The position numbers and the translations under genes were made by a program. The notes under the pieces are model-generated. The model was not told where the DNA came from and ran no database searches. It was given only the letters and a program-made list of their open reading frames with translations. From contig NZ_JAFLWA010000003.1 of assembly GCF_017316125.1 (NCBI RefSeq), forward strand, positions 1-64,000: a DNA stretch of 64,000 bases. The letters are read 5' to 3'. This document shows positions 1-64,000 of the stretch, one piece after another. Numbering within the stretch: the first letter of the stretch is position 1; each line of letters opens with the position of its first letter. The DNA comes from Enterococcus sp. DIV0660C. Its GTDB lineage: Bacteria > Bacillota > Bacilli > Lactobacillales > Enterococcaceae.

Positions 1-40
1 AAACAAGGTTCTTATTTTTTAAATTTTGAAGTGATTTAGT

Positions 41-158
41 CGTTCAGAGCTGGACACTTCTTTCCAATAAGCCCAAATGACTAAAAAATTTGAGAAGCAA
101 TTTCTGGTCATTTATTCTTATTTCTCGAAGCTGAACGCTTGGCTCCATAACCTTTTTT
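41..158 (-). repeat. Intergenic repeat, copy 1, after exonuclease stop
   Basis: Read on the minus strand, this starts just after the exonuclease stop codon with a short A-rich stretch, then AAGGTTATGGAGCCAAGCG and TTCAGCTTCGAGAAATAAG. It matches the first half of the repeat after murB (3573-3855) and at 15279-15552. The middle is of the second subtype (CAAATTTTTTAG core instead of the GGACAG hairpin), and the start of a further unit is visible at its far end. The outer boundary is approximate. Confidence 0.75.
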
Positions 159-165
159 CACAATC

Positions 166-705
166 TTACTTCAAAGTAACCAATTTCTTAAGCGGCTCCG
201 TCCCAAAATGCTTTTCTTGATAAAGCAAAATTTCAGCACAAGCTCGACTATCTTCTAACGCATCGTGATGATGATCTAGTGAAATAGAAAGATTCTCACA
301 AACCGTATTGAGTTTATGGTTAGGGAATTCTGGAAATAGTTTGCGACTACTTTTCACCGTACATAATGATAAATAATTTGGTTGATCGAGGTGATAGTAG
401 TCCAAACAGCCGGCTAACACTTTAGTATCAAAAGCGGCGTTATGCGCAACTACTAGCCGATTTTGTTGAAAATAATTTTGAATCGTTGACCAAACTTCTG
501 GAAATTTTGGTGCATTTCGCACATCTTCTTGATGAATGCCATGAATTTGAACATTACGCCAGAAAAAAGGTGTTTCCGGCTGGATCAAGGTATAGTATTC
601 ATCAACAATCTGACTATTTTGAACCATCACTAATGCCAATGAACAGGCACTATGTGGTTGATGGTTAGCTGTTTCAAAGTCCATTGCAACGAAGTTCATT
701 TTCAT
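166..705 (-). CDS. DEDDh 3'-5' exonuclease (DnaQ-like)
   Basis: This 179-residue protein is a single DEDDh exonuclease domain, the fold of the DNA polymerase III proofreading subunit, and should remove nucleotides from DNA or RNA 3' ends using two metal ions. Visible motifs are MDFETA near the N-terminus (metal ligands D9 and E11), HNAAFD in the middle (ExoII) and HHDALEDSRA (ExoIII with the catalytic His). It has no polymerase or BRCT domain, so its partner is unknown. A GGGGGG ribosome binding site lies immediately upstream; starts at M1 or M3 are both possible. It is probably monocistronic and ends in a copy of the intergenic repeat. The family is clear, the exact substrate is not. Confidence 0.85.
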   Translation of the reverse strand: MKMNFVAMDFETANHQPHSACSLALVMVQNSQIVDEYYTLIQPETPFFWRNVQIHGIHQEDVRNAPKFPEVWSTIQNYFQQNRLVVAHNAAFDTKVLAGCLDYYHLDQPNYLSLCTVKSSRKLFPEFPNHKLNTVCENLSISLDHHHDALEDSRACAEILLYQEKHFGTEPLKKLVTLK

Positions 706-778
706 AAACCCCCCTTTAAAAAGTATTCTAACATAGATTATCGAAAAATAAATTGTTTCTAGAAATCAAAACAAATCG

Positions 779-1534
779 TTACATTTTTAAGTCTAGCTCT
801 ACTGGGCAATGATCACTACCAAAAATTTCAGTATGGATTTTGGCATCGATTAAATTGCTATCCAAAGAACGACTTGTTAAAAAATAGTCGATGCGCCAAC
901 CGGCATTATTTTTCCGTGCATTGAAACGATAGCTCCACCAAGAATAAATGCCTTCTTGCGTTGGATAAAAATGACGGAAAGTATCAGTAAATCCTGTAGC
1001 AAGCAAATGAGAAAAGGCATTGCGTTCTTCAAGGGTAAAGCCAGCATTCTTTTGATTTGTTTTCCAGTTTTTTAGGTCAATTTTCTCATGTGCTACATTT
1101 AAATCACCACAGATGATGACTGGCTTTTGTTTGTTTAACTCATTTAAGTAGTTTTCAAAAGATTTTTCCCATTCAAGTCGATAAGCTAATCGCTTTAATT
1201 CGCTTTGCGAGTTTGGCGTGTAGCAGGTAACTAAGAAGAAGTTTGGGTATTCTAATGTAATCAAACGACCTTCTTGATCGTGTTCATCAATTCCCATACC
1301 GTAAGAAACAGTTAGTGCCTCTTCCTTAGCAAAAATGGCAGTACCTGAATATCCTTTTTTGACTGCGTAATTCCAATATTGATGATAACCAGGCAAGTCT
1401 AACGCTATTTGTCCTTCTTGTAATTTCGTTTCTTGTAAACAAAAGAAATCTGCATCTAACTCATGAAAGACTTCCATAAAATTCTTTTTCATAATCGCTC
1501 TAAGGCCGTTAACATTCCAAGAGATAAGTTTCAA
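779..1534 (-). CDS. exoA: Exodeoxyribonuclease III / AP endonuclease
   Basis: ExoA cleaves DNA at abasic sites in base-excision repair and degrades 3' ends of duplex DNA. The 251-residue sequence carries the whole exonuclease-endonuclease-phosphatase fold: SWNVNGLR at the N-terminus, LQETK (metal-binding Glu) near residue 36, GDLNVAH in the middle, WRIDYFL and the C-terminal GSDHCPV with the catalytic His. I chose the TTG at 1534 because an AAGGAG site sits 7 bases before it and the product then starts MKLISWNVNGLR like other ExoA proteins. The in-frame GTG at 1543 overlaps that ribosome site. The gene stands alone between the exonuclease and a divergent oxidoreductase. Confidence 0.95.
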   Translation of the reverse strand: MKLISWNVNGLRAIMKKNFMEVFHELDADFFCLQETKLQEGQIALDLPGYHQYWNYAVKKGYSGTAIFAKEEALTVSYGMGIDEHDQEGRLITLEYPNFFLVTCYTPNSQSELKRLAYRLEWEKSFENYLNELNKQKPVIICGDLNVAHEKIDLKNWKTNQKNAGFTLEERNAFSHLLATGFTDTFRHFYPTQEGIYSWWSYRFNARKNNAGWRIDYFLTSRSLDSNLIDAKIHTEIFGSDHCPVELDLKM

Positions 1535-1651
1535 AATAGACACTCCTTTTTACTTAAGTACGTCTTTTTTCTGTTCTCATTGTACTTCAATTTTATCAAA
1601 ATGAAAAATGGTGTAAAATTAAGTTAAGAAAGAATTATTGGAGGAGAAAAA

Positions 1652-2572
1652 ATGAAGATTGGCGTAATCGGTATTGGCAACATTGCAGAAAAAGCGTATC
1701 TACCCACTTATGCAAAAAATCAAGGAACATTGAACTTTTATTTTGCAACTAGAAATGAAGAAACGAAAAAAAGAATCAAAGAGATGTATGGCTTTTCTCA
1801 TTTGTATGAAACGATTGATGAATTGATTGCAGAAAAAATCGAAGCATGTATGATTCACGCAGCAACAAAAGTTCATTATGAACTCGCAAAAAAATGTTTA
1901 GAACATGGAATCCATGTATTTATTGATAAACCATTAAGTACTTCGTTGAATGAAGTAGCTGAGTTACAAGCTTTGGCAGAAAAAAATCAAGTTGTATTGA
2001 TGATTGGGTTTAATCGTCGCTTTGCACCGATGGTTGATGAATTGAAGCAATTGCCTAATAAACGTCTGATCCAGTTGCAAAAAAATCGAATAGCTGCACA
2101 AGAAACAACGGAATTTGTTGTGTATGATCTTTTTTTACATTTAGTAGATACAGCTGTTTATTTATTGGATGAACCCATTACTCGAGTGAACAGTAAGATC
2201 ATTGAACAGAATGATTATCTAGAGCTTGCAATCTTGCATCTCGAAACGGCTAATCAAACAGCTATTTTAACAATGGATTTGAGAAGTGGTGCGAATACGG
2301 AACAGTATCAAGTAACCAGTGAACAAGGGACTTACGAAGTTCGTAATCTGACACAGATGACGATTCAACAAGAGGGACAAACACGACTAAAGGAATTTGG
2401 CGATTGGACGAATACTTTAGAAAAACGCGGGTTTGAGCCAATGGTCATGGCATTTTTTGAACAAATTCAACAAGCGCAATCAAATAATCAACAGTTAAAA
2501 CAAGCGGGAGTCTATCAGAGTCATGAGCTTTGTGAACAAATGATCCGGGTGCATCTTCGTCATCTGCTTTAA
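1652..2572 (+). CDS. Gfo/Idh/MocA family NAD(P)-dependent oxidoreductase
   Basis: This 306-residue protein has an N-terminal Rossmann fold (GVIGIGNIAEKAY near residues 4-16) and the family signature HVFIDKPLS near residue 90, where the Lys is the conserved catalytic/cofactor residue. The C-terminal half is the alpha/beta substrate domain. Family members reduce or oxidise sugars and related compounds, and the substrate cannot be read from the sequence. A GGAGGAG site lies 7 bases before the ATG. It lies divergently from exoA and upstream of murB in the same direction with about 70 bases between, so co-transcription with murB is possible. Ordinary length for the family. Confidence 0.85.
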   Translation: MKIGVIGIGNIAEKAYLPTYAKNQGTLNFYFATRNEETKKRIKEMYGFSHLYETIDELIAEKIEACMIHAATKVHYELAKKCLEHGIHVFIDKPLSTSLNEVAELQALAEKNQVVLMIGFNRRFAPMVDELKQLPNKRLIQLQKNRIAAQETTEFVVYDLFLHLVDTAVYLLDEPITRVNSKIIEQNDYLELAILHLETANQTAILTMDLRSGANTEQYQVTSEQGTYEVRNLTQMTIQQEGQTRLKEFGDWTNTLEKRGFEPMVMAFFEQIQQAQSNNQQLKQAGVYQSHELCEQMIRVHLRHLL

Positions 2573-2644
2573 CATCGAGGGTAGTAACTTTGTTTTAAGC
2601 GTGATAGAATGATGTGGATGTTTGAAAAGAAAGGAAAATCCTCA

Positions 2645-3571
2645 GTGAATAAAGAAGAATTAATGAAGCACTTACCAGAGATAACTTTGCTCTTAGATGA
2701 ACCGTTGATGAATTATACATTTACCAAGACTGGTGGACCAGTAGATGTCCTTGCTTTTCCAAAGAGAAAAGAAGAAGTCAAAGAAATCGTTGACTATTGC
2801 AGAATGAATCAAGTGCCTTGGATGGTATTAGGAAACGCTAGCAATTTGATCGTTCGTGATGGCGGGATTCGTGGTGTAGTTATTATGTTGACTGAAATGA
2901 ATGCTGTTCATGTAGAAGATACAGTTGTTGTGGCAGAAGCAGGTGCGAAACTAATTGATACAACTTATGCAGCTTTGGCGGAATCATTAACAGGCTTTGA
3001 ATTTGCTTGTGGAATTCCAGGAAGTGTTGGCGGGGCTGTTTATATGAATGCGGGAGCGTATGATGGTGAAATCAAGGATGTCCTTGCAGAAGTCGATGTT
3101 TTACTTGAAGATGGAACGATGCAAACACTAACCAACGAAAAAATGAATTTTTCTTACCGTCATAGTGAAATCCAAAATATGAATGCAATCGTGTTAGAAG
3201 CACGTTTTCAATTAAAAAAAGGAAACTACCCACAAATTAAGGCGCGAATGGATGAACTAACTGAATTGCGTCAATCTAAACAACCTCTTGAGTATCCCTC
3301 TTGTGGCAGTGTATTCAAGCGTCCTGTTGGGCATTACACTGGACAATTGATCCAAGAAGCAGGTTTACAAGGCTTAAAATGGGGTGGCGCACAAATTTCT
3401 GAAAAGCATGCAGGATTTATTGTCAATATTGATCATGCAACGGCGACAGATTATGTGGAATTGATTGGTCATATTCAACAAGTCATCAAGGAAACGTTTG
3501 ATGTGGAATTGGAAACGGAAGTTCGAATCATTGGTGAATTAGCTCCAGAAAAAAATTCAACAAAATTTTAA
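2645..3571 (+). CDS. murB: UDP-N-acetylenolpyruvoylglucosamine reductase
   Basis: MurB reduces UDP-GlcNAc-enolpyruvate to UDP-MurNAc with NADPH and FAD, the second committed step of peptidoglycan synthesis in the cytoplasm. Motifs: TKTGGPVDV, the FAD-binding [12 protein letters not shown] and [25 protein letters not shown], the catalytic serine in PSCGSVFKR, and a C-terminal ETEVRIIGE with the active-site Glu. The layout is the type IIb form of Firmicutes. The start is the GTG at 2645 (AAGGA 9 bases upstream), giving 308 residues; the in-frame ATG codons at 2609-2618 have no ribosome site. The stop codon is followed directly by a 120-bp tandem repeat. Confidence 0.95.
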
Positions 3572-3572
3572 G

Positions 3573-3855
3573 AGAAGGTTGTGGCACCAAGCGTTCAGCT
3601 CCGAAAAAATAAAGAATAACTGGCAAAAATGGCTGTCCATATTTTTGGACAGTGATGAATTATTTCGAGGAGTTGCTTGGGGAACACCGTGAAGAAGGTT
3701 GTGGCACCAAGCGTTTAGCTCCGAAAAAATAAAGAATAACTGGCAAAAATGGCTGTCCATATTTTTGGACAGTGATGAATTATTTCGAGGAGTTGCTTGG
3801 GGAACACCGTGAAGAAGGTTGTGGCACTAAGCGTTCAGCTCCGAAAAAATAAAGA
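3573..3855 (+). repeat. Intergenic repeat, copy 2: 120-bp tandem, 2.35 units
   Basis: Units start at 3573, 3693 and 3813 with an exact 120-base period. The first two differ at one base that I can see (GTTCAG versus GTTTAG), and the third breaks off after about 43 bases. Each unit opens with AAGGTTGTGGCACCAAGCG and closes with TTGCTTGGGGAACACCGTG, so CCAAGC and GCTTGG form imperfect terminal inverted repeats. The unit contains a hairpin with a 7-bp stem, CTGTCCA/TGGACAG. Related copies follow six other genes in this window. Confidence 0.95.
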
Positions 3856-3910
3856 GAATAAGAAACAATTTCTTACAAGTTTTTGTGATTATTTAAGAAA
3901 TGACGTTAAA

Positions 3911-3938
3911 AGTTGTGACAATCGTCACAACTTTTTTT
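3911..3938 (+). terminator. Rho-independent terminator that also matches a CRP-family box
   Basis: A 9-bp stem AGTTGTGAC/GTCACAACT with loop AATC is followed by a T run, a standard terminator for murB placed after the repeat array. The same bases contain TGTGA-N6-TCACA (3914-3929), a perfect CRP/ArcR-type operator, 170 bases before the fumarate reductase start. Confidence 0.8.
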
Positions 3939-4028
3939 GTTGATCTAAAATTATGTTATTTCTTTATTTGTCAAATGCTTGATAGTGTCTGATTTTTTTA
4001 TCTGTCTTTTAAATTTTTCTCATAGCTG

Positions 4029-4057
4029 TTGTTATTGTGATTTTGTTCACTTATAAT
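4029..4057 (+). promoter_or_regulatory. Promoter of the flavoprotein gene with CRP/FNR-family-like box
   Basis: A -35 TTGTTA (4029-4034) and a -10 TATAAT (4052-4057) are separated by 17 bases. Between them lies TGTGA-TTTTGT-TCACT (4036-4051), one base from the TGTGA-N6-TCACA consensus of CRP-family regulators such as ArcR. A protein bound there would cover the spacer, which suggests repression from this site. Confidence 0.6.
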
Positions 4058-4084
4058 GGGCTTTGGGAAAAAAGGAGGAAAAAA

Positions 4085-5599
4085 ATGAAAAAATTATTAG
4101 CGAGTTTATTTATTGTGACATCTGTTATCACGATGAGCGCCTGTTCATCAGATAATTCAGCTTCAAAGGAATCATCAAACTCAAGTACAAAAGAAACAAC
4201 AGATGTGTCTTCTGGTGCATCTGAACAAGCATATACAGATCCAAAAGAAATGAAAGATTCCTATGACCTAGTGATTGTTGGTGCTGGTGGAGCTGGAATG
4301 ACTGCTGCAATTGAAGCAAAAGATGCTGGATTAAATCCAGTTATTTTGGAAAAAATGCCAGTTGCGGGCGGAAATACTTCAAAATCTTCGAGCGGAATGA
4401 ATGCCTCTGAAACTAAATTCCAAAAAGCAGATGGCATCACAGATTCAAATGACGCGTTTTATGAAGAAACCTTAAAAGGTGGTGGGGGAACGAACGACAA
4501 AGAAATGTTACGCTACTTTGTTGATCATTCAGCAGACGCTATTGATTGGTTAGACACAAATGGTATTACTTTAGATAACTTAACGATCACAGGTGGGATG
4601 AGTGAAAAACGTACGCATCGCCCATCAGATGGTTCTGCAATTGGTGGCTACTTAGTTGAAGGGCTTTTGAAAAACGTTCATGAACGTGAAATTCCAATTT
4701 TTGTAAACACTGATGTTACAGATATCAAGAAAAATGACGGTACAGTGAATGAAGTAACTGTACAAGTACAAGGTGAAAAACCAAAAGAAATCACTGGAAA
4801 AGCAATTGTTGTAACAACTGGTGGTTTTGGTGCAAGCAAAGAATTGATTGAAGAATATCGTCCAGACCTGAAGGGTTATGTAACAACTAACCAAGAAGGT
4901 TCAACGGGTGATGGCATCAAGATGATTGAAAAACTTGGTGGACAAGCAGTGGATATGGATAAAATTCAGATTCACCCAACTGTTCAACAAGACAAAGGTG
5001 TTTTGATTGGTGAAGTTGTCCGTGGTGAAGGTGCAATTCTTGTCAATAACGATGGTGAACGTTTTGTAAATGAAATGGATACTCGTGATAAAGTATCAGC
5101 AGCAATTACTGCTTTGCCAGACAAATCAGCTTACTTGATCTTTGACCAAGGCGTACGCGATCGTGCGAAAGCAATTGATTTCTATGATGAAAAAGGCTAT
5201 GTTACAGCTGGTGACAGCATTGAAGATTTAGCAAAAGCAATCAATATTCCTGAAGAAACATTAGCAAAGACAGTTACTACTTGGAATAGCGAAGTAGCAG
5301 ATAAAAAGGATACACAATTTAATCGTACAACTGCGATGGACAATGATTTATCAAAACCAAAATATTATGCCATCAAAATCGCACCAGGGATCCACTATAC
5401 AATGGGTGGCGTGAAAATCAATACGAACACAGAAGTATTGAATGCAGATAATGAACCAATTAAAGGTTTATATGCGGCTGGTGAAGTAACTGGCGGCTTA
5501 CATGGGGATAACCGAATTGGTGGAAATTCAGTAGCGGAAATTATTATTTTCGGACGACAAGCGGGGCAACAAGCTGCCAAATTTGTTTCTGAAAACTAA
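4085..5599 (+). CDS. Lipoprotein fumarate-reductase-type flavoprotein
   Basis: This 504-residue protein looks like an extracytoplasmic fumarate (or related enoate) reductase. It starts with a lipoprotein signal ending MSAC (Cys20), then a Ser/Thr/Lys-rich linker of about 35 residues, then the flavocytochrome c fumarate reductase fold: FAD-binding VIVGAGGAGMTAA, THRPSDG, the catalytic-region VVRGEGAILVNNDGERFVNE, GIHYTMGGVKI and C-terminal GLHGDNRIGGNS. I see no heme-binding CxxCH and no FMN-binding domain, so electrons must come from a partner not present here. The ATG at 4085 has GGAGG 5 bases upstream. A terminator follows. The substrate is inferred from the family, not proven. Confidence 0.85.
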   Translation: MKKLLASLFIVTSVITMSACSSDNSASKESSNSSTKETTDVSSGASEQAYTDPKEMKDSYDLVIVGAGGAGMTAAIEAKDAGLNPVILEKMPVAGGNTSKSSSGMNASETKFQKADGITDSNDAFYEETLKGGGGTNDKEMLRYFVDHSADAIDWLDTNGITLDNLTITGGMSEKRTHRPSDGSAIGGYLVEGLLKNVHEREIPIFVNTDVTDIKKNDGTVNEVTVQVQGEKPKEITGKAIVVTTGGFGASKELIEEYRPDLKGYVTTNQEGSTGDGIKMIEKLGGQAVDMDKIQIHPTVQQDKGVLIGEVVRGEGAILVNNDGERFVNEMDTRDKVSAAITALPDKSAYLIFDQGVRDRAKAIDFYDEKGYVTAGDSIEDLAKAINIPEETLAKTVTTWNSEVADKKDTQFNRTTAMDNDLSKPKYYAIKIAPGIHYTMGGVKINTNTEVLNADNEPIKGLYAAGEVTGGLHGDNRIGGNSVAEIIIFGRQAGQQAAKFVSEN

Positions 5600-5600
5600 A

Positions 5601-5640
5601 AACAAGCTTGGGATAACTAATATCCCAAGCTTGTTTGTTA
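5601..5640 (+). terminator. Terminator of the flavoprotein gene
   Basis: A long near-perfect stem AACAAGCTTGGGATA / TATCCCAAGCTTGTT with a 5-base loop begins two bases after the stop codon and is followed by TTGTTA. It is a strong hairpin with a short U tract. Confidence 0.85.
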
Positions 5641-5663
5641 CTTTAGCATTTCAACTTTACAGC

Positions 5664-5714
5664 AGCAAACAAGCATGCAAACTATTTTTTAGTTGGTATG
5701 CTTGTTTGCTTTTT
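5664..5714 (+). terminator. Second hairpin between the flavoprotein gene and gntR
   Basis: GCAAACAAGCAT pairs with ATGCTTGTTTGC around a loop of about 20 bases, followed by TTTTT. It points in the plus direction and backs up the first terminator before the convergent regulator gene. Confidence 0.7.
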
Positions 5715-5734
5715 CCAAGTGAACTGACTGGAGT

Positions 5735-6451
5735 TTACAGCTTCTTTAAATGAACATCGAGAACAAACTTACTTTGATTACTAATAAAATAAGATTTTGA
5801 AAATTCAAATGCCCGACCTTTTTGATCGTAACCAATTTGTTCGATTACCAATACAGGATTATTTTTTTTGATACCTAAAGAGTCACTAACTTCTTCATTT
5901 GCATGATCTGCATAAACAATTCGGCGTGCATCAACTAACTGTAACTTCGCTTCATGACCTAAATAGTCATAAACGGATCCTTGCAAGATTTCTTCGGTGA
6001 TTGGTGCGATAGCGACCGGCATAACGACATGTTCGAAACTATAATACTGGCCATTCAATAAACGAACGCGCTTAAATTCATAAACAGGGTCCGTTTTATT
6101 TAAAGATAAGTTTTGCTGTTCTTCTTCTGTAGGCAAACGAGCATCAAAAAACAAAATATTACTTTTGATTTCTTGATCACGATGGGAATAAGTTACCCCA
6201 ACCGGTAAATCTAAGGGAAGTAATTCGCTTGTGTTGTTTTCAATTGTTGGACGAATATATGTACCGGAACCTTGCTTACTAAATATTAATCCCTCATTTT
6301 CTAATAAAGATAGTGCTTTTTTTAATGTAATGCGAGAAACATCATATTTTTCTGCAAAAAATTCTTGGGTAGGTAATAAAGTCCCAGCACGATAATGATT
6401 TGTTAAGATATCACGCTTGATATCTGAGTAAATTTCGCGGTATTTGTACAA
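5735..6451 (-). CDS. GntR family regulator with UTRA domain (N-glycan locus)
   Basis: This 238-residue protein has an N-terminal winged helix (residues about 1-65, with LLPTQEFFAEKYDVSRITLKK and the GSGTYIRP wing) and a C-terminal UTRA ligand-binding domain, as in HutC-type sugar regulators. It most likely represses the divergent PTS and glycosidase genes and is released by a phosphorylated sugar. I chose the TTG at 6451 because GTGAGG precedes it by 8 bases; the in-frame ATG at 6487 has no ribosome site and would put the operator-like repeats inside the gene. TTTGTA-type half-sites lie over its start region, which suggests autoregulation. Ligand unknown. Confidence 0.85.
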   Translation of the reverse strand: MYKYREIYSDIKRDILTNHYRAGTLLPTQEFFAEKYDVSRITLKKALSLLENEGLIFSKQGSGTYIRPTIENNTSELLPLDLPVGVTYSHRDQEIKSNILFFDARLPTEEEQQNLSLNKTDPVYEFKRVRLLNGQYYSFEHVVMPVAIAPITEEILQGSVYDYLGHEAKLQLVDARRIVYADHANEEVSDSLGIKKNNPVLVIEQIGYDQKGRAFEFSKSYFISNQSKFVLDVHLKKL

Positions 6452-6582
6452 TTTGTAAACCTCACTTTTTATTATTTGTATACACATTTTAATATAAAAA
6501 AGATAATTTGTATATATAATTATAAAATTAAGTGTTTACAAATTATCTTAGTTGTATATAATTAAATCAGAAAACGTTTTCT
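6443..6582 (+). promoter_or_regulatory. Operator cluster, promoter and cre site of the N-glycan locus
   Basis: TTTGTA or its complement occurs at 6443, 6452, 6475, 6507, 6537 and (as TTGTATA) 6552. The best pair is a 12-bp inverted repeat, AGATAATTTGTA (6501-6512) with TACAAATTATCT (6537-6548). The PTS promoter is TTTACA (6535-6540), 16 bases, TATAAT (6557-6562), overlapping this repeat. A palindromic cre site, AGAAAACGTTTTCT (6569-6582), lies just after the expected start of transcription, which predicts CcpA roadblock repression. Confidence 0.75.
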
Positions 6583-6609
6583 CTAAAAAGTAGAAAAGGG
6601 AGTATTACT

Positions 6610-7953
6610 ATGAAATTTGATGTACAAAAACTTCAAGAACCATTGTTAAAAGTTTCAGCTTGGGTTGAAGGCAATACTATTCTACAGGCTGTAAAAAATG
6701 CGTTTGTCCGCACTATCCCATTTACTGTTGTTGGGTCATTTTCCAATTTAATTAAAATGCAGATCGATGCGTTGATTAAAAATCAAGGAATCGATAATGC
6801 AATTCTAACAAATATTAGTAACTTATTTGGTTACTTAGGAAATGCTACATTAGGAATCGTTGCTATTATTGTTGTCTTTTCTTCAGCTTACTCTTATGCG
6901 ATTGAATTAAAACAGAAAGAAAAAAATGAACGCTTAAATCCAATTATTGCAACATTACTTGCATTGTCTGCTTACTTTGTAATGGTACCAAATAATGTGA
7001 ATTATCTCGACTCTAAGGCAGAAATAATCGAAGGTTTTGCTTCTTCTTTCTTCAGTTATGAAGGTATGTTTACCGCATTGATTGTTGGAATGATCGCAGT
7101 TGCTTTATTTGCTCGATTTACACGAAGTAAATTTACGATCAAGATGCCGGGGAATGTTCCACAAAATGTTTTTGATTCCTTTTTCTCATTGATTCCGATC
7201 AGTGAAGTATTATTGATTTTTGGTGTTCTTCGTATCGTGATCCAATCATTAGGATATGTTTCATTGTTACAAATGATTTCTGAAGTGTTAATCAAACCAT
7301 TGTTGACTGTTGGAACAGGCTTACCTGCAATTATTATTGTCATTTTATTACAACAAATTTTATGGTTCTTAGGATTACATGGTTTTAATATCGTTTGGGG
7401 AGTTGTTTCCGCGTTTTGGTTACCGGTTTTCTTAGAAAATGTTGCGAAGTTTGCAGAAACACAAAGTTTTGCTGGCATCTCAATCGCACCAAATACTATG
7501 ACAAATGTTTATGCAATGATTGGTGGTTCAGGGGCAACCTTTGGCTTGATCATCGCCATGCTGATTTTTACGAGAAAAGGTGAAAAAGAACGAGAAGTTG
7601 CCAAATTAGCATTGATTCCTGGTTGTTTTGGTATTAATGAACCAGTTATTTTCGGATTACCAATTGTTTTAAATCCATTGATGTTCATTCCTTGGATCGT
7701 TGTACCAATCGTCAATGCCGTGATTGCTTATGTGGTAACTTCACTTGGCTGGGTCGTTCCATTAGTTGTTTTAAATTCAGGGAATGAACCAATTTTTATT
7801 AGCACTTGGGTCTTAGGCGCCTTCCATATTAGTCCAGTCATCTTGACTTTTGTATTGGTGGTCCTAGATATCATCATGTATGCACCTTTTGTCATTTTGA
7901 ATCAACGACAAGAAAGAGCAGCAGACCAATTGATGGCTCGTTCAGCTGAATAA
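6610..7953 (+). CDS. PTS EIIC, lactose/cellobiose family (CelB-like)
   Basis: This 447-residue membrane protein is the sugar-translocating IIC subunit of a phosphotransferase system. It has about ten hydrophobic segments and the family motifs GLHGFNIVWGV and FGINEPVIFGLPIVLNPL (substrate-binding NEP). No IIA or IIB subunit is encoded nearby, so it must borrow partners from elsewhere. Its position between a sugar regulator and alpha-mannosidases suggests that it takes up an oligosaccharide or disaccharide from N-glycans, which is inference; CelB-type IICs normally carry beta-disaccharides. A GGGAG site precedes the ATG and the mannosidase gene follows after 36 bases, so the genes are probably co-transcribed. 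Confidence 0.9.
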   Translation: MKFDVQKLQEPLLKVSAWVEGNTILQAVKNAFVRTIPFTVVGSFSNLIKMQIDALIKNQGIDNAILTNISNLFGYLGNATLGIVAIIVVFSSAYSYAIELKQKEKNERLNPIIATLLALSAYFVMVPNNVNYLDSKAEIIEGFASSFFSYEGMFTALIVGMIAVALFARFTRSKFTIKMPGNVPQNVFDSFFSLIPISEVLLIFGVLRIVIQSLGYVSLLQMISEVLIKPLLTVGTGLPAIIIVILLQQILWFLGLHGFNIVWGVVSAFWLPVFLENVAKFAETQSFAGISIAPNTMTNVYAMIGGSGATFGLIIAMLIFTRKGEKEREVAKLALIPGCFGINEPVIFGLPIVLNPLMFIPWIVVPIVNAVIAYVVTSLGWVVPLVVLNSGNEPIFISTWVLGAFHISPVILTFVLVVLDIIMYAPFVILNQRQERAADQLMARSAE

Positions 7954-7989
7954 TCGAATGAATTGTAGAAGAATAGAGGAGTGTCACTC

Positions 7990-10626
7990 ATGAAAGATAT
8001 TTACACAGTCGCACATACCCATTGGGATTTTGAATGGTATTTTACCCGTCAAGAAGCGCGCGTTCAATTTATTTTCCATATGGATGAAGTTTTAGAAGCT
8101 TTAGAAACAAATCAATTAGATTATTATACGCTTGATGGTCAAATGTCGATTATTGAAGATTATTTAGCTCTGTTTCCAGAAAAAGAAGCAGATATCAAAA
8201 AATTTGTGACAGCAGGACGCTTGTTCATTGGTCCATGGTTCACACAAATTGATGAGATGACTACGTCAGGTGAATCGATTGTTCGTAATCTAAAAATTGG
8301 AATTGCAGAGGCCAAAGCATTAGGTGGTGTGATGCGAGTTGGTTATCTACCAGACTCTTTTGGACAAGGACAAGATATGCCAAAAATTTATCAAGGATTT
8401 GATATTTCTCACGCATTGTTTTGGCGAGGAATGCCAAGAGAAGCGGAAGCTCGTTACTTTTACTGGTCAAGCAATGATGGCTCAAAAGTCTTAACAGCAA
8501 ATATCAAAAACGGATACTATGCTGGTGTGGAATTGGTTGAGCAAAATCAATTTGATGATCTTGCAGAAAAAATCAGTACACAGACACCAAGTGAAACACA
8601 TTTGTTACCAGTAGGTGGTGACCAACGAGCAGTTGACTTTGATTTGAAACAACGAATCAATTTAGCCAATCAAGAAAGCAAAGCAACGACTCGATTCATT
8701 GAAAGCAACTATCCGATTTTCTTTAAATCTTTAGAAAATGAATCTGAAAAACTTCCTGAGTTCTCTGGAGAATTTATTGAACCGTCTGATTCAAAAATCC
8801 ATCGTGGCATTTATTCTTCTAGATATGATTTGAAACAGGTTTACGATCGATTAGAACGTAGCTTGACGTATCAATTAGAACCATTATCTGTCGTAGCAGC
8901 AAATCATGGTATTCCTGTCAAACAAGGACTGATTACAAGCTTGTGGAAAATCGTTGCCAGAGGACAAGCCCATGATAGTGCAGGTGGATGTAACAGTGAT
9001 AAAACGAATCAAGATATCTATATGCGTGGGATTAACGGATTACAAGAAGCGCAGTCTTGTGTGGATTATTTATTGCGAAAATTGAGCATTTCTTTGAACC
9101 AAGGACAAGAAAATCAAGTATTTCTTTGGAATCCATTACCCTTTGAATTGTCAACGATTCGTAAAGTGACACTTTCAACTAAAACACCTGATTTTTCATT
9201 AGTTGATCAAAACGGTGAAAAAGTCGAAATTGAATTGTTAAGTCAAAAACGAGAAAATGCCGCTCTTTTGAGAAGAGATCCAGCAGCGATGAGTGATGAA
9301 CACTACTATGTAAGTGAAGTAGCAATCAAGTGTACATTGCCTTCAATGGGATGGCTTTGTTTTACTGTCGAAGAATCGGCTGCAAGTGTACCACAGCTTG
9401 CAAAAGCAACGGAGTTAGAAAATGACTGGTATGTGATCCAATTAAAAGAAGGAAAACTAAACCTCTACTCAAAAGAATTGAAGAAATGGTACCATGATTT
9501 CTTATGGTTTGAAGACAGTGGTGATGAAGGCGACACTTATGATTATTCACCAGCGTTTAATGACTGGTTCCTAGAACTTGATTTTGCACAGCATCAACAA
9601 GTAGTGGTTGAACAAGGCAACTTGATTAGTCGAATGACGATTGAGGGAGAATGGGCATTACCTTTTGACTTACGTTCACGAAAAGAACAAGTAACCGATG
9701 GAACAGTCAGCTATACGATGGTTCTGGAATGCAACAAACAAACGAACTTGCTCGATGTGCATCTAACTTTAGATAATCAAGTCCTTGATCATCGTTTACG
9801 TTTGATGATAGCAACCAAAACAGCGGCAAATGTTTCTACAAGTGATACGCCATTTGGCATCATCCAACGACCAATTGAAGAAAAACATCTACCTGATTGG
9901 AAAGAAATTGGCTATAAAGAAGAACCAACAAGTATGCGACCAATGTTACATCTTGCCAATCTTCATGATGAAAAAGAAAGCTGGTCATTTTTAACTAGAG
10001 GTACGAAAGATTTCCAAGTGATCGATGGTGAAAGACAGCAATTAGCAATCACTGTTTTACGTGGTGTGGGTTACTTAGGGCGTCCAGATACGTGGCGAAG
10101 ACCTGGAGATGCTTCGGGACTTCAAACAAAAGTTGTCCCGACACCAGATAGCCAATTAGTGGGAACAATTGTATTTGAAGGAAGCATTGTTTTAGATGAA
10201 CTTTTTGATAGCCAAAAGTTACAAACCAACTATTTAGAAACAACACAAGAAGCGCTTGACTATCAAACGCAGGAATTGAATCGTTTTACAACACCCATCC
10301 AATATTTCCCAGTCAATCCAAAATCACTTGTTGAAGATCCGCGAGGAAAAGTGACAGCTAGTGAGTTGACTGTTGTATTTAGTAGCCTCCAATCAACCAT
10401 TGATGGAACAGGGATCGAATTACGTTTGTACAATTCAACAGATATAGCACAAGAAATACCAGGAAAACTCTCTTTTGATGTACCTGCGGAAGTAAAACTA
10501 CTGAATTTGGAAGGCAAAGTAATTGATTCTGTAGCCAAGAATGTAATAACGTTAGCAATGGATGCTTTCAAGCCAGGTGAGATACGAACATATGGCATTT
10601 TTTTCAATAAACAAGAAATGGAGTAG
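7990..10626 (+). CDS. GH38 alpha-mannosidase
   Basis: This 878-residue cytoplasmic enzyme (no signal peptide) hydrolyses terminal alpha-mannose. The glycoside hydrolase 38 hallmarks are HTHWDFEWYF at the N-terminus (zinc-binding His and Asp), YLPDSFGQGQDMPKI near residue 115 (the Asp is the expected nucleophile), and GQAHDSAGGCNSD near residue 325 (zinc His and Asp). The C-terminal half is beta-sandwich. GAGGAG stands 8 bases before the ATG at 7990. It sits between the PTS gene and a GH125 alpha-1,6-mannosidase, as in streptococcal N-glycan loci, so mannose removal from imported N-glycan pieces is the likely role. Confidence 0.95.
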   Translation: MKDIYTVAHTHWDFEWYFTRQEARVQFIFHMDEVLEALETNQLDYYTLDGQMSIIEDYLALFPEKEADIKKFVTAGRLFIGPWFTQIDEMTTSGESIVRNLKIGIAEAKALGGVMRVGYLPDSFGQGQDMPKIYQGFDISHALFWRGMPREAEARYFYWSSNDGSKVLTANIKNGYYAGVELVEQNQFDDLAEKISTQTPSETHLLPVGGDQRAVDFDLKQRINLANQESKATTRFIESNYPIFFKSLENESEKLPEFSGEFIEPSDSKIHRGIYSSRYDLKQVYDRLERSLTYQLEPLSVVAANHGIPVKQGLITSLWKIVARGQAHDSAGGCNSDKTNQDIYMRGINGLQEAQSCVDYLLRKLSISLNQGQENQVFLWNPLPFELSTIRKVTLSTKTPDFSLVDQNGEKVEIELLSQKRENAALLRRDPAAMSDEHYYVSEVAIKCTLPSMGWLCFTVEESAASVPQLAKATELENDWYVIQLKEGKLNLYSKELKKWYHDFLWFEDSGDEGDTYDYSPAFNDWFLELDFAQHQQVVVEQGNLISRMTIEGEWALPFDLRSRKEQVTDGTVSYTMVLECNKQTNLLDVHLTLDNQVLDHRLRLMIATKTAANVSTSDTPFGIIQRPIEEKHLPDWKEIGYKEEPTSMRPMLHLANLHDEKESWSFLTRGTKDFQVIDGERQQLAITVLRGVGYLGRPDTWRRPGDASGLQTKVVPTPDSQLVGTIVFEGSIVLDELFDSQKLQTNYLETTQEALDYQTQELNRFTTPIQYFPVNPKSLVEDPRGKVTASELTVVFSSLQSTIDGTGIELRLYNSTDIAQEIPGKLSFDVPAEVKLLNLEGKVIDSVAKNVITLAMDAFKPGEIRTYGIFFNKQEME

Positions 10627-10630
10627 TGAC

Positions 10631-11920
10631 GTGATCAATCAAACAGAGTTAATCAATGAAATCCAAAAATATGCAATGACTATTAACTTAAAAGACGAAA
10701 AAGCAACAAAGTTATTTCAACATGCACTCGTTGATACAATTACGAATACTGTTTCTGTAAGAGAAAATGGTGAAATCTTTGTTGCCACAGGTGATATTCC
10801 CGCCATGTGGTTAAGAGATTCAACTTTTCAAGTCTTACCTTATTTAGAAATCGTCCATGAAGTGCCCGCAATCAAACAATTGATTCATGGCGTATTGAAG
10901 CAACAATTAACGTATATCAAGCATGATCCTTATTCTAATGCATTTAACAAGGAAACTGGTGGCGGTCATTACAGTAATGACACGTCAAATATTCCAATTT
11001 CACCATTAGTTTGGGAAAGAAAGTTTGAAATCGATTCATTATGTGCACCATTTTTCTTAGCGTTTCATCTGTACAAAAAAACAGGTTATGAAGCGCATTT
11101 GACACCTGATTTTTGGGCGATTGCTGAGTTGGCAATCGATACGTTCATTACAGAGCAACACCACGAAACATCAGAATACCTTTTCCAACGTACAGATTGT
11201 CCGCCATCGGACACTTTAGCAAGAGAAGGAAAAGGCACACCGATAAGTTATACGGGAATGGTCTGGAGTGGATTTCGTCCAAGTGATGATGCGTGCACCT
11301 ATGGGTACTTCGTCCCAGGAAATTTATTTATTCTAGTTATCTTAGATCAATTACTAGAATTGTTAGCAGTGAAAACGGAAGAAGACCAAGAAGTATTACG
11401 TCAAAAAATCCAGAAGTTACAAAAAGACATATCAGAAGGTGTCCAACAATTTGCTATTTTACATGACGATAATGGTAAAAGTTATTATGCCTATGAGGTA
11501 GATGGTTTGGGAAATCATTTATTTATGGATGATGCAAATGTTCCTAGCTTATTATCTTTACCGTTTTTAGGTTATGTGAAAGAAAACGATCCACTTTATC
11601 AAACGACACGTCAGAAAATTTTAAGTAAAGAAAACCCTTATTATTATTCTGGAACTTACTTGGCAGGAATTGGCAGTCCGCATACACCACCAAATTATGT
11701 ATGGCCGATTTCACTTGCGATGGAAGGCTTGACTTCAACGAATCAAGACTTTGTTGAAGAAAAAATTGATCAAATTGCTAAAACCGACGCTGGAACTTTG
11801 CAGTGTCATGAGGGAGTTGATGTGGATAATCCTGAGAATTATACGAGAGAATGGTTTTCTTGGGCAAATATGACGTATTGTGGTTTGGTTTTCCATTATT
11901 TGAAATTAAATGGAAAATGA
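10631..11920 (+). CDS. GH125 exo-alpha-1,6-mannosidase
   Basis: This 429-residue protein matches the GH125 family (old DUF1237), cytoplasmic exo-alpha-1,6-mannosidases that trim the N-glycan core. Recognisable parts are TGDIPAMWLRDSTFQ near residue 55, GGGHYSNDTSN, RTDCPPSDTL, GFRPSDDACTY and the C-terminal REWFSWANMTYCGLV. The start is the GTG at 10631, with ATGGAG 8 bases upstream; that site lies over the stop of the GH38 gene 4 bases earlier, so the two are translationally close. GH38 and GH125 enzymes together cover alpha-1,3 and alpha-1,6 linkages, and their pairing here supports the N-glycan reading. Confidence 0.93.
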   Translation: MINQTELINEIQKYAMTINLKDEKATKLFQHALVDTITNTVSVRENGEIFVATGDIPAMWLRDSTFQVLPYLEIVHEVPAIKQLIHGVLKQQLTYIKHDPYSNAFNKETGGGHYSNDTSNIPISPLVWERKFEIDSLCAPFFLAFHLYKKTGYEAHLTPDFWAIAELAIDTFITEQHHETSEYLFQRTDCPPSDTLAREGKGTPISYTGMVWSGFRPSDDACTYGYFVPGNLFILVILDQLLELLAVKTEEDQEVLRQKIQKLQKDISEGVQQFAILHDDNGKSYYAYEVDGLGNHLFMDDANVPSLLSLPFLGYVKENDPLYQTTRQKILSKENPYYYSGTYLAGIGSPHTPPNYVWPISLAMEGLTSTNQDFVEEKIDQIAKTDAGTLQCHEGVDVDNPENYTREWFSWANMTYCGLVFHYLKLNGK

Positions 11921-11972
11921 ATTGCTAGTGAGGCTTGACGGGATGTTTTACAGAAAAAGAGGAGAAAACAAA

Positions 11973-13139
11973 ATGAAGAAAATGAAGGTTGGATTTGCTG
12001 CACTCGTTTTTTTTGCTATGGCACTTTTTATTCCTGTAACAGTTCATGGACAAGAACAAGAACATTCAACACAGACGATGGTTTACTATCGAGCTTGGCG
12101 CGATAAAACGATGCAGGGTGTCAACACTAGTTTACCTGATGAAAATTGGTTGACAATGGATGACATTCCTTATGGTATCGACATTGTAAACATCTTTAGT
12201 TATGTACCAAAAGGAGAAGAAGACAAAGCAGCACCATTTTTTGAGGAATTGAAAGAACATTACGTACCTAACTTACATGCACGTGGTGTGAAATTAACCA
12301 AAGCAATTGACTATTCCGAATTGTTGAAAGTCCCTTATGCTGGTTCATTTCCAACAGAACAAGAGTTTGATGCATATGCAAATCAATTACTAGATGAACA
12401 CGTACGTGCTTTTGGTATTGATGGTCTTGATATTGATATGGAAACTTTCCCAAGTGCTGCAGACATCGCTCTTTCAGATGGTGTAATCAAAGCGTTAGCA
12501 AAATACATTGGACCACTGGCGAACAATGGCACCGTTTTTGTTTACGACACGAATGGCTCTAACTTAGCACCTTTACAAAATGTTGCATCAAGTTTCACCT
12601 ATTTAGGATACCAACAGTATGGATCGGATGACACACGAACACAACGTGCAATCAATGATTATGCCAATATCATTGAAAAAGAGCGCTTTATGCCAGGTTT
12701 GACTTTCCCAGAAGAACAAGACAATAATCGTTGGTATGATACAAAAGAACCTTATGAGACAAGTAATATTTATAAAGTAGCAAAATTTACCGCAGATCAT
12801 CAATTATATGGAATGTTTTTATATGCTTTGGATCGAGATGGGCGAACATATCATGCAGATGATTTGAATCATGTTGTGCCATCAAACTTTTTATGGACAA
12901 AAACGGCTATTTTGCAAGCAAAAGGATTCACTTTAGAGCAAGCAAAAAATATTGCGATCCATCATTGGAACCGAGTAAGCGAAGAAGGACCACTAAAAAA
13001 TTCAGTCCTAGAAAAAATAAATTTGGCGCAATCTATTTATGAAGTGAACAAAGTATTATTAGGGTCAAGTAGCGACTTTATAAACGATGGCGCAAGCATC
13101 ACCTATGATCCAATTTATGAATTAACACTTATGAAATAA
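11973..13139 (+). CDS. Secreted GH18 endo-beta-N-acetylglucosaminidase
   Basis: This 388-residue protein has a Sec signal peptide (basic MKKMK, hydrophobic core, likely cleavage after VHG near residue 26) and one GH18 TIM barrel with the catalytic DGLDIDMET (DxxDxDxE). Short enterococcal GH18 enzymes of this type cut the chitobiose core of N-glycans, releasing the glycan from host glycoproteins. It has no LPXTG anchor, transmembrane tail or carbohydrate-binding module, so it should be released into the medium. A GAGGAG site precedes the ATG at 11973. It ends the operon-like run after EIIC, GH38 and GH125 and is followed by a terminator. A chitinase role is possible but less likely given the neighbours. 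Confidence 0.9.
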   Translation: MKKMKVGFAALVFFAMALFIPVTVHGQEQEHSTQTMVYYRAWRDKTMQGVNTSLPDENWLTMDDIPYGIDIVNIFSYVPKGEEDKAAPFFEELKEHYVPNLHARGVKLTKAIDYSELLKVPYAGSFPTEQEFDAYANQLLDEHVRAFGIDGLDIDMETFPSAADIALSDGVIKALAKYIGPLANNGTVFVYDTNGSNLAPLQNVASSFTYLGYQQYGSDDTRTQRAINDYANIIEKERFMPGLTFPEEQDNNRWYDTKEPYETSNIYKVAKFTADHQLYGMFLYALDRDGRTYHADDLNHVVPSNFLWTKTAILQAKGFTLEQAKNIAIHHWNRVSEEGPLKNSVLEKINLAQSIYEVNKVLLGSSSDFINDGASITYDPIYELTLMK

Positions 13140-13175
13140 AAAAAGGTATGGCAAGTAGTTGCCATACCTTTTTTT
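13138..13175. terminator. Bidirectional terminator between GH18 and the oxidoreductase gene
   Basis: A perfect 10-bp stem GGTATGGCAA/TTGCCATACC with loop GTAG is flanked by A and T runs, so it can end both the plus-strand glycosidase operon and the converging minus-strand gene. Confidence 0.92.
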
Positions 13176-13176
13176 G

Positions 13177-13812
13177 CTATTTAGTTAGTGCGTCTGCAAT
13201 TTCCTCTGTTCCTTCGGAAAGAACAATTGTCTTTCGAGAAAAAGCGGAAGTATCAACTAATTGACTTAAGAATGCAGCAACTGTTTGGCGACTGATTGTT
13301 TTAGCAGCTTGTTCACCAGGTTCAGTTAATTGAATGTGTGAAACCTTTTCCTCATTGGTCAAAGTAACTGGTTGAACAATAACATAATCTAAAGTTGTTT
13401 GATGCTTCAACCATTCGTCAGCATAGTGTTTCGTAATGTAGTAGTCGATCATTGAAGCAGGCCAGTTTGCTGGATTATCTGCAAAAACGGCACTAATCAT
13501 TAGGTAACGTTTGACCTCAGCTTGTTCTGACGCACGAATGGTTTTGATTGCACCGTCAAGGTCGACTTGTAATAAGTTTTTTCCTTGAGAACCAGCAGCA
13601 AAAATAACTGTATCGATTTCTTTAAAAGCGTTGACCATTTCTGCTACAGTCCAAGTCAAATCAAATGGAACGTAAGTAACGTTGTTCGCTTCAATTAGTG
13701 ATTGTTTAGCAACATCTCGAACACCAGCAATGATTTGGTGATCCGTCTTTGCAAGGTCTTCAATCAAGTGGCGACCAATTTGACCATTAGCGCCGACAAC
13801 AAAAATATTCAT
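13177..13812 (-). CDS. NAD(P)-binding SDR-like protein (YwnB/YhfK-like)
   Basis: This 211-residue Rossmann protein starts MNIFVVGANGQIGRHL, the atypical short-chain dehydrogenase NADP-binding loop, and contains VIFAAGSQGKN and YYITKHYADEWL, where the Tyr-x-x-x-Lys pattern survives as YITK. Homologues such as YwnB/YhfK act as flavin or biliverdin-like reductases or stress proteins; I cannot name the substrate. An AAGGAAG site lies 7 bases before the ATG. It is monocistronic, convergent with the GH18 gene and sharing its terminator. Confidence 0.8.
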   Translation of the reverse strand: MNIFVVGANGQIGRHLIEDLAKTDHQIIAGVRDVAKQSLIEANNVTYVPFDLTWTVAEMVNAFKEIDTVIFAAGSQGKNLLQVDLDGAIKTIRASEQAEVKRYLMISAVFADNPANWPASMIDYYITKHYADEWLKHQTTLDYVIVQPVTLTNEEKVSHIQLTEPGEQAAKTISRQTVAAFLSQLVDTSAFSRKTIVLSEGTEEIADALTK

Positions 13813-14120
13813 AGGAATCTTCCTTTCCGTTCAATTTCTTTCGAACTCATAGTAACACGAAGTTATTTAAATGTTCAGTGTTAACCCTTGGAAGGGAATG
13901 AAAAAGAAAGATAATATATCAAAGTAGAAAATGAGTTGAATAGTCTAAGAATATTAGTCAAGACTTAATTTAGAGCCAATAAACTAATAAACTGATATTT
14001 ATATAAAGCCTAGCAAATTTTTAGTATCCTCTCTGCGTAATTTAATTCTTTCTGACTATGAAATATTACCTTATAATGTGAGTTATTAATTATAGAAGTA
14101 ATAGCTGTATGCTATATATT

Positions 14121-14140
14121 TTTTGTAAACGTTTACAAAA
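14121..14140 (+). promoter_or_regulatory. Perfect palindromic cre-like operator
   Basis: TTTTGTAAACGTTTACAAAA is a perfect 20-base palindrome that contains the CcpA consensus TGTAAACGTTTACA. It lies 20 bases before the start codon of the secreted protein and about 45 bases after a TATAAT (14072-14077), a roadblock position. Another LacI-family regulator could also use it. Confidence 0.65.
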
Positions 14141-14159
14141 AATATGGGGGAGTGTTAAA

Positions 14160-14733
14160 ATGAAAAAAGTTAAACTAATTATTACGATGTTGTCTTGTAT
14201 GTTGCTACTGAGTATATTAGCCCCAGGTACTTCTCAAGTTATCTATGCTTCAGAAAATGATGATAGTATAGAAACAAATAAAATGTTTCAACCAGAGAAG
14301 ATAACCATACTTGATTCAATCACTTATAGTAAATTATGATGGTGCTGAAGTCAAAATGTGCTATGCAGTTCAAACTCTAGGTGATTATATAGTACCATTA
14401 GGTAATGGATGGTCAGAAAAATTTGTGAATGGTGGTATTAATGAGTACGCAACCACTAAGGCAGGTTTAGCAAACTTAAGAGATTATTTAGGCGGTGCCG
14501 CTGTAGGATTTGCTGTGAATGGGGCAGCCTATGGAGCGGTAATTGGTGGAGTTATGGGGGGTGTCGTCGGTGTTATTATTGGAGCTGGGATATTAAGTAA
14601 TCGTTGTAATCAAGGACAGGCTGACATTAAAGCTATGATTAATAAAGGTAGAACAAAAGGTGGTATTCGACTGACGTTAACAGCAGAATTTCCCATTTGT
14701 AGCCTTGATTCACAAACACAATGTGCTATCTGA
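14160..14733 (+). pseudogene. Frameshifted secreted glycine-zipper protein, bacteriocin-like
   Basis: Two overlapping frames seem to be one gene. The first (14160-14339) follows a GGGGGAG site and encodes a Sec signal peptide (MKKVKLIITMLSC..., likely cleavage near IYA-SE) plus a short linker. It meets TGA at 14337. The +1 frame, open from 14305, continues to 14733 with a central Gly/Ala/Val-rich membrane-like stretch (about residues 62-90 of the second part) and four Cys residues. Removing one A from the AAA at 14331-14333 would join them into about 190 residues. I do not recognise the family; a pore-forming bacteriocin or toxin is a guess. A programmed frameshift or sequencing error is possible. 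Confidence 0.6.
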
Positions 14734-14774
14734 TAATGTAATGATTATACGATAGCTGATAGGAGTTTACGTAT

Positions 14775-14867
14775 ATGTTTCCGATGAGAAATTTTCTGAT
14801 CTTTTCGACCGTTTTTGTAGTAATATTGCTGTTTATAAAATACTATAAAAATAATCGAAGAAAATAG
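14775..14867 (+). CDS. 30-residue single-span membrane peptide
   Basis: An AGGAG site (14761-14765) stands 9 bases before an ATG that opens a 30-codon frame: MFPMRNFLIFS, a hydrophobic stretch of about 14 residues, and a strongly basic tail KYYKNNRRK. It follows the frameshifted secreted protein by about 40 bases in the same direction. The shape fits a small immunity peptide or a membrane toxin, but I recognise no family, and chance cannot be excluded for so short a frame. Confidence 0.5.
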   Translation: MFPMRNFLIFSTVFVVILLFIKYYKNNRRK

Positions 14868-14919
14868 TTTTCGACTATTTGGAAAGTAACTATTAAAAAT
14901 TAAATACATAATGAACAAT

Positions 14920-14980
14920 AAAAAAATGGGAGTAAAGTTAATCATCTTTGCGTTTCACCGCTAAAGACGGTGGCAAAGAC
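14920..14980 (-). terminator. Terminator of the holin-like toxin transcript
   Basis: On the minus strand TCTTTGC-ACCG pairs with CGGT-GCAAAGA, with a few unpaired bases in the stem, and is followed by an AT stretch ending in TTTTTTT (14922-14928). Toxin genes of this family usually end in a hairpin shared with the antisense RNA. Confidence 0.5.
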
Positions 14981-14989
14981 ATTACGATA

Positions 14990-15079
14990 TCAAAAAGAAA
15001 TAGCAACAATCAGACCAATCAATGCGATGGTAAACATACCAAAGCCGAGAATGATTTGAATTGTTTCATAAGCGGACAA
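14990..15079 (-). CDS. Putative holin-like toxin (type I toxin-antitoxin family)
   Basis: The minus strand encodes 29 residues from a TTG at 15079: MSAYETIQIILGFGM, then FTIALIGLIVAISF and a stop. This is the pattern I know from the short holin-like toxins common in Enterococcus, Lactobacillus and Bacillus: a polar N-terminus and one membrane helix. Such peptides depolarise membranes and are silenced by an antisense RNA. The usual Lys/Asn-rich tail is missing here, so the copy may be shortened. An extended -10 (TGCTATAAT) lies on the minus strand at 15165-15173, and a hairpin TCTTTGC/GCAAAGA with a T run follows the stop. I see no clear ribosome site, so activity is uncertain. Confidence 0.7.
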   Translation of the reverse strand: MSAYETIQIILGFGMFTIALIGLIVAISF

Positions 15080-15173
15080 AAGGGTAGCGTCCAGTACGTA
15101 TATTCACAAGCACTACCACGTTTCAAGAAGCAATCACCGTCATTCAACTTCACTGTCAAATTTGATTATAGCA

Positions 15174-15222
15174 TAAGCCTTCCTAAACATAAGTAAATGT
15201 TTGGGAAGGCTTTCTTTTTTAT
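15174..15222 (+). terminator. Plus-strand terminator opposite the toxin promoter
   Basis: AAGCCTTCC-AAACAT pairs with ATGTTT-GGGAAGGCTT, followed by TCTTTTTT. No plus-strand gene precedes it closely, so it may end an antisense RNA to the toxin mRNA; it overlaps the region where the toxin promoter would lie. Confidence 0.75.
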
Positions 15223-15278
15223 TGCTTTCTTTTGTTTAATGAATGTGAGAAAAGCTAGACTAATCATTCAGGGAGATC

Positions 15279-15552
15279 GTTTTTGAAGCTAAATGCTTTG
15301 CACTACAACCTTTTTCTACGGTGTTCAAGAAGTAACTCCTTCCAAATAAGCCTAAATTACTCAAAAATTTGGGAAGCAATTTCTGGTAATTTTTTCTTAT
15401 TTATTGGAGCTGGGCACTTCTTTCACAACCTTTTACACGGTGTTCCCCAAGCAACTTCTCGAAATAATTCATAACTGTCCAAAAATATGGCAAGCTATTT
15501 TTGTCAGTTGCTTATTATTTTTTCGAAGCTGAACGCTTGGAGCCACAACCTT
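15279..15552 (-). repeat. Intergenic repeat, copy 3, two units after the ECF S component
   Basis: On the minus strand, directly after the ECF gene, come one unit of the GGACAG-hairpin subtype (AAGGTTGTGGCTCCAAGCG to TTGCTTGGGGAACACCGTG) and one unit of the CAAATTTTTGAG subtype ending CTTCTTGAACACCGTAG. A third unit start (AAGGTTGTAGTGCAAAGC) follows and breaks off. It is the longest copy after the murB array. Confidence 0.9.
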
Positions 15553-15554
15553 TT

Positions 15555-16190
15555 TTACAATTCTTGCGTAGGATTTACCTTAATCAACTTAAGAAGAACA
15601 CTTGCCACAGCTGCAGTTGCTAGTCCTGCAACAATTGCCTCAGGAATTCCACTAGTAAAGATCACAGCAAGAATCGCCGAGTAGACCGCATTTGCACTTG
15701 CACCAATTACCTGAGCATAATCTTGTTGGAATAAAAAATAAATCAAATTCATTACTAAAATCGTATTTGTAAGTGAGCCGACCAATCCTGCGATAAATAA
15801 GGAAACAGGAGAAGTATTTCTCTTAGAAAAGCGCTTGATACCTAAATAAACAAAGTAGGGAACGATACCAATCAAAATTCTTGGAATAAAAACCACCAGC
15901 AATGCTTTCCAACTACCTTGAGTGGTACCAATCACAGGAACTAAAGGAGAAAAAACAAAGGAAAGTGGGGTTTGGATAATGGTGCTACGGATTAAGCTGA
16001 TGAAGCCGAAGACCCCACCAAGAAATGCACCTAATCTTGGCCCTAAAACGATTGATGCAATAATGACTGGAATATGCATCGTCGTTGCATTGATTGGACC
16101 AATCGGAATAAAACCGAGTGGTGTGACTGCTAGTAAGATAAGAATAGCTAAAAACATTGCGGTTAAAGTGAAATTTTTAGTGTTTTTCAT
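15555..16190 (-). CDS. ECF transporter S component, probably pantothenate (PanT)
   Basis: This 211-residue membrane protein with about six hydrophobic segments has the S-component N-terminal pattern (LTAMFLAILILLAVTPLGF, then GPINATTMHIPVIIAS). S components bind a vitamin and work with a shared EcfAAT module encoded elsewhere. It follows coaB and coaC on the same strand after 13 bases, and ECF S proteins linked to these genes are pantothenate transporters, so PanT is the likely identity. GAGGAGG stands 7 bases before the ATG at 16190; the in-frame GTG just before it is too close to that site. Confidence 0.85.
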   Translation of the reverse strand: MKNTKNFTLTAMFLAILILLAVTPLGFIPIGPINATTMHIPVIIASIVLGPRLGAFLGGVFGFISLIRSTIIQTPLSFVFSPLVPVIGTTQGSWKALLVVFIPRILIGIVPYFVYLGIKRFSKRNTSPVSLFIAGLVGSLTNTILVMNLIYFLFQQDYAQVIGASANAVYSAILAVIFTSGIPEAIVAGLATAAVASVLLKLIKVNPTQEL

Positions 16191-16203
16191 CACTTTTCCT
16201 CCT

Positions 16204-16755
16204 CTACGTTGTTCGTTGATTCAAGTGTAACAGCACTTGATCAATAATTATTTGGACATCTGCCAATGCGCCTTTGCCAAAATCACCACAAGCTAGTAGG
16301 GATTCTCTTGGTTCGATTTCTTGATAACCAACAGATTTCAAAGTGGTTAAGTTTCGTTGGTTGATTGGATTTGTGTACATGTTCGTGTTCATAGCTGGTG
16401 CAATCAATTTGGGTGTTTTTTGAGGTAAAGCAAGTGCAACTGTAGAAAGTAAATCATCCGCAATTCCATTTGCTAGCTTTCCAATGATATTGGCTGTTGC
16501 CGGAGCAACTAAAAAGAGGTCAGCTTGTTTTGCTAATTCAATATGGTTGATTACTTTAGGATTAGCTTCTTGCATGACATCTGTGTGAATTGGACGTTTG
16601 GCTAAAGATTGTAAAGTTAACGGTGTAATGAAATGAGTGCTGCTTTCAGTCATGATGACTTCAACTTGATAACCTAACTTCGTCAATTGGTTGGTGATAT
16701 CTGCACTTTTGTAGGCAGAGATACTTCCAGAAATACCAAGTAGAACAGTTTTCAT
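16204..16755 (-). CDS. coaC: Phosphopantothenoylcysteine decarboxylase
   Basis: CoaC decarboxylates phosphopantothenoylcysteine to phosphopantetheine with FMN. The 183-residue protein has the flavin-binding LLGISGSISAYK at the N-terminus, the active-site His in INHIELAKQADLF, the PASANYK-like APAMNTNMY motif with catalytic Asn, and the substrate-clamp Cys in LLACGDFGKGAL. It is the stand-alone form, separate from CoaB, typical of streptococci and enterococci. The AAGGAG ribosome site lies inside the end of coaB, and the start codon touches the coaB stop, so the two are translated in tandem. Confidence 0.95.
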   Translation of the reverse strand: MKTVLLGISGSISAYKSADITNQLTKLGYQVEVIMTESSTHFITPLTLQSLAKRPIHTDVMQEANPKVINHIELAKQADLFLVAPATANIIGKLANGIADDLLSTVALALPQKTPKLIAPAMNTNMYTNPINQRNLTTLKSVGYQEIEPRESLLACGDFGKGALADVQIIIDQVLLHLNQRTT

Positions 16756-17502
16756 TTAATCATCTCCTTTATTTTTTTGAACATTTGTAACAATCAGATC
16801 CGCAATTTCTTTTTTTGTAAATGCTTCAGTAACGGTTCCATCTGCTGCGAGTAAATACCCGTGATGGTGTTCTTGAGAAATTTCAGTTAAGTCATTAGCT
16901 AGAATGAAGTCAGTTTGATTTTTGACCAGACTTTGTTGCGCAATATTTAGTAAGTGTTCTTTTGAAACATCCACAAGTAACTTAAACCCAACAATACATG
17001 CAGTAGGTTGCCAGTTCCGCAAATAACTAATGATTTTGGGTGTTTTTTCTAAAACAATGACTAATTGATCTGTGTCAGAAGAAATTTTCTTGGCAGAGTT
17101 GTTGTCAGCTTGCTTTGTTTGGGTCAACCAGTTGTCAAAAGAAGTTTCAGTCACTTCATTTGTACCAAAACTTTCAATGAAATGCTCTTTTGACAAACTA
17201 ATACTAGGGGTGAAATCACTGACAGCCATACTGTGAATGATGACGTCATATGTTTTTGTTTGTAAAAGTGTTTCTAGAGTTGTTAATAAATCATGTGTCG
17301 ATTCAATCATATGCAAGTGAATCATGGCACTCGGCTTAGGTAACACACTGTTTTTGGTGGTGACATAGTCAATGATTGCTTCGGGGTTTTTCGAAAAAGC
17401 ATCCGCGATTTGTTTACCTAGACGACCAGTTGAATGATTGATTATTGCACGTACTTGATCAATTTTTTCCGTGGTTCCACCAGCAGTTATCAAAATATTC
17501 AT
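16756..17502 (-). CDS. coaB: Phosphopantothenate--cysteine ligase
   Basis: CoaB joins cysteine to 4'-phosphopantothenate using CTP (or ATP) in CoA synthesis. The 248-residue protein begins MNILITAGGTTEKIDQVR, the nucleotide-binding loop, followed by NHSTGRLGKQIAD. It contains HSMAVSDF, the conserved AVSD segment, and VGFKLLVDV and LANDL in the C-terminal half. Its length fits the monofunctional CoaB of lactic acid bacteria. The start overlaps the stop of the upstream oxidoreductase (TAATG) and its stop abuts coaC, so all are one operon. Confidence 0.95.
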   Translation of the reverse strand: MNILITAGGTTEKIDQVRAIINHSTGRLGKQIADAFSKNPEAIIDYVTTKNSVLPKPSAMIHLHMIESTHDLLTTLETLLQTKTYDVIIHSMAVSDFTPSISLSKEHFIESFGTNEVTETSFDNWLTQTKQADNNSAKKISSDTDQLVIVLEKTPKIISYLRNWQPTACIVGFKLLVDVSKEHLLNIAQQSLVKNQTDFILANDLTEISQEHHHGYLLAADGTVTEAFTKKEIADLIVTNVQKNKGDD

Positions 17503-18488
17503 TATTCTTCACCTATATGAACTAAAGTTCTTCCTTGATGTGTTCCTGCCAACAATTGAGCAATTGTTTCTGGTAATTGGGCAAGCGAAATTTCTGTGAC
17601 CAATAAGTCATCCGCAATTGCTAGTTCAGCCAATTGGTTCCAAATTTTTTCTCGTCGTTCATGAGGCACATTGACGGAGTCGATCCCAATCAACTGAATG
17701 TTTCGTAAAATAAAAGGTAAAACGGTTGTAGTGAATTCAATCCCACTGGCGTTGCCACACAACGCAGCAGCTCCATTATAAGAAATCAAAGGTAAAAGTT
17801 GACTCAATTGAGCGCCACCAACTGTGTCGATTACATAATCAACGGTTTGTTTTGCTAGTGGTTTTGGTTTTTCTGGTAAAAAAGAATCTGGTTGAACAAC
17901 TTGAGTTGCACCTAATTTTTTTAGCCAAGATGCAGCAGCTGTTTTCCGAGAAAGACCAGTGATAGTTGTAAAACCTAATTTATGTAGTAAAGCGATTGCT
18001 ACACTACCTACACCGCCTGAAGCACCTGTGACTAACACGTGATTCGTTGGCTTCATTCCTTGTTCTAACAACGCATTGACTGCAAGAGCCGCAGTCAATC
18101 CAGCTGTTCCTAAAATCATTGCTTGTCGTGTACTTAATTGTTCAGGTAACTTGACTAGCCATTCACTTGGAACCGCTTGATATTGACTGTATCCACCAGG
18201 ATGATTAACGCCTAGTCCGTAGCCAGTAACTAAAACTTTTTCACCGGGTGAGAAGTGTTCAGTTGAACTTTTGATAACAGTTCCAGCTAAATCAATACCG
18301 GGTGTCATCGGGTAAGTCCGAATCACATTTCCAGATTCACTGCTAGCTAAAGCATCTTTATAGTTAACATCTGAGTAAGCAACTTTAACAAGCACTTCAT
18401 TGTCTCTTAGATCAATGGGTTCTTGCTCAATAATTTTTGCTTGAAATGTTGGTTCCTTTGTTACTTGAAAAGATTTAAAAGTTTCCAT
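17502..18488 (-). CDS. YhdH/YhfP family quinone-type oxidoreductase
   Basis: This 328-residue member of the medium-chain dehydrogenase superfamily has the GroES-like N-terminus (YSDVNYKDALA, TPGIDLAGTV) and the NADP-binding VTGASGGVGSVAIALL. It lacks zinc-binding cysteines, as is usual for the YhdH/YhfP (AcuI-like) subfamily, whose members reduce acrylyl-CoA or other enones. It is the first gene of the run with coaB, coaC and the pantothenate transporter, which is at least consistent with a CoA-ester substrate, but the link is only positional. AGGGAGG precedes the ATG. Confidence 0.88.
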   Translation of the reverse strand: METFKSFQVTKEPTFQAKIIEQEPIDLRDNEVLVKVAYSDVNYKDALASSESGNVIRTYPMTPGIDLAGTVIKSSTEHFSPGEKVLVTGYGLGVNHPGGYSQYQAVPSEWLVKLPEQLSTRQAMILGTAGLTAALAVNALLEQGMKPTNHVLVTGASGGVGSVAIALLHKLGFTTITGLSRKTAAASWLKKLGATQVVQPDSFLPEKPKPLAKQTVDYVIDTVGGAQLSQLLPLISYNGAAALCGNASGIEFTTTVLPFILRNIQLIGIDSVNVPHERREKIWNQLAELAIADDLLVTEISLAQLPETIAQLLAGTHQGRTLVHIGEE

Positions 18489-18715
18489 AATAAAATGAAA
18501 CCTCCCTCAAAATTTTCTTATATCATACCATAAACACATCATTTTTTTCGGAGTTCTTTCTCTAAGCTTTTATAAAAAATAGCGAATGCCTCCTGAAAAT
18601 TTTTTTCTTTTCTCTAGACGTAAAATTCTTTTTTTTATCACACGTTTTTTTCTCAAAAAAATAAACTGAAAGGGTTGCGTTTTTTGTCAAAATTCGTATA
18701 CTAATACAGGTGATT

Positions 18716-18732
18716 GTAAACTTTAAGTTTAC
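18716..18732 (+). promoter_or_regulatory. Palindromic operator upstream of the polyamine regulator
   Basis: GTAAACTT-T-AAGTTTAC is a perfect 8-bp inverted repeat with one central base. It lies a few bases after the predicted transcription start (TTGCGT, 16 bases, TATACT at 18699-18704) and 28 bases before the regulator's ATG. Autoregulation by the encoded helix-turn-helix protein is the simplest reading. Confidence 0.6.
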
Positions 18733-18760
18733 TATTAGAAAACTTCCGTTGGAGGAAAAA

Positions 18761-19303
18761 ATGGAAATTGGAGAAAAGTTACGAAATTTACGAATTCAAA
18801 AGAACTTGACACAAGAAGAACTTGGCGAACGGACAGATTTATCAAAAGGCTATATTTCTCAATTGGAAAGAGACTTGAGTTCGCCCTCAATGGAAACTTT
18901 TTTTTCCATACTCGAAGTCTTGGGTGTCTCACCAGAAGAATTTTTTCGCCAAGAGGCACCAAGCTTGCAGATCGTTTATTCAGCAGAAGACCATACGATT
19001 TATTTTGATGAAGAAAATGGGTATGAACTGGAATGGTTAGTTTCTGATTCAAATGAAAAAGAAATGGAACCTGTTCTCTTGACGTTTGAGTCAGTTGGTG
19101 AGTATAAGACATTTGAACCTTCTTTATCTGAAACGTTTATTTTTGTGTTAGAAGGGGAATTAGAGTTAATCTTAGGTGAGAAGAGTTATTTTGCGAAAGC
19201 TGGTCAGTCTGTTTATTATCAAGCGACGAAGCAACATCAGTTAAGAAATCACTTGACAACTAAGACGAAAGTATTGATTGTTGCGACAAAATCGTATTTA
19301 TAA
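18761..19303 (+). CDS. XRE-cupin transcriptional regulator of polyamine uptake
   Basis: This 180-residue regulator has an N-terminal XRE helix-turn-helix (IGEKLRNLRIQKNLTQEEL, DLSKGYISQLERD) and a C-terminal single cupin barrel (residues about 110-180, with FEPSLSETFIFVLEGELEL and YYQATKQHQL). This is the PuuR-like architecture, in which the cupin senses a small ligand. The ATG at 18761 has GGAGG 6 bases upstream. It is followed after 17 bases by potA in the same direction, so it very likely controls the potABCD operon in response to polyamines. Confidence 0.9.
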   Translation: MEIGEKLRNLRIQKNLTQEELGERTDLSKGYISQLERDLSSPSMETFFSILEVLGVSPEEFFRQEAPSLQIVYSAEDHTIYFDEENGYELEWLVSDSNEKEMEPVLLTFESVGEYKTFEPSLSETFIFVLEGELELILGEKSYFAKAGQSVYYQATKQHQLRNHLTTKTKVLIVATKSYL

Positions 19304-19320
19304 ATTGGAGGTAGGAAGAA

Positions 19321-20406
19321 GTGGGGAAACCAATTATTGCGTTTGATCAAGTAGTGAAACGCTATGACGATGAAACGATTTTAAAAAAGGTTAGTTTTGA
19401 AATTGAACAAGGAAAATTTTATACATTATTAGGGCCTTCCGGATGTGGAAAAACAACGATTTTACGAATTATTGCTGGTTTTACGGAAGCGACTGAAGGG
19501 GATATTTATTTTGAAGGGAAACGACTAAACGATCTTCCTGCCAATAAACGTCAAGTAAATACCGTTTTTCAAGACTATGCATTATTTCCTCATATGAATG
19601 TATTTGATAATGTTGCTTTTGGCTTACAAATAAAAAAGATGCCTAAAGATGAAATTCGAAAAAAAGTGACTGACGCACTAAGAATGGTCCAACTTCCTGG
19701 CTACGAAACGAGAGAAATCAGTGAAATGTCTGGTGGACAAAGGCAGCGTGTCGCGATCGCACGCGCCATCGTTAATGAGCCCAAAGTCTTGTTACTCGAT
19801 GAGCCATTGTCTGCTTTGGATTTAAAATTACGAACAGATATGCAATATGAATTACGCGAATTGCAACAGCGTTTAGGAATCACTTTTATTTTTGTGACAC
19901 ATGACCAAGAAGAAGCTTTGGCAATGAGTGATGAAATTTTTGTTATGAATAAAGGAAAAATTGTTCAAAGTGGTACACCAGTGGACATTTATGATGAACC
20001 AATCAATCATTTTGTTGCTGATTTTGTTGGAGAAAGTAATATTGTTGATGGTGTGATGATTGAGGACAACTTAGTTGAATTTGTTGGAAAACAATTTGAG
20101 TGTGTGGATGGTGGAATGCGTCCAAATGAACCGGTCGAAGTTGTTTTACGCCCAGAAGATTTGAATATTACGACACCTGACAAAGGAAAATTAGTTGTTA
20201 CAGTAGATACTCAGCTATTTCGTGGCGTACACTATGAAATTATTTGTTTCGATGAACAGCACAATGAATGGATGGTTCACTCAACGAAGAAAGCCAAAGA
20301 AGGAAGTAAAGTAGGTCTTTCTTTTGAACCAGAAGATATCCACGTTATGCGTTTCAATGAATCAGAGGAAGACTTTGATGCACGACTAGAAAGCTATGAA
20401 GAGTAA
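19321..20406 (+). CDS. potA: Spermidine/putrescine ABC transporter ATPase
   Basis: PotA drives polyamine import. The 361-residue protein has Walker [10 protein letters not shown] (residues about 40-48), the Q-loop [11 protein letters not shown], the signature [14 protein letters not shown], Walker [13 protein letters not shown] and the H-loop VTHDQEEA, then a C-terminal TOBE regulatory domain (residues about 265-350). It starts at GTG 19321, with GGAGG upstream. potB begins 12 bases after its stop. The four-gene order A-B-C-D with overlaps is the classic polyamine uptake operon. Confidence 0.96.
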
Positions 20407-20418
20407 GGAGGCTGTGTC

Positions 20419-21225
20419 ATGAAAACAATGCGAAGAATTTATTCAGTCCCTTATATGCTTTGGTTAGGATTATTTGTAATTGCACCAGTTATTATGATTA
20501 TTTATCAATCATTTTTTGACATGAATGGACACTTCACTTTAGCAAATTATGCTACGTACTTTACTTCAGGAACCTATCTTTGGATGACTTTCAACTCTGT
20601 TTGGTATGCGTTGTTGATTACAGTTTTTGCGTTGTTGATTAGTTATCCGACAGCTTATTTTTTGACTAAATTGAAACATAAGCAATTGTGGTTGATGCTG
20701 ATTATTTTGCCCACATGGGTCAACTTATTGCTGAAAGCCTATGCGTTTATTGGGATTTTTAGCATCAATGGAAGCGTTAATCACTTTTTTGATTTCATGG
20801 GTATTGGAACTAAGCAAATCTTATTTACAGATGTGAGTTTCTTATTTGTTGCCACTTATATTGAGATTCCGTTTATGATCATGCCGATTTTTAACGCATT
20901 AGAAGAGTTGAATCCATCGTTAATTAGTGCAAGTCGAGATTTAGGAGCAAATAATCTAGAAACATTTCGTCGAGTGATTTTTCCTTTATCTTTAAACGGT
21001 GTGAAAAGTGGTGTCCAGGCAGTATTTATCCCTTCACTTTCTTTATTCATGTTGACGCGATTAATTGGAGGAAACCGTGTGATCACGTTGGGGACAGCAA
21101 TTGAACAACACTTCTTGGTTACCCAGAATTGGGGAATGGGTTCGACGATTGGCGTTATTTTGATTATTGCGATGTTTGTGGTCATGCTTTTAACAGGTGA
21201 GAAGAAAAAAGGAGGGCGCTCTTAA
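20419..21225 (+). CDS. potB: Spermidine/putrescine ABC transporter permease
   Basis: PotB is the first membrane subunit of the polyamine importer, 268 residues with six predicted membrane helices. The ABC-permease EAA loop is visible as NALEELNPSLISASRDLGANNLE, split here around residue 170 (the DLGA core is conserved), which couples to PotA. AAGGAGG precedes the ATG. Its stop overlaps the potC start by one base (TAATG), so the two permeases are translationally coupled and made in equal amounts. Confidence 0.95.
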   Translation: MKTMRRIYSVPYMLWLGLFVIAPVIMIIYQSFFDMNGHFTLANYATYFTSGTYLWMTFNSVWYALLITVFALLISYPTAYFLTKLKHKQLWLMLIILPTWVNLLLKAYAFIGIFSINGSVNHFFDFMGIGTKQILFTDVSFLFVATYIEIPFMIMPIFNALEELNPSLISASRDLGANNLETFRRVIFPLSLNGVKSGVQAVFIPSLSLFMLTRLIGGNRVITLGTAIEQHFLVTQNWGMGSTIGVILIIAMFVVMLLTGEKKKGGRS

Positions 21226-22052
21226 TGAAAAAATTCAAGTGGTCTTATGTTTATCTAGCCATTGTTTTTTTATTGTTGTATTTGCCAATCTTTTATTTGA
21301 TTTTCTACTCCTTTAATGACGGCGGCTCTATGACAAGTTTCACTGGCTTTACTTGGGAAAATTACCAAGCAGTTTTTGAAGACACGCGTTTGATTATTAT
21401 TGTGCTGAACACCTTCATGCTTGCCTTTTTGTCTGCACTATTGGCGACAATCATTGGGACTTTTGGAGCAATGGGAATCTATTACACGAAAAAAAGAAGA
21501 TCACGGACAGCATTGTTGAGTATGAATAATATTTTATTGGTTTCACCAGATGTTATTATTGGTGCTAGTTTTTTGATCTTTTTCACTTTGCTTGGCTTTG
21601 GTTTAGGATTTCAAAGTGTGTTACTTTCACACATTGCTTTTAGTATCCCGATCGTTGTGTTGATGGTATTGCCAAAATTACAAGAAATGAACGATTCTAT
21701 GGTGGATGCTGCTCGAGATTTAGGTGCCAATAATCTGCAGGTAGTGAAAAATATCATTTTACCTTTTCTTTCTCCTGGGATCATTGCAGGGTATTTCATG
21801 GCGTTTACTTATTCACTGGATGATTTTGCTGTGACGTTCTTTGTTACGGGTAACGGGTTCACTACCTTGTCAGTGGAGATTTATTCTCGTGCGCGTCAAG
21901 GAATTAGTTTGGAAATCAATGCGTTGAGTGCACTTGTTTTCTTGTTTTCAATGATTCTAGTAATTGGTTATTATTTTATTAGTAAAGAAAACAGTCCAAA
22001 AAGAGGCAAAAAAAATCGTCGCGTGCGTGAGGAGGTGGCAAAACTACAATGA
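21225..22052 (+). CDS. potC: Spermidine/putrescine ABC transporter permease
   Basis: PotC is the second permease, 275 residues with six membrane helices and an EAA loop containing DAARDLGANNLQVVKN near residue 160. The N-terminus is strongly hydrophobic (YVYLAIVFLLLYLPIFY). The C-terminal tail is very basic (KRGKKNRRVREE), as expected for a cytoplasmic end. The GGAGG for potD lies inside its last codons, and the two genes overlap by four bases (ATGA). Confidence 0.95.
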   Translation: MKKFKWSYVYLAIVFLLLYLPIFYLIFYSFNDGGSMTSFTGFTWENYQAVFEDTRLIIIVLNTFMLAFLSALLATIIGTFGAMGIYYTKKRRSRTALLSMNNILLVSPDVIIGASFLIFFTLLGFGLGFQSVLLSHIAFSIPIVVLMVLPKLQEMNDSMVDAARDLGANNLQVVKNIILPFLSPGIIAGYFMAFTYSLDDFAVTFFVTGNGFTTLSVEIYSRARQGISLEINALSALVFLFSMILVIGYYFISKENSPKRGKKNRRVREEVAKLQ

Positions 22053-23122
22053 AAAATTTGCAATCTTTATTTTTTGGCATCGTGATGATTATTGTTGTTT
22101 TGTTATTCGGCGTTCATCAATTGGAAAAATCAAGTGGTATGGCAAATGCTAAAATTTTAACGATTTACAATTGGGGTGACTATATTGATCCTAGTTTGTT
22201 GACTAAATTTGAAAAAGAATATGGCTATAAAGTCAACTACGAAACATTTGACTCAAACGAAGCAATGTTCACGAAAATCCAACAAGGTGGAACGAATTAT
22301 GATATTGCGATTCCAAGTGAATACATGATTCAAAAAATGATAAAAGAAGATTTATTGCTGCCACTGGATCATTCCAAAATCACTGGATTAAATAATATCA
22401 ACCCTCGATTTTTAGATTTGGCTTTTGATGAAGGAAACAAATACTCGATTCCTTATTTTTGGGGAACGTTAGGAATTGTTTACAACGATCGATTTTTAGA
22501 TGCAAAACAAATGCAACACTGGGACGATTTATGGCAACCAAAAATAAAAGATAGCTTGATGTTGATTGATGGGGCCAGAGAAGTGATGGGGCTTTCTTTA
22601 AATAGTTTGGGCTATTCTTTGAATAGTAAAAATCTTTCAGAGCTAAATGAAGCTGCAGATAAATTGAATCAGTTAACACCAAATGTCAAAGCAATCGTAG
22701 CGGATGAAATCAAAATGTACATGATTAACGAAGAAGCATCAGTTGCGGTAACTTTCTCGGGAGAAGCAGCCGACATGATGTCAGAAAACGATCATTTACA
22801 TTATGTTATTCCCACAGAAGGCTCAAATTTATGGTTTGATAACATTGTGATGCCAAAGACCGCAAAAAATACGGAAGGTGCCTACGATTTTATCAATTTT
22901 ATGCTTAAACCAGAAAATGCAGCTCAAAATGCAGAGTATATTGGGTATTCGACGCCAAACGCTGCGGCTAAGAAACTATTACCAAAAGAAATTTCTGGTG
23001 ATAAGCAATTCTATCCATCAGATGAAACGATTGCCCATCTGGAAGTCTATGAGGATCTTGGTCCTAAATATTTGAGCATCTATAATGATCTGTTTTTGGA
23101 ATTCAAAATGTATCGCAAATGA
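22049..23122 (+). CDS. potD: Polyamine-binding protein, membrane-anchored
   Basis: PotD captures spermidine or putrescine outside the membrane and hands it to PotBC. The 357-residue protein has a hydrophobic N-terminal helix (residues about 7-25), then the family segments TIYNWGDYIDPSLL, YDIAIPSEYMI, IPYFWGTLGIVYN and SNLWFDNIVMP. Unlike most Gram-positive PotD proteins it has no lipobox and no cysteine at all, so it should be held by the uncleaved N-terminal helix or be released by signal peptidase after ANA near residue 35. The operon ends with a terminator hairpin about 90 bases on. Confidence 0.93.
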   Translation: MKNLQSLFFGIVMIIVVLLFGVHQLEKSSGMANAKILTIYNWGDYIDPSLLTKFEKEYGYKVNYETFDSNEAMFTKIQQGGTNYDIAIPSEYMIQKMIKEDLLLPLDHSKITGLNNINPRFLDLAFDEGNKYSIPYFWGTLGIVYNDRFLDAKQMQHWDDLWQPKIKDSLMLIDGAREVMGLSLNSLGYSLNSKNLSELNEAADKLNQLTPNVKAIVADEIKMYMINEEASVAVTFSGEAADMMSENDHLHYVIPTEGSNLWFDNIVMPKTAKNTEGAYDFINFMLKPENAAQNAEYIGYSTPNAAAKKLLPKEISGDKQFYPSDETIAHLEVYEDLGPKYLSIYNDLFLEFKMYRK

Positions 23123-23211
23123 TGGCAAAACTCAGTAAAACTGGCGGAAACTCAAGGGTTAAAAACCTTTGTTGACGTGCTTTTAAAAGCTCAGTTTTCC
23201 AATTTTCTACC

Positions 23212-23238
23212 AAAAGCGTCTTTTTAGGCGCTTTTTTT
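23212..23238 (+). terminator. Terminator after potABCD
   Basis: A short stem AAAGCG/CGCTTT around a 10-base loop ends in TTTTTTT. It lies just before the remnant of the M20 peptidase, so the remnant is probably not transcribed from the pot promoter. Confidence 0.75.
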
Positions 23239-23241
23239 ACC

Positions 23242-24142
23242 TTCCCACAATAAAAGTGAGTTCTCACAGAAATCTTTTGAAGCGAAAATTGAAGGAAATC
23301 GTTTATATGATCGTGGATCAACAGACATGAAGAGTGGACTTGTAGCAATAGTTCTCGCGATGATTGATTTAAAAAAAACTGGAAAAACATTTAATGGCAA
23401 AATCAAATTATTGGCTACAGTGGGTGAAAAAGTAGGGGAACTAGGAAGTGAACAATTGACCAAAGCAGGATACGTAGACGACTTGGATGGATTGATCATT
23501 GGTGAACCAACCAACTACAATTTGATGTATACTCACGTGGGTTCAATCAACTACACTGTCGCATCATATGGTAAAGAGGCCCATAGTTCAATGCCACAAG
23601 AAGGATATAAGTTGAATGAATTCATGACGAAAGTCAATACAGAGATGAAACGTATGGCAGAGACAGTCGAAAATCCTGTTTTAGGTCGGACAATCCATAA
23701 CGTAACAATTATCAATAGTGGAAATCAGGTAAACAGTATTCCAAGTTATGTACAGCTACAAGGAAATATACGCTCGATTCCAGAATTTTCAAATGATAAA
23801 GTCATTGAATTGTTGCAAAAAATCGTGGATGACTTGAACCAAGAAACTGAATTTAAACTTGAGTTAACAATTGATCTCAATAAAATTCCGGTAAAAGCAA
23901 ATCCCGTATCTTCTTTGCTCCACAGTATCCAAAAACTATTTGAACAGCCATTCCCACTATTTGGTGCTGCTGGAACAACTGATGCAGCTGAGTTTCCCAA
24001 AGCAAAACAGCTATTTGATTTCGTTGTTTTTGGGCCTGGTGTACTAACTTTGCCACATCAAGTGAATGAGTATGTTGAACTTGATAATTATTTAGCGGTG
24101 ATTGATAGCTATCAATCAATTATTTTGGATTATGTAGCCTAA
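23242..24142 (+). pseudogene. M20 family peptidase/deacylase, 5'-truncated
   Basis: The reading frame resembles the ArgE/DapE/ACY1 zinc aminoacylase family from about its residue 90 onward. In-frame homology starts at 23242 (FEAKIEGNRLYDRGSTDMKSG spans 23268-23333), but the N-terminal 90-100 residues with the first zinc-binding His are missing and there is no start codon with a ribosome site. In the rest, the expected VGEEVGE catalytic/zinc-ligand pair reads VGEKVGE, so a second key residue is lost. The dimer-domain EAHSSMP and the final LPHQVNEY zinc His remain. A shorter protein from the ATG at 23327 could be made but should be inactive. Confidence 0.85.
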
Positions 24143-24207
24143 TATAATAATATACAGTACTTTTTTTTATAAGATATAAATTTCATAATAGCTTGCAATT
24201 AAGGCTC

Positions 24208-24242
24208 AAGACTGGTTAGTTAATGACTGACTAGTCTTTTTA
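24208..24242 (+). terminator. Terminator after the M20 remnant
   Basis: AGACTGGTTAGT pairs imperfectly with ACTGACTAGTCT and is followed by TTTTT, about 65 bases after the peptidase stop codon. It is likely the original terminator of the peptidase gene. Confidence 0.6.
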
Positions 24243-24515
24243 CGAATTTTAGTTAATCTTTTCTTGCAAAATAGAGTAAGCGAACTTTTTGACTCATATA
24301 GCAATCGAGAAATATGAAAAAGAAAGTAGAACAAACGATTAATTTAACACAATGGTCAGTTCAGTAAGGTCTCCATTTCTTAGTTATCTGAGGTTATCAA
24401 GCGAACTATTTTTGATTACGTAAATAAGATGTTTACTTTTTCTTAAACAAATCCAAAAAAAAGACAAGATTTCAATCATAATTTCTTCACAATTACGTTC
24501 TATTATAAATACATA

Positions 24516-24609
24516 CCAACAAACAACCCTATACTTTTTCATTTTTACTCCTCAAGTAAAAATAACTCCTAAGACCGCGGCTACCCTCCGCGGTCGTTTT
24601 TTTTTAATC
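24516..24609 (+). ncRNA. Candidate trans-acting small RNA with CU-rich loops
   Basis: A TATAAA at 24504-24509 (weak -35 TTTCTT 16 bases upstream) predicts a start near 24516. The RNA would have an unpaired A/C-rich 5' end with CCCU, a hairpin TTTTTAC/GTAAAAA (24542-24562) with loop TCCTCAA, a single-stranded AACTCC, and a perfect GACCGCGG/CCGCGGTC hairpin (24573-24595) with loop CTACCCT followed by nine T. No start codon or coding frame fits. CU-rich loops complementary to ribosome binding sites are the hallmark of small RNAs such as RsaE that block translation. The rest of the gene-free stretch (24143-24834) shows only terminators and a repeat. Confidence 0.65.
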
Positions 24610-24611
24610 AA

Positions 24612-24655
24612 AAAAGAGAAGCATACGATATTTACCGCATGCTTCTCTTTTTAAA
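24612..24655. terminator. Bidirectional terminator between the small RNA and CoA-disulfide reductase
   Basis: GAGAAGCAT pairs with ATGCTTCTC around a loop of about 14 bases with A and T runs on the two sides. It can end the minus-strand CoA-disulfide reductase transcript after the repeat and also serves the plus strand. Confidence 0.75.
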
Positions 24656-24684
24656 TGCAGATTTTGAGTATCAGATTACTATCT

Positions 24685-24834
24685 AGCTGGAGCTGACAGC
24701 TTGGAGTCACACTCTTTCCCTCGGTGTCCCCAAAAAAACTCCTCCATATAGCTTGCATTTACTTCAAAAGATGAAGAACTATTTTTGTCAATTATTTATT
24801 ATTTTGTCGGAACCCAACGTTCTACGGCACAACC
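24685..24834 (-). repeat. Intergenic repeat, copy 4, after CoA-disulfide reductase
   Basis: On the minus strand the stop codon TAA runs straight into the repeat (TAAGGTTGTGCC), followed by a diverged unit ending TTTTTGGGGACACCGAGG and the start of a second unit (GAGTGTGACTCCAAGC). The stop codon and the repeat start share bases. Confidence 0.8.
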
Positions 24835-26448
24835 TTATTCCTCAATCATAGTTGCCTTAATACCAAATCCTGCCAAAATTCGAGCAGAAGTATAGGTATT
24901 CAACCCTTTTCTAAAAGTAATAAAAACTTGTTTATCTTTAGGAATCTCATCTACTCGATCACGCAATTCATTCATCGGAATATTTTTGGTTGCCTCAATA
25001 CTTCCCGACTTAGGCTTGTCTGCCTCTCGGATATCTAAAAAGAAACCGTTTTGTAATTCTTCTTTGGTTAATTCACTTGCTTTTATTGTTTTCACGGTAT
25101 TGTTTAGCTGATTGATTGCAACGTAGCCAGCGATATTCAATGGATCTCTAGTAGTTGAATAAGGTGGAGAGTAAGGCAACTCAAGATCTGGTAAATCAAA
25201 GACAGTTAAGTTTCCAGTAATAGCAACAGATAATTCACCGATTCGTTTGTCTACACCATGTTCACCAACTGCTTGACCGCCCAAAATTTTTCCAGTTTCT
25301 TCTTCAAAAATTAGTTTGAGATTTAGTCGAGTAGCACCTGGATAGAAATTTGCATGGTCGAAAGGAGTGATAAAAATCGTTTTATAGTTAGTGATACCAG
25401 CTTCTTTTAATTGATGTTCCGTAAGACCAACATAACTTGCAGTATAGTCAAAGATTTTTGCTACACCGGCACCAATGTAACCGCGATACGTAAAAGGTGC
25501 ACCATTGACGATATCTGCCAGTAGATGTCCTTGACGATTTGCAGCACTTGATAACATACTAGGTGTTGGTTGATGCGTAATTACACTGGTTGTTTCGATA
25601 ATATCACCGATGGCAAAAATATCAGGAAGATTCGTTTTTAATTGGTTATCAACGATGATTTGACCACTTTTACTCATTGAAATACCAGCAGATTTAACAA
25701 TTTCATTATTCGGTGCTACGCCTGTAGCAAATAAAATCATATCAGGATGTAGAAGAGCTCCGTCTGATAATTGAACTTCGTTTCCTTTTTGGCGAATGTC
25801 ATTGATATGTGTATTTAAATGAACAGTTAAGCCTTGTTCAATTAATTTATCATAAACTAAATCAGCAATTTCATGATCGTAAGGAAAAGCAACTTGATCT
25901 AACTGATCGACTAAAGTAACTTCCATACCGCGATGTTTAAAGTTTTCAGCTAGTTCTAATCCCATGACTCCAGCACCTAAAACTAAAACATTTTTTGGAT
26001 CATTTTTTTGAATGAAGGATTGGATTTTATCAGCATCCGTCACACTGCGCAAAACAAAACCATTTTCGGCTTGGTCTGCACCAGGAATTGGTGGTAAAGT
26101 TGGGCGGGCGCCCGCAGAAATAATTAGATAATCATAATTTGTTTGGCTGACATGATCAGTTGTTAAGTCATGAATAGTTAATTCTTTTTTATCGGGATCA
26201 ATTTTTGTGACTTCATGCTTCGTAAACACATCAATATTATTTTTGATTTTTAAAATTTCAGGTGTTCGTTCAATCAATGAATCACGGTCATCGATCACTT
26301 GTCCGAGATAATAAGGAAGTGCACAACTAGCGTAGGAAATATGTTCACCTCGTTCATAAATCACAATTTCATGCTCTTCATTTAATCGGCGTAAGCGAGT
26401 CGCAAAGGAAGGACCACCAGCAACGCCGCCAATGACTACAAATTTCAT
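24835..26448 (-). CDS. CoA-disulfide reductase with C-terminal rhodanese-like domain
   Basis: This 537-residue flavoprotein reduces CoA disulfide or related persulfides with NAD(P)H, protecting the thiol pool. It has FAD-binding VVIGGVAGGPSFATRLRR, the single active-site Cys in SYASCALPYYLG (Cys about 42), the NAD-binding VLGAGVMGLELAE and FAIGDI, then the dimer domain and a C-terminal rhodanese fold from about residue 455. In active rhodaneses the loop is C-x-x-G; here the segment is FITFRKGLNTYTS with Phe where Cys is expected, so the extra domain looks catalytically dead. It is monocistronic and its ATG has AAGGAG upstream. Confidence 0.9.
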   Translation of the reverse strand: MKFVVIGGVAGGPSFATRLRRLNEEHEIVIYERGEHISYASCALPYYLGQVIDDRDSLIERTPEILKIKNNIDVFTKHEVTKIDPDKKELTIHDLTTDHVSQTNYDYLIISAGARPTLPPIPGADQAENGFVLRSVTDADKIQSFIQKNDPKNVLVLGAGVMGLELAENFKHRGMEVTLVDQLDQVAFPYDHEIADLVYDKLIEQGLTVHLNTHINDIRQKGNEVQLSDGALLHPDMILFATGVAPNNEIVKSAGISMSKSGQIIVDNQLKTNLPDIFAIGDIIETTSVITHQPTPSMLSSAANRQGHLLADIVNGAPFTYRGYIGAGVAKIFDYTASYVGLTEHQLKEAGITNYKTIFITPFDHANFYPGATRLNLKLIFEEETGKILGGQAVGEHGVDKRIGELSVAITGNLTVFDLPDLELPYSPPYSTTRDPLNIAGYVAINQLNNTVKTIKASELTKEELQNGFFLDIREADKPKSGSIEATKNIPMNELRDRVDEIPKDKQVFITFRKGLNTYTSARILAGFGIKATMIEE

Positions 26449-26546
26449 AAAAACAACTCCTTTTCTAATTTGAATAGTACTATTTTATTTACAATCCAGC
26501 AAAGAATTGTGCCGGAGCAGAGGAAGGGATAAAAATGGATAAAAAG

Positions 26547-26587
26547 AAAAAAGCATGCGAAGCGAAAAAAGTCGCAACATGCTTTTT
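26547..26587 (-). terminator. Terminator of the ABC-F gene
   Basis: AAAAAGCATG pairs with CATGCTTTTT over a 20-base loop that can itself fold (GCGA/TCGC). On the minus strand it ends in CTTTTTTC, after the ABC-F stop and its repeat copy. It fills most of the 330-base gap upstream of the reductase gene. Confidence 0.8.
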
Positions 26588-26670
26588 GGTAAGTAAATAC
26601 TTGTTTTATTTTGTGTTGAAGATTTTGAATTTTTATATCAGATGAGTGTCGTGTATCATAACTTTTTAGT

Positions 26671-26780
26671 GTTCACCAAGCAGCTCCTTGAAATCATGTA
26701 CAACTGTCTAAAAATATGAAAAGCTATTTTTGTCAGTTGCTCATTATTTTTTTCAGAGCTGATCGCTTGGAACCATCACC
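26671..26780 (-). repeat. Intergenic repeat, copy 5, after ABC-F
   Basis: A single unit of the GGACAG subtype in minus orientation: it begins GGTGATGGTTCCAAGCG directly after the TAA stop codon and ends GAGCTGCTTGGTGAACAC. The internal hairpin is kept with changes (TTTAGACAGT). Confidence 0.85.
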
Positions 26781-28715
26781 TTATTCATACTGTTCCAACT
26801 CAATACTCAAGTTTTCCCAAGCAACCAATTTTTCTTCTTGCTCAGCTCGCGCATGTTCCAATTGTTTGTTCAGATCGTTTAATTTTACATGATCGTCAAG
26901 AATCTCAGGATGGACCATTTCTCTTTCTAACTGTGCAATTGTTTCATCCAATTGCGCCATTTCTTCTTCGACTTGCGTAATTTTCCGACTTAAACTACGC
27001 ATCAATTTTTGTTGTTCCTTACTTTGATAGTAATTTGATTTGCTAGTAGGTGTTTCAATGACTTCTGTTTGTTCTTCTTTTGCCAAAAGTTCTGCAATTT
27101 CTTCTTCTTCCTGTTTCTTTTCCAAATAATAATCATAATCTCCAAGGTACATCTTGCTACCATTTTCAGATAACTCAACCACCTTCGTTGCGATACGATT
27201 GATAAAGTAACGGTCATGAGAAACAAAAAGCAGGGTGCCATCGTAATCAATTAGCGCGTTTTCTAGCACTTCTTTGTTATCAATATCTAAGTGGTTTGTT
27301 GGCTCGTCCAGTATCAAAAAGTTTTCTTGGTTCATTGCTAGTTTGGCTAACGCAACCCGTGCTTTCTCGCCACCACTTAATAATGGAATCGTTTTTTCAA
27401 CATCTTCGCCAGAAAACAAAAAGGCGCCCAATGCACTACGAATTTCTTTTTCCGGTAAAGTAGGATGTTCATCCCATAATTCTGCCAAAATTGTTTTATT
27501 TGTGTGTAAGTTTGCTTGACCTTGGTCATAATAGCCAATTGTTACGTTGGTTCCAAGGTGCTGAGTTCCTCGAATAAAAGGTAGCTGATGAATAATAGAT
27601 TTAAGCAAAGTTGACTTGCCAATTCCATTTGGTCCAACGAGAGCAATTGCTTCTTGGCGTCGAATATCTAAATTGATTGGTGCTGATAATACCTCACCAT
27701 CGTAGCCAATTGCAGCATCTTCTACTTGTAAGACAACATTTCCAGAAGGTTTTTCTGCATGGAAAAGGAAATGGGCTTGTTTTTCATCACCTAGAGGTCG
27801 GTCTAAGCGATCCATTTTTTCTAGCGCTTTCCGACGACTCTGAGCACGTTTGGTTGTTGATGCGCGCACAAGATTACGAGCAACGAAGTCTTCTAGTTTG
27901 TGAATTTCTGTCTGTTGTTTCTCATAAGCTTTCCAATCACTTGCAAGTTGTTCAGCTTTTAGGTCAAGATATTTGGAATAATTTCCTTTGTAATGACGCA
28001 TTTTTTGACGACTAAGCTCATATACTTCAGTGACAACCTTATCAAGAAAATAACGGTCATGTGAGACAATCAGTAAAGCGCCAGTGTAACCTTGTAAATA
28101 ATTTTCTAACCATGAAAGTGTCTCAATGTCTAGGTGGTTAGTAGGTTCATCAAGAATCAAGATGTCTGGATGCTGCAAAAGCATCCGAGCTAGTGCAAGA
28201 CGTGTTCGTTGTCCACCAGATAAAGTATCGATTGTTTGATCGTAAAAAGAAGGATCAAATTTGAATCCATGTAAGACGGAACGAATTTCGTTTTCATAAC
28301 CGTAGCCATTTTTATCGGAAAATTCGTGTTGTAATCGATCATATTCTTTTAAAAAAGAATCATAAGTAGGTGTTTCAGGGACTCCTTCACTGATTGCAAC
28401 CTCTAATTCGCGCATGCGTTGTTCCATTTTGCGCACTTCTGCAAAAGCTTTTAGCATCTCATTCCAGACAGTTTCATTAGAAGACAGCCCAGTGTCTTGT
28501 GCTAGATAGCCGAGTGTGGCTGTCTTATTTTTGGTAATCGCACCTTCATCAGGAGCTTCTAGACCTGCGATTATTTTTAGTAGCGTTGATTTTCCAGCAC
28601 CATTGCGACCAACTAAGGCAATTCGTGCGCCAGTGCTGATTTCTAAATGAATATTTTGAAACAAAACGTCCGCACCAAAATGGCGGGCGACTTGGTTGGC
28701 TTGTAATAAAATCAT
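26781..28715 (-). CDS. ABC-F family ATPase (YdiF/Uup-like)
   Basis: This 644-residue soluble protein has two ABC ATPase domains and no membrane part, so it acts on ribosomes or in related quality control and not in transport. Domain 1 has VGRNGAGKST, LSGGQRTRLALAR and LILDEPTNHLD; domain 2 has VGPNGIGKST, LSGGEKARVALAK and LILDEPTNHLD. A P-site-tRNA-interaction-type linker with a basic helix (VRASTTKRAQSRRKAL) lies between, and a C-terminal coiled coil (residues about 560-640) follows. It is divergent from rex, as ydiF lies near rex in Bacillus. It is a housekeeping-type ABC-F; antibiotic protection is not implied by the sequence. Confidence 0.92.
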   Translation of the reverse strand: MILLQANQVARHFGADVLFQNIHLEISTGARIALVGRNGAGKSTLLKIIAGLEAPDEGAITKNKTATLGYLAQDTGLSSNETVWNEMLKAFAEVRKMEQRMRELEVAISEGVPETPTYDSFLKEYDRLQHEFSDKNGYGYENEIRSVLHGFKFDPSFYDQTIDTLSGGQRTRLALARMLLQHPDILILDEPTNHLDIETLSWLENYLQGYTGALLIVSHDRYFLDKVVTEVYELSRQKMRHYKGNYSKYLDLKAEQLASDWKAYEKQQTEIHKLEDFVARNLVRASTTKRAQSRRKALEKMDRLDRPLGDEKQAHFLFHAEKPSGNVVLQVEDAAIGYDGEVLSAPINLDIRRQEAIALVGPNGIGKSTLLKSIIHQLPFIRGTQHLGTNVTIGYYDQGQANLHTNKTILAELWDEHPTLPEKEIRSALGAFLFSGEDVEKTIPLLSGGEKARVALAKLAMNQENFLILDEPTNHLDIDNKEVLENALIDYDGTLLFVSHDRYFINRIATKVVELSENGSKMYLGDYDYYLEKKQEEEEIAELLAKEEQTEVIETPTSKSNYYQSKEQQKLMRSLSRKITQVEEEMAQLDETIAQLEREMVHPEILDDHVKLNDLNKQLEHARAEQEEKLVAWENLSIELEQYE

Positions 28716-28938
28716 CGAATCCTCTTTTCTACTTTGTGAATTCTTCTAGGAATAAAAAGTAATTTTCAACTTGTAGTCTACCATAAATTCATTAAGACTG
28801 CGAGATTAGTGACAATGATAAAAAGATGAATAAAGAATAAAAATTCACAATATCCGAGCAATCAAATTGATTTTTTCCCATGGATACTGCTATGATGGGT
28901 AAATCAAAGAGAAATTAGAAACTCGTGGAGGTAAGCAA

Positions 28939-29592
28939 GTGAAAGATCATATAATTCCAAAGGCAACAGCGAAACGTTTGCCCTTATATTATCGTTATTT
29001 GAGAATTTTAAATAATGCTGGAAAGAAAAAAGTTTCTTCAACTGAATTAAGTGAGGCAGTCCAAGTCGACAGTGCAACGATTCGACGTGACTTTTCTTAT
29101 TTTGGAGAACTAGGAAAACGTGGCTATGGGTATGATGTGGAAGATTTAATGCACTTCTTTGCTAAAACGCTAAATGATGATCAACTAACAAACGTTGCCT
29201 TGATTGGTGTCGGTAATCTAGGAAGCGCCTTGTTAAAATATAAATTTCATCAAAGTAACAGTATCCGTGTTAGCTGTGCTTTTGATGTCAATGAAGAAAT
29301 CGTTGGAAGAATCGTTGACGGTATTCCCGTTTATCCGATGGATGATATGATGGAACAAATCAAGATCCAACAAATCGAAGTAGCTATTTTGACTATCCCT
29401 GCTTCAAAAGCACAAGAAGTAGTAAACCGTTTAACTGAAGCAGGAATCAAGGGAATTCTAAACTTTACCTCTGCGCGATTAAACGCGCCAGCGGATGTTT
29501 TGATTCAAAATGTGGATTTAACAAATGAATTACAGACATTGATTTATTTCCTACATTCAGATGCAACTTTAAACACAACGGATGAAGAATAA
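28939..29592 (+). CDS. rex: Redox-sensing transcriptional repressor Rex
   Basis: Rex senses the NADH/NAD+ ratio and represses fermentation and respiration genes when NADH is low. The 217-residue protein has an N-terminal winged helix (residues about 15-75, SSTELSEAVQVDSATIRRDFSYFG) and a Rossmann NADH domain with ALIGVGNLGSALL and the C-terminal helix. The start is the GTG at 28939, with GGAGG 8 bases upstream. The promoter TTGATT-18-TATGAT lies just before. I saw no complete Rex operator (TTGTGA-N6-TCACAA) in its own upstream region, so autoregulation is not supported here. Confidence 0.96.
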   Translation: MKDHIIPKATAKRLPLYYRYLRILNNAGKKKVSSTELSEAVQVDSATIRRDFSYFGELGKRGYGYDVEDLMHFFAKTLNDDQLTNVALIGVGNLGSALLKYKFHQSNSIRVSCAFDVNEEIVGRIVDGIPVYPMDDMMEQIKIQQIEVAILTIPASKAQEVVNRLTEAGIKGILNFTSARLNAPADVLIQNVDLTNELQTLIYFLHSDATLNTTDEE

Positions 29593-29633
29593 TCTAAAAA
29601 ATGTTTGTGTTAAAATAAAACATTTATCAATTT

Positions 29634-29679
29634 AAAACCGCCTAAAATCCATTTATATAAATGGATTTTAGGCGGTTTT
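29634..29679. terminator. Perfect 21-bp bidirectional terminator after rex
   Basis: AAAACCGCCTAAAATCCATTT pairs perfectly with its complement across ATAT, flanked by A and T runs. It separates rex from the convergent thioredoxin-like gene and can end both transcripts. Confidence 0.95.
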
Positions 29680-29698
29680 TCTATTTGAGCTACGTTTG

Positions 29699-30061
29699 TC
29701 ACTGACCCTTTTTTCTATTGAAAATTTCTGCATAGCTTGGTGTGGCATCAATCTGGACTAGCTGAGTTAAAAGGGATTCAATTTTTTTTAAGTCAATGAA
29801 ACGTGCTTGACGAGCAACTTCTTTTCCTTTGTGGAAAATCAAAATCACTGGGGCCGTCAAAACTTCAAAAGTACTAGCCACTTCAGGAACCTCATGAGCA
29901 TCTAGATGTAAGGCAGGAAGATCGAATGAGGACAGCAACTTCTGTAGACGTGGCTCAATTGCATGACAAACACTACAATGAGGCATGGAAAGAAAAAGAA
30001 TAATCGTGTCTTCCGTGTCAATGCGGTGCAGCGCTTCTGATAGCTGAGTTGTTTTCTGCAT
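29699..30061 (-). CDS. Thioredoxin-like protein with CSVC motif
   Basis: This 120-residue protein has a thioredoxin fold with FLSMPHCSVCHAIEP, where the active site reads CSVC instead of CGPC, and the cis-proline region LTAPVILIF. It has no signal peptide and therefore acts in the cytoplasm. Similar short thioredoxins in Firmicutes (YtpP-like) have unknown partners and probably act as minor disulfide reductants. It converges with rex and lies divergently from the YcgR-like permease. Reductase activity is plausible but unproven. Confidence 0.85.
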   Translation of the reverse strand: MQKTTQLSEALHRIDTEDTIILFLSMPHCSVCHAIEPRLQKLLSSFDLPALHLDAHEVPEVASTFEVLTAPVILIFHKGKEVARQARFIDLKKIESLLTQLVQIDATPSYAEIFNRKKGQ

Positions 30062-30259
30062 TCAAGTGACCTCACTTCTCATTTTTATTTTCTGTGACTA
30101 AATGTAGTCGTGAACGAGTGAATTGTCAATCAAGTTGTTTTTACAAAAAAAGAAGCTAAAAGATAAGAGAATAGTAAAGTTTTTTTCTGAACTTGTAATT
30201 CTTTTAGGAAAAGCGTATATTATTTTGGCAAATGACGTTGAATGAGAAGGAGAGACAAC

Positions 30260-31216
30260 ATGTTTTCTTGGTTACCCAACTCGGTTTTGCAAATGAGCAC
30301 GATTTTTTTATCAATCGTTATCGAAGCACTACCGTTTGTTTTATTAGGTTGCATCATTTCGGGAGCATTACAAGTTTTTTTAACGCCGGAACGTGTTCGA
30401 CGTTGGCTTCCTAAAAATAAATTTTTATCCATTTTAGTTGGCTCTGGATTAGGATTCTTTTTTCCTTCGTGTGAGTGTGGTATTGTGCCGATCGTCCATC
30501 AGTTTGTAAAAAAAGATGTTCCAGTACCAACTGCTTTTGCTTTTATGTTGACTGCACCCATTATCAATCCAGTGGTGATTTTTTCAACTTATATCGCGTT
30601 TGGCAATTCTTGGAAAATGGCAGGCTGGCGAGTGCTAGGGGCTTTTTTGGTTGCCTTAGTAGTAGGTGTTTGGTTAGCTTATTTTCAAAAGGAATCTGTC
30701 TTGAAAGAAAAATTGATTCAAAACCACTTAAATGAACGACAAAAACATTCACATCACCACCATGAATTGCCGATTGAAGACAAGAAAATGGAAAAAATAA
30801 AATTTGCTAGCATACATCGACTGGGTCAACAAATATGGCATGTCTTGACTCATGCGATTGATGAGTTTTTTGATACAGGTCGCTATTTGATTATTGGTGG
30901 GCTGATTGCGGCAGCGATGCAAACGTATTTGCCAACGCGAGTGATGTTGACTTTAGGATCAACTAAAATTTTAGCAATTATCATCATGCTGTTACTCGCA
31001 TTTACGATGTCGTTATGTTCTGAAGCAGATGCGTTTATTGGTTCTTCCTTATTAAGTTTGTTCGGAACAGCACCTGTTGTGGCGTTTTTAGTTTTTGGAC
31101 CAATGGTGGATATCAAAAATCTGTTGATGATGAAGCGCTACTTTAAAAGTCAATTTATCTTCGCTTTGATTTGTGTCATTGCAGTGGTTGTTATAGGTTA
31201 TACATTAATCATCTAG
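30260..31216 (+). CDS. Permease of the UPF0718/YcgR (ArsP_1) family
   Basis: This 318-residue protein has about eight membrane helices in two halves, each with conserved polar cysteines: FFFPSCECGIVPIV near residue 65 and SLCSEADAFIGSS near residue 255. A central cytoplasmic loop is His-rich (HSHHHHELP). The family includes ArsP organoarsenical exporters and many uncharacterised permeases; the Cys and His residues suggest a metal, metalloid or thiol-containing substrate. GAAGGAG stands before the ATG at 30260. The next gene follows after 11 bases, so the two form an operon and very probably one transporter. Confidence 0.85.
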   Translation: MFSWLPNSVLQMSTIFLSIVIEALPFVLLGCIISGALQVFLTPERVRRWLPKNKFLSILVGSGLGFFFPSCECGIVPIVHQFVKKDVPVPTAFAFMLTAPIINPVVIFSTYIAFGNSWKMAGWRVLGAFLVALVVGVWLAYFQKESVLKEKLIQNHLNERQKHSHHHHELPIEDKKMEKIKFASIHRLGQQIWHVLTHAIDEFFDTGRYLIIGGLIAAAMQTYLPTRVMLTLGSTKILAIIIMLLLAFTMSLCSEADAFIGSSLLSLFGTAPVVAFLVFGPMVDIKNLLMMKRYFKSQFIFALICVIAVVVIGYTLII

Positions 31217-31227
31217 GAGGGAAAGCA

Positions 31228-32064
31228 ATGATCCGTTTTTTAATTTTATCAGGTTATTTTGAACTGATGATGTATTTACAAGTTTCTGGAAAACTCGATC
31301 AGTATATCAATGTTCATTATCGGTATTTAGCAATCCTTTCGATGGTTTTATCTGCGGTGTTAGCATTGGTTCAGCTCTATTTATGGGGAAAAAATGATCC
31401 AAATGAAGCAACAGCTGAGCATCACGATCATGACCACGGATTGACAAAACCAAGTCAGCGTTTGATTGCTTATATACTACTAGCTTTACCAATCATAGTA
31501 GGAACATTGTTTCCAACAGTTAGCTTGGATACTACGATCGTTGAAGCAAAGGGATTTAATTTTCCTGTTAGTAAAGAATCAGTAGGCGATCCGGAAATGC
31601 AGACGCAATATTTGAAACCTGATACGAGTATTTATTTCAATCAGTCTGATTATCAAGAACAGATGAACGAATTAAAAGCAAAATATGGAGAACAACAAAC
31701 GATTCAGATCACAGATGAAAATTATTTAGAGATCATGGAACTGATCTATAATTATCCAAGTGAATTTATTGGAAAAACAATTAGCTATGATGGTTTTGTT
31801 TATCAGACCCCAGATAAAGAAAAGCAAGATATTTTCTTGTTCCGTTTTGGTATCATCCATTGTGTAGCAGATTCAGGTGTTTTTGGATTATTGACGCAGA
31901 TGCCCGAAGGAGTCGTTGTTAAAAACGATGAGTGGTATCATGTGGAAGGTATGATTCAGTCTGAATATTATCAACCATTTAAGCGAGATATTCCGACTGT
32001 ACATGTGACGACTGCTAAGAAAGTGACTGCGCCAAAAAATCAATATGTGTATCGTTCTTTTTAG
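31228..32064 (+). CDS. TIGR03943/DUF1980 family protein (YcgQ-like), permease partner
   Basis: This 278-residue membrane-anchored protein has two N-terminal helices, a His-rich loop (HHDHDHG near residue 68), a third helix, and a large extracytoplasmic domain ending YRSF. The C-terminal domain contains FLFRFGIIHCVADSG, the conserved Cys/Asp region of this family. YcgQ-like proteins are always found beside YcgR-like permeases, as here, so it is probably the outer binding subunit of the same exporter or importer. GGAGG precedes the ATG at 31228. A copy of the intergenic repeat follows 10 bases after the stop. Confidence 0.85.
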   Translation: MIRFLILSGYFELMMYLQVSGKLDQYINVHYRYLAILSMVLSAVLALVQLYLWGKNDPNEATAEHHDHDHGLTKPSQRLIAYILLALPIIVGTLFPTVSLDTTIVEAKGFNFPVSKESVGDPEMQTQYLKPDTSIYFNQSDYQEQMNELKAKYGEQQTIQITDENYLEIMELIYNYPSEFIGKTISYDGFVYQTPDKEKQDIFLFRFGIIHCVADSGVFGLLTQMPEGVVVKNDEWYHVEGMIQSEYYQPFKRDIPTVHVTTAKKVTAPKNQYVYRSF

Positions 32065-32073
32065 GAAGAGGAA

Positions 32074-32165
32074 AAGATTGTGGCTCCAAGCGTTAACTCC
32101 GACTAGATAGTGAGCAGACACTCAAAATAGCCCCTCATATTTTGTAGTGAATGTAGGCAATAAGA
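32074..32165 (+). repeat. Intergenic repeat, copy 6, after the YcgQ-like gene
   Basis: It starts AAGATTGTGGCTCCAAGCG ten bases after the stop codon and continues into a diverged body that retains AAAATAGC and a CATATTTTG core. The far end is unclear, so the right boundary is approximate. The remainder of the gap to 32330 shows nothing I recognise. Confidence 0.65.
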
Positions 32166-32333
32166 AAATTTTTCTAAAATAGTTTCCCTATATCTTAAAG
32201 CAGTGATGAAGGATGTGAAGATGTTACTTTTTGCATGTCGAAATAGACTATTATAGGACACAGTGTTCTATTCCACACAGCAAGTACGATTTCGCAAAAA
32301 TCTCCCTATTCGTTACACAAATAGAATCACTAA

Positions 32334-32376
32334 AAAAAAGAAGTCGAGACGATTTTGTCCCGGCTTCTTTTATTTT
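32334..32376. terminator. Bidirectional terminator between YcgQ-like and ThrE genes
   Basis: AAAAGAAGTCGAGAC pairs with GTCCCGGCTTCTTTT around GATTTT, with A and T runs outside. It serves the plus-strand pair and the convergent minus-strand ThrE pair; its T run overlaps the end of the minus-strand gene. Confidence 0.85.
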
Positions 32377-32855
32377 TTTAATAGAAACTTTTTTTTGCGT
32401 TTATTGATCATAGAATCACGCTTTAATTTAAAGTTCCGAATATTATGATTAAACACCTCAGATAAAACTAGACCTAAGGCAATTGCACCAGCGATCATAA
32501 TCGCTTGTACCGCATAAGTAATCGCTTCTTGATACGAACCAGTGACTAGATTTCGGACAGCTTGATAAGCTAATCCCCCAGGAACCAGTGGAACCATTCC
32601 AGGGATATTAAAAATGGTGACCGGCATCTTGAACTTTTTGGAAAAAACATCACTAATAAAGGCGACCCCTAATGAACCAAGCAAGGACCCAAATGCAGCG
32701 TTACCGCCAAAGGTAATCGTGACCCAGTAGATCATCCAGCCAAGTGCACCAGAAAAACCACACCAAATCAATGCACTGCGAGGTACATTTGTGATAATGG
32801 CAAATGCCGCCGTTGCTAAAAAACTAAAAGAAAATTGTATAAGTATCGTCCACAT
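32370..32855 (-). CDS. Threonine/serine exporter family, small subunit (ThrE_2)
   Basis: This 161-residue membrane protein with about five helices is the C-terminal ThrE half (DUF3815), recognisable by AIITNVPRSALIWCG, FNIPGMVPLVPGGLAYQAV and a basic cytoplasmic tail. In many Firmicutes the ThrE exporter is split in two genes, as here. It follows the larger half after 18 bases on the same strand and should assemble with it to export threonine, serine or related solutes. The tail is unusually Lys-rich at the C-terminus. Confidence 0.85.
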   Translation of the reverse strand: MWTILIQFSFSFLATAAFAIITNVPRSALIWCGFSGALGWMIYWVTITFGGNAAFGSLLGSLGVAFISDVFSKKFKMPVTIFNIPGMVPLVPGGLAYQAVRNLVTGSYQEAITYAVQAIMIAGAIALGLVLSEVFNHNIRNFKLKRDSMINKRKKKFLLKK

Positions 32856-32873
32856 AGGCAGGCTCCTTTTCGA

Positions 32874-33623
32874 TTAAAAAAGTTGAAAAATAAAAGCGAT
32901 GGCAAAGCCAATCATAGTAGCTGTCATCATTGCTTCTGTTCCACGAGATACACCTGAAAGATAATGACCAGCTAGTAAATCGCGAATAGCATTGGTAATT
33001 TGAACCCCAGGCACTAACGGCATAACACATCCAATAATAATCAAATCTTGATTGATTCCGATGTTTAGTCGAACACTAAGAATGGCTGCTAGCCCAATAA
33101 ATAAAGAAGAAAAAAATTCTGAAAGAAATTTTATCCTGAAAAATTTTAGGCTATATAAATAAATAGCATATCCTATACCGCCAATAAGGAATGCAGTGGG
33201 AAAATCAGCTAATTCGCCACCAAATAAAACCATAATAGTTGCACTGATTACAGCTGCACTAAAAATTTGTAGCCATACAGGGAAAAAGAAACGTTCTTTG
33301 TAAATGCTTTGTAAGGCGTCATAAAGTTCGGGTAATGTTAATTCTTTAGCTACATAGCGTCGTGACAAATCGTTGACTTTGACAACTTTTTCAAGATTGA
33401 TGGAACGATTGGTGATTTGTTCCATTCGGATAGTTGAAGTTCGATCAATTCCAATAAATAATCCAGTTTGTGTGACATAACTAACTAGACGATAGTTGCC
33501 AGAAGCTAAAGCAATCCTGCTCATCGTATCTTCTACCCGGTACATTTCGGCGTTGCTTTCCATCATGATTTTACCTGCAAGTAAACAAGTATCAAGTAAT
33601 AAATTCAATTCTTTTTCCGACAT
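32874..33623 (-). CDS. Threonine/serine exporter family, large subunit (ThrE)
   Basis: This 249-residue protein has a soluble N-terminal segment (LAGKIMMESNAEMYRVEDTM, the conserved DUF1212 start) followed by five hydrophobic helices from about residue 115, with GCVMPLVPGVQITNAIRDL as the counterpart of the PLVPG motif in the small subunit. I chose the ATG at 33623 (MSEKELN) because TTGGAGAAG stands before it; a start 7 codons upstream would overlap that site. The pair forms a two-gene operon, and the actual substrate is inferred from the family. Confidence 0.85.
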   Translation of the reverse strand: MSEKELNLLLDTCLLAGKIMMESNAEMYRVEDTMSRIALASGNYRLVSYVTQTGLFIGIDRTSTIRMEQITNRSINLEKVVKVNDLSRRYVAKELTLPELYDALQSIYKERFFFPVWLQIFSAAVISATIMVLFGGELADFPTAFLIGGIGYAIYLYSLKFFRIKFLSEFFSSLFIGLAAILSVRLNIGINQDLIIIGCVMPLVPGVQITNAIRDLLAGHYLSGVSRGTEAMMTATMIGFAIAFIFQLF

Positions 33624-33746
33624 GCCATCTTCTCCAATGTTCATTTGTTGTTTTCATTTTACTACAAAAAACAGAAATGAAGTAAAAAAGCGGATGAAAA
33701 AAAACTTGAGCAATGGAAAAAAGAGGCGTATACTTTTTTTAGTAAT

Positions 33747-33817
33747 GCGGGTGTAGTTTAGTGGTAAAATCCCAGCTTCCCAAGCTGATGTCGCGAGTTC
33801 GATTCTCGTCACCCGCT
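33747..33817 (+). tRNA. tRNA-Gly (anticodon CCC)
   Basis: The 71-base sequence folds as a cloverleaf: acceptor GCGGGTG/CACCCGC, D arm with AGTGGTAAA, anticodon stem CCAGC/GCTGA with loop TTCCCAA, and T arm GCGAG-TTCGATT-CTCGT. The anticodon reads CCC. The top pair of the anticodon stem is a C-A mismatch, and the 3' CCA is not encoded (CACCCGC-T is followed by TAA), so a CCA-adding enzyme is needed. It has its own promoter, TTGAGC-17-TATACT (33706-33734), and a terminator-like AACGT/ACGTT hairpin with nine T ending near 33873. Confidence 0.92.
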
Positions 33818-33953
33818 TAATACAGAGAACGTGCTTTTATAGTCGAGAAGACAGTAGAAGTACGTTTTTTTTTGATTGAAAATAAAAAGAGAGTTTCTAA
33901 AGAGGGGAACGTATGTTAAAGTTTAGAAGGTTTGTGAGAAAAGGAGTAGATAA

Positions 33954-34679
33954 ATGAGTAAGAAAACCACTAAGACTATTATGGGTGTTGTGATCGCGAT
34001 TTTAGCAGGTGTTTTTGGAATTTCGACAACGCAAAATGATTCGGATATTTTTCAACAAATTACTGCAATTTTCGATTCAGCGCCACAAGCGACAAGGTTA
34101 GCAGATGTTCCTGAATATGATGGAAAGCATCAGGAAATCGAAATCAATCATAATCAACCTGATTTTTCTCCATCAGATCTTAGTTTAAATAAAGGAGTCT
34201 GGGAAAAATACTCCGAGATAGATCATTTAAATCGAGTAGGTTCAGCAAATGCAATGTTAGGAAGAGAATTGTTTCCAACAGAAAAAAGAGAACCCCTTTA
34301 TGTAAATCCAACTGGATGGAAACAAAAAAAGTTAACAGATGGACAATGGTTATACAATCGCAGTCACTTAATTGGCTTCCAGTTAACTGGTCAAAATAAT
34401 AACATTAAAAATTTGATGACAGGAACGCGTTCATTAAACACGCCTTATATGTTGGCACATGAAAATGATATTGCTGCATACATCAAAGAAACAAATCACC
34501 ATGTACGTTACCGAGTGACACCTTATTTTGAAGAGAATGAGCTAGTAGCGCGTGGTGTTCAATTAGAAGCACAAAGTATCGAAGATTCTAAATTGAAGTT
34601 CAATGTTTTTATTTATAACGTTCAGGACGGCTACACAATCAATTACCAAACAGGTCAAGCTGTTAAGAGTAAGAAATAA
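33954..34679 (+). CDS. DNA/RNA non-specific endonuclease (EndA-like), membrane-anchored or secreted
   Basis: This 241-residue protein has an N-terminal signal-anchor (KTIMGVVIAILAGVFGI) and a beta-beta-alpha-metal nuclease domain. The active-site segment is LYNRSHLIGFQLTGQNN near residue 130, where His is the general base and the later Asn bind the metal ion; VGSANAMLG and GTRSLN are the usual flanking parts. Related streptococcal EndA degrades DNA during uptake or escape from neutrophil traps. A GAGAAAAGGAG-like site precedes the ATG. It is monocistronic and ends before a strong terminator. Confidence 0.88.
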   Translation: MSKKTTKTIMGVVIAILAGVFGISTTQNDSDIFQQITAIFDSAPQATRLADVPEYDGKHQEIEINHNQPDFSPSDLSLNKGVWEKYSEIDHLNRVGSANAMLGRELFPTEKREPLYVNPTGWKQKKLTDGQWLYNRSHLIGFQLTGQNNNIKNLMTGTRSLNTPYMLAHENDIAAYIKETNHHVRYRVTPYFEENELVARGVQLEAQSIEDSKLKFNVFIYNVQDGYTINYQTGQAVKSKK

Positions 34680-34805
34680 GCGAAAAGATGGTAAAGTGCG
34701 CAACTTTTTGGAGTAATCACCTGTGCTTTTTGATAGAGAAGTACGGAAATAATCAGCTCAAGAAACTTTGCTTTATTGAAGTCTGTTTTGCAATAATGGG
34801 TCACC

Positions 34806-34853
34806 AAAAAAGAGAGTGTGATGACAATTTTTTGTCGTCACACTCTCTTTTTC
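34806..34853. terminator. Bidirectional terminator between the nuclease gene and tspO-like gene
   Basis: AAAAGAGAGTGTGA-GAC pairs with GTC-TCACACTCTCTTTT around a T-rich loop, with A and T runs on both sides. It ends both converging genes. Confidence 0.92.
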
Positions 34854-34860
34854 GAAAAAA

Positions 34861-35328
34861 TTAATTTAAAATAGCCAATCCAAAAGAAAGATAGGTTGCA
34901 TAAGCAATCCAAATCAAGTACGGAATGAAGCAGATAGCTGCGCCTTTAGATATACTACGAAATTCACGAATACTGAAAATAATTGTAAGTAATAGAAATA
35001 GACTAATAAATGAAGCAATCCAAAAGTATGATCCGCCGAAGAAAAGAATACCCCAAATAAAATTAAGTACCAATTGAACACCAAAAAGAACGTAAGCAAG
35101 TGTTTTCTTTTTCGCACTTTTGCTGTCAATCACTAGAAATAATGCTAGACCAATCAATGCATAAAGTACAGTCCAAATGATTCCAACTATATTTCCTGGT
35201 GGTGCCAAAAACGGCTTATCTAACTGAGCATAGATAGCGGGAATATCACCAGCAAAAAATCCTGATACAGATCCTATTAATTCTACACCAACGATACAAG
35301 CAAGCAATTTAAAAAATCTATTGAGCAT
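34861..35328 (-). CDS. TspO/MBR family membrane protein
   Basis: This 155-residue protein has five membrane helices and the TspO signature: LDKPFLAPPGNIVGIIWTVLY (helix 1-2 region, split here at the PPG core), FIWGILFFGG and a last segment LIWIAYATYLSFG. TspO proteins bind porphyrins and other lipophilic ligands; in bacteria they are linked to tetrapyrrole or oxidative-stress control. AGGGAGG stands before the ATG. It is monocistronic and divergent from ireB. Function here is not revealed by neighbours. Confidence 0.9.
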   Translation of the reverse strand: MLNRFFKLLACIVGVELIGSVSGFFAGDIPAIYAQLDKPFLAPPGNIVGIIWTVLYALIGLALFLVIDSKSAKKKTLAYVLFGVQLVLNFIWGILFFGGSYFWIASFISLFLLLTIIFSIREFRSISKGAAICFIPYLIWIAYATYLSFGLAILN

Positions 35329-35498
35329 ATCGTCCCTCCTTTACTATTTGAAGTTTTCATGTACTTCATGTACTCTCTACTTATTAGTATAGTAAGAATG
35401 ATTCGTAAAAGAAAAAAAGATGCTCAAGAAAAATAATCTAATGTTAGAAAAATCATGTGCTATTGATTCGGAAGATTTTCTAAAGCCAAGAGATTGGC

Positions 35499-35539
35499 AA
35501 CTTACAAAATTTGTAAGTTTTGTCTTTTTCTAGTAAAAT
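35499..35539 (+). promoter_or_regulatory. Promoter of ireB-ruvX-yrzB with overlapping palindrome
   Basis: AACTTACAAA-A-TTTGTAAGTT (35499-35519) is a perfect 10-bp inverted repeat. It contains the -35 (TTGTAA, 35511-35516) of a promoter whose -10 is TAAAAT at 35534-35539 (17-base spacer). A regulator bound to the palindrome would block the promoter; alternatively it is a hairpin with a T-rich tail. Confidence 0.5.
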
Positions 35540-35589
35540 GAGTGTGGATAAGGTAGAATGAATACCTTGTGGGAAAGAGGTGTAGAATC

Positions 35590-35856
35590 ATGGGTTTTAC
35601 AGATGAAACCGTACGTTTTGATTTTGATGATAATCGCAAAAAAGAAGTCGGTGAAACATTAGCAATCGTTTATCGGGCTTTGGAAGAAAAGGGCTACAAT
35701 CCTATTAACCAGATTGTCGGCTATTTACTTTCTGGAGACCCGGCCTACATTCCTCGTTATCGTGACGCACGAAACTTAATCAGACGTCATGAGCGCGATG
35801 AAATTATGGAAGTAATTGTTAAAGATTATCTTTCAAATCATGGAGTGAATTTATGA
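35590..35856 (+). CDS. ireB: IreB family regulator (UPF0297)
   Basis: IreB is a small cytoplasmic dimer that lowers intrinsic cephalosporin resistance in Enterococcus faecalis and is phosphorylated by the PASTA kinase IreK at two N-terminal threonines. The 88-residue sequence starts [14 protein letters not shown], with Thr4 and Thr7 in place, and keeps the family core [21 protein letters not shown]. The ATG at 35590 follows AGAGGTG. Its last codons overlap ruvX by four bases (ATGA). Family and phosphosites are clear; its effect in this species is inferred. Confidence 0.93.
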
Positions 35857-36284
35857 GAGTAATGGGCTTAGACGTTGGCTCAAAAACAGTTGGCATCGCA
35901 GTAAGCGATCCATTTGGTTGGACTGCCCAAGGTGTAGAAATTATTCGAATTGATGAGGCAGTTGGCGAATTTGGTTTTGATCGACTAAAAGAATTGGTCG
36001 CTGAATATGAAGTGGATCGATTTGTTGTAGGATTGCCCAAAAATATGAATAACTCAATTGGACCAAGAGCAGAAGCTTCCATGGCTTATGGAGAAAAAAT
36101 CAAAGAACTATTTTCTTTACCGGTCGAATTTCAAGACGAACGACTAACAACAGTTCAAGCTGAACGCATGTTAGTAGAACAAGCAAATACGTCACGAGCA
36201 AAAAGAAAAAAAGTAATTGATAAATTAGCCGCAGTCATGATTTTACAAAACTATCTTGACGGTTCGGGTAAACAACTATTTTAG
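35853..36284 (+). CDS. ruvX: Holliday-junction-resolvase-like protein, rRNA processing
   Basis: RuvX (YqgF/YrrK) is a 143-residue RNase-H-fold nuclease needed for 16S rRNA 5' processing and proposed to act on Holliday junctions. Motifs: [16 protein letters not shown] at the start (catalytic Asp), [30 protein letters not shown] (acidic pair) and [12 protein letters not shown]. It overlaps ireB and is followed by yrzB after 21 bases, the conserved three-gene order of Firmicutes. Confidence 0.95.
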
Positions 36285-36305
36285 AAAACGAAAAGAGGAA
36301 TTGAT

Positions 36306-36617
36306 ATGACAGAACATAATCATTCACATGATCATGACCATGAAGGACATGAGCACATCACATTGGTTGATGACCAAGGAAATGAAACACTTTACGAAAT
36401 CTTATTGACAGTTGATGGACAAGAAGAATTCGGTCGTAACTACGTACTATTATACCCAGCTGGAGCTTCTGAAGATGAAGACGTTGAGTTACAAGCTTAT
36501 GCTTACATCGAAAACGAAGATGGTACAGAAGGCGAATTGCAACAAATCGAAACAGACGCTGAGTGGGATATGATTGAAGAAGTATTCAATACATTCATGG
36601 CTGAAGAAGAAGAGTAA
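36306..36617 (+). CDS. yrzB: DUF1292 (UPF0473) family protein
   Basis: This 103-residue acidic protein is the usual third gene after ireB and ruvX. Its N-terminus is His-rich ([14 protein letters not shown]), which suggests metal binding, followed by the family core [17 protein letters not shown] and a Glu-rich C-terminus with [11 protein letters not shown]. Function is unknown in any organism I know of. An AAGAGG site stands 7 bases before the ATG, and a terminator follows the stop. Confidence 0.9.
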
Positions 36618-36620
36618 CCC

Positions 36621-36656
36621 AAAAAGATGTTCCTAATTAGGAACATCTTTTTATTT
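36621..36656 (+). terminator. Terminator of ireB-ruvX-yrzB
   Basis: AAAAAGATGTTCCTAA and TTAGGAACATCTTTTT form a perfect stem followed by ATTTTG. It starts a few bases after the stop codon. Confidence 0.92.
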
Positions 36657-36758
36657 TGCAAAAAATCAAAAGAATTTTGTTAGCACATGATCAATTGAAT
36701 ATTTAAGTTCCCTTTAAGCTTCACTTCTTACACTGTCTGTAACGAGGTGAGTGAGAAG

Positions 36759-37673
36759 ATGAAAAAAATATGTAGCTTGTTTTTAGTAATGGGTGTCTTG
36801 TTCTTTGCTGCTAAATCTTTGGGAATATTTGAACAAAAAACAACAGCTGAACAAACAGGAAGCACTCAAACAACTGAAACGAAAGCAACCAGTACCACAA
36901 CAAGTAATCGTGAAACATTCAAGCAAATCAAAATTGGAAAAGAAGATAGCATCGTCTATGCAGATGAAAGATTAACTACTGAACTTACAACAGTTAATGG
37001 AGGCGAATTAACAGAATATCTTTCAGAAACAGATGACTGTTATCAAATAAAAACAAACGCTGGGACAACTGGATATTTAGCAAAAACGGCTGGAACAGTA
37101 CTTGTACAAGAAATACAAAACCAGCCAACCAGTTTGTCTGAAGCAGTGATTGTTCTTGATCCAGGACATGGTGGTGATGATGTCGGCGCATTGAGTAATG
37201 ACGAACGAGTCGAAGAAAAGACGATTACGTTAAGTACAGCCAAAAAAGTAAAAGCAGCTTTAGAGGCAGAAGGAGCAACCGTTTATTTGACACACGAGAC
37301 AGATGAGTTCATTCAACTTGGTGAAATCTGTACATTCAGCGAAGAAAAATCAGCGGATGTCTTTATTAGCTTACACGCTGATTCAACAGAAATTGCTAAT
37401 GAAGCTACAGGAATCACTACTTATTACTATTACGAGAAAAATGAGGAGCTAGCACAAACGATTGCTGATGGTTTTTCTGACTTGTCCTTGAATTCCCGTG
37501 GAATCGCCTATGGCAATTATCAAGTCTTACGTGAAAACCTTCAACCAGCGATCTTGGTGGAGATGGGGTATATGAATAATGATTCTGACTTGGCTGAACT
37601 AGTAACGGATGATTACCAAGAAAAATTTGCAGAAAGTTTGACAAACTCATTACTTACTTATTTTAGTGAGTAA
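36759..37673 (+). CDS. N-acetylmuramoyl-L-alanine amidase (Amidase_3) with SH3-like domain
   Basis: This 304-residue autolysin-type enzyme cuts the MurNAc-L-Ala bond of peptidoglycan. It has an N-terminal signal-anchor (ICSLFLVMGVLFFAA), a Thr-rich linker, an SH3-like wall-binding domain (about residues 55-110) and an Amidase_3 domain with all zinc and catalytic residues: LDPGHGGDD, the Glu in DERVEEKTITL, SLHADS and LVEMGYMNND. The ATG at 36759 lies 9 bases after GAGGTG. It is monocistronic and ends before a strong terminator. A role in cell separation is likely but not specific. Confidence 0.92.
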   Translation: MKKICSLFLVMGVLFFAAKSLGIFEQKTTAEQTGSTQTTETKATSTTTSNRETFKQIKIGKEDSIVYADERLTTELTTVNGGELTEYLSETDDCYQIKTNAGTTGYLAKTAGTVLVQEIQNQPTSLSEAVIVLDPGHGGDDVGALSNDERVEEKTITLSTAKKVKAALEAEGATVYLTHETDEFIQLGEICTFSEEKSADVFISLHADSTEIANEATGITTYYYYEKNEELAQTIADGFSDLSLNSRGIAYGNYQVLRENLQPAILVEMGYMNNDSDLAELVTDDYQEKFAESLTNSLLTYFSE

Positions 37674-37730
37674 CATTTGTCCGTAAAAAAAGAATATAAA
37701 TTGATTCGTCGTGTGTTTCATTCAGACTGT

Positions 37731-37791
37731 AGACAAAGACTTCAGATATCTTCGTTCAAAAAAGATATCTGAAACCTTTGTCTTTTTTTCA
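37731..37791 (+). terminator. Terminator of the amidase gene
   Basis: AGACAAAG-TTCAGATATCTT pairs with AAGATATCTGAA-CTTTGTCT and ends in TTTTTTT. The 470 bases after it, up to 38261, are very AT-rich and show no convincing gene or known element. Confidence 0.92.
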
Positions 37792-38261
37792 TAAAAATCA
37801 ACAGGAGTACACATTCATTATAGGATTTCATTCAGATCTATTGTGAGAAAAATAAGTATCGTATGCCCTGATTTTTCCATTTTTGATATGAGATATATTG
37901 ACTGATGTTTTTTTATATCTGTCAAAAGTCGTTTAATCGTTTCTTCAATTTTTGTATATCCCTAGACAAAAATTGTGCCTTGGAGAAATCTAAAAGTATT
38001 GTTATTCTTTTTATATGTTATCTATTTCTAAATTGCTTTACAGAATTTGTCATTCACATAAAAGATGATACTTCATCATTGTTCTACGCAATCATTCTTG
38101 TTTATCATACTTATTAGCGAGAATAGGTTTGATAGACACAGATTGTTAGCAGCCGATTCATAAAGATATCGGTTTTTAGAGAGTTTTAGAGAGTGTACCC
38201 ATTTCATGATACAGTTATCTACTGTTACAATGGATTTAAATAAAAATTAGGAGAAAAAAAC

Positions 38262-39242
38262 ATGGTTAATCAAAATTTGTTGAAGTTCGAGGACGCTTGG
38301 GATATAGTGAAGCACGAACCAACGGTATGGGAATTCATTGAAATCAAAAATGATTCTTTCTACTACAAAATAAATCAGGAAGAACTGTTTCTAAGTAGTT
38401 TTAAAAGTAAAAATCTACCGTCATCTCCTTATACATTAACATTTTTGGGCAAAGTACTGACAAAGTTGAGTCCTTTAGCGAATATCATGTCACGACGCCC
38501 AGGAACAGAAGAAGTTACTTTTTATGTTTTACTTAATACACCACAGTCGGGTCTTTTTGGAAAAAAAGTAGACAAAAAAATGTTAGAGGTTGCCGCTCCA
38601 CCTCTTGTTTGGAGGAGACAACAAATCAAAGAAGGAATAAGGGAGAATATCAAAGAGTACATAGAAAAAAATGAATCCTTCTATTTTCTTGATATTGGCT
38701 CAGGAGCAGGTTTTGATAGTCTCGAGATTGAACGCCTAATACATAGAATCAATGACTTAACAAATAATTGCTTTAATAAACCTTATGGAAGTCTAAATAT
38801 CGATATTGACTCAAAATGGTTGGGAAATAATCAATTAATAGCAGAAAAATTATTTGGTTCGAATCATTTTATAACAAGAGAAAATATATCTATTTTTGAT
38901 TTTTGGGAAAAATATCCAAAGGCAATGCTTGGACAATATGATCATTTAATTATTTCTTGTAATGGTTTTGCGGAATTTTTATCTGACGTAGAACTTCGAA
39001 ATCTATATGAAAAAATATTTCTGTTTGCACAAACATTTAATGGAACTGTTGATATTATCTTGCCTTTTGCGAATAAAAATAAAAAACAAGAATCTCTTGG
39101 GCATAAGATTGGTTTCAAATTCAAGGCAAAAGAGAAACAGGAAATAATCAAGATGATCAAAGAGATTTTTATAAAGTACAAAGTGAAATCTTGTGAGAAA
39201 TATAGCCATATTGTCATGACTGTACAAAAAGATAGTGATTAA
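38262..39242 (+). CDS. SAM-dependent methyltransferase-like protein
   Basis: This 326-residue protein has a class I methyltransferase motif I, YFLDIGSGAGFDSLEIE, near residue 145, followed by a plausible acidic strand end NIDIDSKW and an aspartate-containing motif IV region YDHLIISCNGFAEF. The N-terminal 130 residues match nothing I know, with MSRRPGTEEVTFYVLLNTPQ as a distinctive stretch. TAGGAGA precedes the ATG. It stands alone between two gene-poor AT-rich stretches, and its Lys/Asn/Ile-rich codon use is unlike that of its neighbours, which suggests acquisition by transfer. The methyl acceptor cannot be inferred; modification or biosynthesis roles are both open. Confidence 0.65.
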   Translation: MVNQNLLKFEDAWDIVKHEPTVWEFIEIKNDSFYYKINQEELFLSSFKSKNLPSSPYTLTFLGKVLTKLSPLANIMSRRPGTEEVTFYVLLNTPQSGLFGKKVDKKMLEVAAPPLVWRRQQIKEGIRENIKEYIEKNESFYFLDIGSGAGFDSLEIERLIHRINDLTNNCFNKPYGSLNIDIDSKWLGNNQLIAEKLFGSNHFITRENISIFDFWEKYPKAMLGQYDHLIISCNGFAEFLSDVELRNLYEKIFLFAQTFNGTVDIILPFANKNKKQESLGHKIGFKFKAKEKQEIIKMIKEIFIKYKVKSCEKYSHIVMTVQKDSD

Positions 39243-39252
39243 TTGAATACAT

Positions 39253-39312
39253 CAAAAGCATGAAATCCAGATCATAGCCTAAGGGATATGTTCTGGATTT
39301 TATGCTTTTCTC
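39253..39312 (+). terminator. Terminator of the methyltransferase-like gene
   Basis: AAAAGCATGAAATCCAG pairs with CTGGATTTTATGCTTTT around a loop of about 20 bases and ends with TCTCC. The remaining 250 bases to the next gene hold no recognised element apart from an unsupported open frame on the minus strand. Confidence 0.85.
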
Positions 39313-39569
39313 CATTGTTTTAGTCCATTTTTTACGATCGATTTTAAGATGGAAATATCAGTGAGAAACAATGGATTAACTTTCACAAATGCTAAACACC
39401 GATTTTCTGAGCAATGTTTAACTAGGAAGATATGTAGCATTAAGCTCGAATAGCTTATACTTAAAGTAAGCACCAGAAAATTACTTGAAGACGAGCTGAA
39501 AGCATTCAGCGAAAGTTCAGTAGCTACAACGATTGTAAAAAGAAATAGCTTTTGTGAAGGAGTGTTCGA

Positions 39570-40016
39570 ATGAATTTATTACTTAAAAAGGTCGACGAAT
39601 CTAATTGGCGAGATGTAATTGCGCTATCTGTTTCAGAAAATCAACTAAATTTTATAGAAACGAATGCAGCTTCTTTACTGGAAGCCGCCTATGATGTATC
39701 ACTAGAGTGGCGACCGTTAGCCATGTATGATGGTCAGAAACTTGTCGGTTTTTCGATGATTGGTGCTCAAAAGGAGCAATCTATGTGGTTAGATCGATTG
39801 ATGATTGAAGCGAGCTCACAGGGAAAAGGATATGGTAGTTTATTTTTGCCTTTACTTATTGACTTGATGAAAGAACAATATGCTGTTGAGCGTATTTATC
39901 TAAGTGTGCATGACGAAAACGAAAAGATCATCCCTTATTATCAACGCTTCGGATTTGTTGATAGTCAAAGGTATGATCCAGAAAATGGTGAACGAATCAT
40001 GTATTTAGATATGTAG
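39570..40016 (+). CDS. GNAT family N-acetyltransferase (BltD/PaiA-like)
   Basis: This 148-residue protein is a single GNAT domain that transfers an acetyl group from acetyl-CoA. Motif A reads WLDRLMIEASSQGKGYGSLFLPLL with the Q-x-x-G-x-G loop, split here at SSQGKGYG, and motif B follows in IYLSVHDENEKIIPYYQRFGF. The pattern with LSVHDENEKI and YYQRFGF is close to spermidine/diamine acetyltransferases, so a polyamine substrate is likely but not certain. GAAGGAG precedes the ATG. No operon partner is apparent. Confidence 0.85.
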   Translation: MNLLLKKVDESNWRDVIALSVSENQLNFIETNAASLLEAAYDVSLEWRPLAMYDGQKLVGFSMIGAQKEQSMWLDRLMIEASSQGKGYGSLFLPLLIDLMKEQYAVERIYLSVHDENEKIIPYYQRFGFVDSQRYDPENGERIMYLDM

Positions 40017-40037
40017 GTTAAGACGTTCAAATTTTAT

Positions 40038-40154
40038 TTATTTTTTTGTTAGCTTTTTGATAACGAGTATCAAGGTTAAAATCACTAACACAACTATCAA
40101 GAAGGCAAACAACATTTCGAATAACAGGCCTACTTCGACGATCAAATCACCCAT
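40038..40154 (-). CDS. 38-residue single-span membrane peptide
   Basis: The minus strand has AAGGAG 7 bases before an ATG that opens 38 codons: MGDLIVEVGLLFEML, about 20 hydrophobic residues rich in Val, Leu and Ile, and a basic tail KKLTKK. A possible promoter (TTTACA-18-TATAAA) lies about 100 bases upstream on the same strand. It is too short for ordinary gene finding but has all the marks of a translated gene. The shape is that of a type I toxin or a small membrane regulator; I recognise no family. Confidence 0.6.
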   Translation of the reverse strand: MGDLIVEVGLLFEMLFAFLIVVLVILTLILVIKKLTKK

Positions 40155-40365
40155 GGGCAGTCTCCTTCTTTCTCTAACAAATAAAAATGAGCTCGATGTG
40201 CATTTGTCTCTGTTTATACTTAAAATAGCGATACTATGTAAAATCAGAATTTCTTGTTCAGTGATTAGAAGACTACAAGAAAAAATGATTTATTTTTCTC
40301 TTATCTATTGTTTATGTTTAGAAATTCAATCGATTCCGCTTTTTTTAGTAGAAAGTTCCCATTTT

Positions 40366-40420
40366 GTCCCCACAAAAGATTGCTTAGTAAAAAGTAATCT
40401 TTGTGAGGATTTTTGTTTGT
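40366..40420 (+). terminator. Hairpin in the gap before rnhC, plus direction
   Basis: CACAAAAGATT pairs with AATCTTTGTG around a 14-base loop and is followed by AGGATTTTTG. It points in the plus direction, although the nearest plus-strand gene ends 350 bases earlier, so a plus-strand RNA may cross the 38-residue peptide gene in antisense. It may instead be a weak terminator for rnhC. Confidence 0.5.
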
Positions 40421-40449
40421 TCAGTATTTTCAAAAGTTTAATAGGATGA

Positions 40450-41370
40450 TCAAATTAGCTTTTGTGCTTTTTGCGTATTAGCAAAATGGAGTTTTGCATA
40501 ATTGGCTAATAAAGGTAGACCCCCTTTTTTTAAAACACGCGCTGCTACGAGATCTGATTTTGAACCGGCACCAGACGGTAAAGTTATTCCAAGTTCAGCA
40601 GAAGCTTTATCTAGTTCTTCTAGAAAGCTTGCGCGACTAATGATAGAAGCTGCAGCAACTGCTAGATGATATTGTTCACCTTTTGTTACAAAATATAGTT
40701 TTTCTTGAATTTTATTTTTTTCTAGCCGTGCGTATTTTTGGAAATTTGCTTCGGGTGTAAATTGATCAATCAAAATCGCTTCAGGCTTGGTGGGTGAAAG
40801 TTTTTGTAAAAGCAAATAAATTGCTTGGTTATGCAATGCAACCTTCATCCTAACAGCATTATATTCAGGTTGTATTTCATTATATTTTTTTGGTGTAAGT
40901 ACCAATAGTTGATAAGGAATTGTTTCCTTCAAAATTTTGGCTAACTGAATGATTTGAGCATCTTTCAATTCTTTTGAATCTCTGACGCCTAAGTTTCTCA
41001 AAATTTCTAAGTGTTTTCGATCAACGTAAGCGGCACAGACAGTGACGGGTCCGAAATAGCTTCCGTTTCCCACCTCATCACTGCCTAGGACGGAAAGCTG
41101 ACTAATATTATTGGGTAGTGAAGAGGAAGATTTGACCTTCGTTTTTTTTACAGGTGATGACGCATTAGAGGATTCCCAACGACGGGCTTCTTGCTCGGCG
41201 TTTGCGCCTTGAAACATGACTTTTCCAGAAGTATAGGCAGTGATTGTTGTACCATTTTTTTTAGCAGAGAAAGTTGTATAAGGGATTTTTTTTTGTAGCA
41301 AGTTTGCTTGATAAGCATTTTTCATTTCATCCATTTTTGATTCAGAAACTTTGATTATTACATTACTCAT
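40450..41370 (-). CDS. rnhC: Ribonuclease HIII
   Basis: RNase HIII removes RNA from RNA-DNA hybrids during replication. The 306-residue protein has an N-terminal TBP-like substrate-binding domain (residues about 1-85) and an RNase H2/H3 catalytic domain with LGSDEVGNGSYFGPV (Asp-Glu pair), RDSKEL, the Asp in AILIDQF and AVAAASIISRASFL. A Lys/Ser linker separates the two. It is divergent from zapA, the conserved arrangement in Lactobacillales. The ATG has GGAGG upstream. Confidence 0.95.
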   Translation of the reverse strand: MSNVIIKVSESKMDEMKNAYQANLLQKKIPYTTFSAKKNGTTITAYTSGKVMFQGANAEQEARRWESSNASSPVKKTKVKSSSSLPNNISQLSVLGSDEVGNGSYFGPVTVCAAYVDRKHLEILRNLGVRDSKELKDAQIIQLAKILKETIPYQLLVLTPKKYNEIQPEYNAVRMKVALHNQAIYLLLQKLSPTKPEAILIDQFTPEANFQKYARLEKNKIQEKLYFVTKGEQYHLAVAAASIISRASFLEELDKASAELGITLPSGAGSKSDLVAARVLKKGGLPLLANYAKLHFANTQKAQKLI

Positions 41371-41570
41371 TTTAGTCCTCCACTATTTGCTGTGACCATG
41401 AGGTTTTGATACATTGACAGGATCAAGGTGTCCCTGATGAGACATAGCATTTTTTAAAATTTTATCATATAATAGTAAAGTATGTTTAAGAAAAATGTGC
41501 GAAGTACACACGTATAAAAACTTCGTGGTACACTAAATAGGAATTTTATTATGGGAAGGAAATGGTTCGT

Positions 41571-42008
41571 ATGGCGCATGAAAAAACACGCTATAAAGCA
41601 GTGATTGCCAATCAGACGTATACGATTATTGGTCGTGAAACGAAGCATCATATGGATATCGTTACAAAATTAGTGAATGACCAATTGATGGAATTAAAAC
41701 AATTATCGCCACAGATGGATAACGAGCAAGCCGCAATTTTAATGGCGGTCAATGCGCTTTCGGATCAATTGAAGAAGCAAGAGAGACTCTTGGAATTAAA
41801 TGAAGAAGTTGCGCAATTGAAGAAAAAAATGATTAAGTTTACTGAGTTAGAAAATCGTGTGAAACGGATGGAAGCTATCGAAAATGAAGCACGTGAAGTT
41901 TTGAAAGAAAATGGGCAACCTGATCGTGAAATCAAAAATCCTGTTGAAGCACAACAAATTTTGAACGAGAAGCGTAAAGGCCAAATCAAGCAGAAGTCTT
42001 CTACTTAA
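41571..42008 (+). CDS. zapA: Cell division protein ZapA
   Basis: ZapA bundles FtsZ filaments at midcell. The 145-residue protein has the ZapA core (KAVIANQTYTIIGRETKHHMDIVTKLV, given here as its two ends KAVIANQTYTI and HHMDIVTKLV) followed by a long coiled coil (residues about 60-105). It is longer at the C-terminus than minimal ZapA, as usual in enterococci. The ATG at 41571 fits the GGAAGGA site better than the one at 41562, which lies only 2 bases after it. cvpA follows after about 40 bases in the same direction. Confidence 0.9.
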   Translation: MAHEKTRYKAVIANQTYTIIGRETKHHMDIVTKLVNDQLMELKQLSPQMDNEQAAILMAVNALSDQLKKQERLLELNEEVAQLKKKMIKFTELENRVKRMEAIENEAREVLKENGQPDREIKNPVEAQQILNEKRKGQIKQKSST

Positions 42009-42050
42009 GCAGAAGTTTTTGAGTAGAGCTAGAGGAGAAAGGAACATGGC

Positions 42051-42599
42051 ATGCTAAGTTTATTGATTATTCTTTTTTTACTGATTGCCTTTTTTTCTGG
42101 TGCGAAAAGAGGATTTGCTTTACAAGTCGTCTATACTGTTGGCTACTTGTTATCTTTTCTTGTCGCACAATATTTTTATAAGCAGTTAGCGGATCATTTG
42201 GAATTATACATTCCTTATCCGGCTGTAACGCCAACATCGAAGTTGGTCTTTTTCGATCAAACGATTTCTTTTAGTTTAGATCAAGCATTTTATGCGGGTA
42301 TCGCATTTCTTCTTATTTTGATGGCAGGTTGGTTGATTACACGTTTTGTTGGCATTTTTGCTCACAGTCTAACTTACCTACCAGTGTTGAAGCAAGTCGA
42401 TTGGTTAGCCGGTGGTCTTTTGTCAGTTGTTGTAACTTTTGTCATGATTTTCTTGCTTTTAAGCTTGCTTTCATTTGTCCCTGCAGATTTTATCCAAAAC
42501 CAATTTAGAAATAGTGGACTTGCTCGCTATATTGTTGAAAATACACCAATATTAACAAATAAAATCTATGATTTATGGGTTACGAGAGTGATTGGATAA
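42051..42599 (+). CDS. cvpA: CvpA family membrane protein
   Basis: This 182-residue protein has four membrane helices in the CvpA pattern (ILFLLIAFFSGAKRGFALQ at the start, with the conserved G-x-x-R-G). CvpA was named for colicin V export, but in Firmicutes it is a general membrane protein of unclear role beside zapA and mutS2, as here. AGGAGAAAGGAA precedes the ATG. Its TAA stop codon runs directly into a copy of the intergenic repeat. Confidence 0.9.
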   Translation: MLSLLIILFLLIAFFSGAKRGFALQVVYTVGYLLSFLVAQYFYKQLADHLELYIPYPAVTPTSKLVFFDQTISFSLDQAFYAGIAFLLILMAGWLITRFVGIFAHSLTYLPVLKQVDWLAGGLLSVVVTFVMIFLLLSLLSFVPADFIQNQFRNSGLARYIVENTPILTNKIYDLWVTRVIG

Positions 42600-42708
42600 G
42601 GTTGTGACGCAAAGCGTTCAGCTTCAAACAATAAGGAGTACTTTCTAAAAATAGCAGTTAGCTGTATAGTTTTGTGTTATTTTGAGAAAAAGATTATGAC
42701 ATAAAAGT
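42600..42708 (+). repeat. Intergenic repeat, copy 7, after cvpA
   Basis: The stop codon TAA is followed at once by GGTTGTGACGCAAAGCG and TTCAGCTTCAAACAATAAG, the start of the repeat, then a diverged body with AAAAATAGCAGTTAGCTG. A possible second start (AAAGATTATGAC) lies near 42690. It is the most degenerate copy. Confidence 0.7.
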
Positions 42709-42777
42709 TAGTCTCAAAGTGAAAAAACTACTGGCTTTTGAATGTAGCTAGTTGCATACGAGTTGAAATATGTGAAC

Positions 42778-42812
42778 AGTCTGGGGGACTAGTTGATCCC
42801 AGACTCCTTTTT
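42778..42812 (+). terminator. Terminator between cvpA and mutS2
   Basis: AGTCTGGG pairs with CCCAGACT around a 12-base loop and is followed by CCTTTTT. It lies 27 bases before the mutS2 start, so mutS2 depends on read-through or on a promoter I could not identify. Confidence 0.85.
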
Positions 42813-42838
42813 ATAGTTAAAGTGAAGTAGGTGAAAAA

Positions 42839-45199
42839 ATGAATAAGCGAATTTTAGAAACATTAGAATTTGAAAAAGTAAAACAGATGATCCAGCAATT
42901 TGTTGTGACAGCCCAAGGAAAAGAAGAGCTTGCGCGATTAGTTCCAGAAAATCAATTGACAAAGATTAGTAATGCTCTTCAAGAAACAGAAGATGGGCTA
43001 AAAGTACAACGATTACGTGGGGGGATTCCAATTCCCAAATTAGAAAATATTCGACCACATATGAAACGAATTGAAATTGGTGCGGATCTGAATGGATTGG
43101 AGCTGGCACAAGTTTCTCGTGTGTTATCTACAACGAGTGAACTAACCCGTTTCATCGATGATTTAAAGGACAGTGAGATTGCGTTTAATCGTTTGTACAT
43201 GTGGACAGAGCAATTAGTAACAATCCCTGTTTTAAGCCGTCGATTAAAAGAAGCAATTGATGAAGATGGTCGAGTAACAGATGATGCTTCGCCAGAATTA
43301 AAAATGATTCGTCAAAATATTCGTCGCAGTGAACAAACAGTCCGCGAACAATTAGATAGCATCGTACGTGGAAAAAATGCCAAATATCTAAGTGATGCAA
43401 TTATTACTATGCGTAATGATCGTTATGTTATTCCTGTTAAGCAAGAGTACCGTGGTGTTTTTGGCGGTGTGGTACATGACCAAAGTGCCTCAGGACAAAC
43501 CTTATTTGTTGAACCGAAGCAAATCGTTGATCTAAATAACCGGTTACGTCAATATCAGATTGCGGAACGAAATGAAGTGCAACGAATCTTAAGTGAATTG
43601 TCTGCAGAATTAGTCCCATATCGTCAAGAAATCATTCATAATGCGTATGTTATCGGGCAATTGGACTTGATGAATGCAAAAGCACGATTTGGGAAAGAAA
43701 TCAAAGCAATTGTGCCAACAATCAGTGAAGAAAACTTTGTTGTTTTGAAACAAGCACGTCATCCTTTGATTGATCAGGAAAAAGTAGTGCCAAATGATAT
43801 TTCCATTGGTGAAGGATATCAGGCAATTGTTATCACTGGACCAAATACCGGTGGGAAAACCATCACGTTGAAAACGCTTGGATTACTTCAATTAATGGGA
43901 CAAGCAGGTCTTCCAATTCCAGCTGAGGAAGAAAGTCAAATCGGTGTTTTTGAAGAGATATTTGCGGATATTGGAGACGAACAATCCATCGAACAAAGTC
44001 TTTCTACTTTTTCTTCTCATATGACAAACACTGTAGAAATTTTGTCAAAAGTGAATGAAAAAAGTTTGGTGCTTTTCGATGAATTAGGTGCTGGGACAGA
44101 TCCGCAAGAAGGGGCAGCCCTTGCGATTTCAATCTTGGATGACTTGGGTAAAAAGTCTGCCTATGTTATGGCAACGACTCACTATCCTGAATTAAAAATT
44201 TATGGTTATAATCGAGCAAATACCATAAATGCGAGTATGGAGTTCAATGTTGATACTTTGAGTCCGACCTATCGGTTATTAATTGGCGTTCCCGGTCGAA
44301 GCAATGCATTTGAGATTTCCAGCCGTTTGGGGTTATCATCAGAAGTAATTGAGGAAGCAAAACAATTGATGGATGACGAAAGCCAAGATTTAAACGAAAT
44401 GATTTCTGACCTAGAAACGCGTCGAAAAATGGCTGAAACGGAATATTTAGAAATGCGCCATTATGTTGAAGAAGCAGAAGCACTTCAAGCAAACTTGAAA
44501 GAAGCATATAGTTATTTCTTTGAAGAACGCGAAAAAGAATTGGAAAAAGCGAAGAAAAAAGCAAATGAAGTGGTTTCTGAAGCGGAAGAAAAAGCAGAGA
44601 AAATCATTGCTGACATTCGCAAAATGCAACAACAAATTGGACAAACCAATGTGAAAGAACACCAGTTGATTGATGCTAAATCACAATTAGCTGACTTACA
44701 TCAAGAAGAAACTCTTAGAAAAAATAAAGTATTACGCAAAGCAAAACAACAGAAGACCTTAAAAGTAGGAGACGAAGTTTTAGTTACTACTTATGGTCAA
44801 AGAGGAACTTTGTTGAAGAAAAATGGAAATCAATGGCAAGTTCAAATTGGTATTTTGAAAATGAACGTGTCAGAAGAAGAACTAACACCTGTTGCGCCTG
44901 AAAAAGAACCAAAACAACGAGTAGTTCACGCTGTCCGTTCTGAATCAAGTAGTCATGTGCCAAATCAGTTAGATTTACGGGGAAAACGTTATGAAGAAGC
45001 GTTAAACGAAGTGGATCAATATTTGGATTCAGCGATTTTAGCTGGTTACCCACAAGTGACGATCGTTCATGGAAAAGGAACTGGTGCGTTGCGTCAGGGA
45101 ATCACAGAGTATTTAAAAAATCATCGTAGTGTGAAAAGCTTTGAGTTTGCACCCGCAAATCAAGGTGGAAATGGCGCAACAATTGTTAAGTTTAAGTAA
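42839..45199 (+). CDS. mutS2: MutS2 (Smr-domain MutS homologue)
   Basis: MutS2 acts on branched DNA and, in Bacillus, on collided ribosomes; it does not do mismatch repair. The 786-residue protein lacks the mismatch-recognition domain and has the core clamp, an ATPase domain with GPNTGGKT (residues about 333-340) and LVLFDELGAGTDP, a long coiled coil (about 510-630), a KOW-like segment and a C-terminal Smr domain with LDLRGKRYEEAL and VHGKGTGALR. A GTAGGTG site precedes the ATG. trxA follows after about 90 bases, the usual neighbour. Confidence 0.96.
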   Translation: MNKRILETLEFEKVKQMIQQFVVTAQGKEELARLVPENQLTKISNALQETEDGLKVQRLRGGIPIPKLENIRPHMKRIEIGADLNGLELAQVSRVLSTTSELTRFIDDLKDSEIAFNRLYMWTEQLVTIPVLSRRLKEAIDEDGRVTDDASPELKMIRQNIRRSEQTVREQLDSIVRGKNAKYLSDAIITMRNDRYVIPVKQEYRGVFGGVVHDQSASGQTLFVEPKQIVDLNNRLRQYQIAERNEVQRILSELSAELVPYRQEIIHNAYVIGQLDLMNAKARFGKEIKAIVPTISEENFVVLKQARHPLIDQEKVVPNDISIGEGYQAIVITGPNTGGKTITLKTLGLLQLMGQAGLPIPAEEESQIGVFEEIFADIGDEQSIEQSLSTFSSHMTNTVEILSKVNEKSLVLFDELGAGTDPQEGAALAISILDDLGKKSAYVMATTHYPELKIYGYNRANTINASMEFNVDTLSPTYRLLIGVPGRSNAFEISSRLGLSSEVIEEAKQLMDDESQDLNEMISDLETRRKMAETEYLEMRHYVEEAEALQANLKEAYSYFFEEREKELEKAKKKANEVVSEAEEKAEKIIADIRKMQQQIGQTNVKEHQLIDAKSQLADLHQEETLRKNKVLRKAKQQKTLKVGDEVLVTTYGQRGTLLKKNGNQWQVQIGILKMNVSEEELTPVAPEKEPKQRVVHAVRSESSSHVPNQLDLRGKRYEEALNEVDQYLDSAILAGYPQVTIVHGKGTGALRQGITEYLKNHRSVKSFEFAPANQGGNGATIVKFK

Positions 45200-45287
45200 G
45201 ACTTACTAATGGTAAGCAAATTATTCGATGGATTGAGTTTCAGGTGTTATACTAGCCAGAGATTAATAAAAAACGGAGGTCTTTTTT

Positions 45288-45602
45288 ATGTCACGTGAAA
45301 TCACAGATCAAACATTTAACCAAGAAACAGACAAAGGATTAGTTTTAATCGACTTTTGGGCAACTTGGTGTGGCCCTTGTCGAATGCAAGCACCAATTTT
45401 GGAACAATTACAAGAAGAATATGATGAAGATGAATTCCGCATTGTAAAAATGGATGTTGACGAAAATCCTGAAACACCACAACAATTCGGAATCATGAGC
45501 ATTCCAACATTACTTTTGAAAAAAGATGGTCAAGTAGTAGAAAAAGCAGTGGGTGTTCATTCAAAAGAACAATTGCGTCAAATGGTTGATCAATACTTGT
45601 AA
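45288..45602 (+). CDS. trxA: Thioredoxin
   Basis: This 104-residue protein is the main cytoplasmic disulfide reductant, kept reduced by thioredoxin reductase. It has the classical active site WATWCGPCRMQAP near residue 30 and the cis-proline MSIPTLLL near residue 73. ACGGAGG stands 8 bases before the ATG. It has its own likely promoter (TTCGAT-18-TATACT) after mutS2 and a terminator behind it, so it can be expressed alone. Confidence 0.97.
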   Translation: MSREITDQTFNQETDKGLVLIDFWATWCGPCRMQAPILEQLQEEYDEDEFRIVKMDVDENPETPQQFGIMSIPTLLLKKDGQVVEKAVGVHSKEQLRQMVDQYL

Positions 45603-45629
45603 GAAGTAAATATCAAAATAAACAATTGT

Positions 45630-45664
45630 GAGAGGTCGGCAAATAGTCGACCTCTTCTTTTTGA
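45630..45664 (+). terminator. Terminator of trxA
   Basis: AGAGGTCG pairs with CGACCTCT around a 9-base loop, followed by TCTTTTT, about 28 bases after the stop codon. Confidence 0.88.
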
Positions 45665-45682
45665 TGTTAATTGACAAAAGGG

Positions 45683-45713
45683 GAACTTTTGTTCTTGACA
45701 ACCATGTTATAAT
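45683..45713 (+). promoter_or_regulatory. LexA (DinR) SOS box and promoter of uvrC
   Basis: GAAC-TTTT-GTTC (45683-45694) is an exact match to the Gram-positive SOS core GAAC-N4-GTTC. It lies 13 bases before a TATAAT (45708-45713) and so covers the -35 region, the expected place for LexA repression of uvrC. Confidence 0.75.
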
Positions 45714-45745
45714 AAATAAAAGAATGACGAAGAGGGGAGTACCTG

Positions 45746-47524
45746 ATGAACGAAAGAATTAAGAACAAATTAGCTTTACTTCCTGACCAACCGGGCTGTT
45801 ACTTAATGAAGGATAAGAATGGAACGATTATTTATGTTGGTAAAGCAAAAATTTTGAAAAATCGAGTTCGTTCATATTTTACTGGTAGTCATAATACAAA
45901 AACAGAACGATTAGTCAGTGAAATTGAAGACTTTGAATATATCGTTACAGAATCAAATATTGAAGCATTGCTTTTAGAAATTAATTTGATCAAAAAAAAT
46001 GATCCTAAATATAATATTATGCTAAAGGATGACAAAACGTATCCCTTTATCAAAATTACGAATGAGAAGTATCCACGTTTGGTTATTACACGAAAAGTTC
46101 TCAAAGATAAAGCAACATATTTTGGTCCCTATCCTGATGTTGGTGCGGCTAATGAAACTAAAAAAATTTTAGATCGATTGTTTCCTTTACGTAAATGCAA
46201 ACCAAGTCAGACAAAAGAACCTTGCTTGTATTATCATCTGGGGCAATGTTTATGTCCGTATTTTTTTCATGTTGATCCGGCTGTTTACACAGAAATCGTG
46301 GACGAAGTCAAACGATTTCTAGGTGGCGACTATGCAGCGATTGAAGCAGAAATCCAGCAAAAAATGGAAATAGCAGCTGAAAATATGGAATTTGAAAAAG
46401 CTGCAGAGTATCGAGACCAAATTCGAGCAATCGATACTGTGATGACACGCCAAAAAATGACAAATACCGACTTGAAGAACCGTGATGTTTTTGGTTATGC
46501 AGTTGATAAAGGCTGGATGTGTGTGCAAGTGTTTTTTGTTCGTCAAGGAAAGTTGATTGAACGTGATGTATCCATGTTTCCATTTTATAATGAACCAGAA
46601 GAAGATTTCTTAACCTATATTGGACAATTCTATCAAGAAAACGAACACTTCATTCCACAAGAAGTGCTTATACCAGATACTATTGATAAACCAAGTGTGG
46701 AGGCGTTGCTTTCAACTAAAGTTTTACAACCGCAAAGAGGAGAAAAGAAAAAGTTGGTTGAATTAGCAAATAAAAATGCTCGCGTGGCATTAAATGAACG
46801 TTTCGATCTTATTGTTCGAAAACAAGAACGAACAATTGGTGCTGTAGAAAAATTAGGTAATGCCATGAATATTCCAACACCGATTCGCATCGAAGCTTTT
46901 GATAACTCAAATATAATGGGAACATCACCTGTTTCGGCTATGGTTGTGTTTATTGATGGAAAACCTGCTAAAAAAGAATACAGAAAGTATAAAATCAAAA
47001 CAGTTCAGGGACCAGATGATTATGCATCGATGAAAGAAGTGATTTATCGCCGTTATTCTCGTGTGCTGAAAGAAGGCTTACCGCTTCCTGACTTAATTTT
47101 GATTGATGGCGGTAAGGGCCAAGTGGATGTTGCCAGAGATGTATTAGCGAATCAGTTAGGTGTTGATATCCCGATTGCTGGATTGGCAAAAAATGATAAA
47201 CACAAAACAAGTGAGCTTTTGTTTGGTCCTGAACTTTCTGTGATTCCATTAGAGCGAAATTCTCAAGAATTCTTTTTACTTCAACGAATCCAAGATGAAG
47301 TACATCGATTTGCGATAACGTTTCATCGACAATTACGTAGCAAAAATAGTTTTGCTTCTCGGTTGGATGGAATTGACGGACTTGGTCCTAAGCGAAAGAA
47401 AGCCTTACTCAAAGAATTCAAATCTTTGAAAAATATCACTGCAGCATCAATTGAAGACTTGCAATCAATTGGTCTACCAAAGAACGTTGCTCAAAATGTA
47501 CACGACAAACTAAGTCAAAACTAA
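45746..47524 (+). CDS. uvrC: Excinuclease ABC subunit C
   Basis: UvrC makes both incisions around a lesion in nucleotide excision repair. The 592-residue protein has an N-terminal GIY-YIG nuclease ([19 protein letters not shown], residues about 15-35), a UVR motif that binds UvrB (near residue 205, [15 protein letters not shown]), an RNase-H-like second nuclease domain with IEAFDNSN and [10 protein letters not shown], and C-terminal helix-hairpin-helix motifs ([13 protein letters not shown]). AGAGGGGAG precedes the ATG. An SOS box overlaps its promoter. Confidence 0.97.
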
Positions 47525-47527
47525 GAT

Positions 47528-47572
47528 GAGGATACTTTACAAACCTTGTAAAGTGTCCTATTATTTTTTATA
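47528..47572 (+). terminator. Terminator of uvrC
   Basis: GGATACTTTACAA pairs with TTGTAAAGTGTCC around ACC with one G-T pair or mismatch, followed by TATTATTTTTTA. Confidence 0.85.
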
Positions 47573-47712
47573 TAAAGAAAAAAATGAATTGAAACAAGTT
47601 TTTTTTGACCAATATATTTAAGTCAAGAAAGCTTGTCTCTTTTTGTATCTGCTTTAACTTTTTTTATGAATGGAATGAAAAGCAACACTTAGGGAAGAAA
47701 AGGAGTGAAATG

Positions 47713-48612
47713 ATGTTAGAGGTTACAGACTTAGTTAAGACATTTGGCGACTATACCGCAGTCGACCACGTATCTTTTCGGATACCAGATGGAAAAATCA
47801 TGGGGTTGATTGGACAAAATGGTGCCGGGAAAACGACCACGTTTCGTTTGATTTTAGATTTTTTGACTCAAGATCAAGGAGAAATTTTGTGGAATGGTAA
47901 ACCCTTAGGGGAAAAAGAATATGATATTATTGGTTATTTACCTGAAGAACGTGGGCTATATCCAAAAGTTACGATTCAAGATCAATTGATTTATTTTGCA
48001 GAATTACGTGGGAAAACACGAAAAGAAATCGAACCTAAGATTGATTTTTGGATGGAAAAATTTCAAGTCAAAGGAAAGAAAACCGATAAAGTGAAGTCTT
48101 TATCTAAAGGAAATCAACAGAAGGTACAATTGATTGCTACATTGATTCATGAACCAAAATTGATTATTTTAGATGAACCGTTTAGTGGGTTAGATCCAGT
48201 GAACGCAGAATTGTTAAAAGATGGCATACTTGAACTAAAAGCAAAAGGGTCATGTGTTATCTTCTCTAGTCATAATATGGATAATGTGGAAAAAATCTGT
48301 GATCATTTGATTATGTTGCGAAACGGGAAAATGGTTCTAAATGGTAAGGTCCATGAAATTCGCGAATCTTTTGGTCGAACAAAATTATTTTTAGAATCAG
48401 ATTTAACACAAGCTGAAGTTGCTGAAGTTGAAGGTGTCGAAAAAGTCGTTATACGTGAAGATGATTCACTTGAAATTACTTTGTCAGATCCAGCGGCGGG
48501 GAAGGAAATCTTTACTCGTGCGACGCAATTTGGCTATATTCCAATGTTTAATCAACAGCCACCAACGCTTGAAGAGATTTTTAAACTGAAGGCAGGTGAG
48601 TTCGATGCGTAA
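47713..48612 (+). CDS. ABC transporter ATPase (NatA/YhaQ-like)
   Basis: This 299-residue ABC ATPase has Walker A GQNGAGKTT (residues about 35-43), signature LSKGNQQKVQLIATL, Walker B LIILDEPFSGLDP and a C-terminal extension of about 80 residues with an acidic regulatory fold. The set is that of NatA/YhaQ-type exporters. I chose the ATG at 47713 (7 bases after AGGAG) over the adjacent 47710. It overlaps the permease gene by eight bases, so the two form one transporter. Proposed substrates of the family include Na+ and toxic compounds; none is shown here. Confidence 0.9.
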   Translation: MLEVTDLVKTFGDYTAVDHVSFRIPDGKIMGLIGQNGAGKTTTFRLILDFLTQDQGEILWNGKPLGEKEYDIIGYLPEERGLYPKVTIQDQLIYFAELRGKTRKEIEPKIDFWMEKFQVKGKKTDKVKSLSKGNQQKVQLIATLIHEPKLIILDEPFSGLDPVNAELLKDGILELKAKGSCVIFSSHNMDNVEKICDHLIMLRNGKMVLNGKVHEIRESFGRTKLFLESDLTQAEVAEVEGVEKVVIREDDSLEITLSDPAAGKEIFTRATQFGYIPMFNQQPPTLEEIFKLKAGEFDA

Positions 48613-49867
48613 ATTTTGGATTATTACAAAAGATGTTTATTTGAAAAATGTCAAATCAATCTCTTTTCTAGTGATGATTCTGGTGCCATTTATTATGATG
48701 GGGATCATGTATGTAGCTGGAAACTTTGCACAGAATAATAGTGAAGTAAACAAAATCGGTATCTTATCAGAAAATCCTCAACTGAGTGAACAGTTGAGCC
48801 AGCTAAAATCAGATGAATTTAGTTTTGAAAAAGTAGATTCTGAAAAGGATGCACAGAAACAACTTGAAGATGAAAAAATTGACGCGTATCTGGTGGTTGC
48901 AATTGATAACAATGAGGTCAAAGGAACATTATACAGTGAAAATTCATTGGGACAAAGCACCCAATTGTTGATTCAACAACAATTGACAGGTATTCAATCA
49001 ACTGTTCGTGCTAGTCAACTTGGCCTTTCTGGAGAAGAAGTGGCAAGTTTAAGTGAAATGGCTGGTTTGACTAGACAAAAAGTGAGCTTCGACGATCAAG
49101 GGAAGATGACTACTGGCGAGGATAACTCACTAGTGCAATATGTCGTAAGTTACGTGGTTACTATTACGCTATTTATTATTATTTTGACGTATGCACAAAT
49201 CATTGCGCAAGAAATTGCGTCGGAAAAAGGGACAAGAATCATGGAAGTTATTTTGTCTAGTACCACGGCACAAAAACATTTTTATGGGAAATTAACAGGT
49301 GTTTTGTTGGTAGCTTTGACACAGATGGGCTTGTATGGCGTTATCTTTGGGGTAGGGTATCAACAATTTAAAAATATGGATATGGTCAAAGAAATCTTGT
49401 CAGGTATTTCTTTAACGAATATCTTTGGTCCATTCTTGTGGTTCTCATTAGCGTTCATGATTTTAGGGATTCTGATTTTCTCTGTGTTGGCAGCTTTATG
49501 TGGTTCATTAGTTAACAAAGCAGAGGATACGGCAAAAGCTATTCTACCTGTGACTTATCTTTCATTAGGTGGTTATCTTTTGGGCTTGATTCTTGGAGCA
49601 TCAGATCCTAATAATATTGTGATTCGGATTACTTCTTATATCCCGTTCCTTTCTTCTTACGTTATGCCGATTCGTTTGGCAAATGATACAGTGGGTTTAG
49701 GTGGTGCATGGATCTCGTTGATTGTTTTAATCTTAATAACTATTTTCTTAACAATCGTTTCAGCGAATATGTATAAATCAAATGTTCTTGTATATAGTGA
49801 AGGTGGTATTTGGAGTTCATTGAAACAATCTATTTCAATTATGAGAAATGAACGAAAAAAAGGGTAA
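48605..49867 (+). CDS. ABC transporter permease (NatB/YhaP-like)
   Basis: This 420-residue permease has one N-terminal helix (SISFLVMILVPFIMM), a large extracytoplasmic domain of about 140 residues, and five more helices in the C-terminal half, the ABC-2 exporter layout of NatB/YhaP. The conserved IIAQEIASEKGTRIMEVIL lies near residue 205. I chose the ATG at 48605, which follows AGGTGAG at 4 bases and overlaps the ATPase gene. The in-frame GTG at 48596 is an alternative. A terminator follows. Confidence 0.88.
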   Translation: MRKFWIITKDVYLKNVKSISFLVMILVPFIMMGIMYVAGNFAQNNSEVNKIGILSENPQLSEQLSQLKSDEFSFEKVDSEKDAQKQLEDEKIDAYLVVAIDNNEVKGTLYSENSLGQSTQLLIQQQLTGIQSTVRASQLGLSGEEVASLSEMAGLTRQKVSFDDQGKMTTGEDNSLVQYVVSYVVTITLFIIILTYAQIIAQEIASEKGTRIMEVILSSTTAQKHFYGKLTGVLLVALTQMGLYGVIFGVGYQQFKNMDMVKEILSGISLTNIFGPFLWFSLAFMILGILIFSVLAALCGSLVNKAEDTAKAILPVTYLSLGGYLLGLILGASDPNNIVIRITSYIPFLSSYVMPIRLANDTVGLGGAWISLIVLILITIFLTIVSANMYKSNVLVYSEGGIWSSLKQSISIMRNERKKG

Positions 49868-49920
49868 TTTATACTCATGAAAGAAAAGGCAGTTCATATT
49901 TCTTTAACCGAATGTAAATC

Positions 49921-49953
49921 AAGACTCAGACAAGTTTGTCTGAGTCTTTTTTT
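49921..49953 (+). terminator. Terminator of the NatAB-like genes
   Basis: AGACTCAGACAA pairs perfectly with TTGTCTGAGTCT across GT and ends in TTTTTT. Confidence 0.93.
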
Positions 49954-50058
49954 GAATAGACCAATTTTTTTATTTTTATTTATTTTAACTGTTTTAAACT
50001 TGTTTAAAAAGATCTTTGGTAATAGAATATGAACTATACCGATTAAGGAGGGCCATTG

Positions 50059-51957
50059 ATGGATCCGTATCTAGAATTATTGTCAGAAAAATTTCCAACG
50101 ACTGAAGCTATTTTAACTGAAATTATTAATTTGGAAGCAATTTTACAGTTGCCTAAAGGAACGGAATTATTTTTAAGCGATATTCATGGTGAATTTCCGG
50201 CTTTCGATCATATTCTGCGAATTGGTTCAGGAAACTTAAAGGAAAAAGTTCGCGAATTATTTGGTAATCAATTATCAGAAGAGGAAAGAAATCAGTTAAC
50301 TTTGTTTGTTGCTTACCCAGAATACGTGCAACAAACAACTTGGTATACACAACAAGAAAAAGAACGACTAGTTGTACAGTTGATTGATCTCTTAGGATTT
50401 ACCTCAGTCAAGTATACTCGATCTAAAGTTAGAAAAAGTTTACCTAAAGAATACAGTTACATTATCGAAGAACTTTTATATTTGGATAATCGACTACAGG
50501 GAAAAAAGGCTTACGCGCAAAAAGTGATTGAACAACTTGTGCGTTTAGGCGAAGTCGATCGTTTTTTAGAAAAACTTGCGTTAACGATTCAAACGCTAGT
50601 AATCGATCATTTACACATTGTGGGAGATATTTTTGATCGTGGAACCCAAGCAGCAAGAGTAATGGATCGACTAATGGCACAATCGTCCATTGATATTCAG
50701 TGGGGAAATCATGATATTTTATGGTTAGGTGCATTTTATGGATCAAAAGCTTGTTTGTTGACTTTACTTCGTATTGCAACACGCTATAATTATTTGTTTG
50801 AGCTAGAAAAAGAATACGCCATTAATTTACGACCATTATTTTCATTTGCCCATCAAACCTATAAGAAAAATCCTGTATTTACCCCTAAAAATAGCGAAAA
50901 TGTGACTGACTCTGAACGAACGGAACTGGAACAAGTCCATCAGGCATTAGCAATCATGCAATTCAAAGTTGAAGAGCAATTGCTCATGCGACGCCCAGAA
51001 TTTGAAATGGATGAGCGTCAACTGTTACACAAAATTGATTATGAAAAAGAAATAATCGATTTAGAAGGAGCAAGTTATTCGATTAAAGGGGGATGCTTTC
51101 AAACAATTTCTCCCCAAGCACCTGAACAATTGACCAAAGAAGAGGAGCAGATAATCGATAGTCTGATGTATTCCTTTCAGCACTCATTACGAATGAAAAA
51201 ACATATGGAGTTCTTATTGAAAAAAGGAGCGATGTATCTCACGTACAATGACCATTTATTGTTTCATGGGTGTATTCCAGTGGACGAGAAGGGCAATTTT
51301 TTAGCTTTAGAGCAAGAGAAAGTTAGTGGAGGAGTTGAATTGTTAGCATTTTTTGAAGAAAAAATTCGAGAAAGTGCAAAAACGCCGGGCATTGGTGAAG
51401 ACTTAGCAACAGATTATATTTGGTATGCTTGGAGTGGAAGAGTTTCACCTTTGTTTGGAAAAAGCAAAATGGCAACTTTTGAGCGCTATTTTTTAGAAGA
51501 AAAACAGACACATGTGGAAAAGAGTAATGCCTACTATCGTTTAAGAAATGAGTTATGGTTTAGTCAAAAGGTCTTGTCCTCATTTGGTATAAAATCAGTT
51601 GGCTCAGTTATTATCAATGGGCATACTCCTGTGAAAGTTTGCAAAGGTGAGTCACCAGTTAAAGCGGAGGGAACGGTTTTTGTGATTGACGGAGGTTTGT
51701 CTAAAGCGTATCAGAAAACAACAGGAATTGCAGGTTATTCACTACTTTTGAATTCTTATGGTTTCCAGTTAGTTACGCATTATCCATTTGTATCAGTCGA
51801 CCAGCAATTGGCACAAGCAAATGAAGGAACCTATGTGAAAAAGGTGATCGATCAAAAGGTACCACGTCGTTTAAACCGAAATACGACAAAGGGAAAAGTC
51901 CTCCAACAAGAGATCAATCATTTGCATCAATTATTAGCTATTTATTCAATTCGATAA
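50059..51957 (+). CDS. fbp: Fructose-1,6-bisphosphatase class III
   Basis: Class III FBPase catalyses the gluconeogenic step from fructose-1,6-bisphosphate to fructose-6-phosphate. The 632-residue protein is a calcineurin-like metallophosphoesterase with FLSDIHGEF (residues about 39-47), VGDIFDRG and WGNHDILWLG, plus the large Firmicute-specific insert and VIINGHTPVK with the last metal His. The ATG at 50059 is preceded by AAGGAGGG. A TTG three bases earlier is possible. It is monocistronic and ends before a bidirectional terminator. Confidence 0.96.
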   Translation: MDPYLELLSEKFPTTEAILTEIINLEAILQLPKGTELFLSDIHGEFPAFDHILRIGSGNLKEKVRELFGNQLSEEERNQLTLFVAYPEYVQQTTWYTQQEKERLVVQLIDLLGFTSVKYTRSKVRKSLPKEYSYIIEELLYLDNRLQGKKAYAQKVIEQLVRLGEVDRFLEKLALTIQTLVIDHLHIVGDIFDRGTQAARVMDRLMAQSSIDIQWGNHDILWLGAFYGSKACLLTLLRIATRYNYLFELEKEYAINLRPLFSFAHQTYKKNPVFTPKNSENVTDSERTELEQVHQALAIMQFKVEEQLLMRRPEFEMDERQLLHKIDYEKEIIDLEGASYSIKGGCFQTISPQAPEQLTKEEEQIIDSLMYSFQHSLRMKKHMEFLLKKGAMYLTYNDHLLFHGCIPVDEKGNFLALEQEKVSGGVELLAFFEEKIRESAKTPGIGEDLATDYIWYAWSGRVSPLFGKSKMATFERYFLEEKQTHVEKSNAYYRLRNELWFSQKVLSSFGIKSVGSVIINGHTPVKVCKGESPVKAEGTVFVIDGGLSKAYQKTTGIAGYSLLLNSYGFQLVTHYPFVSVDQQLAQANEGTYVKKVIDQKVPRRLNRNTTKGKVLQQEINHLHQLLAIYSIR

Positions 51958-51963
51958 CTGACG

Positions 51964-52009
51964 TAAAAAAAGCCAGAAGCAATTTGTCCATTGCTTCTGG
52001 CTTTTTTTG
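51964..52009. terminator. Bidirectional terminator between fbp and the hydrolase gene
   Basis: AAAAAGCCAGAAGCAA pairs perfectly with TTGCTTCTGGCTTTTT around TTTGTCCA, with A and T runs outside. It serves both convergent genes. Confidence 0.95.
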
Positions 52010-52026
52010 ATAGAGGATTCAATTTT

Positions 52027-52746
52027 TTATAATTCATTAACGAAGTAATCAAAGAGACTTTGATCTAGTGGATTGACTTGGTGAGTCAATTCAGGATGCC
52101 ATTGAACACCCAAAATTTTTTCTTCAGGATTTTTGCTTTCGACTGCCTCGATGATTCCATCATTAGCAATAGCAATTGCTCTCAATGAGGGGGCTAAGTC
52201 TTTGATTATTTGATGGTGATAAGAATTGACAAAATAAGATTCTGGTAACAAAGACCCCAGCAGACTATTAGCAGAAACCTTTACTTCATGAGTAGCAAAA
52301 GTTGGAACCGTTGGTTGTTGTTCATGTTTGACTGCCCAATTGGGATAGAGGGAAAGGTCTTGGTACAAGGTTCCACCTAGTACCACATTCACTAATTGTG
52401 TGCCGCGGCAAACAGAAAAAATCGGCTTTTTTTGTTTGATTGCTTCTGTGATCAAGGATTGTTCAAAAAGATCACGACTGATATTTGTTTCTTGTAACTT
52501 TGGATGTGGCTCTTCTCGGTACAATCGAGGGCTGATATCTTGTCCCCCGGCTAATAATAATTTATCGATACGGCTGATAAAGGTAGCGGCATAGCTTGGT
52601 TCAAGTATAGGAAAGACAAGCGGTAACCCACCTGCTTGTTTGACTGCTTGAACAAAGCCATGTGGGGTGTAGGTAACTTCATTTCCTTGAAAAGTATCTG
52701 TTGCTTTATTTAAATGATTACCGGCAATTCCAATAATAGGTTGCAT
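52027..52746 (-). CDS. Gamma-glutamyl-GABA hydrolase family protein (class I amidotransferase fold)
   Basis: This 239-residue protein is a class I glutamine-amidotransferase-like hydrolase of the PuuD/peptidase C26 type. The catalytic triad is visible: nucleophile Cys in IFSVCRGTQLVNV near residue 114, and His-Glu in GVQWHPELTHQ near residue 216; LLLAGGQDISPRLY near residue 65 is the family's glycine loop. PuuD releases GABA from gamma-glutamyl-GABA in putrescine breakdown. GGAGG-like bases precede the ATG. No other putrescine-breakdown genes lie near, so the substrate is only suggested by the family. Confidence 0.88.
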   Translation of the reverse strand: MQPIIGIAGNHLNKATDTFQGNEVTYTPHGFVQAVKQAGGLPLVFPILEPSYAATFISRIDKLLLAGGQDISPRLYREEPHPKLQETNISRDLFEQSLITEAIKQKKPIFSVCRGTQLVNVVLGGTLYQDLSLYPNWAVKHEQQPTVPTFATHEVKVSANSLLGSLLPESYFVNSYHHQIIKDLAPSLRAIAIANDGIIEAVESKNPEEKILGVQWHPELTHQVNPLDQSLFDYFVNEL

Positions 52747-52901
52747 AGTTGTTCCTCCAGACTGTAACTAAATTGATTGTAACAACTTTTGAAAAAAAGT
52801 GGAAATACTTTGAATTTTTTTTTGTCATCCTGAAACCCTGATACTATTAGGGTTAGTTAGACTTTTTTCGTAAGAAGTCAGTATAAAACGCTCGAAAATG
52901 G

Positions 52902-52929
52902 TTGAACATTTACCCCGTTTTGCTATAAT
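52902..52929 (+). promoter_or_regulatory. Promoter of the V-ATPase operon
   Basis: A -35 TTGAAC (52902-52907) and a consensus -10 TATAAT (52924-52929) are separated by 16 bases, giving a start near 52936 and a leader of about 170 bases before ntpF. Confidence 0.85.
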
Positions 52930-52935
52930 AAAAGA

Positions 52936-53087
52936 CAAATTAAAATAAAAAAGGTTGGGCGTAAGCTTTCAAGGATCAAGTTCTTCAAGGGGTGAGAAGA
53001 ACAGTTGTTGAAAGTAGCTTGATTACTAGACAGATATCGTTAGAGGTAGCTGACTTTCAATGAACTTGAAAGGCAGCTACTTTTTTT
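52936..53087 (+). ncRNA. Structured ntp leader, candidate riboswitch with terminator
   Basis: The leader folds in two ways. AAGC-TTTCAA (52963-52972) pairs with TTGAAA-GTA-GCTT (53008-53020), enclosing hairpin GTTCTTC/GAAGAAC (52980-53002); this would leave the terminator free to form. The terminator is GTAGCTG-CTTTCAA paired with TTGAAAG-CAGCTAC (53046-53080) followed by seven T. Alternatively, TTGAAAG-T-AGCT (53008-53019) pairs with AGCT-GA-CTTTCAA (53048-53060), which destroys the terminator. This is the layout of a transcriptional riboswitch. Because the operon makes a Na+ pump, a Na+-sensing class (the DUF1646-motif type) is the first candidate; the ligand is not proven. Confidence 0.75.
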
Positions 53088-53107
53088 ATCGAAAGGATGT
53101 GAACGAT

Positions 53108-53428
53108 TTGTTAGAGATTTTAGAAAAGATTCGGAAAGCAGAAGAAAAAAATGAAGAACAGATGCAAGTTTTACGTACTGAGATGCAGGAGTTAACAAAG
53201 CAAAAAGAAGACGAGCTTCACACAATTGAAGAAAGAAAGCGCCAAGAACAAACTCAGCTTCTTTCGGAAAAAAAACAAATCAAAGAAGCAACACTTAAAA
53301 GCAAACAAAAGCAGCTAGATGAAGAAGTTCAGCAGGTTCAACAAACACTAACTGAACAGTATGACAAGCATCAAGAACAAGCAATTGATCTAATCATTGA
53401 AAGGGTGAAAGAATATGTCCGTCACTAA
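53108..53428 (+). CDS. ntpF: V-type ATPase subunit F (peripheral stalk)
   Basis: In the E. hirae naming, NtpF is a peripheral-stalk subunit (subunit G of other V/A-ATPases) that pairs with NtpE to hold the catalytic head. The 106-residue protein is almost entirely coiled coil, rich in Glu, Gln and Lys ([20 protein letters not shown]). I chose the TTG at 53108, which has AAGGAT 9-10 bases upstream. Earlier in-frame starts (GTG 53099, ATG 53060) are too close to the ribosome site or lie inside the terminator hairpin. It overlaps ntpI by 14 bases and is the first gene of the operon. Confidence 0.9.
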
Positions 53429-55412
53429 GATGGAAAAAGTCACGCTCATTTCAGATCAAAAGAACCAAGAAACGATTTTACAAGCCATTCAAGGAATCCA
53501 ACAAGTCGAATTTCGCGATTTATTTCAAGAAACGACAAATAATCATTGGGTCGAAACTTACTTTCCGCAGGTCAAGATTTTTTCTGAGGATACGAGTAAA
53601 CATGAATTAGAGCAACGACTGCAATCAATACGTGAAGCGGTTCAATTTATTGGACATCATGGTCATTCTCAACAAAAGTTGGTCCATTTAAAGCGGACGG
53701 AACTTTCTTTACATGAGTTAGAAGCTGCTTATTCAGAAACTGATTTTTTGAGAAAGTTACAAGAAGTCTTGGACTTGAAAAAACAGTGGGAGAAGCTAAG
53801 TGAACAACAAAAAAAACTAATGGAGGAAGAGGAATGGCTTTTAAAGTGGCAATATTTGGATGTCATTCCTGCAACTTTCGATAGTCAAAAAACAGTTCTT
53901 GTTTTAGGAAGCATGGGAACGAATAGTTTGGCGCTTTTCCAAAATGCTGTGGCACAATTACCTGTTTATATGAAAGAAATTTATTCTACAACAAAATCTG
54001 TTTACTTGGCGTATATTACTTTGCAGGAAGCAGCGGAACAAGTAGCAGAAATCGCCAGTCGACAAGGCTTAACGGTAATGAACTATCCTTATGATGACGT
54101 GCCAAGTAAGGTTTTAACTAAAATCAAAGAACAATTGTCAGAAATACAAGTAGCTCAAAAAGAACTGGCCAACAAGATTGGTTCATTCCAAGAATTGATT
54201 CGTGAGTTTGAATGGGTGGAAGAAGTGACATTGGCACTGATTGAACGTGAAAGAGTTAAACAACAATTTGTTCGTTCAAAACAGTTACTTGTTCTACAGG
54301 GGTGGATTGGAATAGATGCAAAGACAGATTTGATGACTGCTTTAGCCGAAAAACTCCCAGCTTCGGCTGTTCATGTTCAGTTTGAACTACCGACTGTCGA
54401 AGAAATCCAGACAGAAGTGCCAACAAAATTAACCAATCATCCACTGATTGAGCCATTTGAATTACTGACAGAGATGTATAGTTTGCCAAAATATGAAGAA
54501 GTTGATCCAACTCCTTGGTTCATGCCATTCTATCTTGTCTTTTTTGGCATGATGGTTGCAGACGTTGGATATGGGCTATTGTTATTGATTGGTTCGGTTC
54601 TGTTGCAAAAATGGGTTGTTTTGCCACGTGGATTGGCAAGATTTGTTAAATTTTTTGAGATTCTATCTATCCCAACGATTATCTGGGGGTTGGTTTACAG
54701 CTCATTTTTCGGGGAGGCATTACCAAAAAGTATCTTTGGTATACCACTGCCATTTCCTATTTTATCAACAACAGAAGATGTGAATACGATTTTGATTTTG
54801 TCAGTTATTTTTGGCTTGATTCAAATTTTAGTTGGTTTATTTGTTTCAGCAAAAGAAAATTTGAAAAGAAAAGCGTATTTAAATGCGATTAGCGAAGGCT
54901 TTGCTTGGCAAGGTATCCTGATTGGGATCGTTTTTGCTGCAGTCGGGGTAATTGTTTTAAAACAGAAACAATTTTTATATCTTGGTGGCGGTATCGCGAT
55001 GTTGTCGGCACTTTGCATTGTGATTATTCCAATCATTCAGTCTACTTCAAGGGTAAAAGGTGCTGCTAAAGGCGTATATAACTTATATGGATTAACGAGT
55101 TATATTGGTGATCTAGTTAGTTATACTCGTTTGATGGCACTTGGGATTTCTGGTGGCAGTATCGCCGCCGCGTTTAATATGTTGGTAGCATTCATGCCGC
55201 CAGTAGCACGATTTAGTGTTGGGTTGCTTTTGATTGTTCTCTTACATGCATTAAATCTATTTTTAACATTGTTGAGTGCGTATGTTCATGGTGCTCGATT
55301 ACAATATGTCGAATTTTTTGGCAAGTTTTATACAGGTGGCGGACGAGCATTTCAACCACTTAAAACCGCAGAAAAATATGTCAATATCAATCATCGAAAA
55401 CGAAAAAAATGA
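53415..55412 (+). CDS. ntpI: V-type ATPase subunit I (stator a subunit)
   Basis: NtpI is the membrane stator with the ion half-channels. The 665-residue protein has a long cytoplasmic N-terminal part with coiled coils (residues about 1-340) and a C-terminal membrane part with about seven helices. The essential arginine is in [16 protein letters not shown] near residue 573, facing the NtpK rotor. The start overlaps ntpF. The AAAGGGTGAAAG before the ATG serves as the ribosome site. Confidence 0.95.
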
Positions 55413-55430
55413 ATAATGGAGGAATTTTAA

Positions 55431-55904
<474 letters not shown>

Positions 55905-55923
55905 ATATGAAGGAGGAGAATCA

Positions 55924-56508
55924 ATGGATGCCATTGAACAAATCATTAAACAAATGAATGAGGACGCAGCAAATGAACGTGCTGCTTTTGAAGCGGCAGA
56001 GCGCAAAAAAATCGAGCAAGACTTCAAACAAAAATCGGAACAATTAATGGCTACTTTTCAGCAACAAGAGCGTAAGCAACTCGAGTCGTTGGAGCGACAT
56101 TATCGACAATTAGAAAATCGTCAACAAGTTGAAGCTCGACAAGAAATGCTGAATAAAAAACAAGTTTTTTTAGATAAGCTATTTGATGAAGCAATTGAGA
56201 AAATGGAAGCGTGGAAACAACAAGATACTCTAGCATTTGTTCAAGCAGCCTTGGATCCATTGGCATTAAAAGGAGAAGTTACTTTTCGGGTAGGAGAAAA
56301 ATCAGCAGATATTTTTACAGAAGAGAGAATAAACAATCTATCGCAAAAATTACCTTTTACCTTAGTCAAAGATCCGAAGGTGATTCCCAATGAGGCTGGC
56401 TTTGTATTAGACAGTGACGGAGTTCAATATAACTTTTTATTTAGTCGTTTAGTGACAGAGTTAAGAGGTACGATGGGCTACGAATTAGCACAGCAATTGT
56501 TTACTTAA
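55924..56508 (+). CDS. ntpE: V-type ATPase subunit E (peripheral stalk)
   Basis: NtpE pairs with NtpF in the peripheral stalk that links NtpI to the catalytic head. The 194-residue protein has an N-terminal coiled coil (about residues 1-100, rich in Gln, Glu and Lys) and a globular C-terminal domain that caps the A and B subunits (FLFSRLVTELRG). AAGGAGGAG precedes the ATG. ntpC follows after 11 bases. Confidence 0.93.
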   Translation: MDAIEQIIKQMNEDAANERAAFEAAERKKIEQDFKQKSEQLMATFQQQERKQLESLERHYRQLENRQQVEARQEMLNKKQVFLDKLFDEAIEKMEAWKQQDTLAFVQAALDPLALKGEVTFRVGEKSADIFTEERINNLSQKLPFTLVKDPKVIPNEAGFVLDSDGVQYNFLFSRLVTELRGTMGYELAQQLFT

Positions 56509-56519
56509 GGAGGGGAACG

Positions 56520-57506
56520 ATGAACTATCACGAATTAAATCCTTTGATTCGCGGGAGAGAGCTTGAATTATTGACGAATGAAGATTTCGAGCGGTTGATT
56601 CAAGCCCCTTCAATTGACTCATTTGGCGAACAATTAAAAACAACGATTTACCAACCTTATGTTTATGAAGGATTTGAATATGAACTGGAGCAAAACTTAG
56701 TGAAGGAGCAAAGTGAATTATTTGCATGGTTGAAAGAACGAGTCCCTGAGCCAGAAATTCTCTGGATCTATACGATGCGTTTTACTTTTCATAACTTGAA
56801 AGTGTTGACTAAAGCGGAACTTACCGGGAAAAACTTAGATCATTTATTTATTGATGATGGTTTCTATTCATTGGATAAGTTGAAAGAAGCGATTCGGACA
56901 CAAGATTCGATTGAACTACCGGAGACATTACTTGCTAGTATCCGTGAAGTATTTGATTACTTTGAGGGAGCAACTATTTTACAGGGAATCGATGTGATTT
57001 ATGATCGTCATTTTCTAACGGAACAGCGCCGACTTGGCGAGAAGCTCGGTTACAAGGAGCTGTTGACGGAAATTATTGCATTGATTGATCTCACGAATAT
57101 TACGACGATGGCGCGTGGACTGATCCAAGGTCGAACAAAAGGATTTATGACAACGGTTCTTTCAAGTGCGGGCGGCATCGAAAAGGAAATCTTTTTATCT
57201 TTTATTGGTCAAGATTTAGAAGTGTATAATCGTTTTTTATTAACGACCGACTATGCAGAAATTATTCGTCCTGCACTAAAAGAAACGAAAATTGATCTAA
57301 TTACTTTAGAACGTTTGAAGGATGACTATCTTTCTTCACTTTATCAGGAGGCACAAACACAGGCTTTTGGACCATTACCTCTACTTGCTTTTTTAAATGC
57401 AAAAGAAGTAGAAGGCAAGAATTTGCGTTTGTTAGCAGTTGGTAAACGTAGTCAGTTTAGCCCAGAACAAATCAGAGAGCGGGTGAGAACAATCTATGGG
57501 GCATAA
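56520..57506 (+). CDS. ntpC: V-type ATPase subunit C (rotor connector, d-like)
   Basis: NtpC is the funnel-shaped subunit that joins the central rotor shaft to the NtpK ring. The 328-residue protein is all-helical, has three-fold internal similarity and ends [16 protein letters not shown], typical of the family (vacuolar d / archaeal C subunit). AAGGAGGGG precedes the ATG. It overlaps ntpG by 11 bases, so the two are coupled. Confidence 0.94.
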
Positions 57507-57807
57507 AATTGGAGTAATTGGCGATAAGGCGTCTGTTTTACCCTTTCAGTTAGTTGGTTTTGATGTTCACTTTGAAACAGATTCAAAAAAGGTGCGTCGA
57601 CTCGTGGAAAAAATGGCAAAAGAGAACTATGGTGTGATCTATATCACAGAACAATGTGTGTCTTCTATCCCAGAGGTGATTGCTCGCTACCAAGAACAAC
57701 TGATGCCAGCAATCGTGCTAATCCCTAATTATCAAGGAACAGAAAAGATTGGAATAACAGAAATTCAAAACAATGTTGAAAAAGCCGTAGGTCAAAATAT
57801 TTTATAG
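57496..57807 (+). CDS. ntpG: V-type ATPase subunit G (rotor, F-like)
   Basis: NtpG is the small rotor subunit (subunit F of vacuolar and archaeal enzymes) that binds NtpD in the central shaft. The 103-residue protein has the CheY-like fold with [19 protein letters not shown] at the start and VIYITEQCV in the middle, and ends in an amphipathic helix. It overlaps ntpC and is followed by ntpA after 21 bases. Confidence 0.94.
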
Positions 57808-57828
57808 TAGGGAAAAGGAGCGAATGAT

Positions 57829-60982
<3,154 letters not shown>

Positions 60983-60984
60983 TC

Positions 60985-61623
60985 ATGGCAAGACTAACGG
61001 TGAATCCAACACGCATGGAGTTTACTCGTTTAAAAAAACAACTAACGACAGCGACCCGTGGCCATAAATTATTGAAAGACAAGCAAGATGAATTAATGCG
61101 CCAGTTTATTTTATTAGTTCGCAAAAATCATCAACTTCGTCAAGAAATGGAAGCTGAACTACAAGCTGCCATGGCAAATGTTGTTCTAGCGAATGCGTCT
61201 ATCAATGAAGCGTTCATCGAGGAACTGTTTGTTTTACCCACCGAAACGATGGAATTAGCAGTGACTGAAAAAAATATTATGAGTGTCAAAGTACCAGTGA
61301 TGAACTTTCAATATGATGATCAACTGGGAGAGGCTCCGTTAGAGTACGGTTATTTAAACTCCAATGCAGAATTAGATCAAGCAATTGAGCAGTTTACAAA
61401 GGTTTTGCCGAAATTGTTGGCGTTAACAGAAATCGAAAAAACGTGCCAATTGATGGCAAGCGAAATTGAAAAAACACGTCGCAGAGTAAATGCCTTAGAG
61501 TATATGACGATTCCTCAATTGGAAGAGACAATTTATTACATTCAAATGAAACTCGAAGAAAACGAACGTGCCGAAGTGACTCGTTTAATCAAAATCAAAG
61601 ACATGGGAAATGAACATTCATAG
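60985..61623 (+). CDS. ntpD: V-type ATPase subunit D (central rotor shaft)
   Basis: NtpD is the long coiled-coil shaft turned by the A3B3 head. The 212-residue protein has paired helices at both ends ([20 protein letters not shown] and [14 protein letters not shown]) and the family core [11 protein letters not shown]. The ATG at 60985 follows AAGGAAGTG; a GTG six bases earlier is possible. It ends with a weak terminator instead of a gene for ntpH, which is the next gene in the E. hirae operon. Confidence 0.95.
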
Positions 61624-61643
61624 TAACTATATCCCCACGTATG

Positions 61644-61681
61644 CAAAAAAGAGATTTGATGAAAATCAAGTCTCTTTTTCT
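61644..61681 (+). terminator. Terminator between ntpD and ntpJ
   Basis: AGAGA-TTGAT pairs with ATCAA-TCTCT around GAAA with mispaired bases in the middle, flanked by A and T runs. It can partly separate ntpJ from the V-ATPase genes. Confidence 0.7.
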
Positions 61682-61726
61682 CAAAAATAAACTAATATAA
61701 GAAGAATAGGAAGGCAGTGAACTTGT

Positions 61727-63082
61727 TTGAAGATACGATTGACTCAACGCTTTCAAAAATTATCAGCAGTACAATTATTAGCTTTCGGTTTTTTTACGCT
61801 GATTTTTATCGGAGGAAGCTTATTGTCCTTGCCATTTTTTAGTCGAAGTGGAGAGGCAACCAACTATCTGGATGCATTGTTTACAGCAACATCAGCGATT
61901 TGCGTTACTGGATTAGCTACTTTAAATACTGTTGAACATTGGAATGGTTTGGGACAATTGGTCTTGCTGATTTTAATTGAAATTGGCGGATTAGGTTTTA
62001 TGATGGTGCCAATCTTATATTTCACGCTTGTTCGAAAAAAGATTAGCTTGAGTACACGTATTGTGTTAAAAGAAGCGTTGAATTTAGAAAAAATGGCTGG
62101 TGTGACTGATTTGATGCTCTATATTTTCAAGTTTGCTTTAGTCATTCAACTGGTAGGTGCCATCGCATTATCTATCGTGTTTATTCCTGAATTTGGTTGG
62201 CTCAAAGGAACTTGGTACGGCATTTTTCATGCGGTTTCTAGTTTTTGTAATGCAGGTTTTGATTTATTAGGTGAGAGCCTGGTCGCATATCAAACAAATA
62301 ATTATTTGCTACTGGTGATTTCAATATTGATTATTGCTGGTGGATTAGGATTTATTGTTTGGCGTGACTTGTTGAACTTCCATCAAACGAAAAAAATCAG
62401 TTTACACTCAAAGATTGCTTTGAGTATGACGGGAATTTTATTAGTAGGCAGTTTTTTCGTTTTTCTTTTTACAGAAAAAAATGGCACACATTTTTCACAA
62501 GGCGATTTTAGTAATCGAATAGTTCACACGTTCTTTTTGAGTGTGACACCTCGCACAGCAGGCTATTCGTCGATTGACTATTCTAAGATGAGCCATGCTG
62601 GTCTGATTCTGACGATGTTTTTGATGTACATTGGTGGAACTTCTGGCTCTACTGCAGGGGGGCTTAAAACAACAACTTTAGGTGTATTGCTCGCGCAGAT
62701 GCGTTCGATGTTTAAGGGAAGGACAAGAGCCGAAATTTTTGGACGTACGATACGACAACCAACTATTTTGCGCGCACTGACTTTATTTTTTTTAACACTC
62801 ACTCTTTGCGTGGTGGCAGTAATGATATTATCAATTACGGAGTATGTGCCAGAAAAAATGGGACTTGAATATATTGCATTTGAGGTCTTTTCTGCTTTTG
62901 GCACAGTTGGCTTGTCAATGGGATTGACGCCAGATTTATCAGTTGTTGGCAAATTGTTGATTATGACGTTGATGTATACGGGGCGTGTCGGTGTGTTGAC
63001 GATTGCTTTTTCGTTGATGAAGAAAGTTCATCAACAAGAAATAAAAATCAAATACCCAGAAGAAAGTGTGATGATTGGGTAA
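61727..63082 (+). CDS. ntpJ: K+ uptake transporter NtpJ (KtrB/TrkH family)
   Basis: NtpJ is the membrane subunit of the KtrII K+ uptake system, driven by the Na+ gradient or membrane potential. The 451-residue protein has four pore loops with the K+-filter glycine: SAICVTGLA, SSFCNAGFD, TPRTAGYSS and SAFGTVGLS. No cytoplasmic KtrA/TrkA gate protein lies near. Start TTG 61727 has GGAAGG about 12 bases upstream, slightly far, so the start could be wrong by a few codons. It is the last gene of the ntp locus as in E. hirae. Confidence 0.93.
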   Translation: MKIRLTQRFQKLSAVQLLAFGFFTLIFIGGSLLSLPFFSRSGEATNYLDALFTATSAICVTGLATLNTVEHWNGLGQLVLLILIEIGGLGFMMVPILYFTLVRKKISLSTRIVLKEALNLEKMAGVTDLMLYIFKFALVIQLVGAIALSIVFIPEFGWLKGTWYGIFHAVSSFCNAGFDLLGESLVAYQTNNYLLLVISILIIAGGLGFIVWRDLLNFHQTKKISLHSKIALSMTGILLVGSFFVFLFTEKNGTHFSQGDFSNRIVHTFFLSVTPRTAGYSSIDYSKMSHAGLILTMFLMYIGGTSGSTAGGLKTTTLGVLLAQMRSMFKGRTRAEIFGRTIRQPTILRALTLFFLTLTLCVVAVMILSITEYVPEKMGLEYIAFEVFSAFGTVGLSMGLTPDLSVVGKLLIMTLMYTGRVGVLTIAFSLMKKVHQQEIKIKYPEESVMIG

Positions 63083-63117
63083 GTCAAAATAAAGATAGTT
63101 TTTTGACGGAACTCCAA

Positions 63118-63157
63118 GCAAAAAGCCCGATTCAAATTTTTTGAATCGGGCTTTTTA
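63118..63157. terminator. Bidirectional terminator between ntpJ and the glyoxalase gene
   Basis: AAAAGCCCGATTCAAA pairs with TTTGAATCGGGCTTTT around TTTT, with A and T runs outside. Confidence 0.93.
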
Positions 63158-63167
63158 AGTGGGGGGA

Positions 63168-63539
63168 TTATCCACGGATAACTTCGATTTTGTAACCATC
63201 AGGATCGATCACAAAGTAGTAAGAAGGAGCAGTTCCAGGTAATCCTTTTAAGTCAGTTATATTTAAACCAGCAGCTTGGTGTTTTTCATGCAATGCTTCC
63301 AGGTCATCTGCAGCAATTGCGATATGGCCATAACCGTTTCCTAGATCGTATGCCTCATGATCGTAGTTGTAAGTCAATTCTAATTCGTAATCATCTCCAG
63401 GCAAAGTTAAGTAAACGAGTGTGAATTTGTTTTCTGGAAAATCACGACGGCGACTTTCTTCAAAACCAAACGCGGTTTGATAAAATTCAAGAGATGCGTC
63501 AAGGTCTTTTACGCGGACGCAAGTGTGTGCCATTTTCAT
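63168..63539 (-). CDS. Glyoxalase/lactoylglutathione lyase family protein
   Basis: This 123-residue protein has two beta-alpha-beta-beta-beta modules: MAHTCVRVKDLDASLEFYQ at the start with the first metal His, FTLVYLTLPGDDYELELT with a metal Glu, GYGHIAIAADDLEAL with the second His, and DPDGYKIEVIRG with the last Glu. This metal set is that of glyoxalase I (GloA), which turns the methylglyoxal-thiol adduct into a lactoyl-thiol. Start ATG 63539 follows AGGGAAG at 9 bases; a nearby ATG two codons later also fits. It is monocistronic and divergent from the NUDIX gene. Confidence 0.9.
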   Translation of the reverse strand: MKMAHTCVRVKDLDASLEFYQTAFGFEESRRRDFPENKFTLVYLTLPGDDYELELTYNYDHEAYDLGNGYGHIAIAADDLEALHEKHQAAGLNITDLKGLPGTAPSYYFVIDPDGYKIEVIRG

Positions 63540-63659
63540 AAATAAAAACTTCCCTTCTTTTTTTATAATGATAGCAAAGAATAACAACAAAAATAAATAT
63601 TGGTGCTTGTTCATGAGAAAACTCTCATGTAGAATAAAAAGAAAAAGGTGGGAAGATAA

Positions 63660-64000
63660 ATGGATTATCCAGTTTTTGGAGAAAAAAAACAGTCAGCCAG
63701 CTACCAAACGCGATATGCTGCATATATCATTGTAGAAGAAGAAACAAAAATAGCTTTGGTTGAAGCACCAAATGGCGCATTTTTCCTACCGGGTGGAGAA
63801 ATCGAAGGACAAGAAACGAAAGAAGAAGCCATCGCTCGAGAGATGATTGAAGAGCTTGGCATCACAGTAGTTATTGACTGTTTTTTAGGACAGGCGGATG
63901 AATATTTTTATTCCAACTACCGTGCGACTTATTATTATAATCCGGGTTATTTTTATGTTGCTAAAAGCTGGGAAAAAATCGGGGAGCCAACTGAAACAAC
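63660..64000 (+). CDS. NUDIX hydrolase, cut by window end
   Basis: The visible 113 residues start MDYPVFGEKKQ after an AAGGTGGG site and contain the full NUDIX box (G-x5-E-x7-R-E-x-x-E-E-x-G) as GGEIEGQETKEEAIAREMIEELGI, positions 63792-63863. NUDIX enzymes cleave nucleoside diphosphates linked to other groups; the short form resembles MutT/ADP-ribose-type clean-up hydrolases. The 3' end is outside the window, so the length and C-terminus are unknown. It runs divergently from the glyoxalase gene. Confidence 0.85.
   Translation, partial: MDYPVFGEKKQSASYQTRYAAYIIVEEETKIALVEAPNGAFFLPGGEIEGQETKEEAIAREMIEELGITVVIDCFLGQADEYFYSNYRATYYYNPGYFYVAKSWEKIGEPTET

Follow-up and report, generated by a model that had tools for sequence, protein, structure and literature searches.

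The region analyzed in this work is a stretch of 64,000 nucleotides from Enterococcus sp. DIV0660C, referred to below as the window. Within it lies an ntp operon, which encodes a V-type ATPase and is preceded by a structured leader. The genes of the operon are arranged as follows:

53108..53428, forward strand: ntpF, V-ATPase stalk subunit, with a TTG start and the RBS AAAGGATGTGA; the name is assigned from its position within the ntp order
53415..55412, forward strand: ntpI (PF01496; PDB 8wci_P)
55434..55904, forward strand: ntpK, rotor subunit (PF00137; PDB 2bl2_A, V-type sodium ATP synthase subunit K)
55924..61623, forward strand: ntpE, C, G, A, B and D, with Pfam matches for five of the six
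61727..63082, forward strand: gene of an ntpJ-like TrkH/KtrB K+ transporter (PF02386)

Neither the ntpF ORF nor the E position (55924-56508) gave a Pfam match at 1e-5. NtpK matches 2bl2_A along its full 156 residues and differs from it at few of them. Between ntpD and the ntpJ-like gene, no forward-strand terminator-like site was listed, nor any ORF of at least 70 aa at 61624-61726; in E. hirae, ntpH is placed between ntpD and ntpJ (PMC12604602).

In the leader, a promoter comes first, then an aptamer matching Rfam family RF03071; a linker separates the latter from a terminator hairpin, and the RBS follows, with ntpF starting at its TTG at 53108. Its elements, including four complementary strands that we call relay strands, are listed below:

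52902..52929, forward strand: sigma-70 type promoter, TTGAAC-16-TATAAT with TG before the -10 element, 10/12 consensus matches
52953..53001, forward strand: Na+-I (DUF1646) riboswitch aptamer, RF03071; 48.2 bits against a curated cut-off of 40.5, E 2.2e-8 in 2 kb, model positions 1-55
52955..52972, forward strand: aptamer P1, UUG 52955-52957 paired with CAA 52970-52972 and GGC 52958-52960 with GCU 52965-52967, UU bulge 52968-52969, GUAA loop
52980..53002, forward strand: aptamer P2 according to the RF03071 structure, seven pairs enclosing the AAGGGGUGA loop
52966..52972, forward strand: relay strand 1, CUUUCAA, within the aptamer
53007..53024, forward strand: relay strand 2 (the switching strand), with alternative OFF and ON pairings
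53048..53061, forward strand: relay strand 3, the terminator 5' arm, with CUUUCAA repeated at 53054-53060 and clade-swap covariation
53066..53072, forward strand: relay strand 4, UUGAAAG, which completes the terminator
53042..53087, forward strand: intrinsic terminator of the MFE fold, hairpin 53042-53084 (relay strands 3 and 4) and seven-U tract 53081-53087

An earlier reading of the letters alone (the sequence-only reading) had proposed a consensus promoter and a terminator in this leader, and both were borne out. The promoter is the best of 4 candidates in 1 kb (shuffled mean 2.0); a similar one is seen by eye in the 15 leaders of the genus, weaker in L010. The terminator and its U-tract lie within the MFE fold, for which z = -4.2 (0/200 shuffles as low), and the 53042-53084 hairpin was not listed by a simple consensus terminator scan. 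Separately, the terminator loop contains an ATG (53060) from which a frame continues through 53060-53107 into ntpF (122 aa ORF), probably by chance. A leader peptide from this ATG was considered and rejected after inspection by eye: the frame of L005 misses ntpF, and L013 lacks the ATG.

The Rfam scan of the whole window gave three matches above cut-off, RF03071 among them, and the ntp leader is the one RF03071 match in the window's genome. A search with the DUF1646/Na+-I covariance model was the check that the sequence-only reading had proposed for its candidate riboswitch, and the candidate passed it. Of the two helices named in that reading, the hairpin 52980-53002 proved to be P2 of RF03071. 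The long helix 52963-52972/53008-53020, which it had labelled P1, does pair as part of the MFE fold, but the label fails: P1, taken from the RF03071 structure line with the letters checked, consists of 52955-52960 with 52965-52972. Since the P1 of the model lies inside 52955-52972, the long helix is a competitor that opens the aptamer (anti-aptamer, OFF).

The RF03071 consensus blocks GGUUGGGC, GCUUUCAAG and GGGGUG are intact in the window; it departs from the consensus at one letter, where the upper-case A following CAAG is replaced by G, and in its upper P1, which is short and capped by GUAA. Covariation was examined in 20 aptamers chosen for diversity, all located before NtpI. In P1 and P2, 98.3% of the cells are standard pairs and two-sided changes occur in 6 of the 12 pairs (shuffled mean 2.3), values reached by 0/500 shuffles in each case; P2 contributes two-sided changes in five of its seven pairs. 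The loop and the lower P1 letters are invariant in this set, and the number of further pair types is not outstanding (211/500 shuffles as high). That the leader is a plain attenuator or a constitutive terminator that resembles RF03071 by chance is hardly credible. The motif is short, and nothing else speaks for such a coincidence, which is contradicted by the E-value in 2 kb, by the covariation and by the persistence of the motif ahead of NtpI in 16 of 17 genera.

The element is located in the 5' leader of a Na+ biology operon, whose rotor subunit is closest to a V-type sodium ATPase subunit K. It carries the conserved lower P1 and P2 loop with covariation, save for one consensus letter and the short upper P1, and its expression platform is mutually exclusive with the aptamer as judged from pairings and folds. 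By sequence and structure, it is confirmed as a member of the Na+-I class, and the window RNA is predicted to bind Na+.

A real aptamer fold could also serve another cation or direct pH sensing. Changed specificity is considered possible in some representatives of the class (PMC9337991), E. hirae ntp is induced by Na+ and/or alkaline pH (PMC12604602), and the window has both the substituted letter after CAAG and the shortened upper P1. Against this stand the three intact consensus blocks, the invariance of the loop and lower P1, the kinship of the rotor subunit, and the fact that no nhaA-type (Li+/Na+-II) motif was listed at E <= 10 in the 2 kb of 52000-54000; we therefore regard another ligand as very unlikely. 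The nhaA-type families are presumably included in Rfam, and the eight further rows returned for these 2 kb are all sub-cut-off, eukaryotic or viral families. The Na+-II/Li+ riboswitches nhaA-I and nhaA-II also respond to alkali ions, and the nhaA-I consensus has a similar shape; the lower P1 and P2 loop conserved in these motifs are nevertheless distinct from those of Na+-I (PMC9646797).

The Na+-I aptamer of the window is most likely coupled to its terminator through the relay strands. Their 7-mers are exact (CTTTCAA at 52966, TTGAAAG at 53008, CTTTCAA at 53054 and TTGAAAG at 53066), and an ordered four-strand relay of this kind appeared in 0/20000 dinucleotide shuffles. The proposed competition of TTGAAAG at 53008 for CTTTCAA at 52966 and at 53054 is therefore upheld. 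In the OFF (anti-aptamer) state, strand 2 pairs as 53008-53015/52965-52972 and 53017-53024/52953-52960, while its ON (antiterminator) pairs are 53007-53019/53048-53061. When the 64 kb were scanned in steps of 15, two more relay-like places emerged, a hairpin pair at about 5600-5708 and an A/T-rich place at about 18541. The former (5600-5708) comprises two consecutive hairpins with a common outer stem, AAACAAGC/GCTTGTTT, the second ending in a T-run; they are probably tandem terminators.

Folds were computed for partial transcripts, once with the aptamer clamped and once without the clamp. In the unclamped window RNA ending at 53016, the switching strand lies on the aptamer strand once made (-18.7 vs -9.7 kcal/mol), and the full leader folds into the anti-aptamer helix plus terminator (-44.0 kcal/mol). 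With the aptamer clamped, the best folds at 53062 and 53072 put the switching strand on the terminator 5' arm; at 53084, the terminator (-34.0 kcal/mol) is preferred to the antiterminator (-26.5 kcal/mol). Because the terminator wins at full length even with a clamped aptamer, the ON state would need kinetic control.

The same series was computed for 16 relay leaders, namely the 15 of the genus and L116 from another genus. With the aptamer clamped and the terminator 5' arm out, 11-23 pairs form between the post-P2 segment and the terminator arm in 16/16 leaders. Unclamped at full length, all 16 contain the terminator, and in 15 of them it occurs together with strand 1 on the post-P2 segment (5 or 6 of 6 bases). 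At the stage with the 5' arm out, the unclamped MFE of six leaders (L004, L014, L005, L007, L008 and L116) holds the antiterminator with no anti-aptamer pairs, so that OFF is not given there by thermodynamics alone and would need to be set earlier, as the switching strand emerges. In L015, antiterminator and anti-aptamer pairs are both present at this stage.

With high confidence, we read the ntp leader as a Na+-I riboswitch that works as a four-strand relay and turns the operon ON at high cytoplasmic Na+. When Na+ is absent, strand 2 (UUGAAAGUAGCU at 53008) would invade the aptamer and take strand 1 together with the aptamer 5' edge. Strand 3 (AGCUGACUUUCAA at 53048) would then pair with strand 4 (53066), and the two would form an intrinsic terminator that halts transcription ahead of ntpF. 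When Na+ is present, the locked P1/P2 aptamer would hold strand 1 and leave strand 2 free to capture strand 3 before strand 4 exits the polymerase, so that the U-tract is passed. The ON direction is predicted from this pairing logic. The family match, gene context, mutually exclusive pairings and helix-level covariation are established by the analysis, whereas Na+ binding, its selectivity and the ON direction have been demonstrated in published work on RNAs of the class from other species; we infer that the window RNA binds Na+ and that the strand 2/3 pairing is kinetically controlled.

Covariation of the antiterminator was first sought in a single MAFFT alignment (A1), which was rejected since inspection by eye showed that L003, L013 and L014 have their switching strand misplaced in it; clade-swap permutations were used instead. 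These ask whether the switching strand of each clade best fits the clade's own terminator arm, with clades within the genus assigned by eye. The native strand 2/3 assignment ranked first among 5040 permutations in each of two sets, one of 36 leaders from 7 clades and one of 26 leaders from 7 genera. Thirty of the 92 ntp leaders found in the family (g3 19, g6 4, g17 3, g13 4) have no usable second hairpin and stand outside the permutations. In single-leader shuffle tests of the antiterminator, p was < 0.05 in 9 of the 15 genus leaders and > 0.1 in three, with 0.027 for the window; the hairpin finder used in such tests picked wrong or truncated hairpins in several leaders of the direct type as well as in L154 and L176. 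The alternative pairs are thus conserved in other enterococci on the whole, as the covariation and folds indicate; the exceptions include the weak single-leader p values and the OFF fold of L014.

The NtpI encoded after the leader L014 (genome G005) is identical at 204/204 compared residues to PDB 8wci_P, V-type sodium ATPase subunit I. We take 8wci to be from E. hirae, and L014/G005 is very probably E. hirae itself. The NtpI of the window is clearly different from 8wci_P, and the window thus represents a different species of the genus from the probable E. hirae. L014 contains an RF03071 match of 43.6 bits and a separate terminator, and its switching strand pairs with the terminator arm at -15.8 kcal/mol (p = 0.003). 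In its free fold (1501-1626), only 2/6 strand-1 bases lie on the post-P2 segment, while P2 is opened with its 5' arm on the switching strand. This exception, like the departure from the consensus, concerns how the OFF state folds in detail and leaves the class and the switching direction untouched.

RF03071 was found above cut-off in 15/15 genomes of the genus. Across the family, it occurs at E <= 0.001 in 102 of 105 genomes and above cut-off in 82 of 105. All 113 listed places were fetched and sorted by NtpI only; NtpI lies downstream at 92 of them, one each in 92 genomes from 16 of the 17 genera. Thirteen family genomes have no place before NtpI. The V-type A subunit is absent from seven of them, which contain only F1-like matches near 30% identity, and present in six, all of one genus; the aptamer is therefore found in 92 of the 98 V-ATPase genomes of the family. 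One of these six, G102, has no RF03071 match genome-wide, and its fetched contigs begin inside the operon, past the leader. For the V-ATPase operons of g17 without an aptamer, no RF03071 match was obtained up to E 0.5 in the fetched upstream stretches. Such operons without a Na+ riboswitch are those of L209, L210, L212 and L215, which show sub-threshold matches to sRNA SpF22 further upstream; in the two inspected by eye, L209 and L212, an Rrf2-like regulator ORF lies just upstream of the operon.

The 21 places that are not before NtpI, L145 and L158 among them, were assigned from translated ORFs by eye. P-type cation ATPases follow 14 of them and NapA/KefB-like antiporters 4, with single cases of a TrkH/KtrB-like transporter (L184), a CaCA-like exchanger (L189) and an ABC-permease-like ORF (L180). 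A wider search covered 39 genomes reached via 40 of 80 NtpA loci, and RF03071 was present in 11 of them. Loci with the aptamer in the ntp leader include those named Alkalibacterium kapii, Alkalibacterium sp. MB6 and Vagococcus elongatus. RF03071 was found in 0/6 Streptococcus genomes and in 1/13 Clostridium-named genomes reached in this way, in the latter far from the NtpA locus; the clostridial V-ATPase association described in PMC9337991 was thus not seen in those genomes.

The leader L116 comes from G058 of genus g8. Over 1701 nt, covering the ntp leader and the start of ntpFI, it is 98.9% DNA-identical to L007 of the window's genus, and its congeners G059 and G060 show no V-ATPase match. 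Given this identity beside V-ATPase-less congeners, the ntp operon and its riboswitch were likely transferred horizontally in recent times. G058 carries three more RF03071 places.

The expression platform is less uniform than the aptamer. Under a crude rule that looks for four consecutive T close to the end of the helix, 60 of the 92 leaders count as direct, their anti-aptamer helix leading immediately into a U-tract and serving as the terminator itself. The window is not of this subtype, as its anti-aptamer helix ends at 53024 and is followed by ACTAGACAGA, not T; in its genus and others, there is a second hairpin whose 5' arm competes for the switching strand. L124, L143 and many g13 leaders combine a direct anti-aptamer terminator with a second terminator hairpin further on, and the switching strand can also pair with the 5' arm of the latter; this tandem is possibly a two-step gate. 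Placed on the NtpI tree, the two platform labels imply 7 changes, of which well-supported branches force at least 6, vs 26.7 for shuffled labels; since at least five crude labels are doubtful, 7 is an upper guess and the true number is probably lower. The leaders concerned (L009, L176, L019, L154 and L133) are labelled direct by a short T-run despite a separate terminator.

The abundance of the direct design in relatives under this crude rule, together with the weak p values of individual antiterminators, would speak for a Na+-I ON switch in the window that does not need the strand 2/3 pairing. The anti-aptamer helix would then delay or expose the terminator, and the CUUUCAA repeat would be a remnant of the origin of the second hairpin. 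A remnant is unlikely to keep a native strand 2/3 pairing that is the single best of 5040 in two sets, and without this pairing no obvious link joins the aptamer to the separate terminator. We consider this explanation improbable and retain the four-strand relay. It seems somewhat more likely than not that a nearly letter-for-letter aptamer is kept before one operon across the family while at least two exchangeable platforms (direct, four-strand relay and sometimes a tandem of both) have been swapped several times with the ON logic preserved. The relay of the window, and probably of E. hirae, would in that case be a previously undescribed Na+-I platform. The leaders also make up a natural series in which the rebuilding of riboswitch expression platforms around an unchanged aptamer can be studied.

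The class itself was characterized by White et al. in 2022 (PMC9337991). It was shown to bind Na+ selectively, with Na+-dependent read-through and an ON response in reporters; selective 1:1 binding in the mM range was reported for the kefB RNA and for one from L. garvieae. The same paper notes that enterococcal and clostridial V-type ATPase genes carry the class, which provides a mechanism of Na+ regulation, and mentions the E. faecalis EF1492 leader as a Term-seq example. EF1492 is V-ATPase subunit F, and the E. faecalis ntp genes EF1492-1500 are upregulated 6-fold on average in 6.5% NaCl (PMC3995695); the EF1492 leader and that of the window belong to the same class and precede the same gene. 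Riboswitches of E. faecalis and E. faecium are listed in PMC7724050, in whose main text ntp and DUF1646 do not appear. Other papers on the enterococcal element were not found by title or abstract among the openly licensed papers searched.

The window shares with the described class the aptamer sequence, the P1/P2 fold, the premature terminator and the predicted ON response to Na+. In the kefB RNA, the terminator takes P2 directly, whereas in the window a separate terminator is coupled through relay strands; such a relay does not appear in the consulted parts of the PMC9337991 main text, which nowhere uses the word antiterminator. The g13 leaders, whose genus we would guess to be that of E. faecalis, also differ from the window in that their anti-aptamer helix runs straight into the U-tract. 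Attenuators of the trp type are built from alternating complementary strands 1-2-3-4, in which holding strand 1 directs strand 2 to strand 3. The holder there is the ribosome, in contrast to the ion-bound RNA aptamer proposed for the window.

The candidate Na+ riboswitch of the sequence-only reading, offered as the mechanism of the ntp response to Na+, is thus supported by a match above cut-off and a conserved, covarying relay; what had to be corrected are the P1 label, the OFF fold of L014 and the novelty of the link, which was already in print. The riboswitch class and its connection to the V-ATPase are published, and the additions made here are the relay platform and the platform turnover. 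They provide a base-by-base predicted Na+ switch for the much-studied enterococcal Na+ V-ATPase operon and extend the published association, previously a single sentence, to 92 leaders and a mechanism that can be tested. Elsewhere in the window, at 15009-15180 on the reverse strand, the Listeria sRNA rli28 (RF01492) was matched with 55.6 bits against a cut-off of 45.
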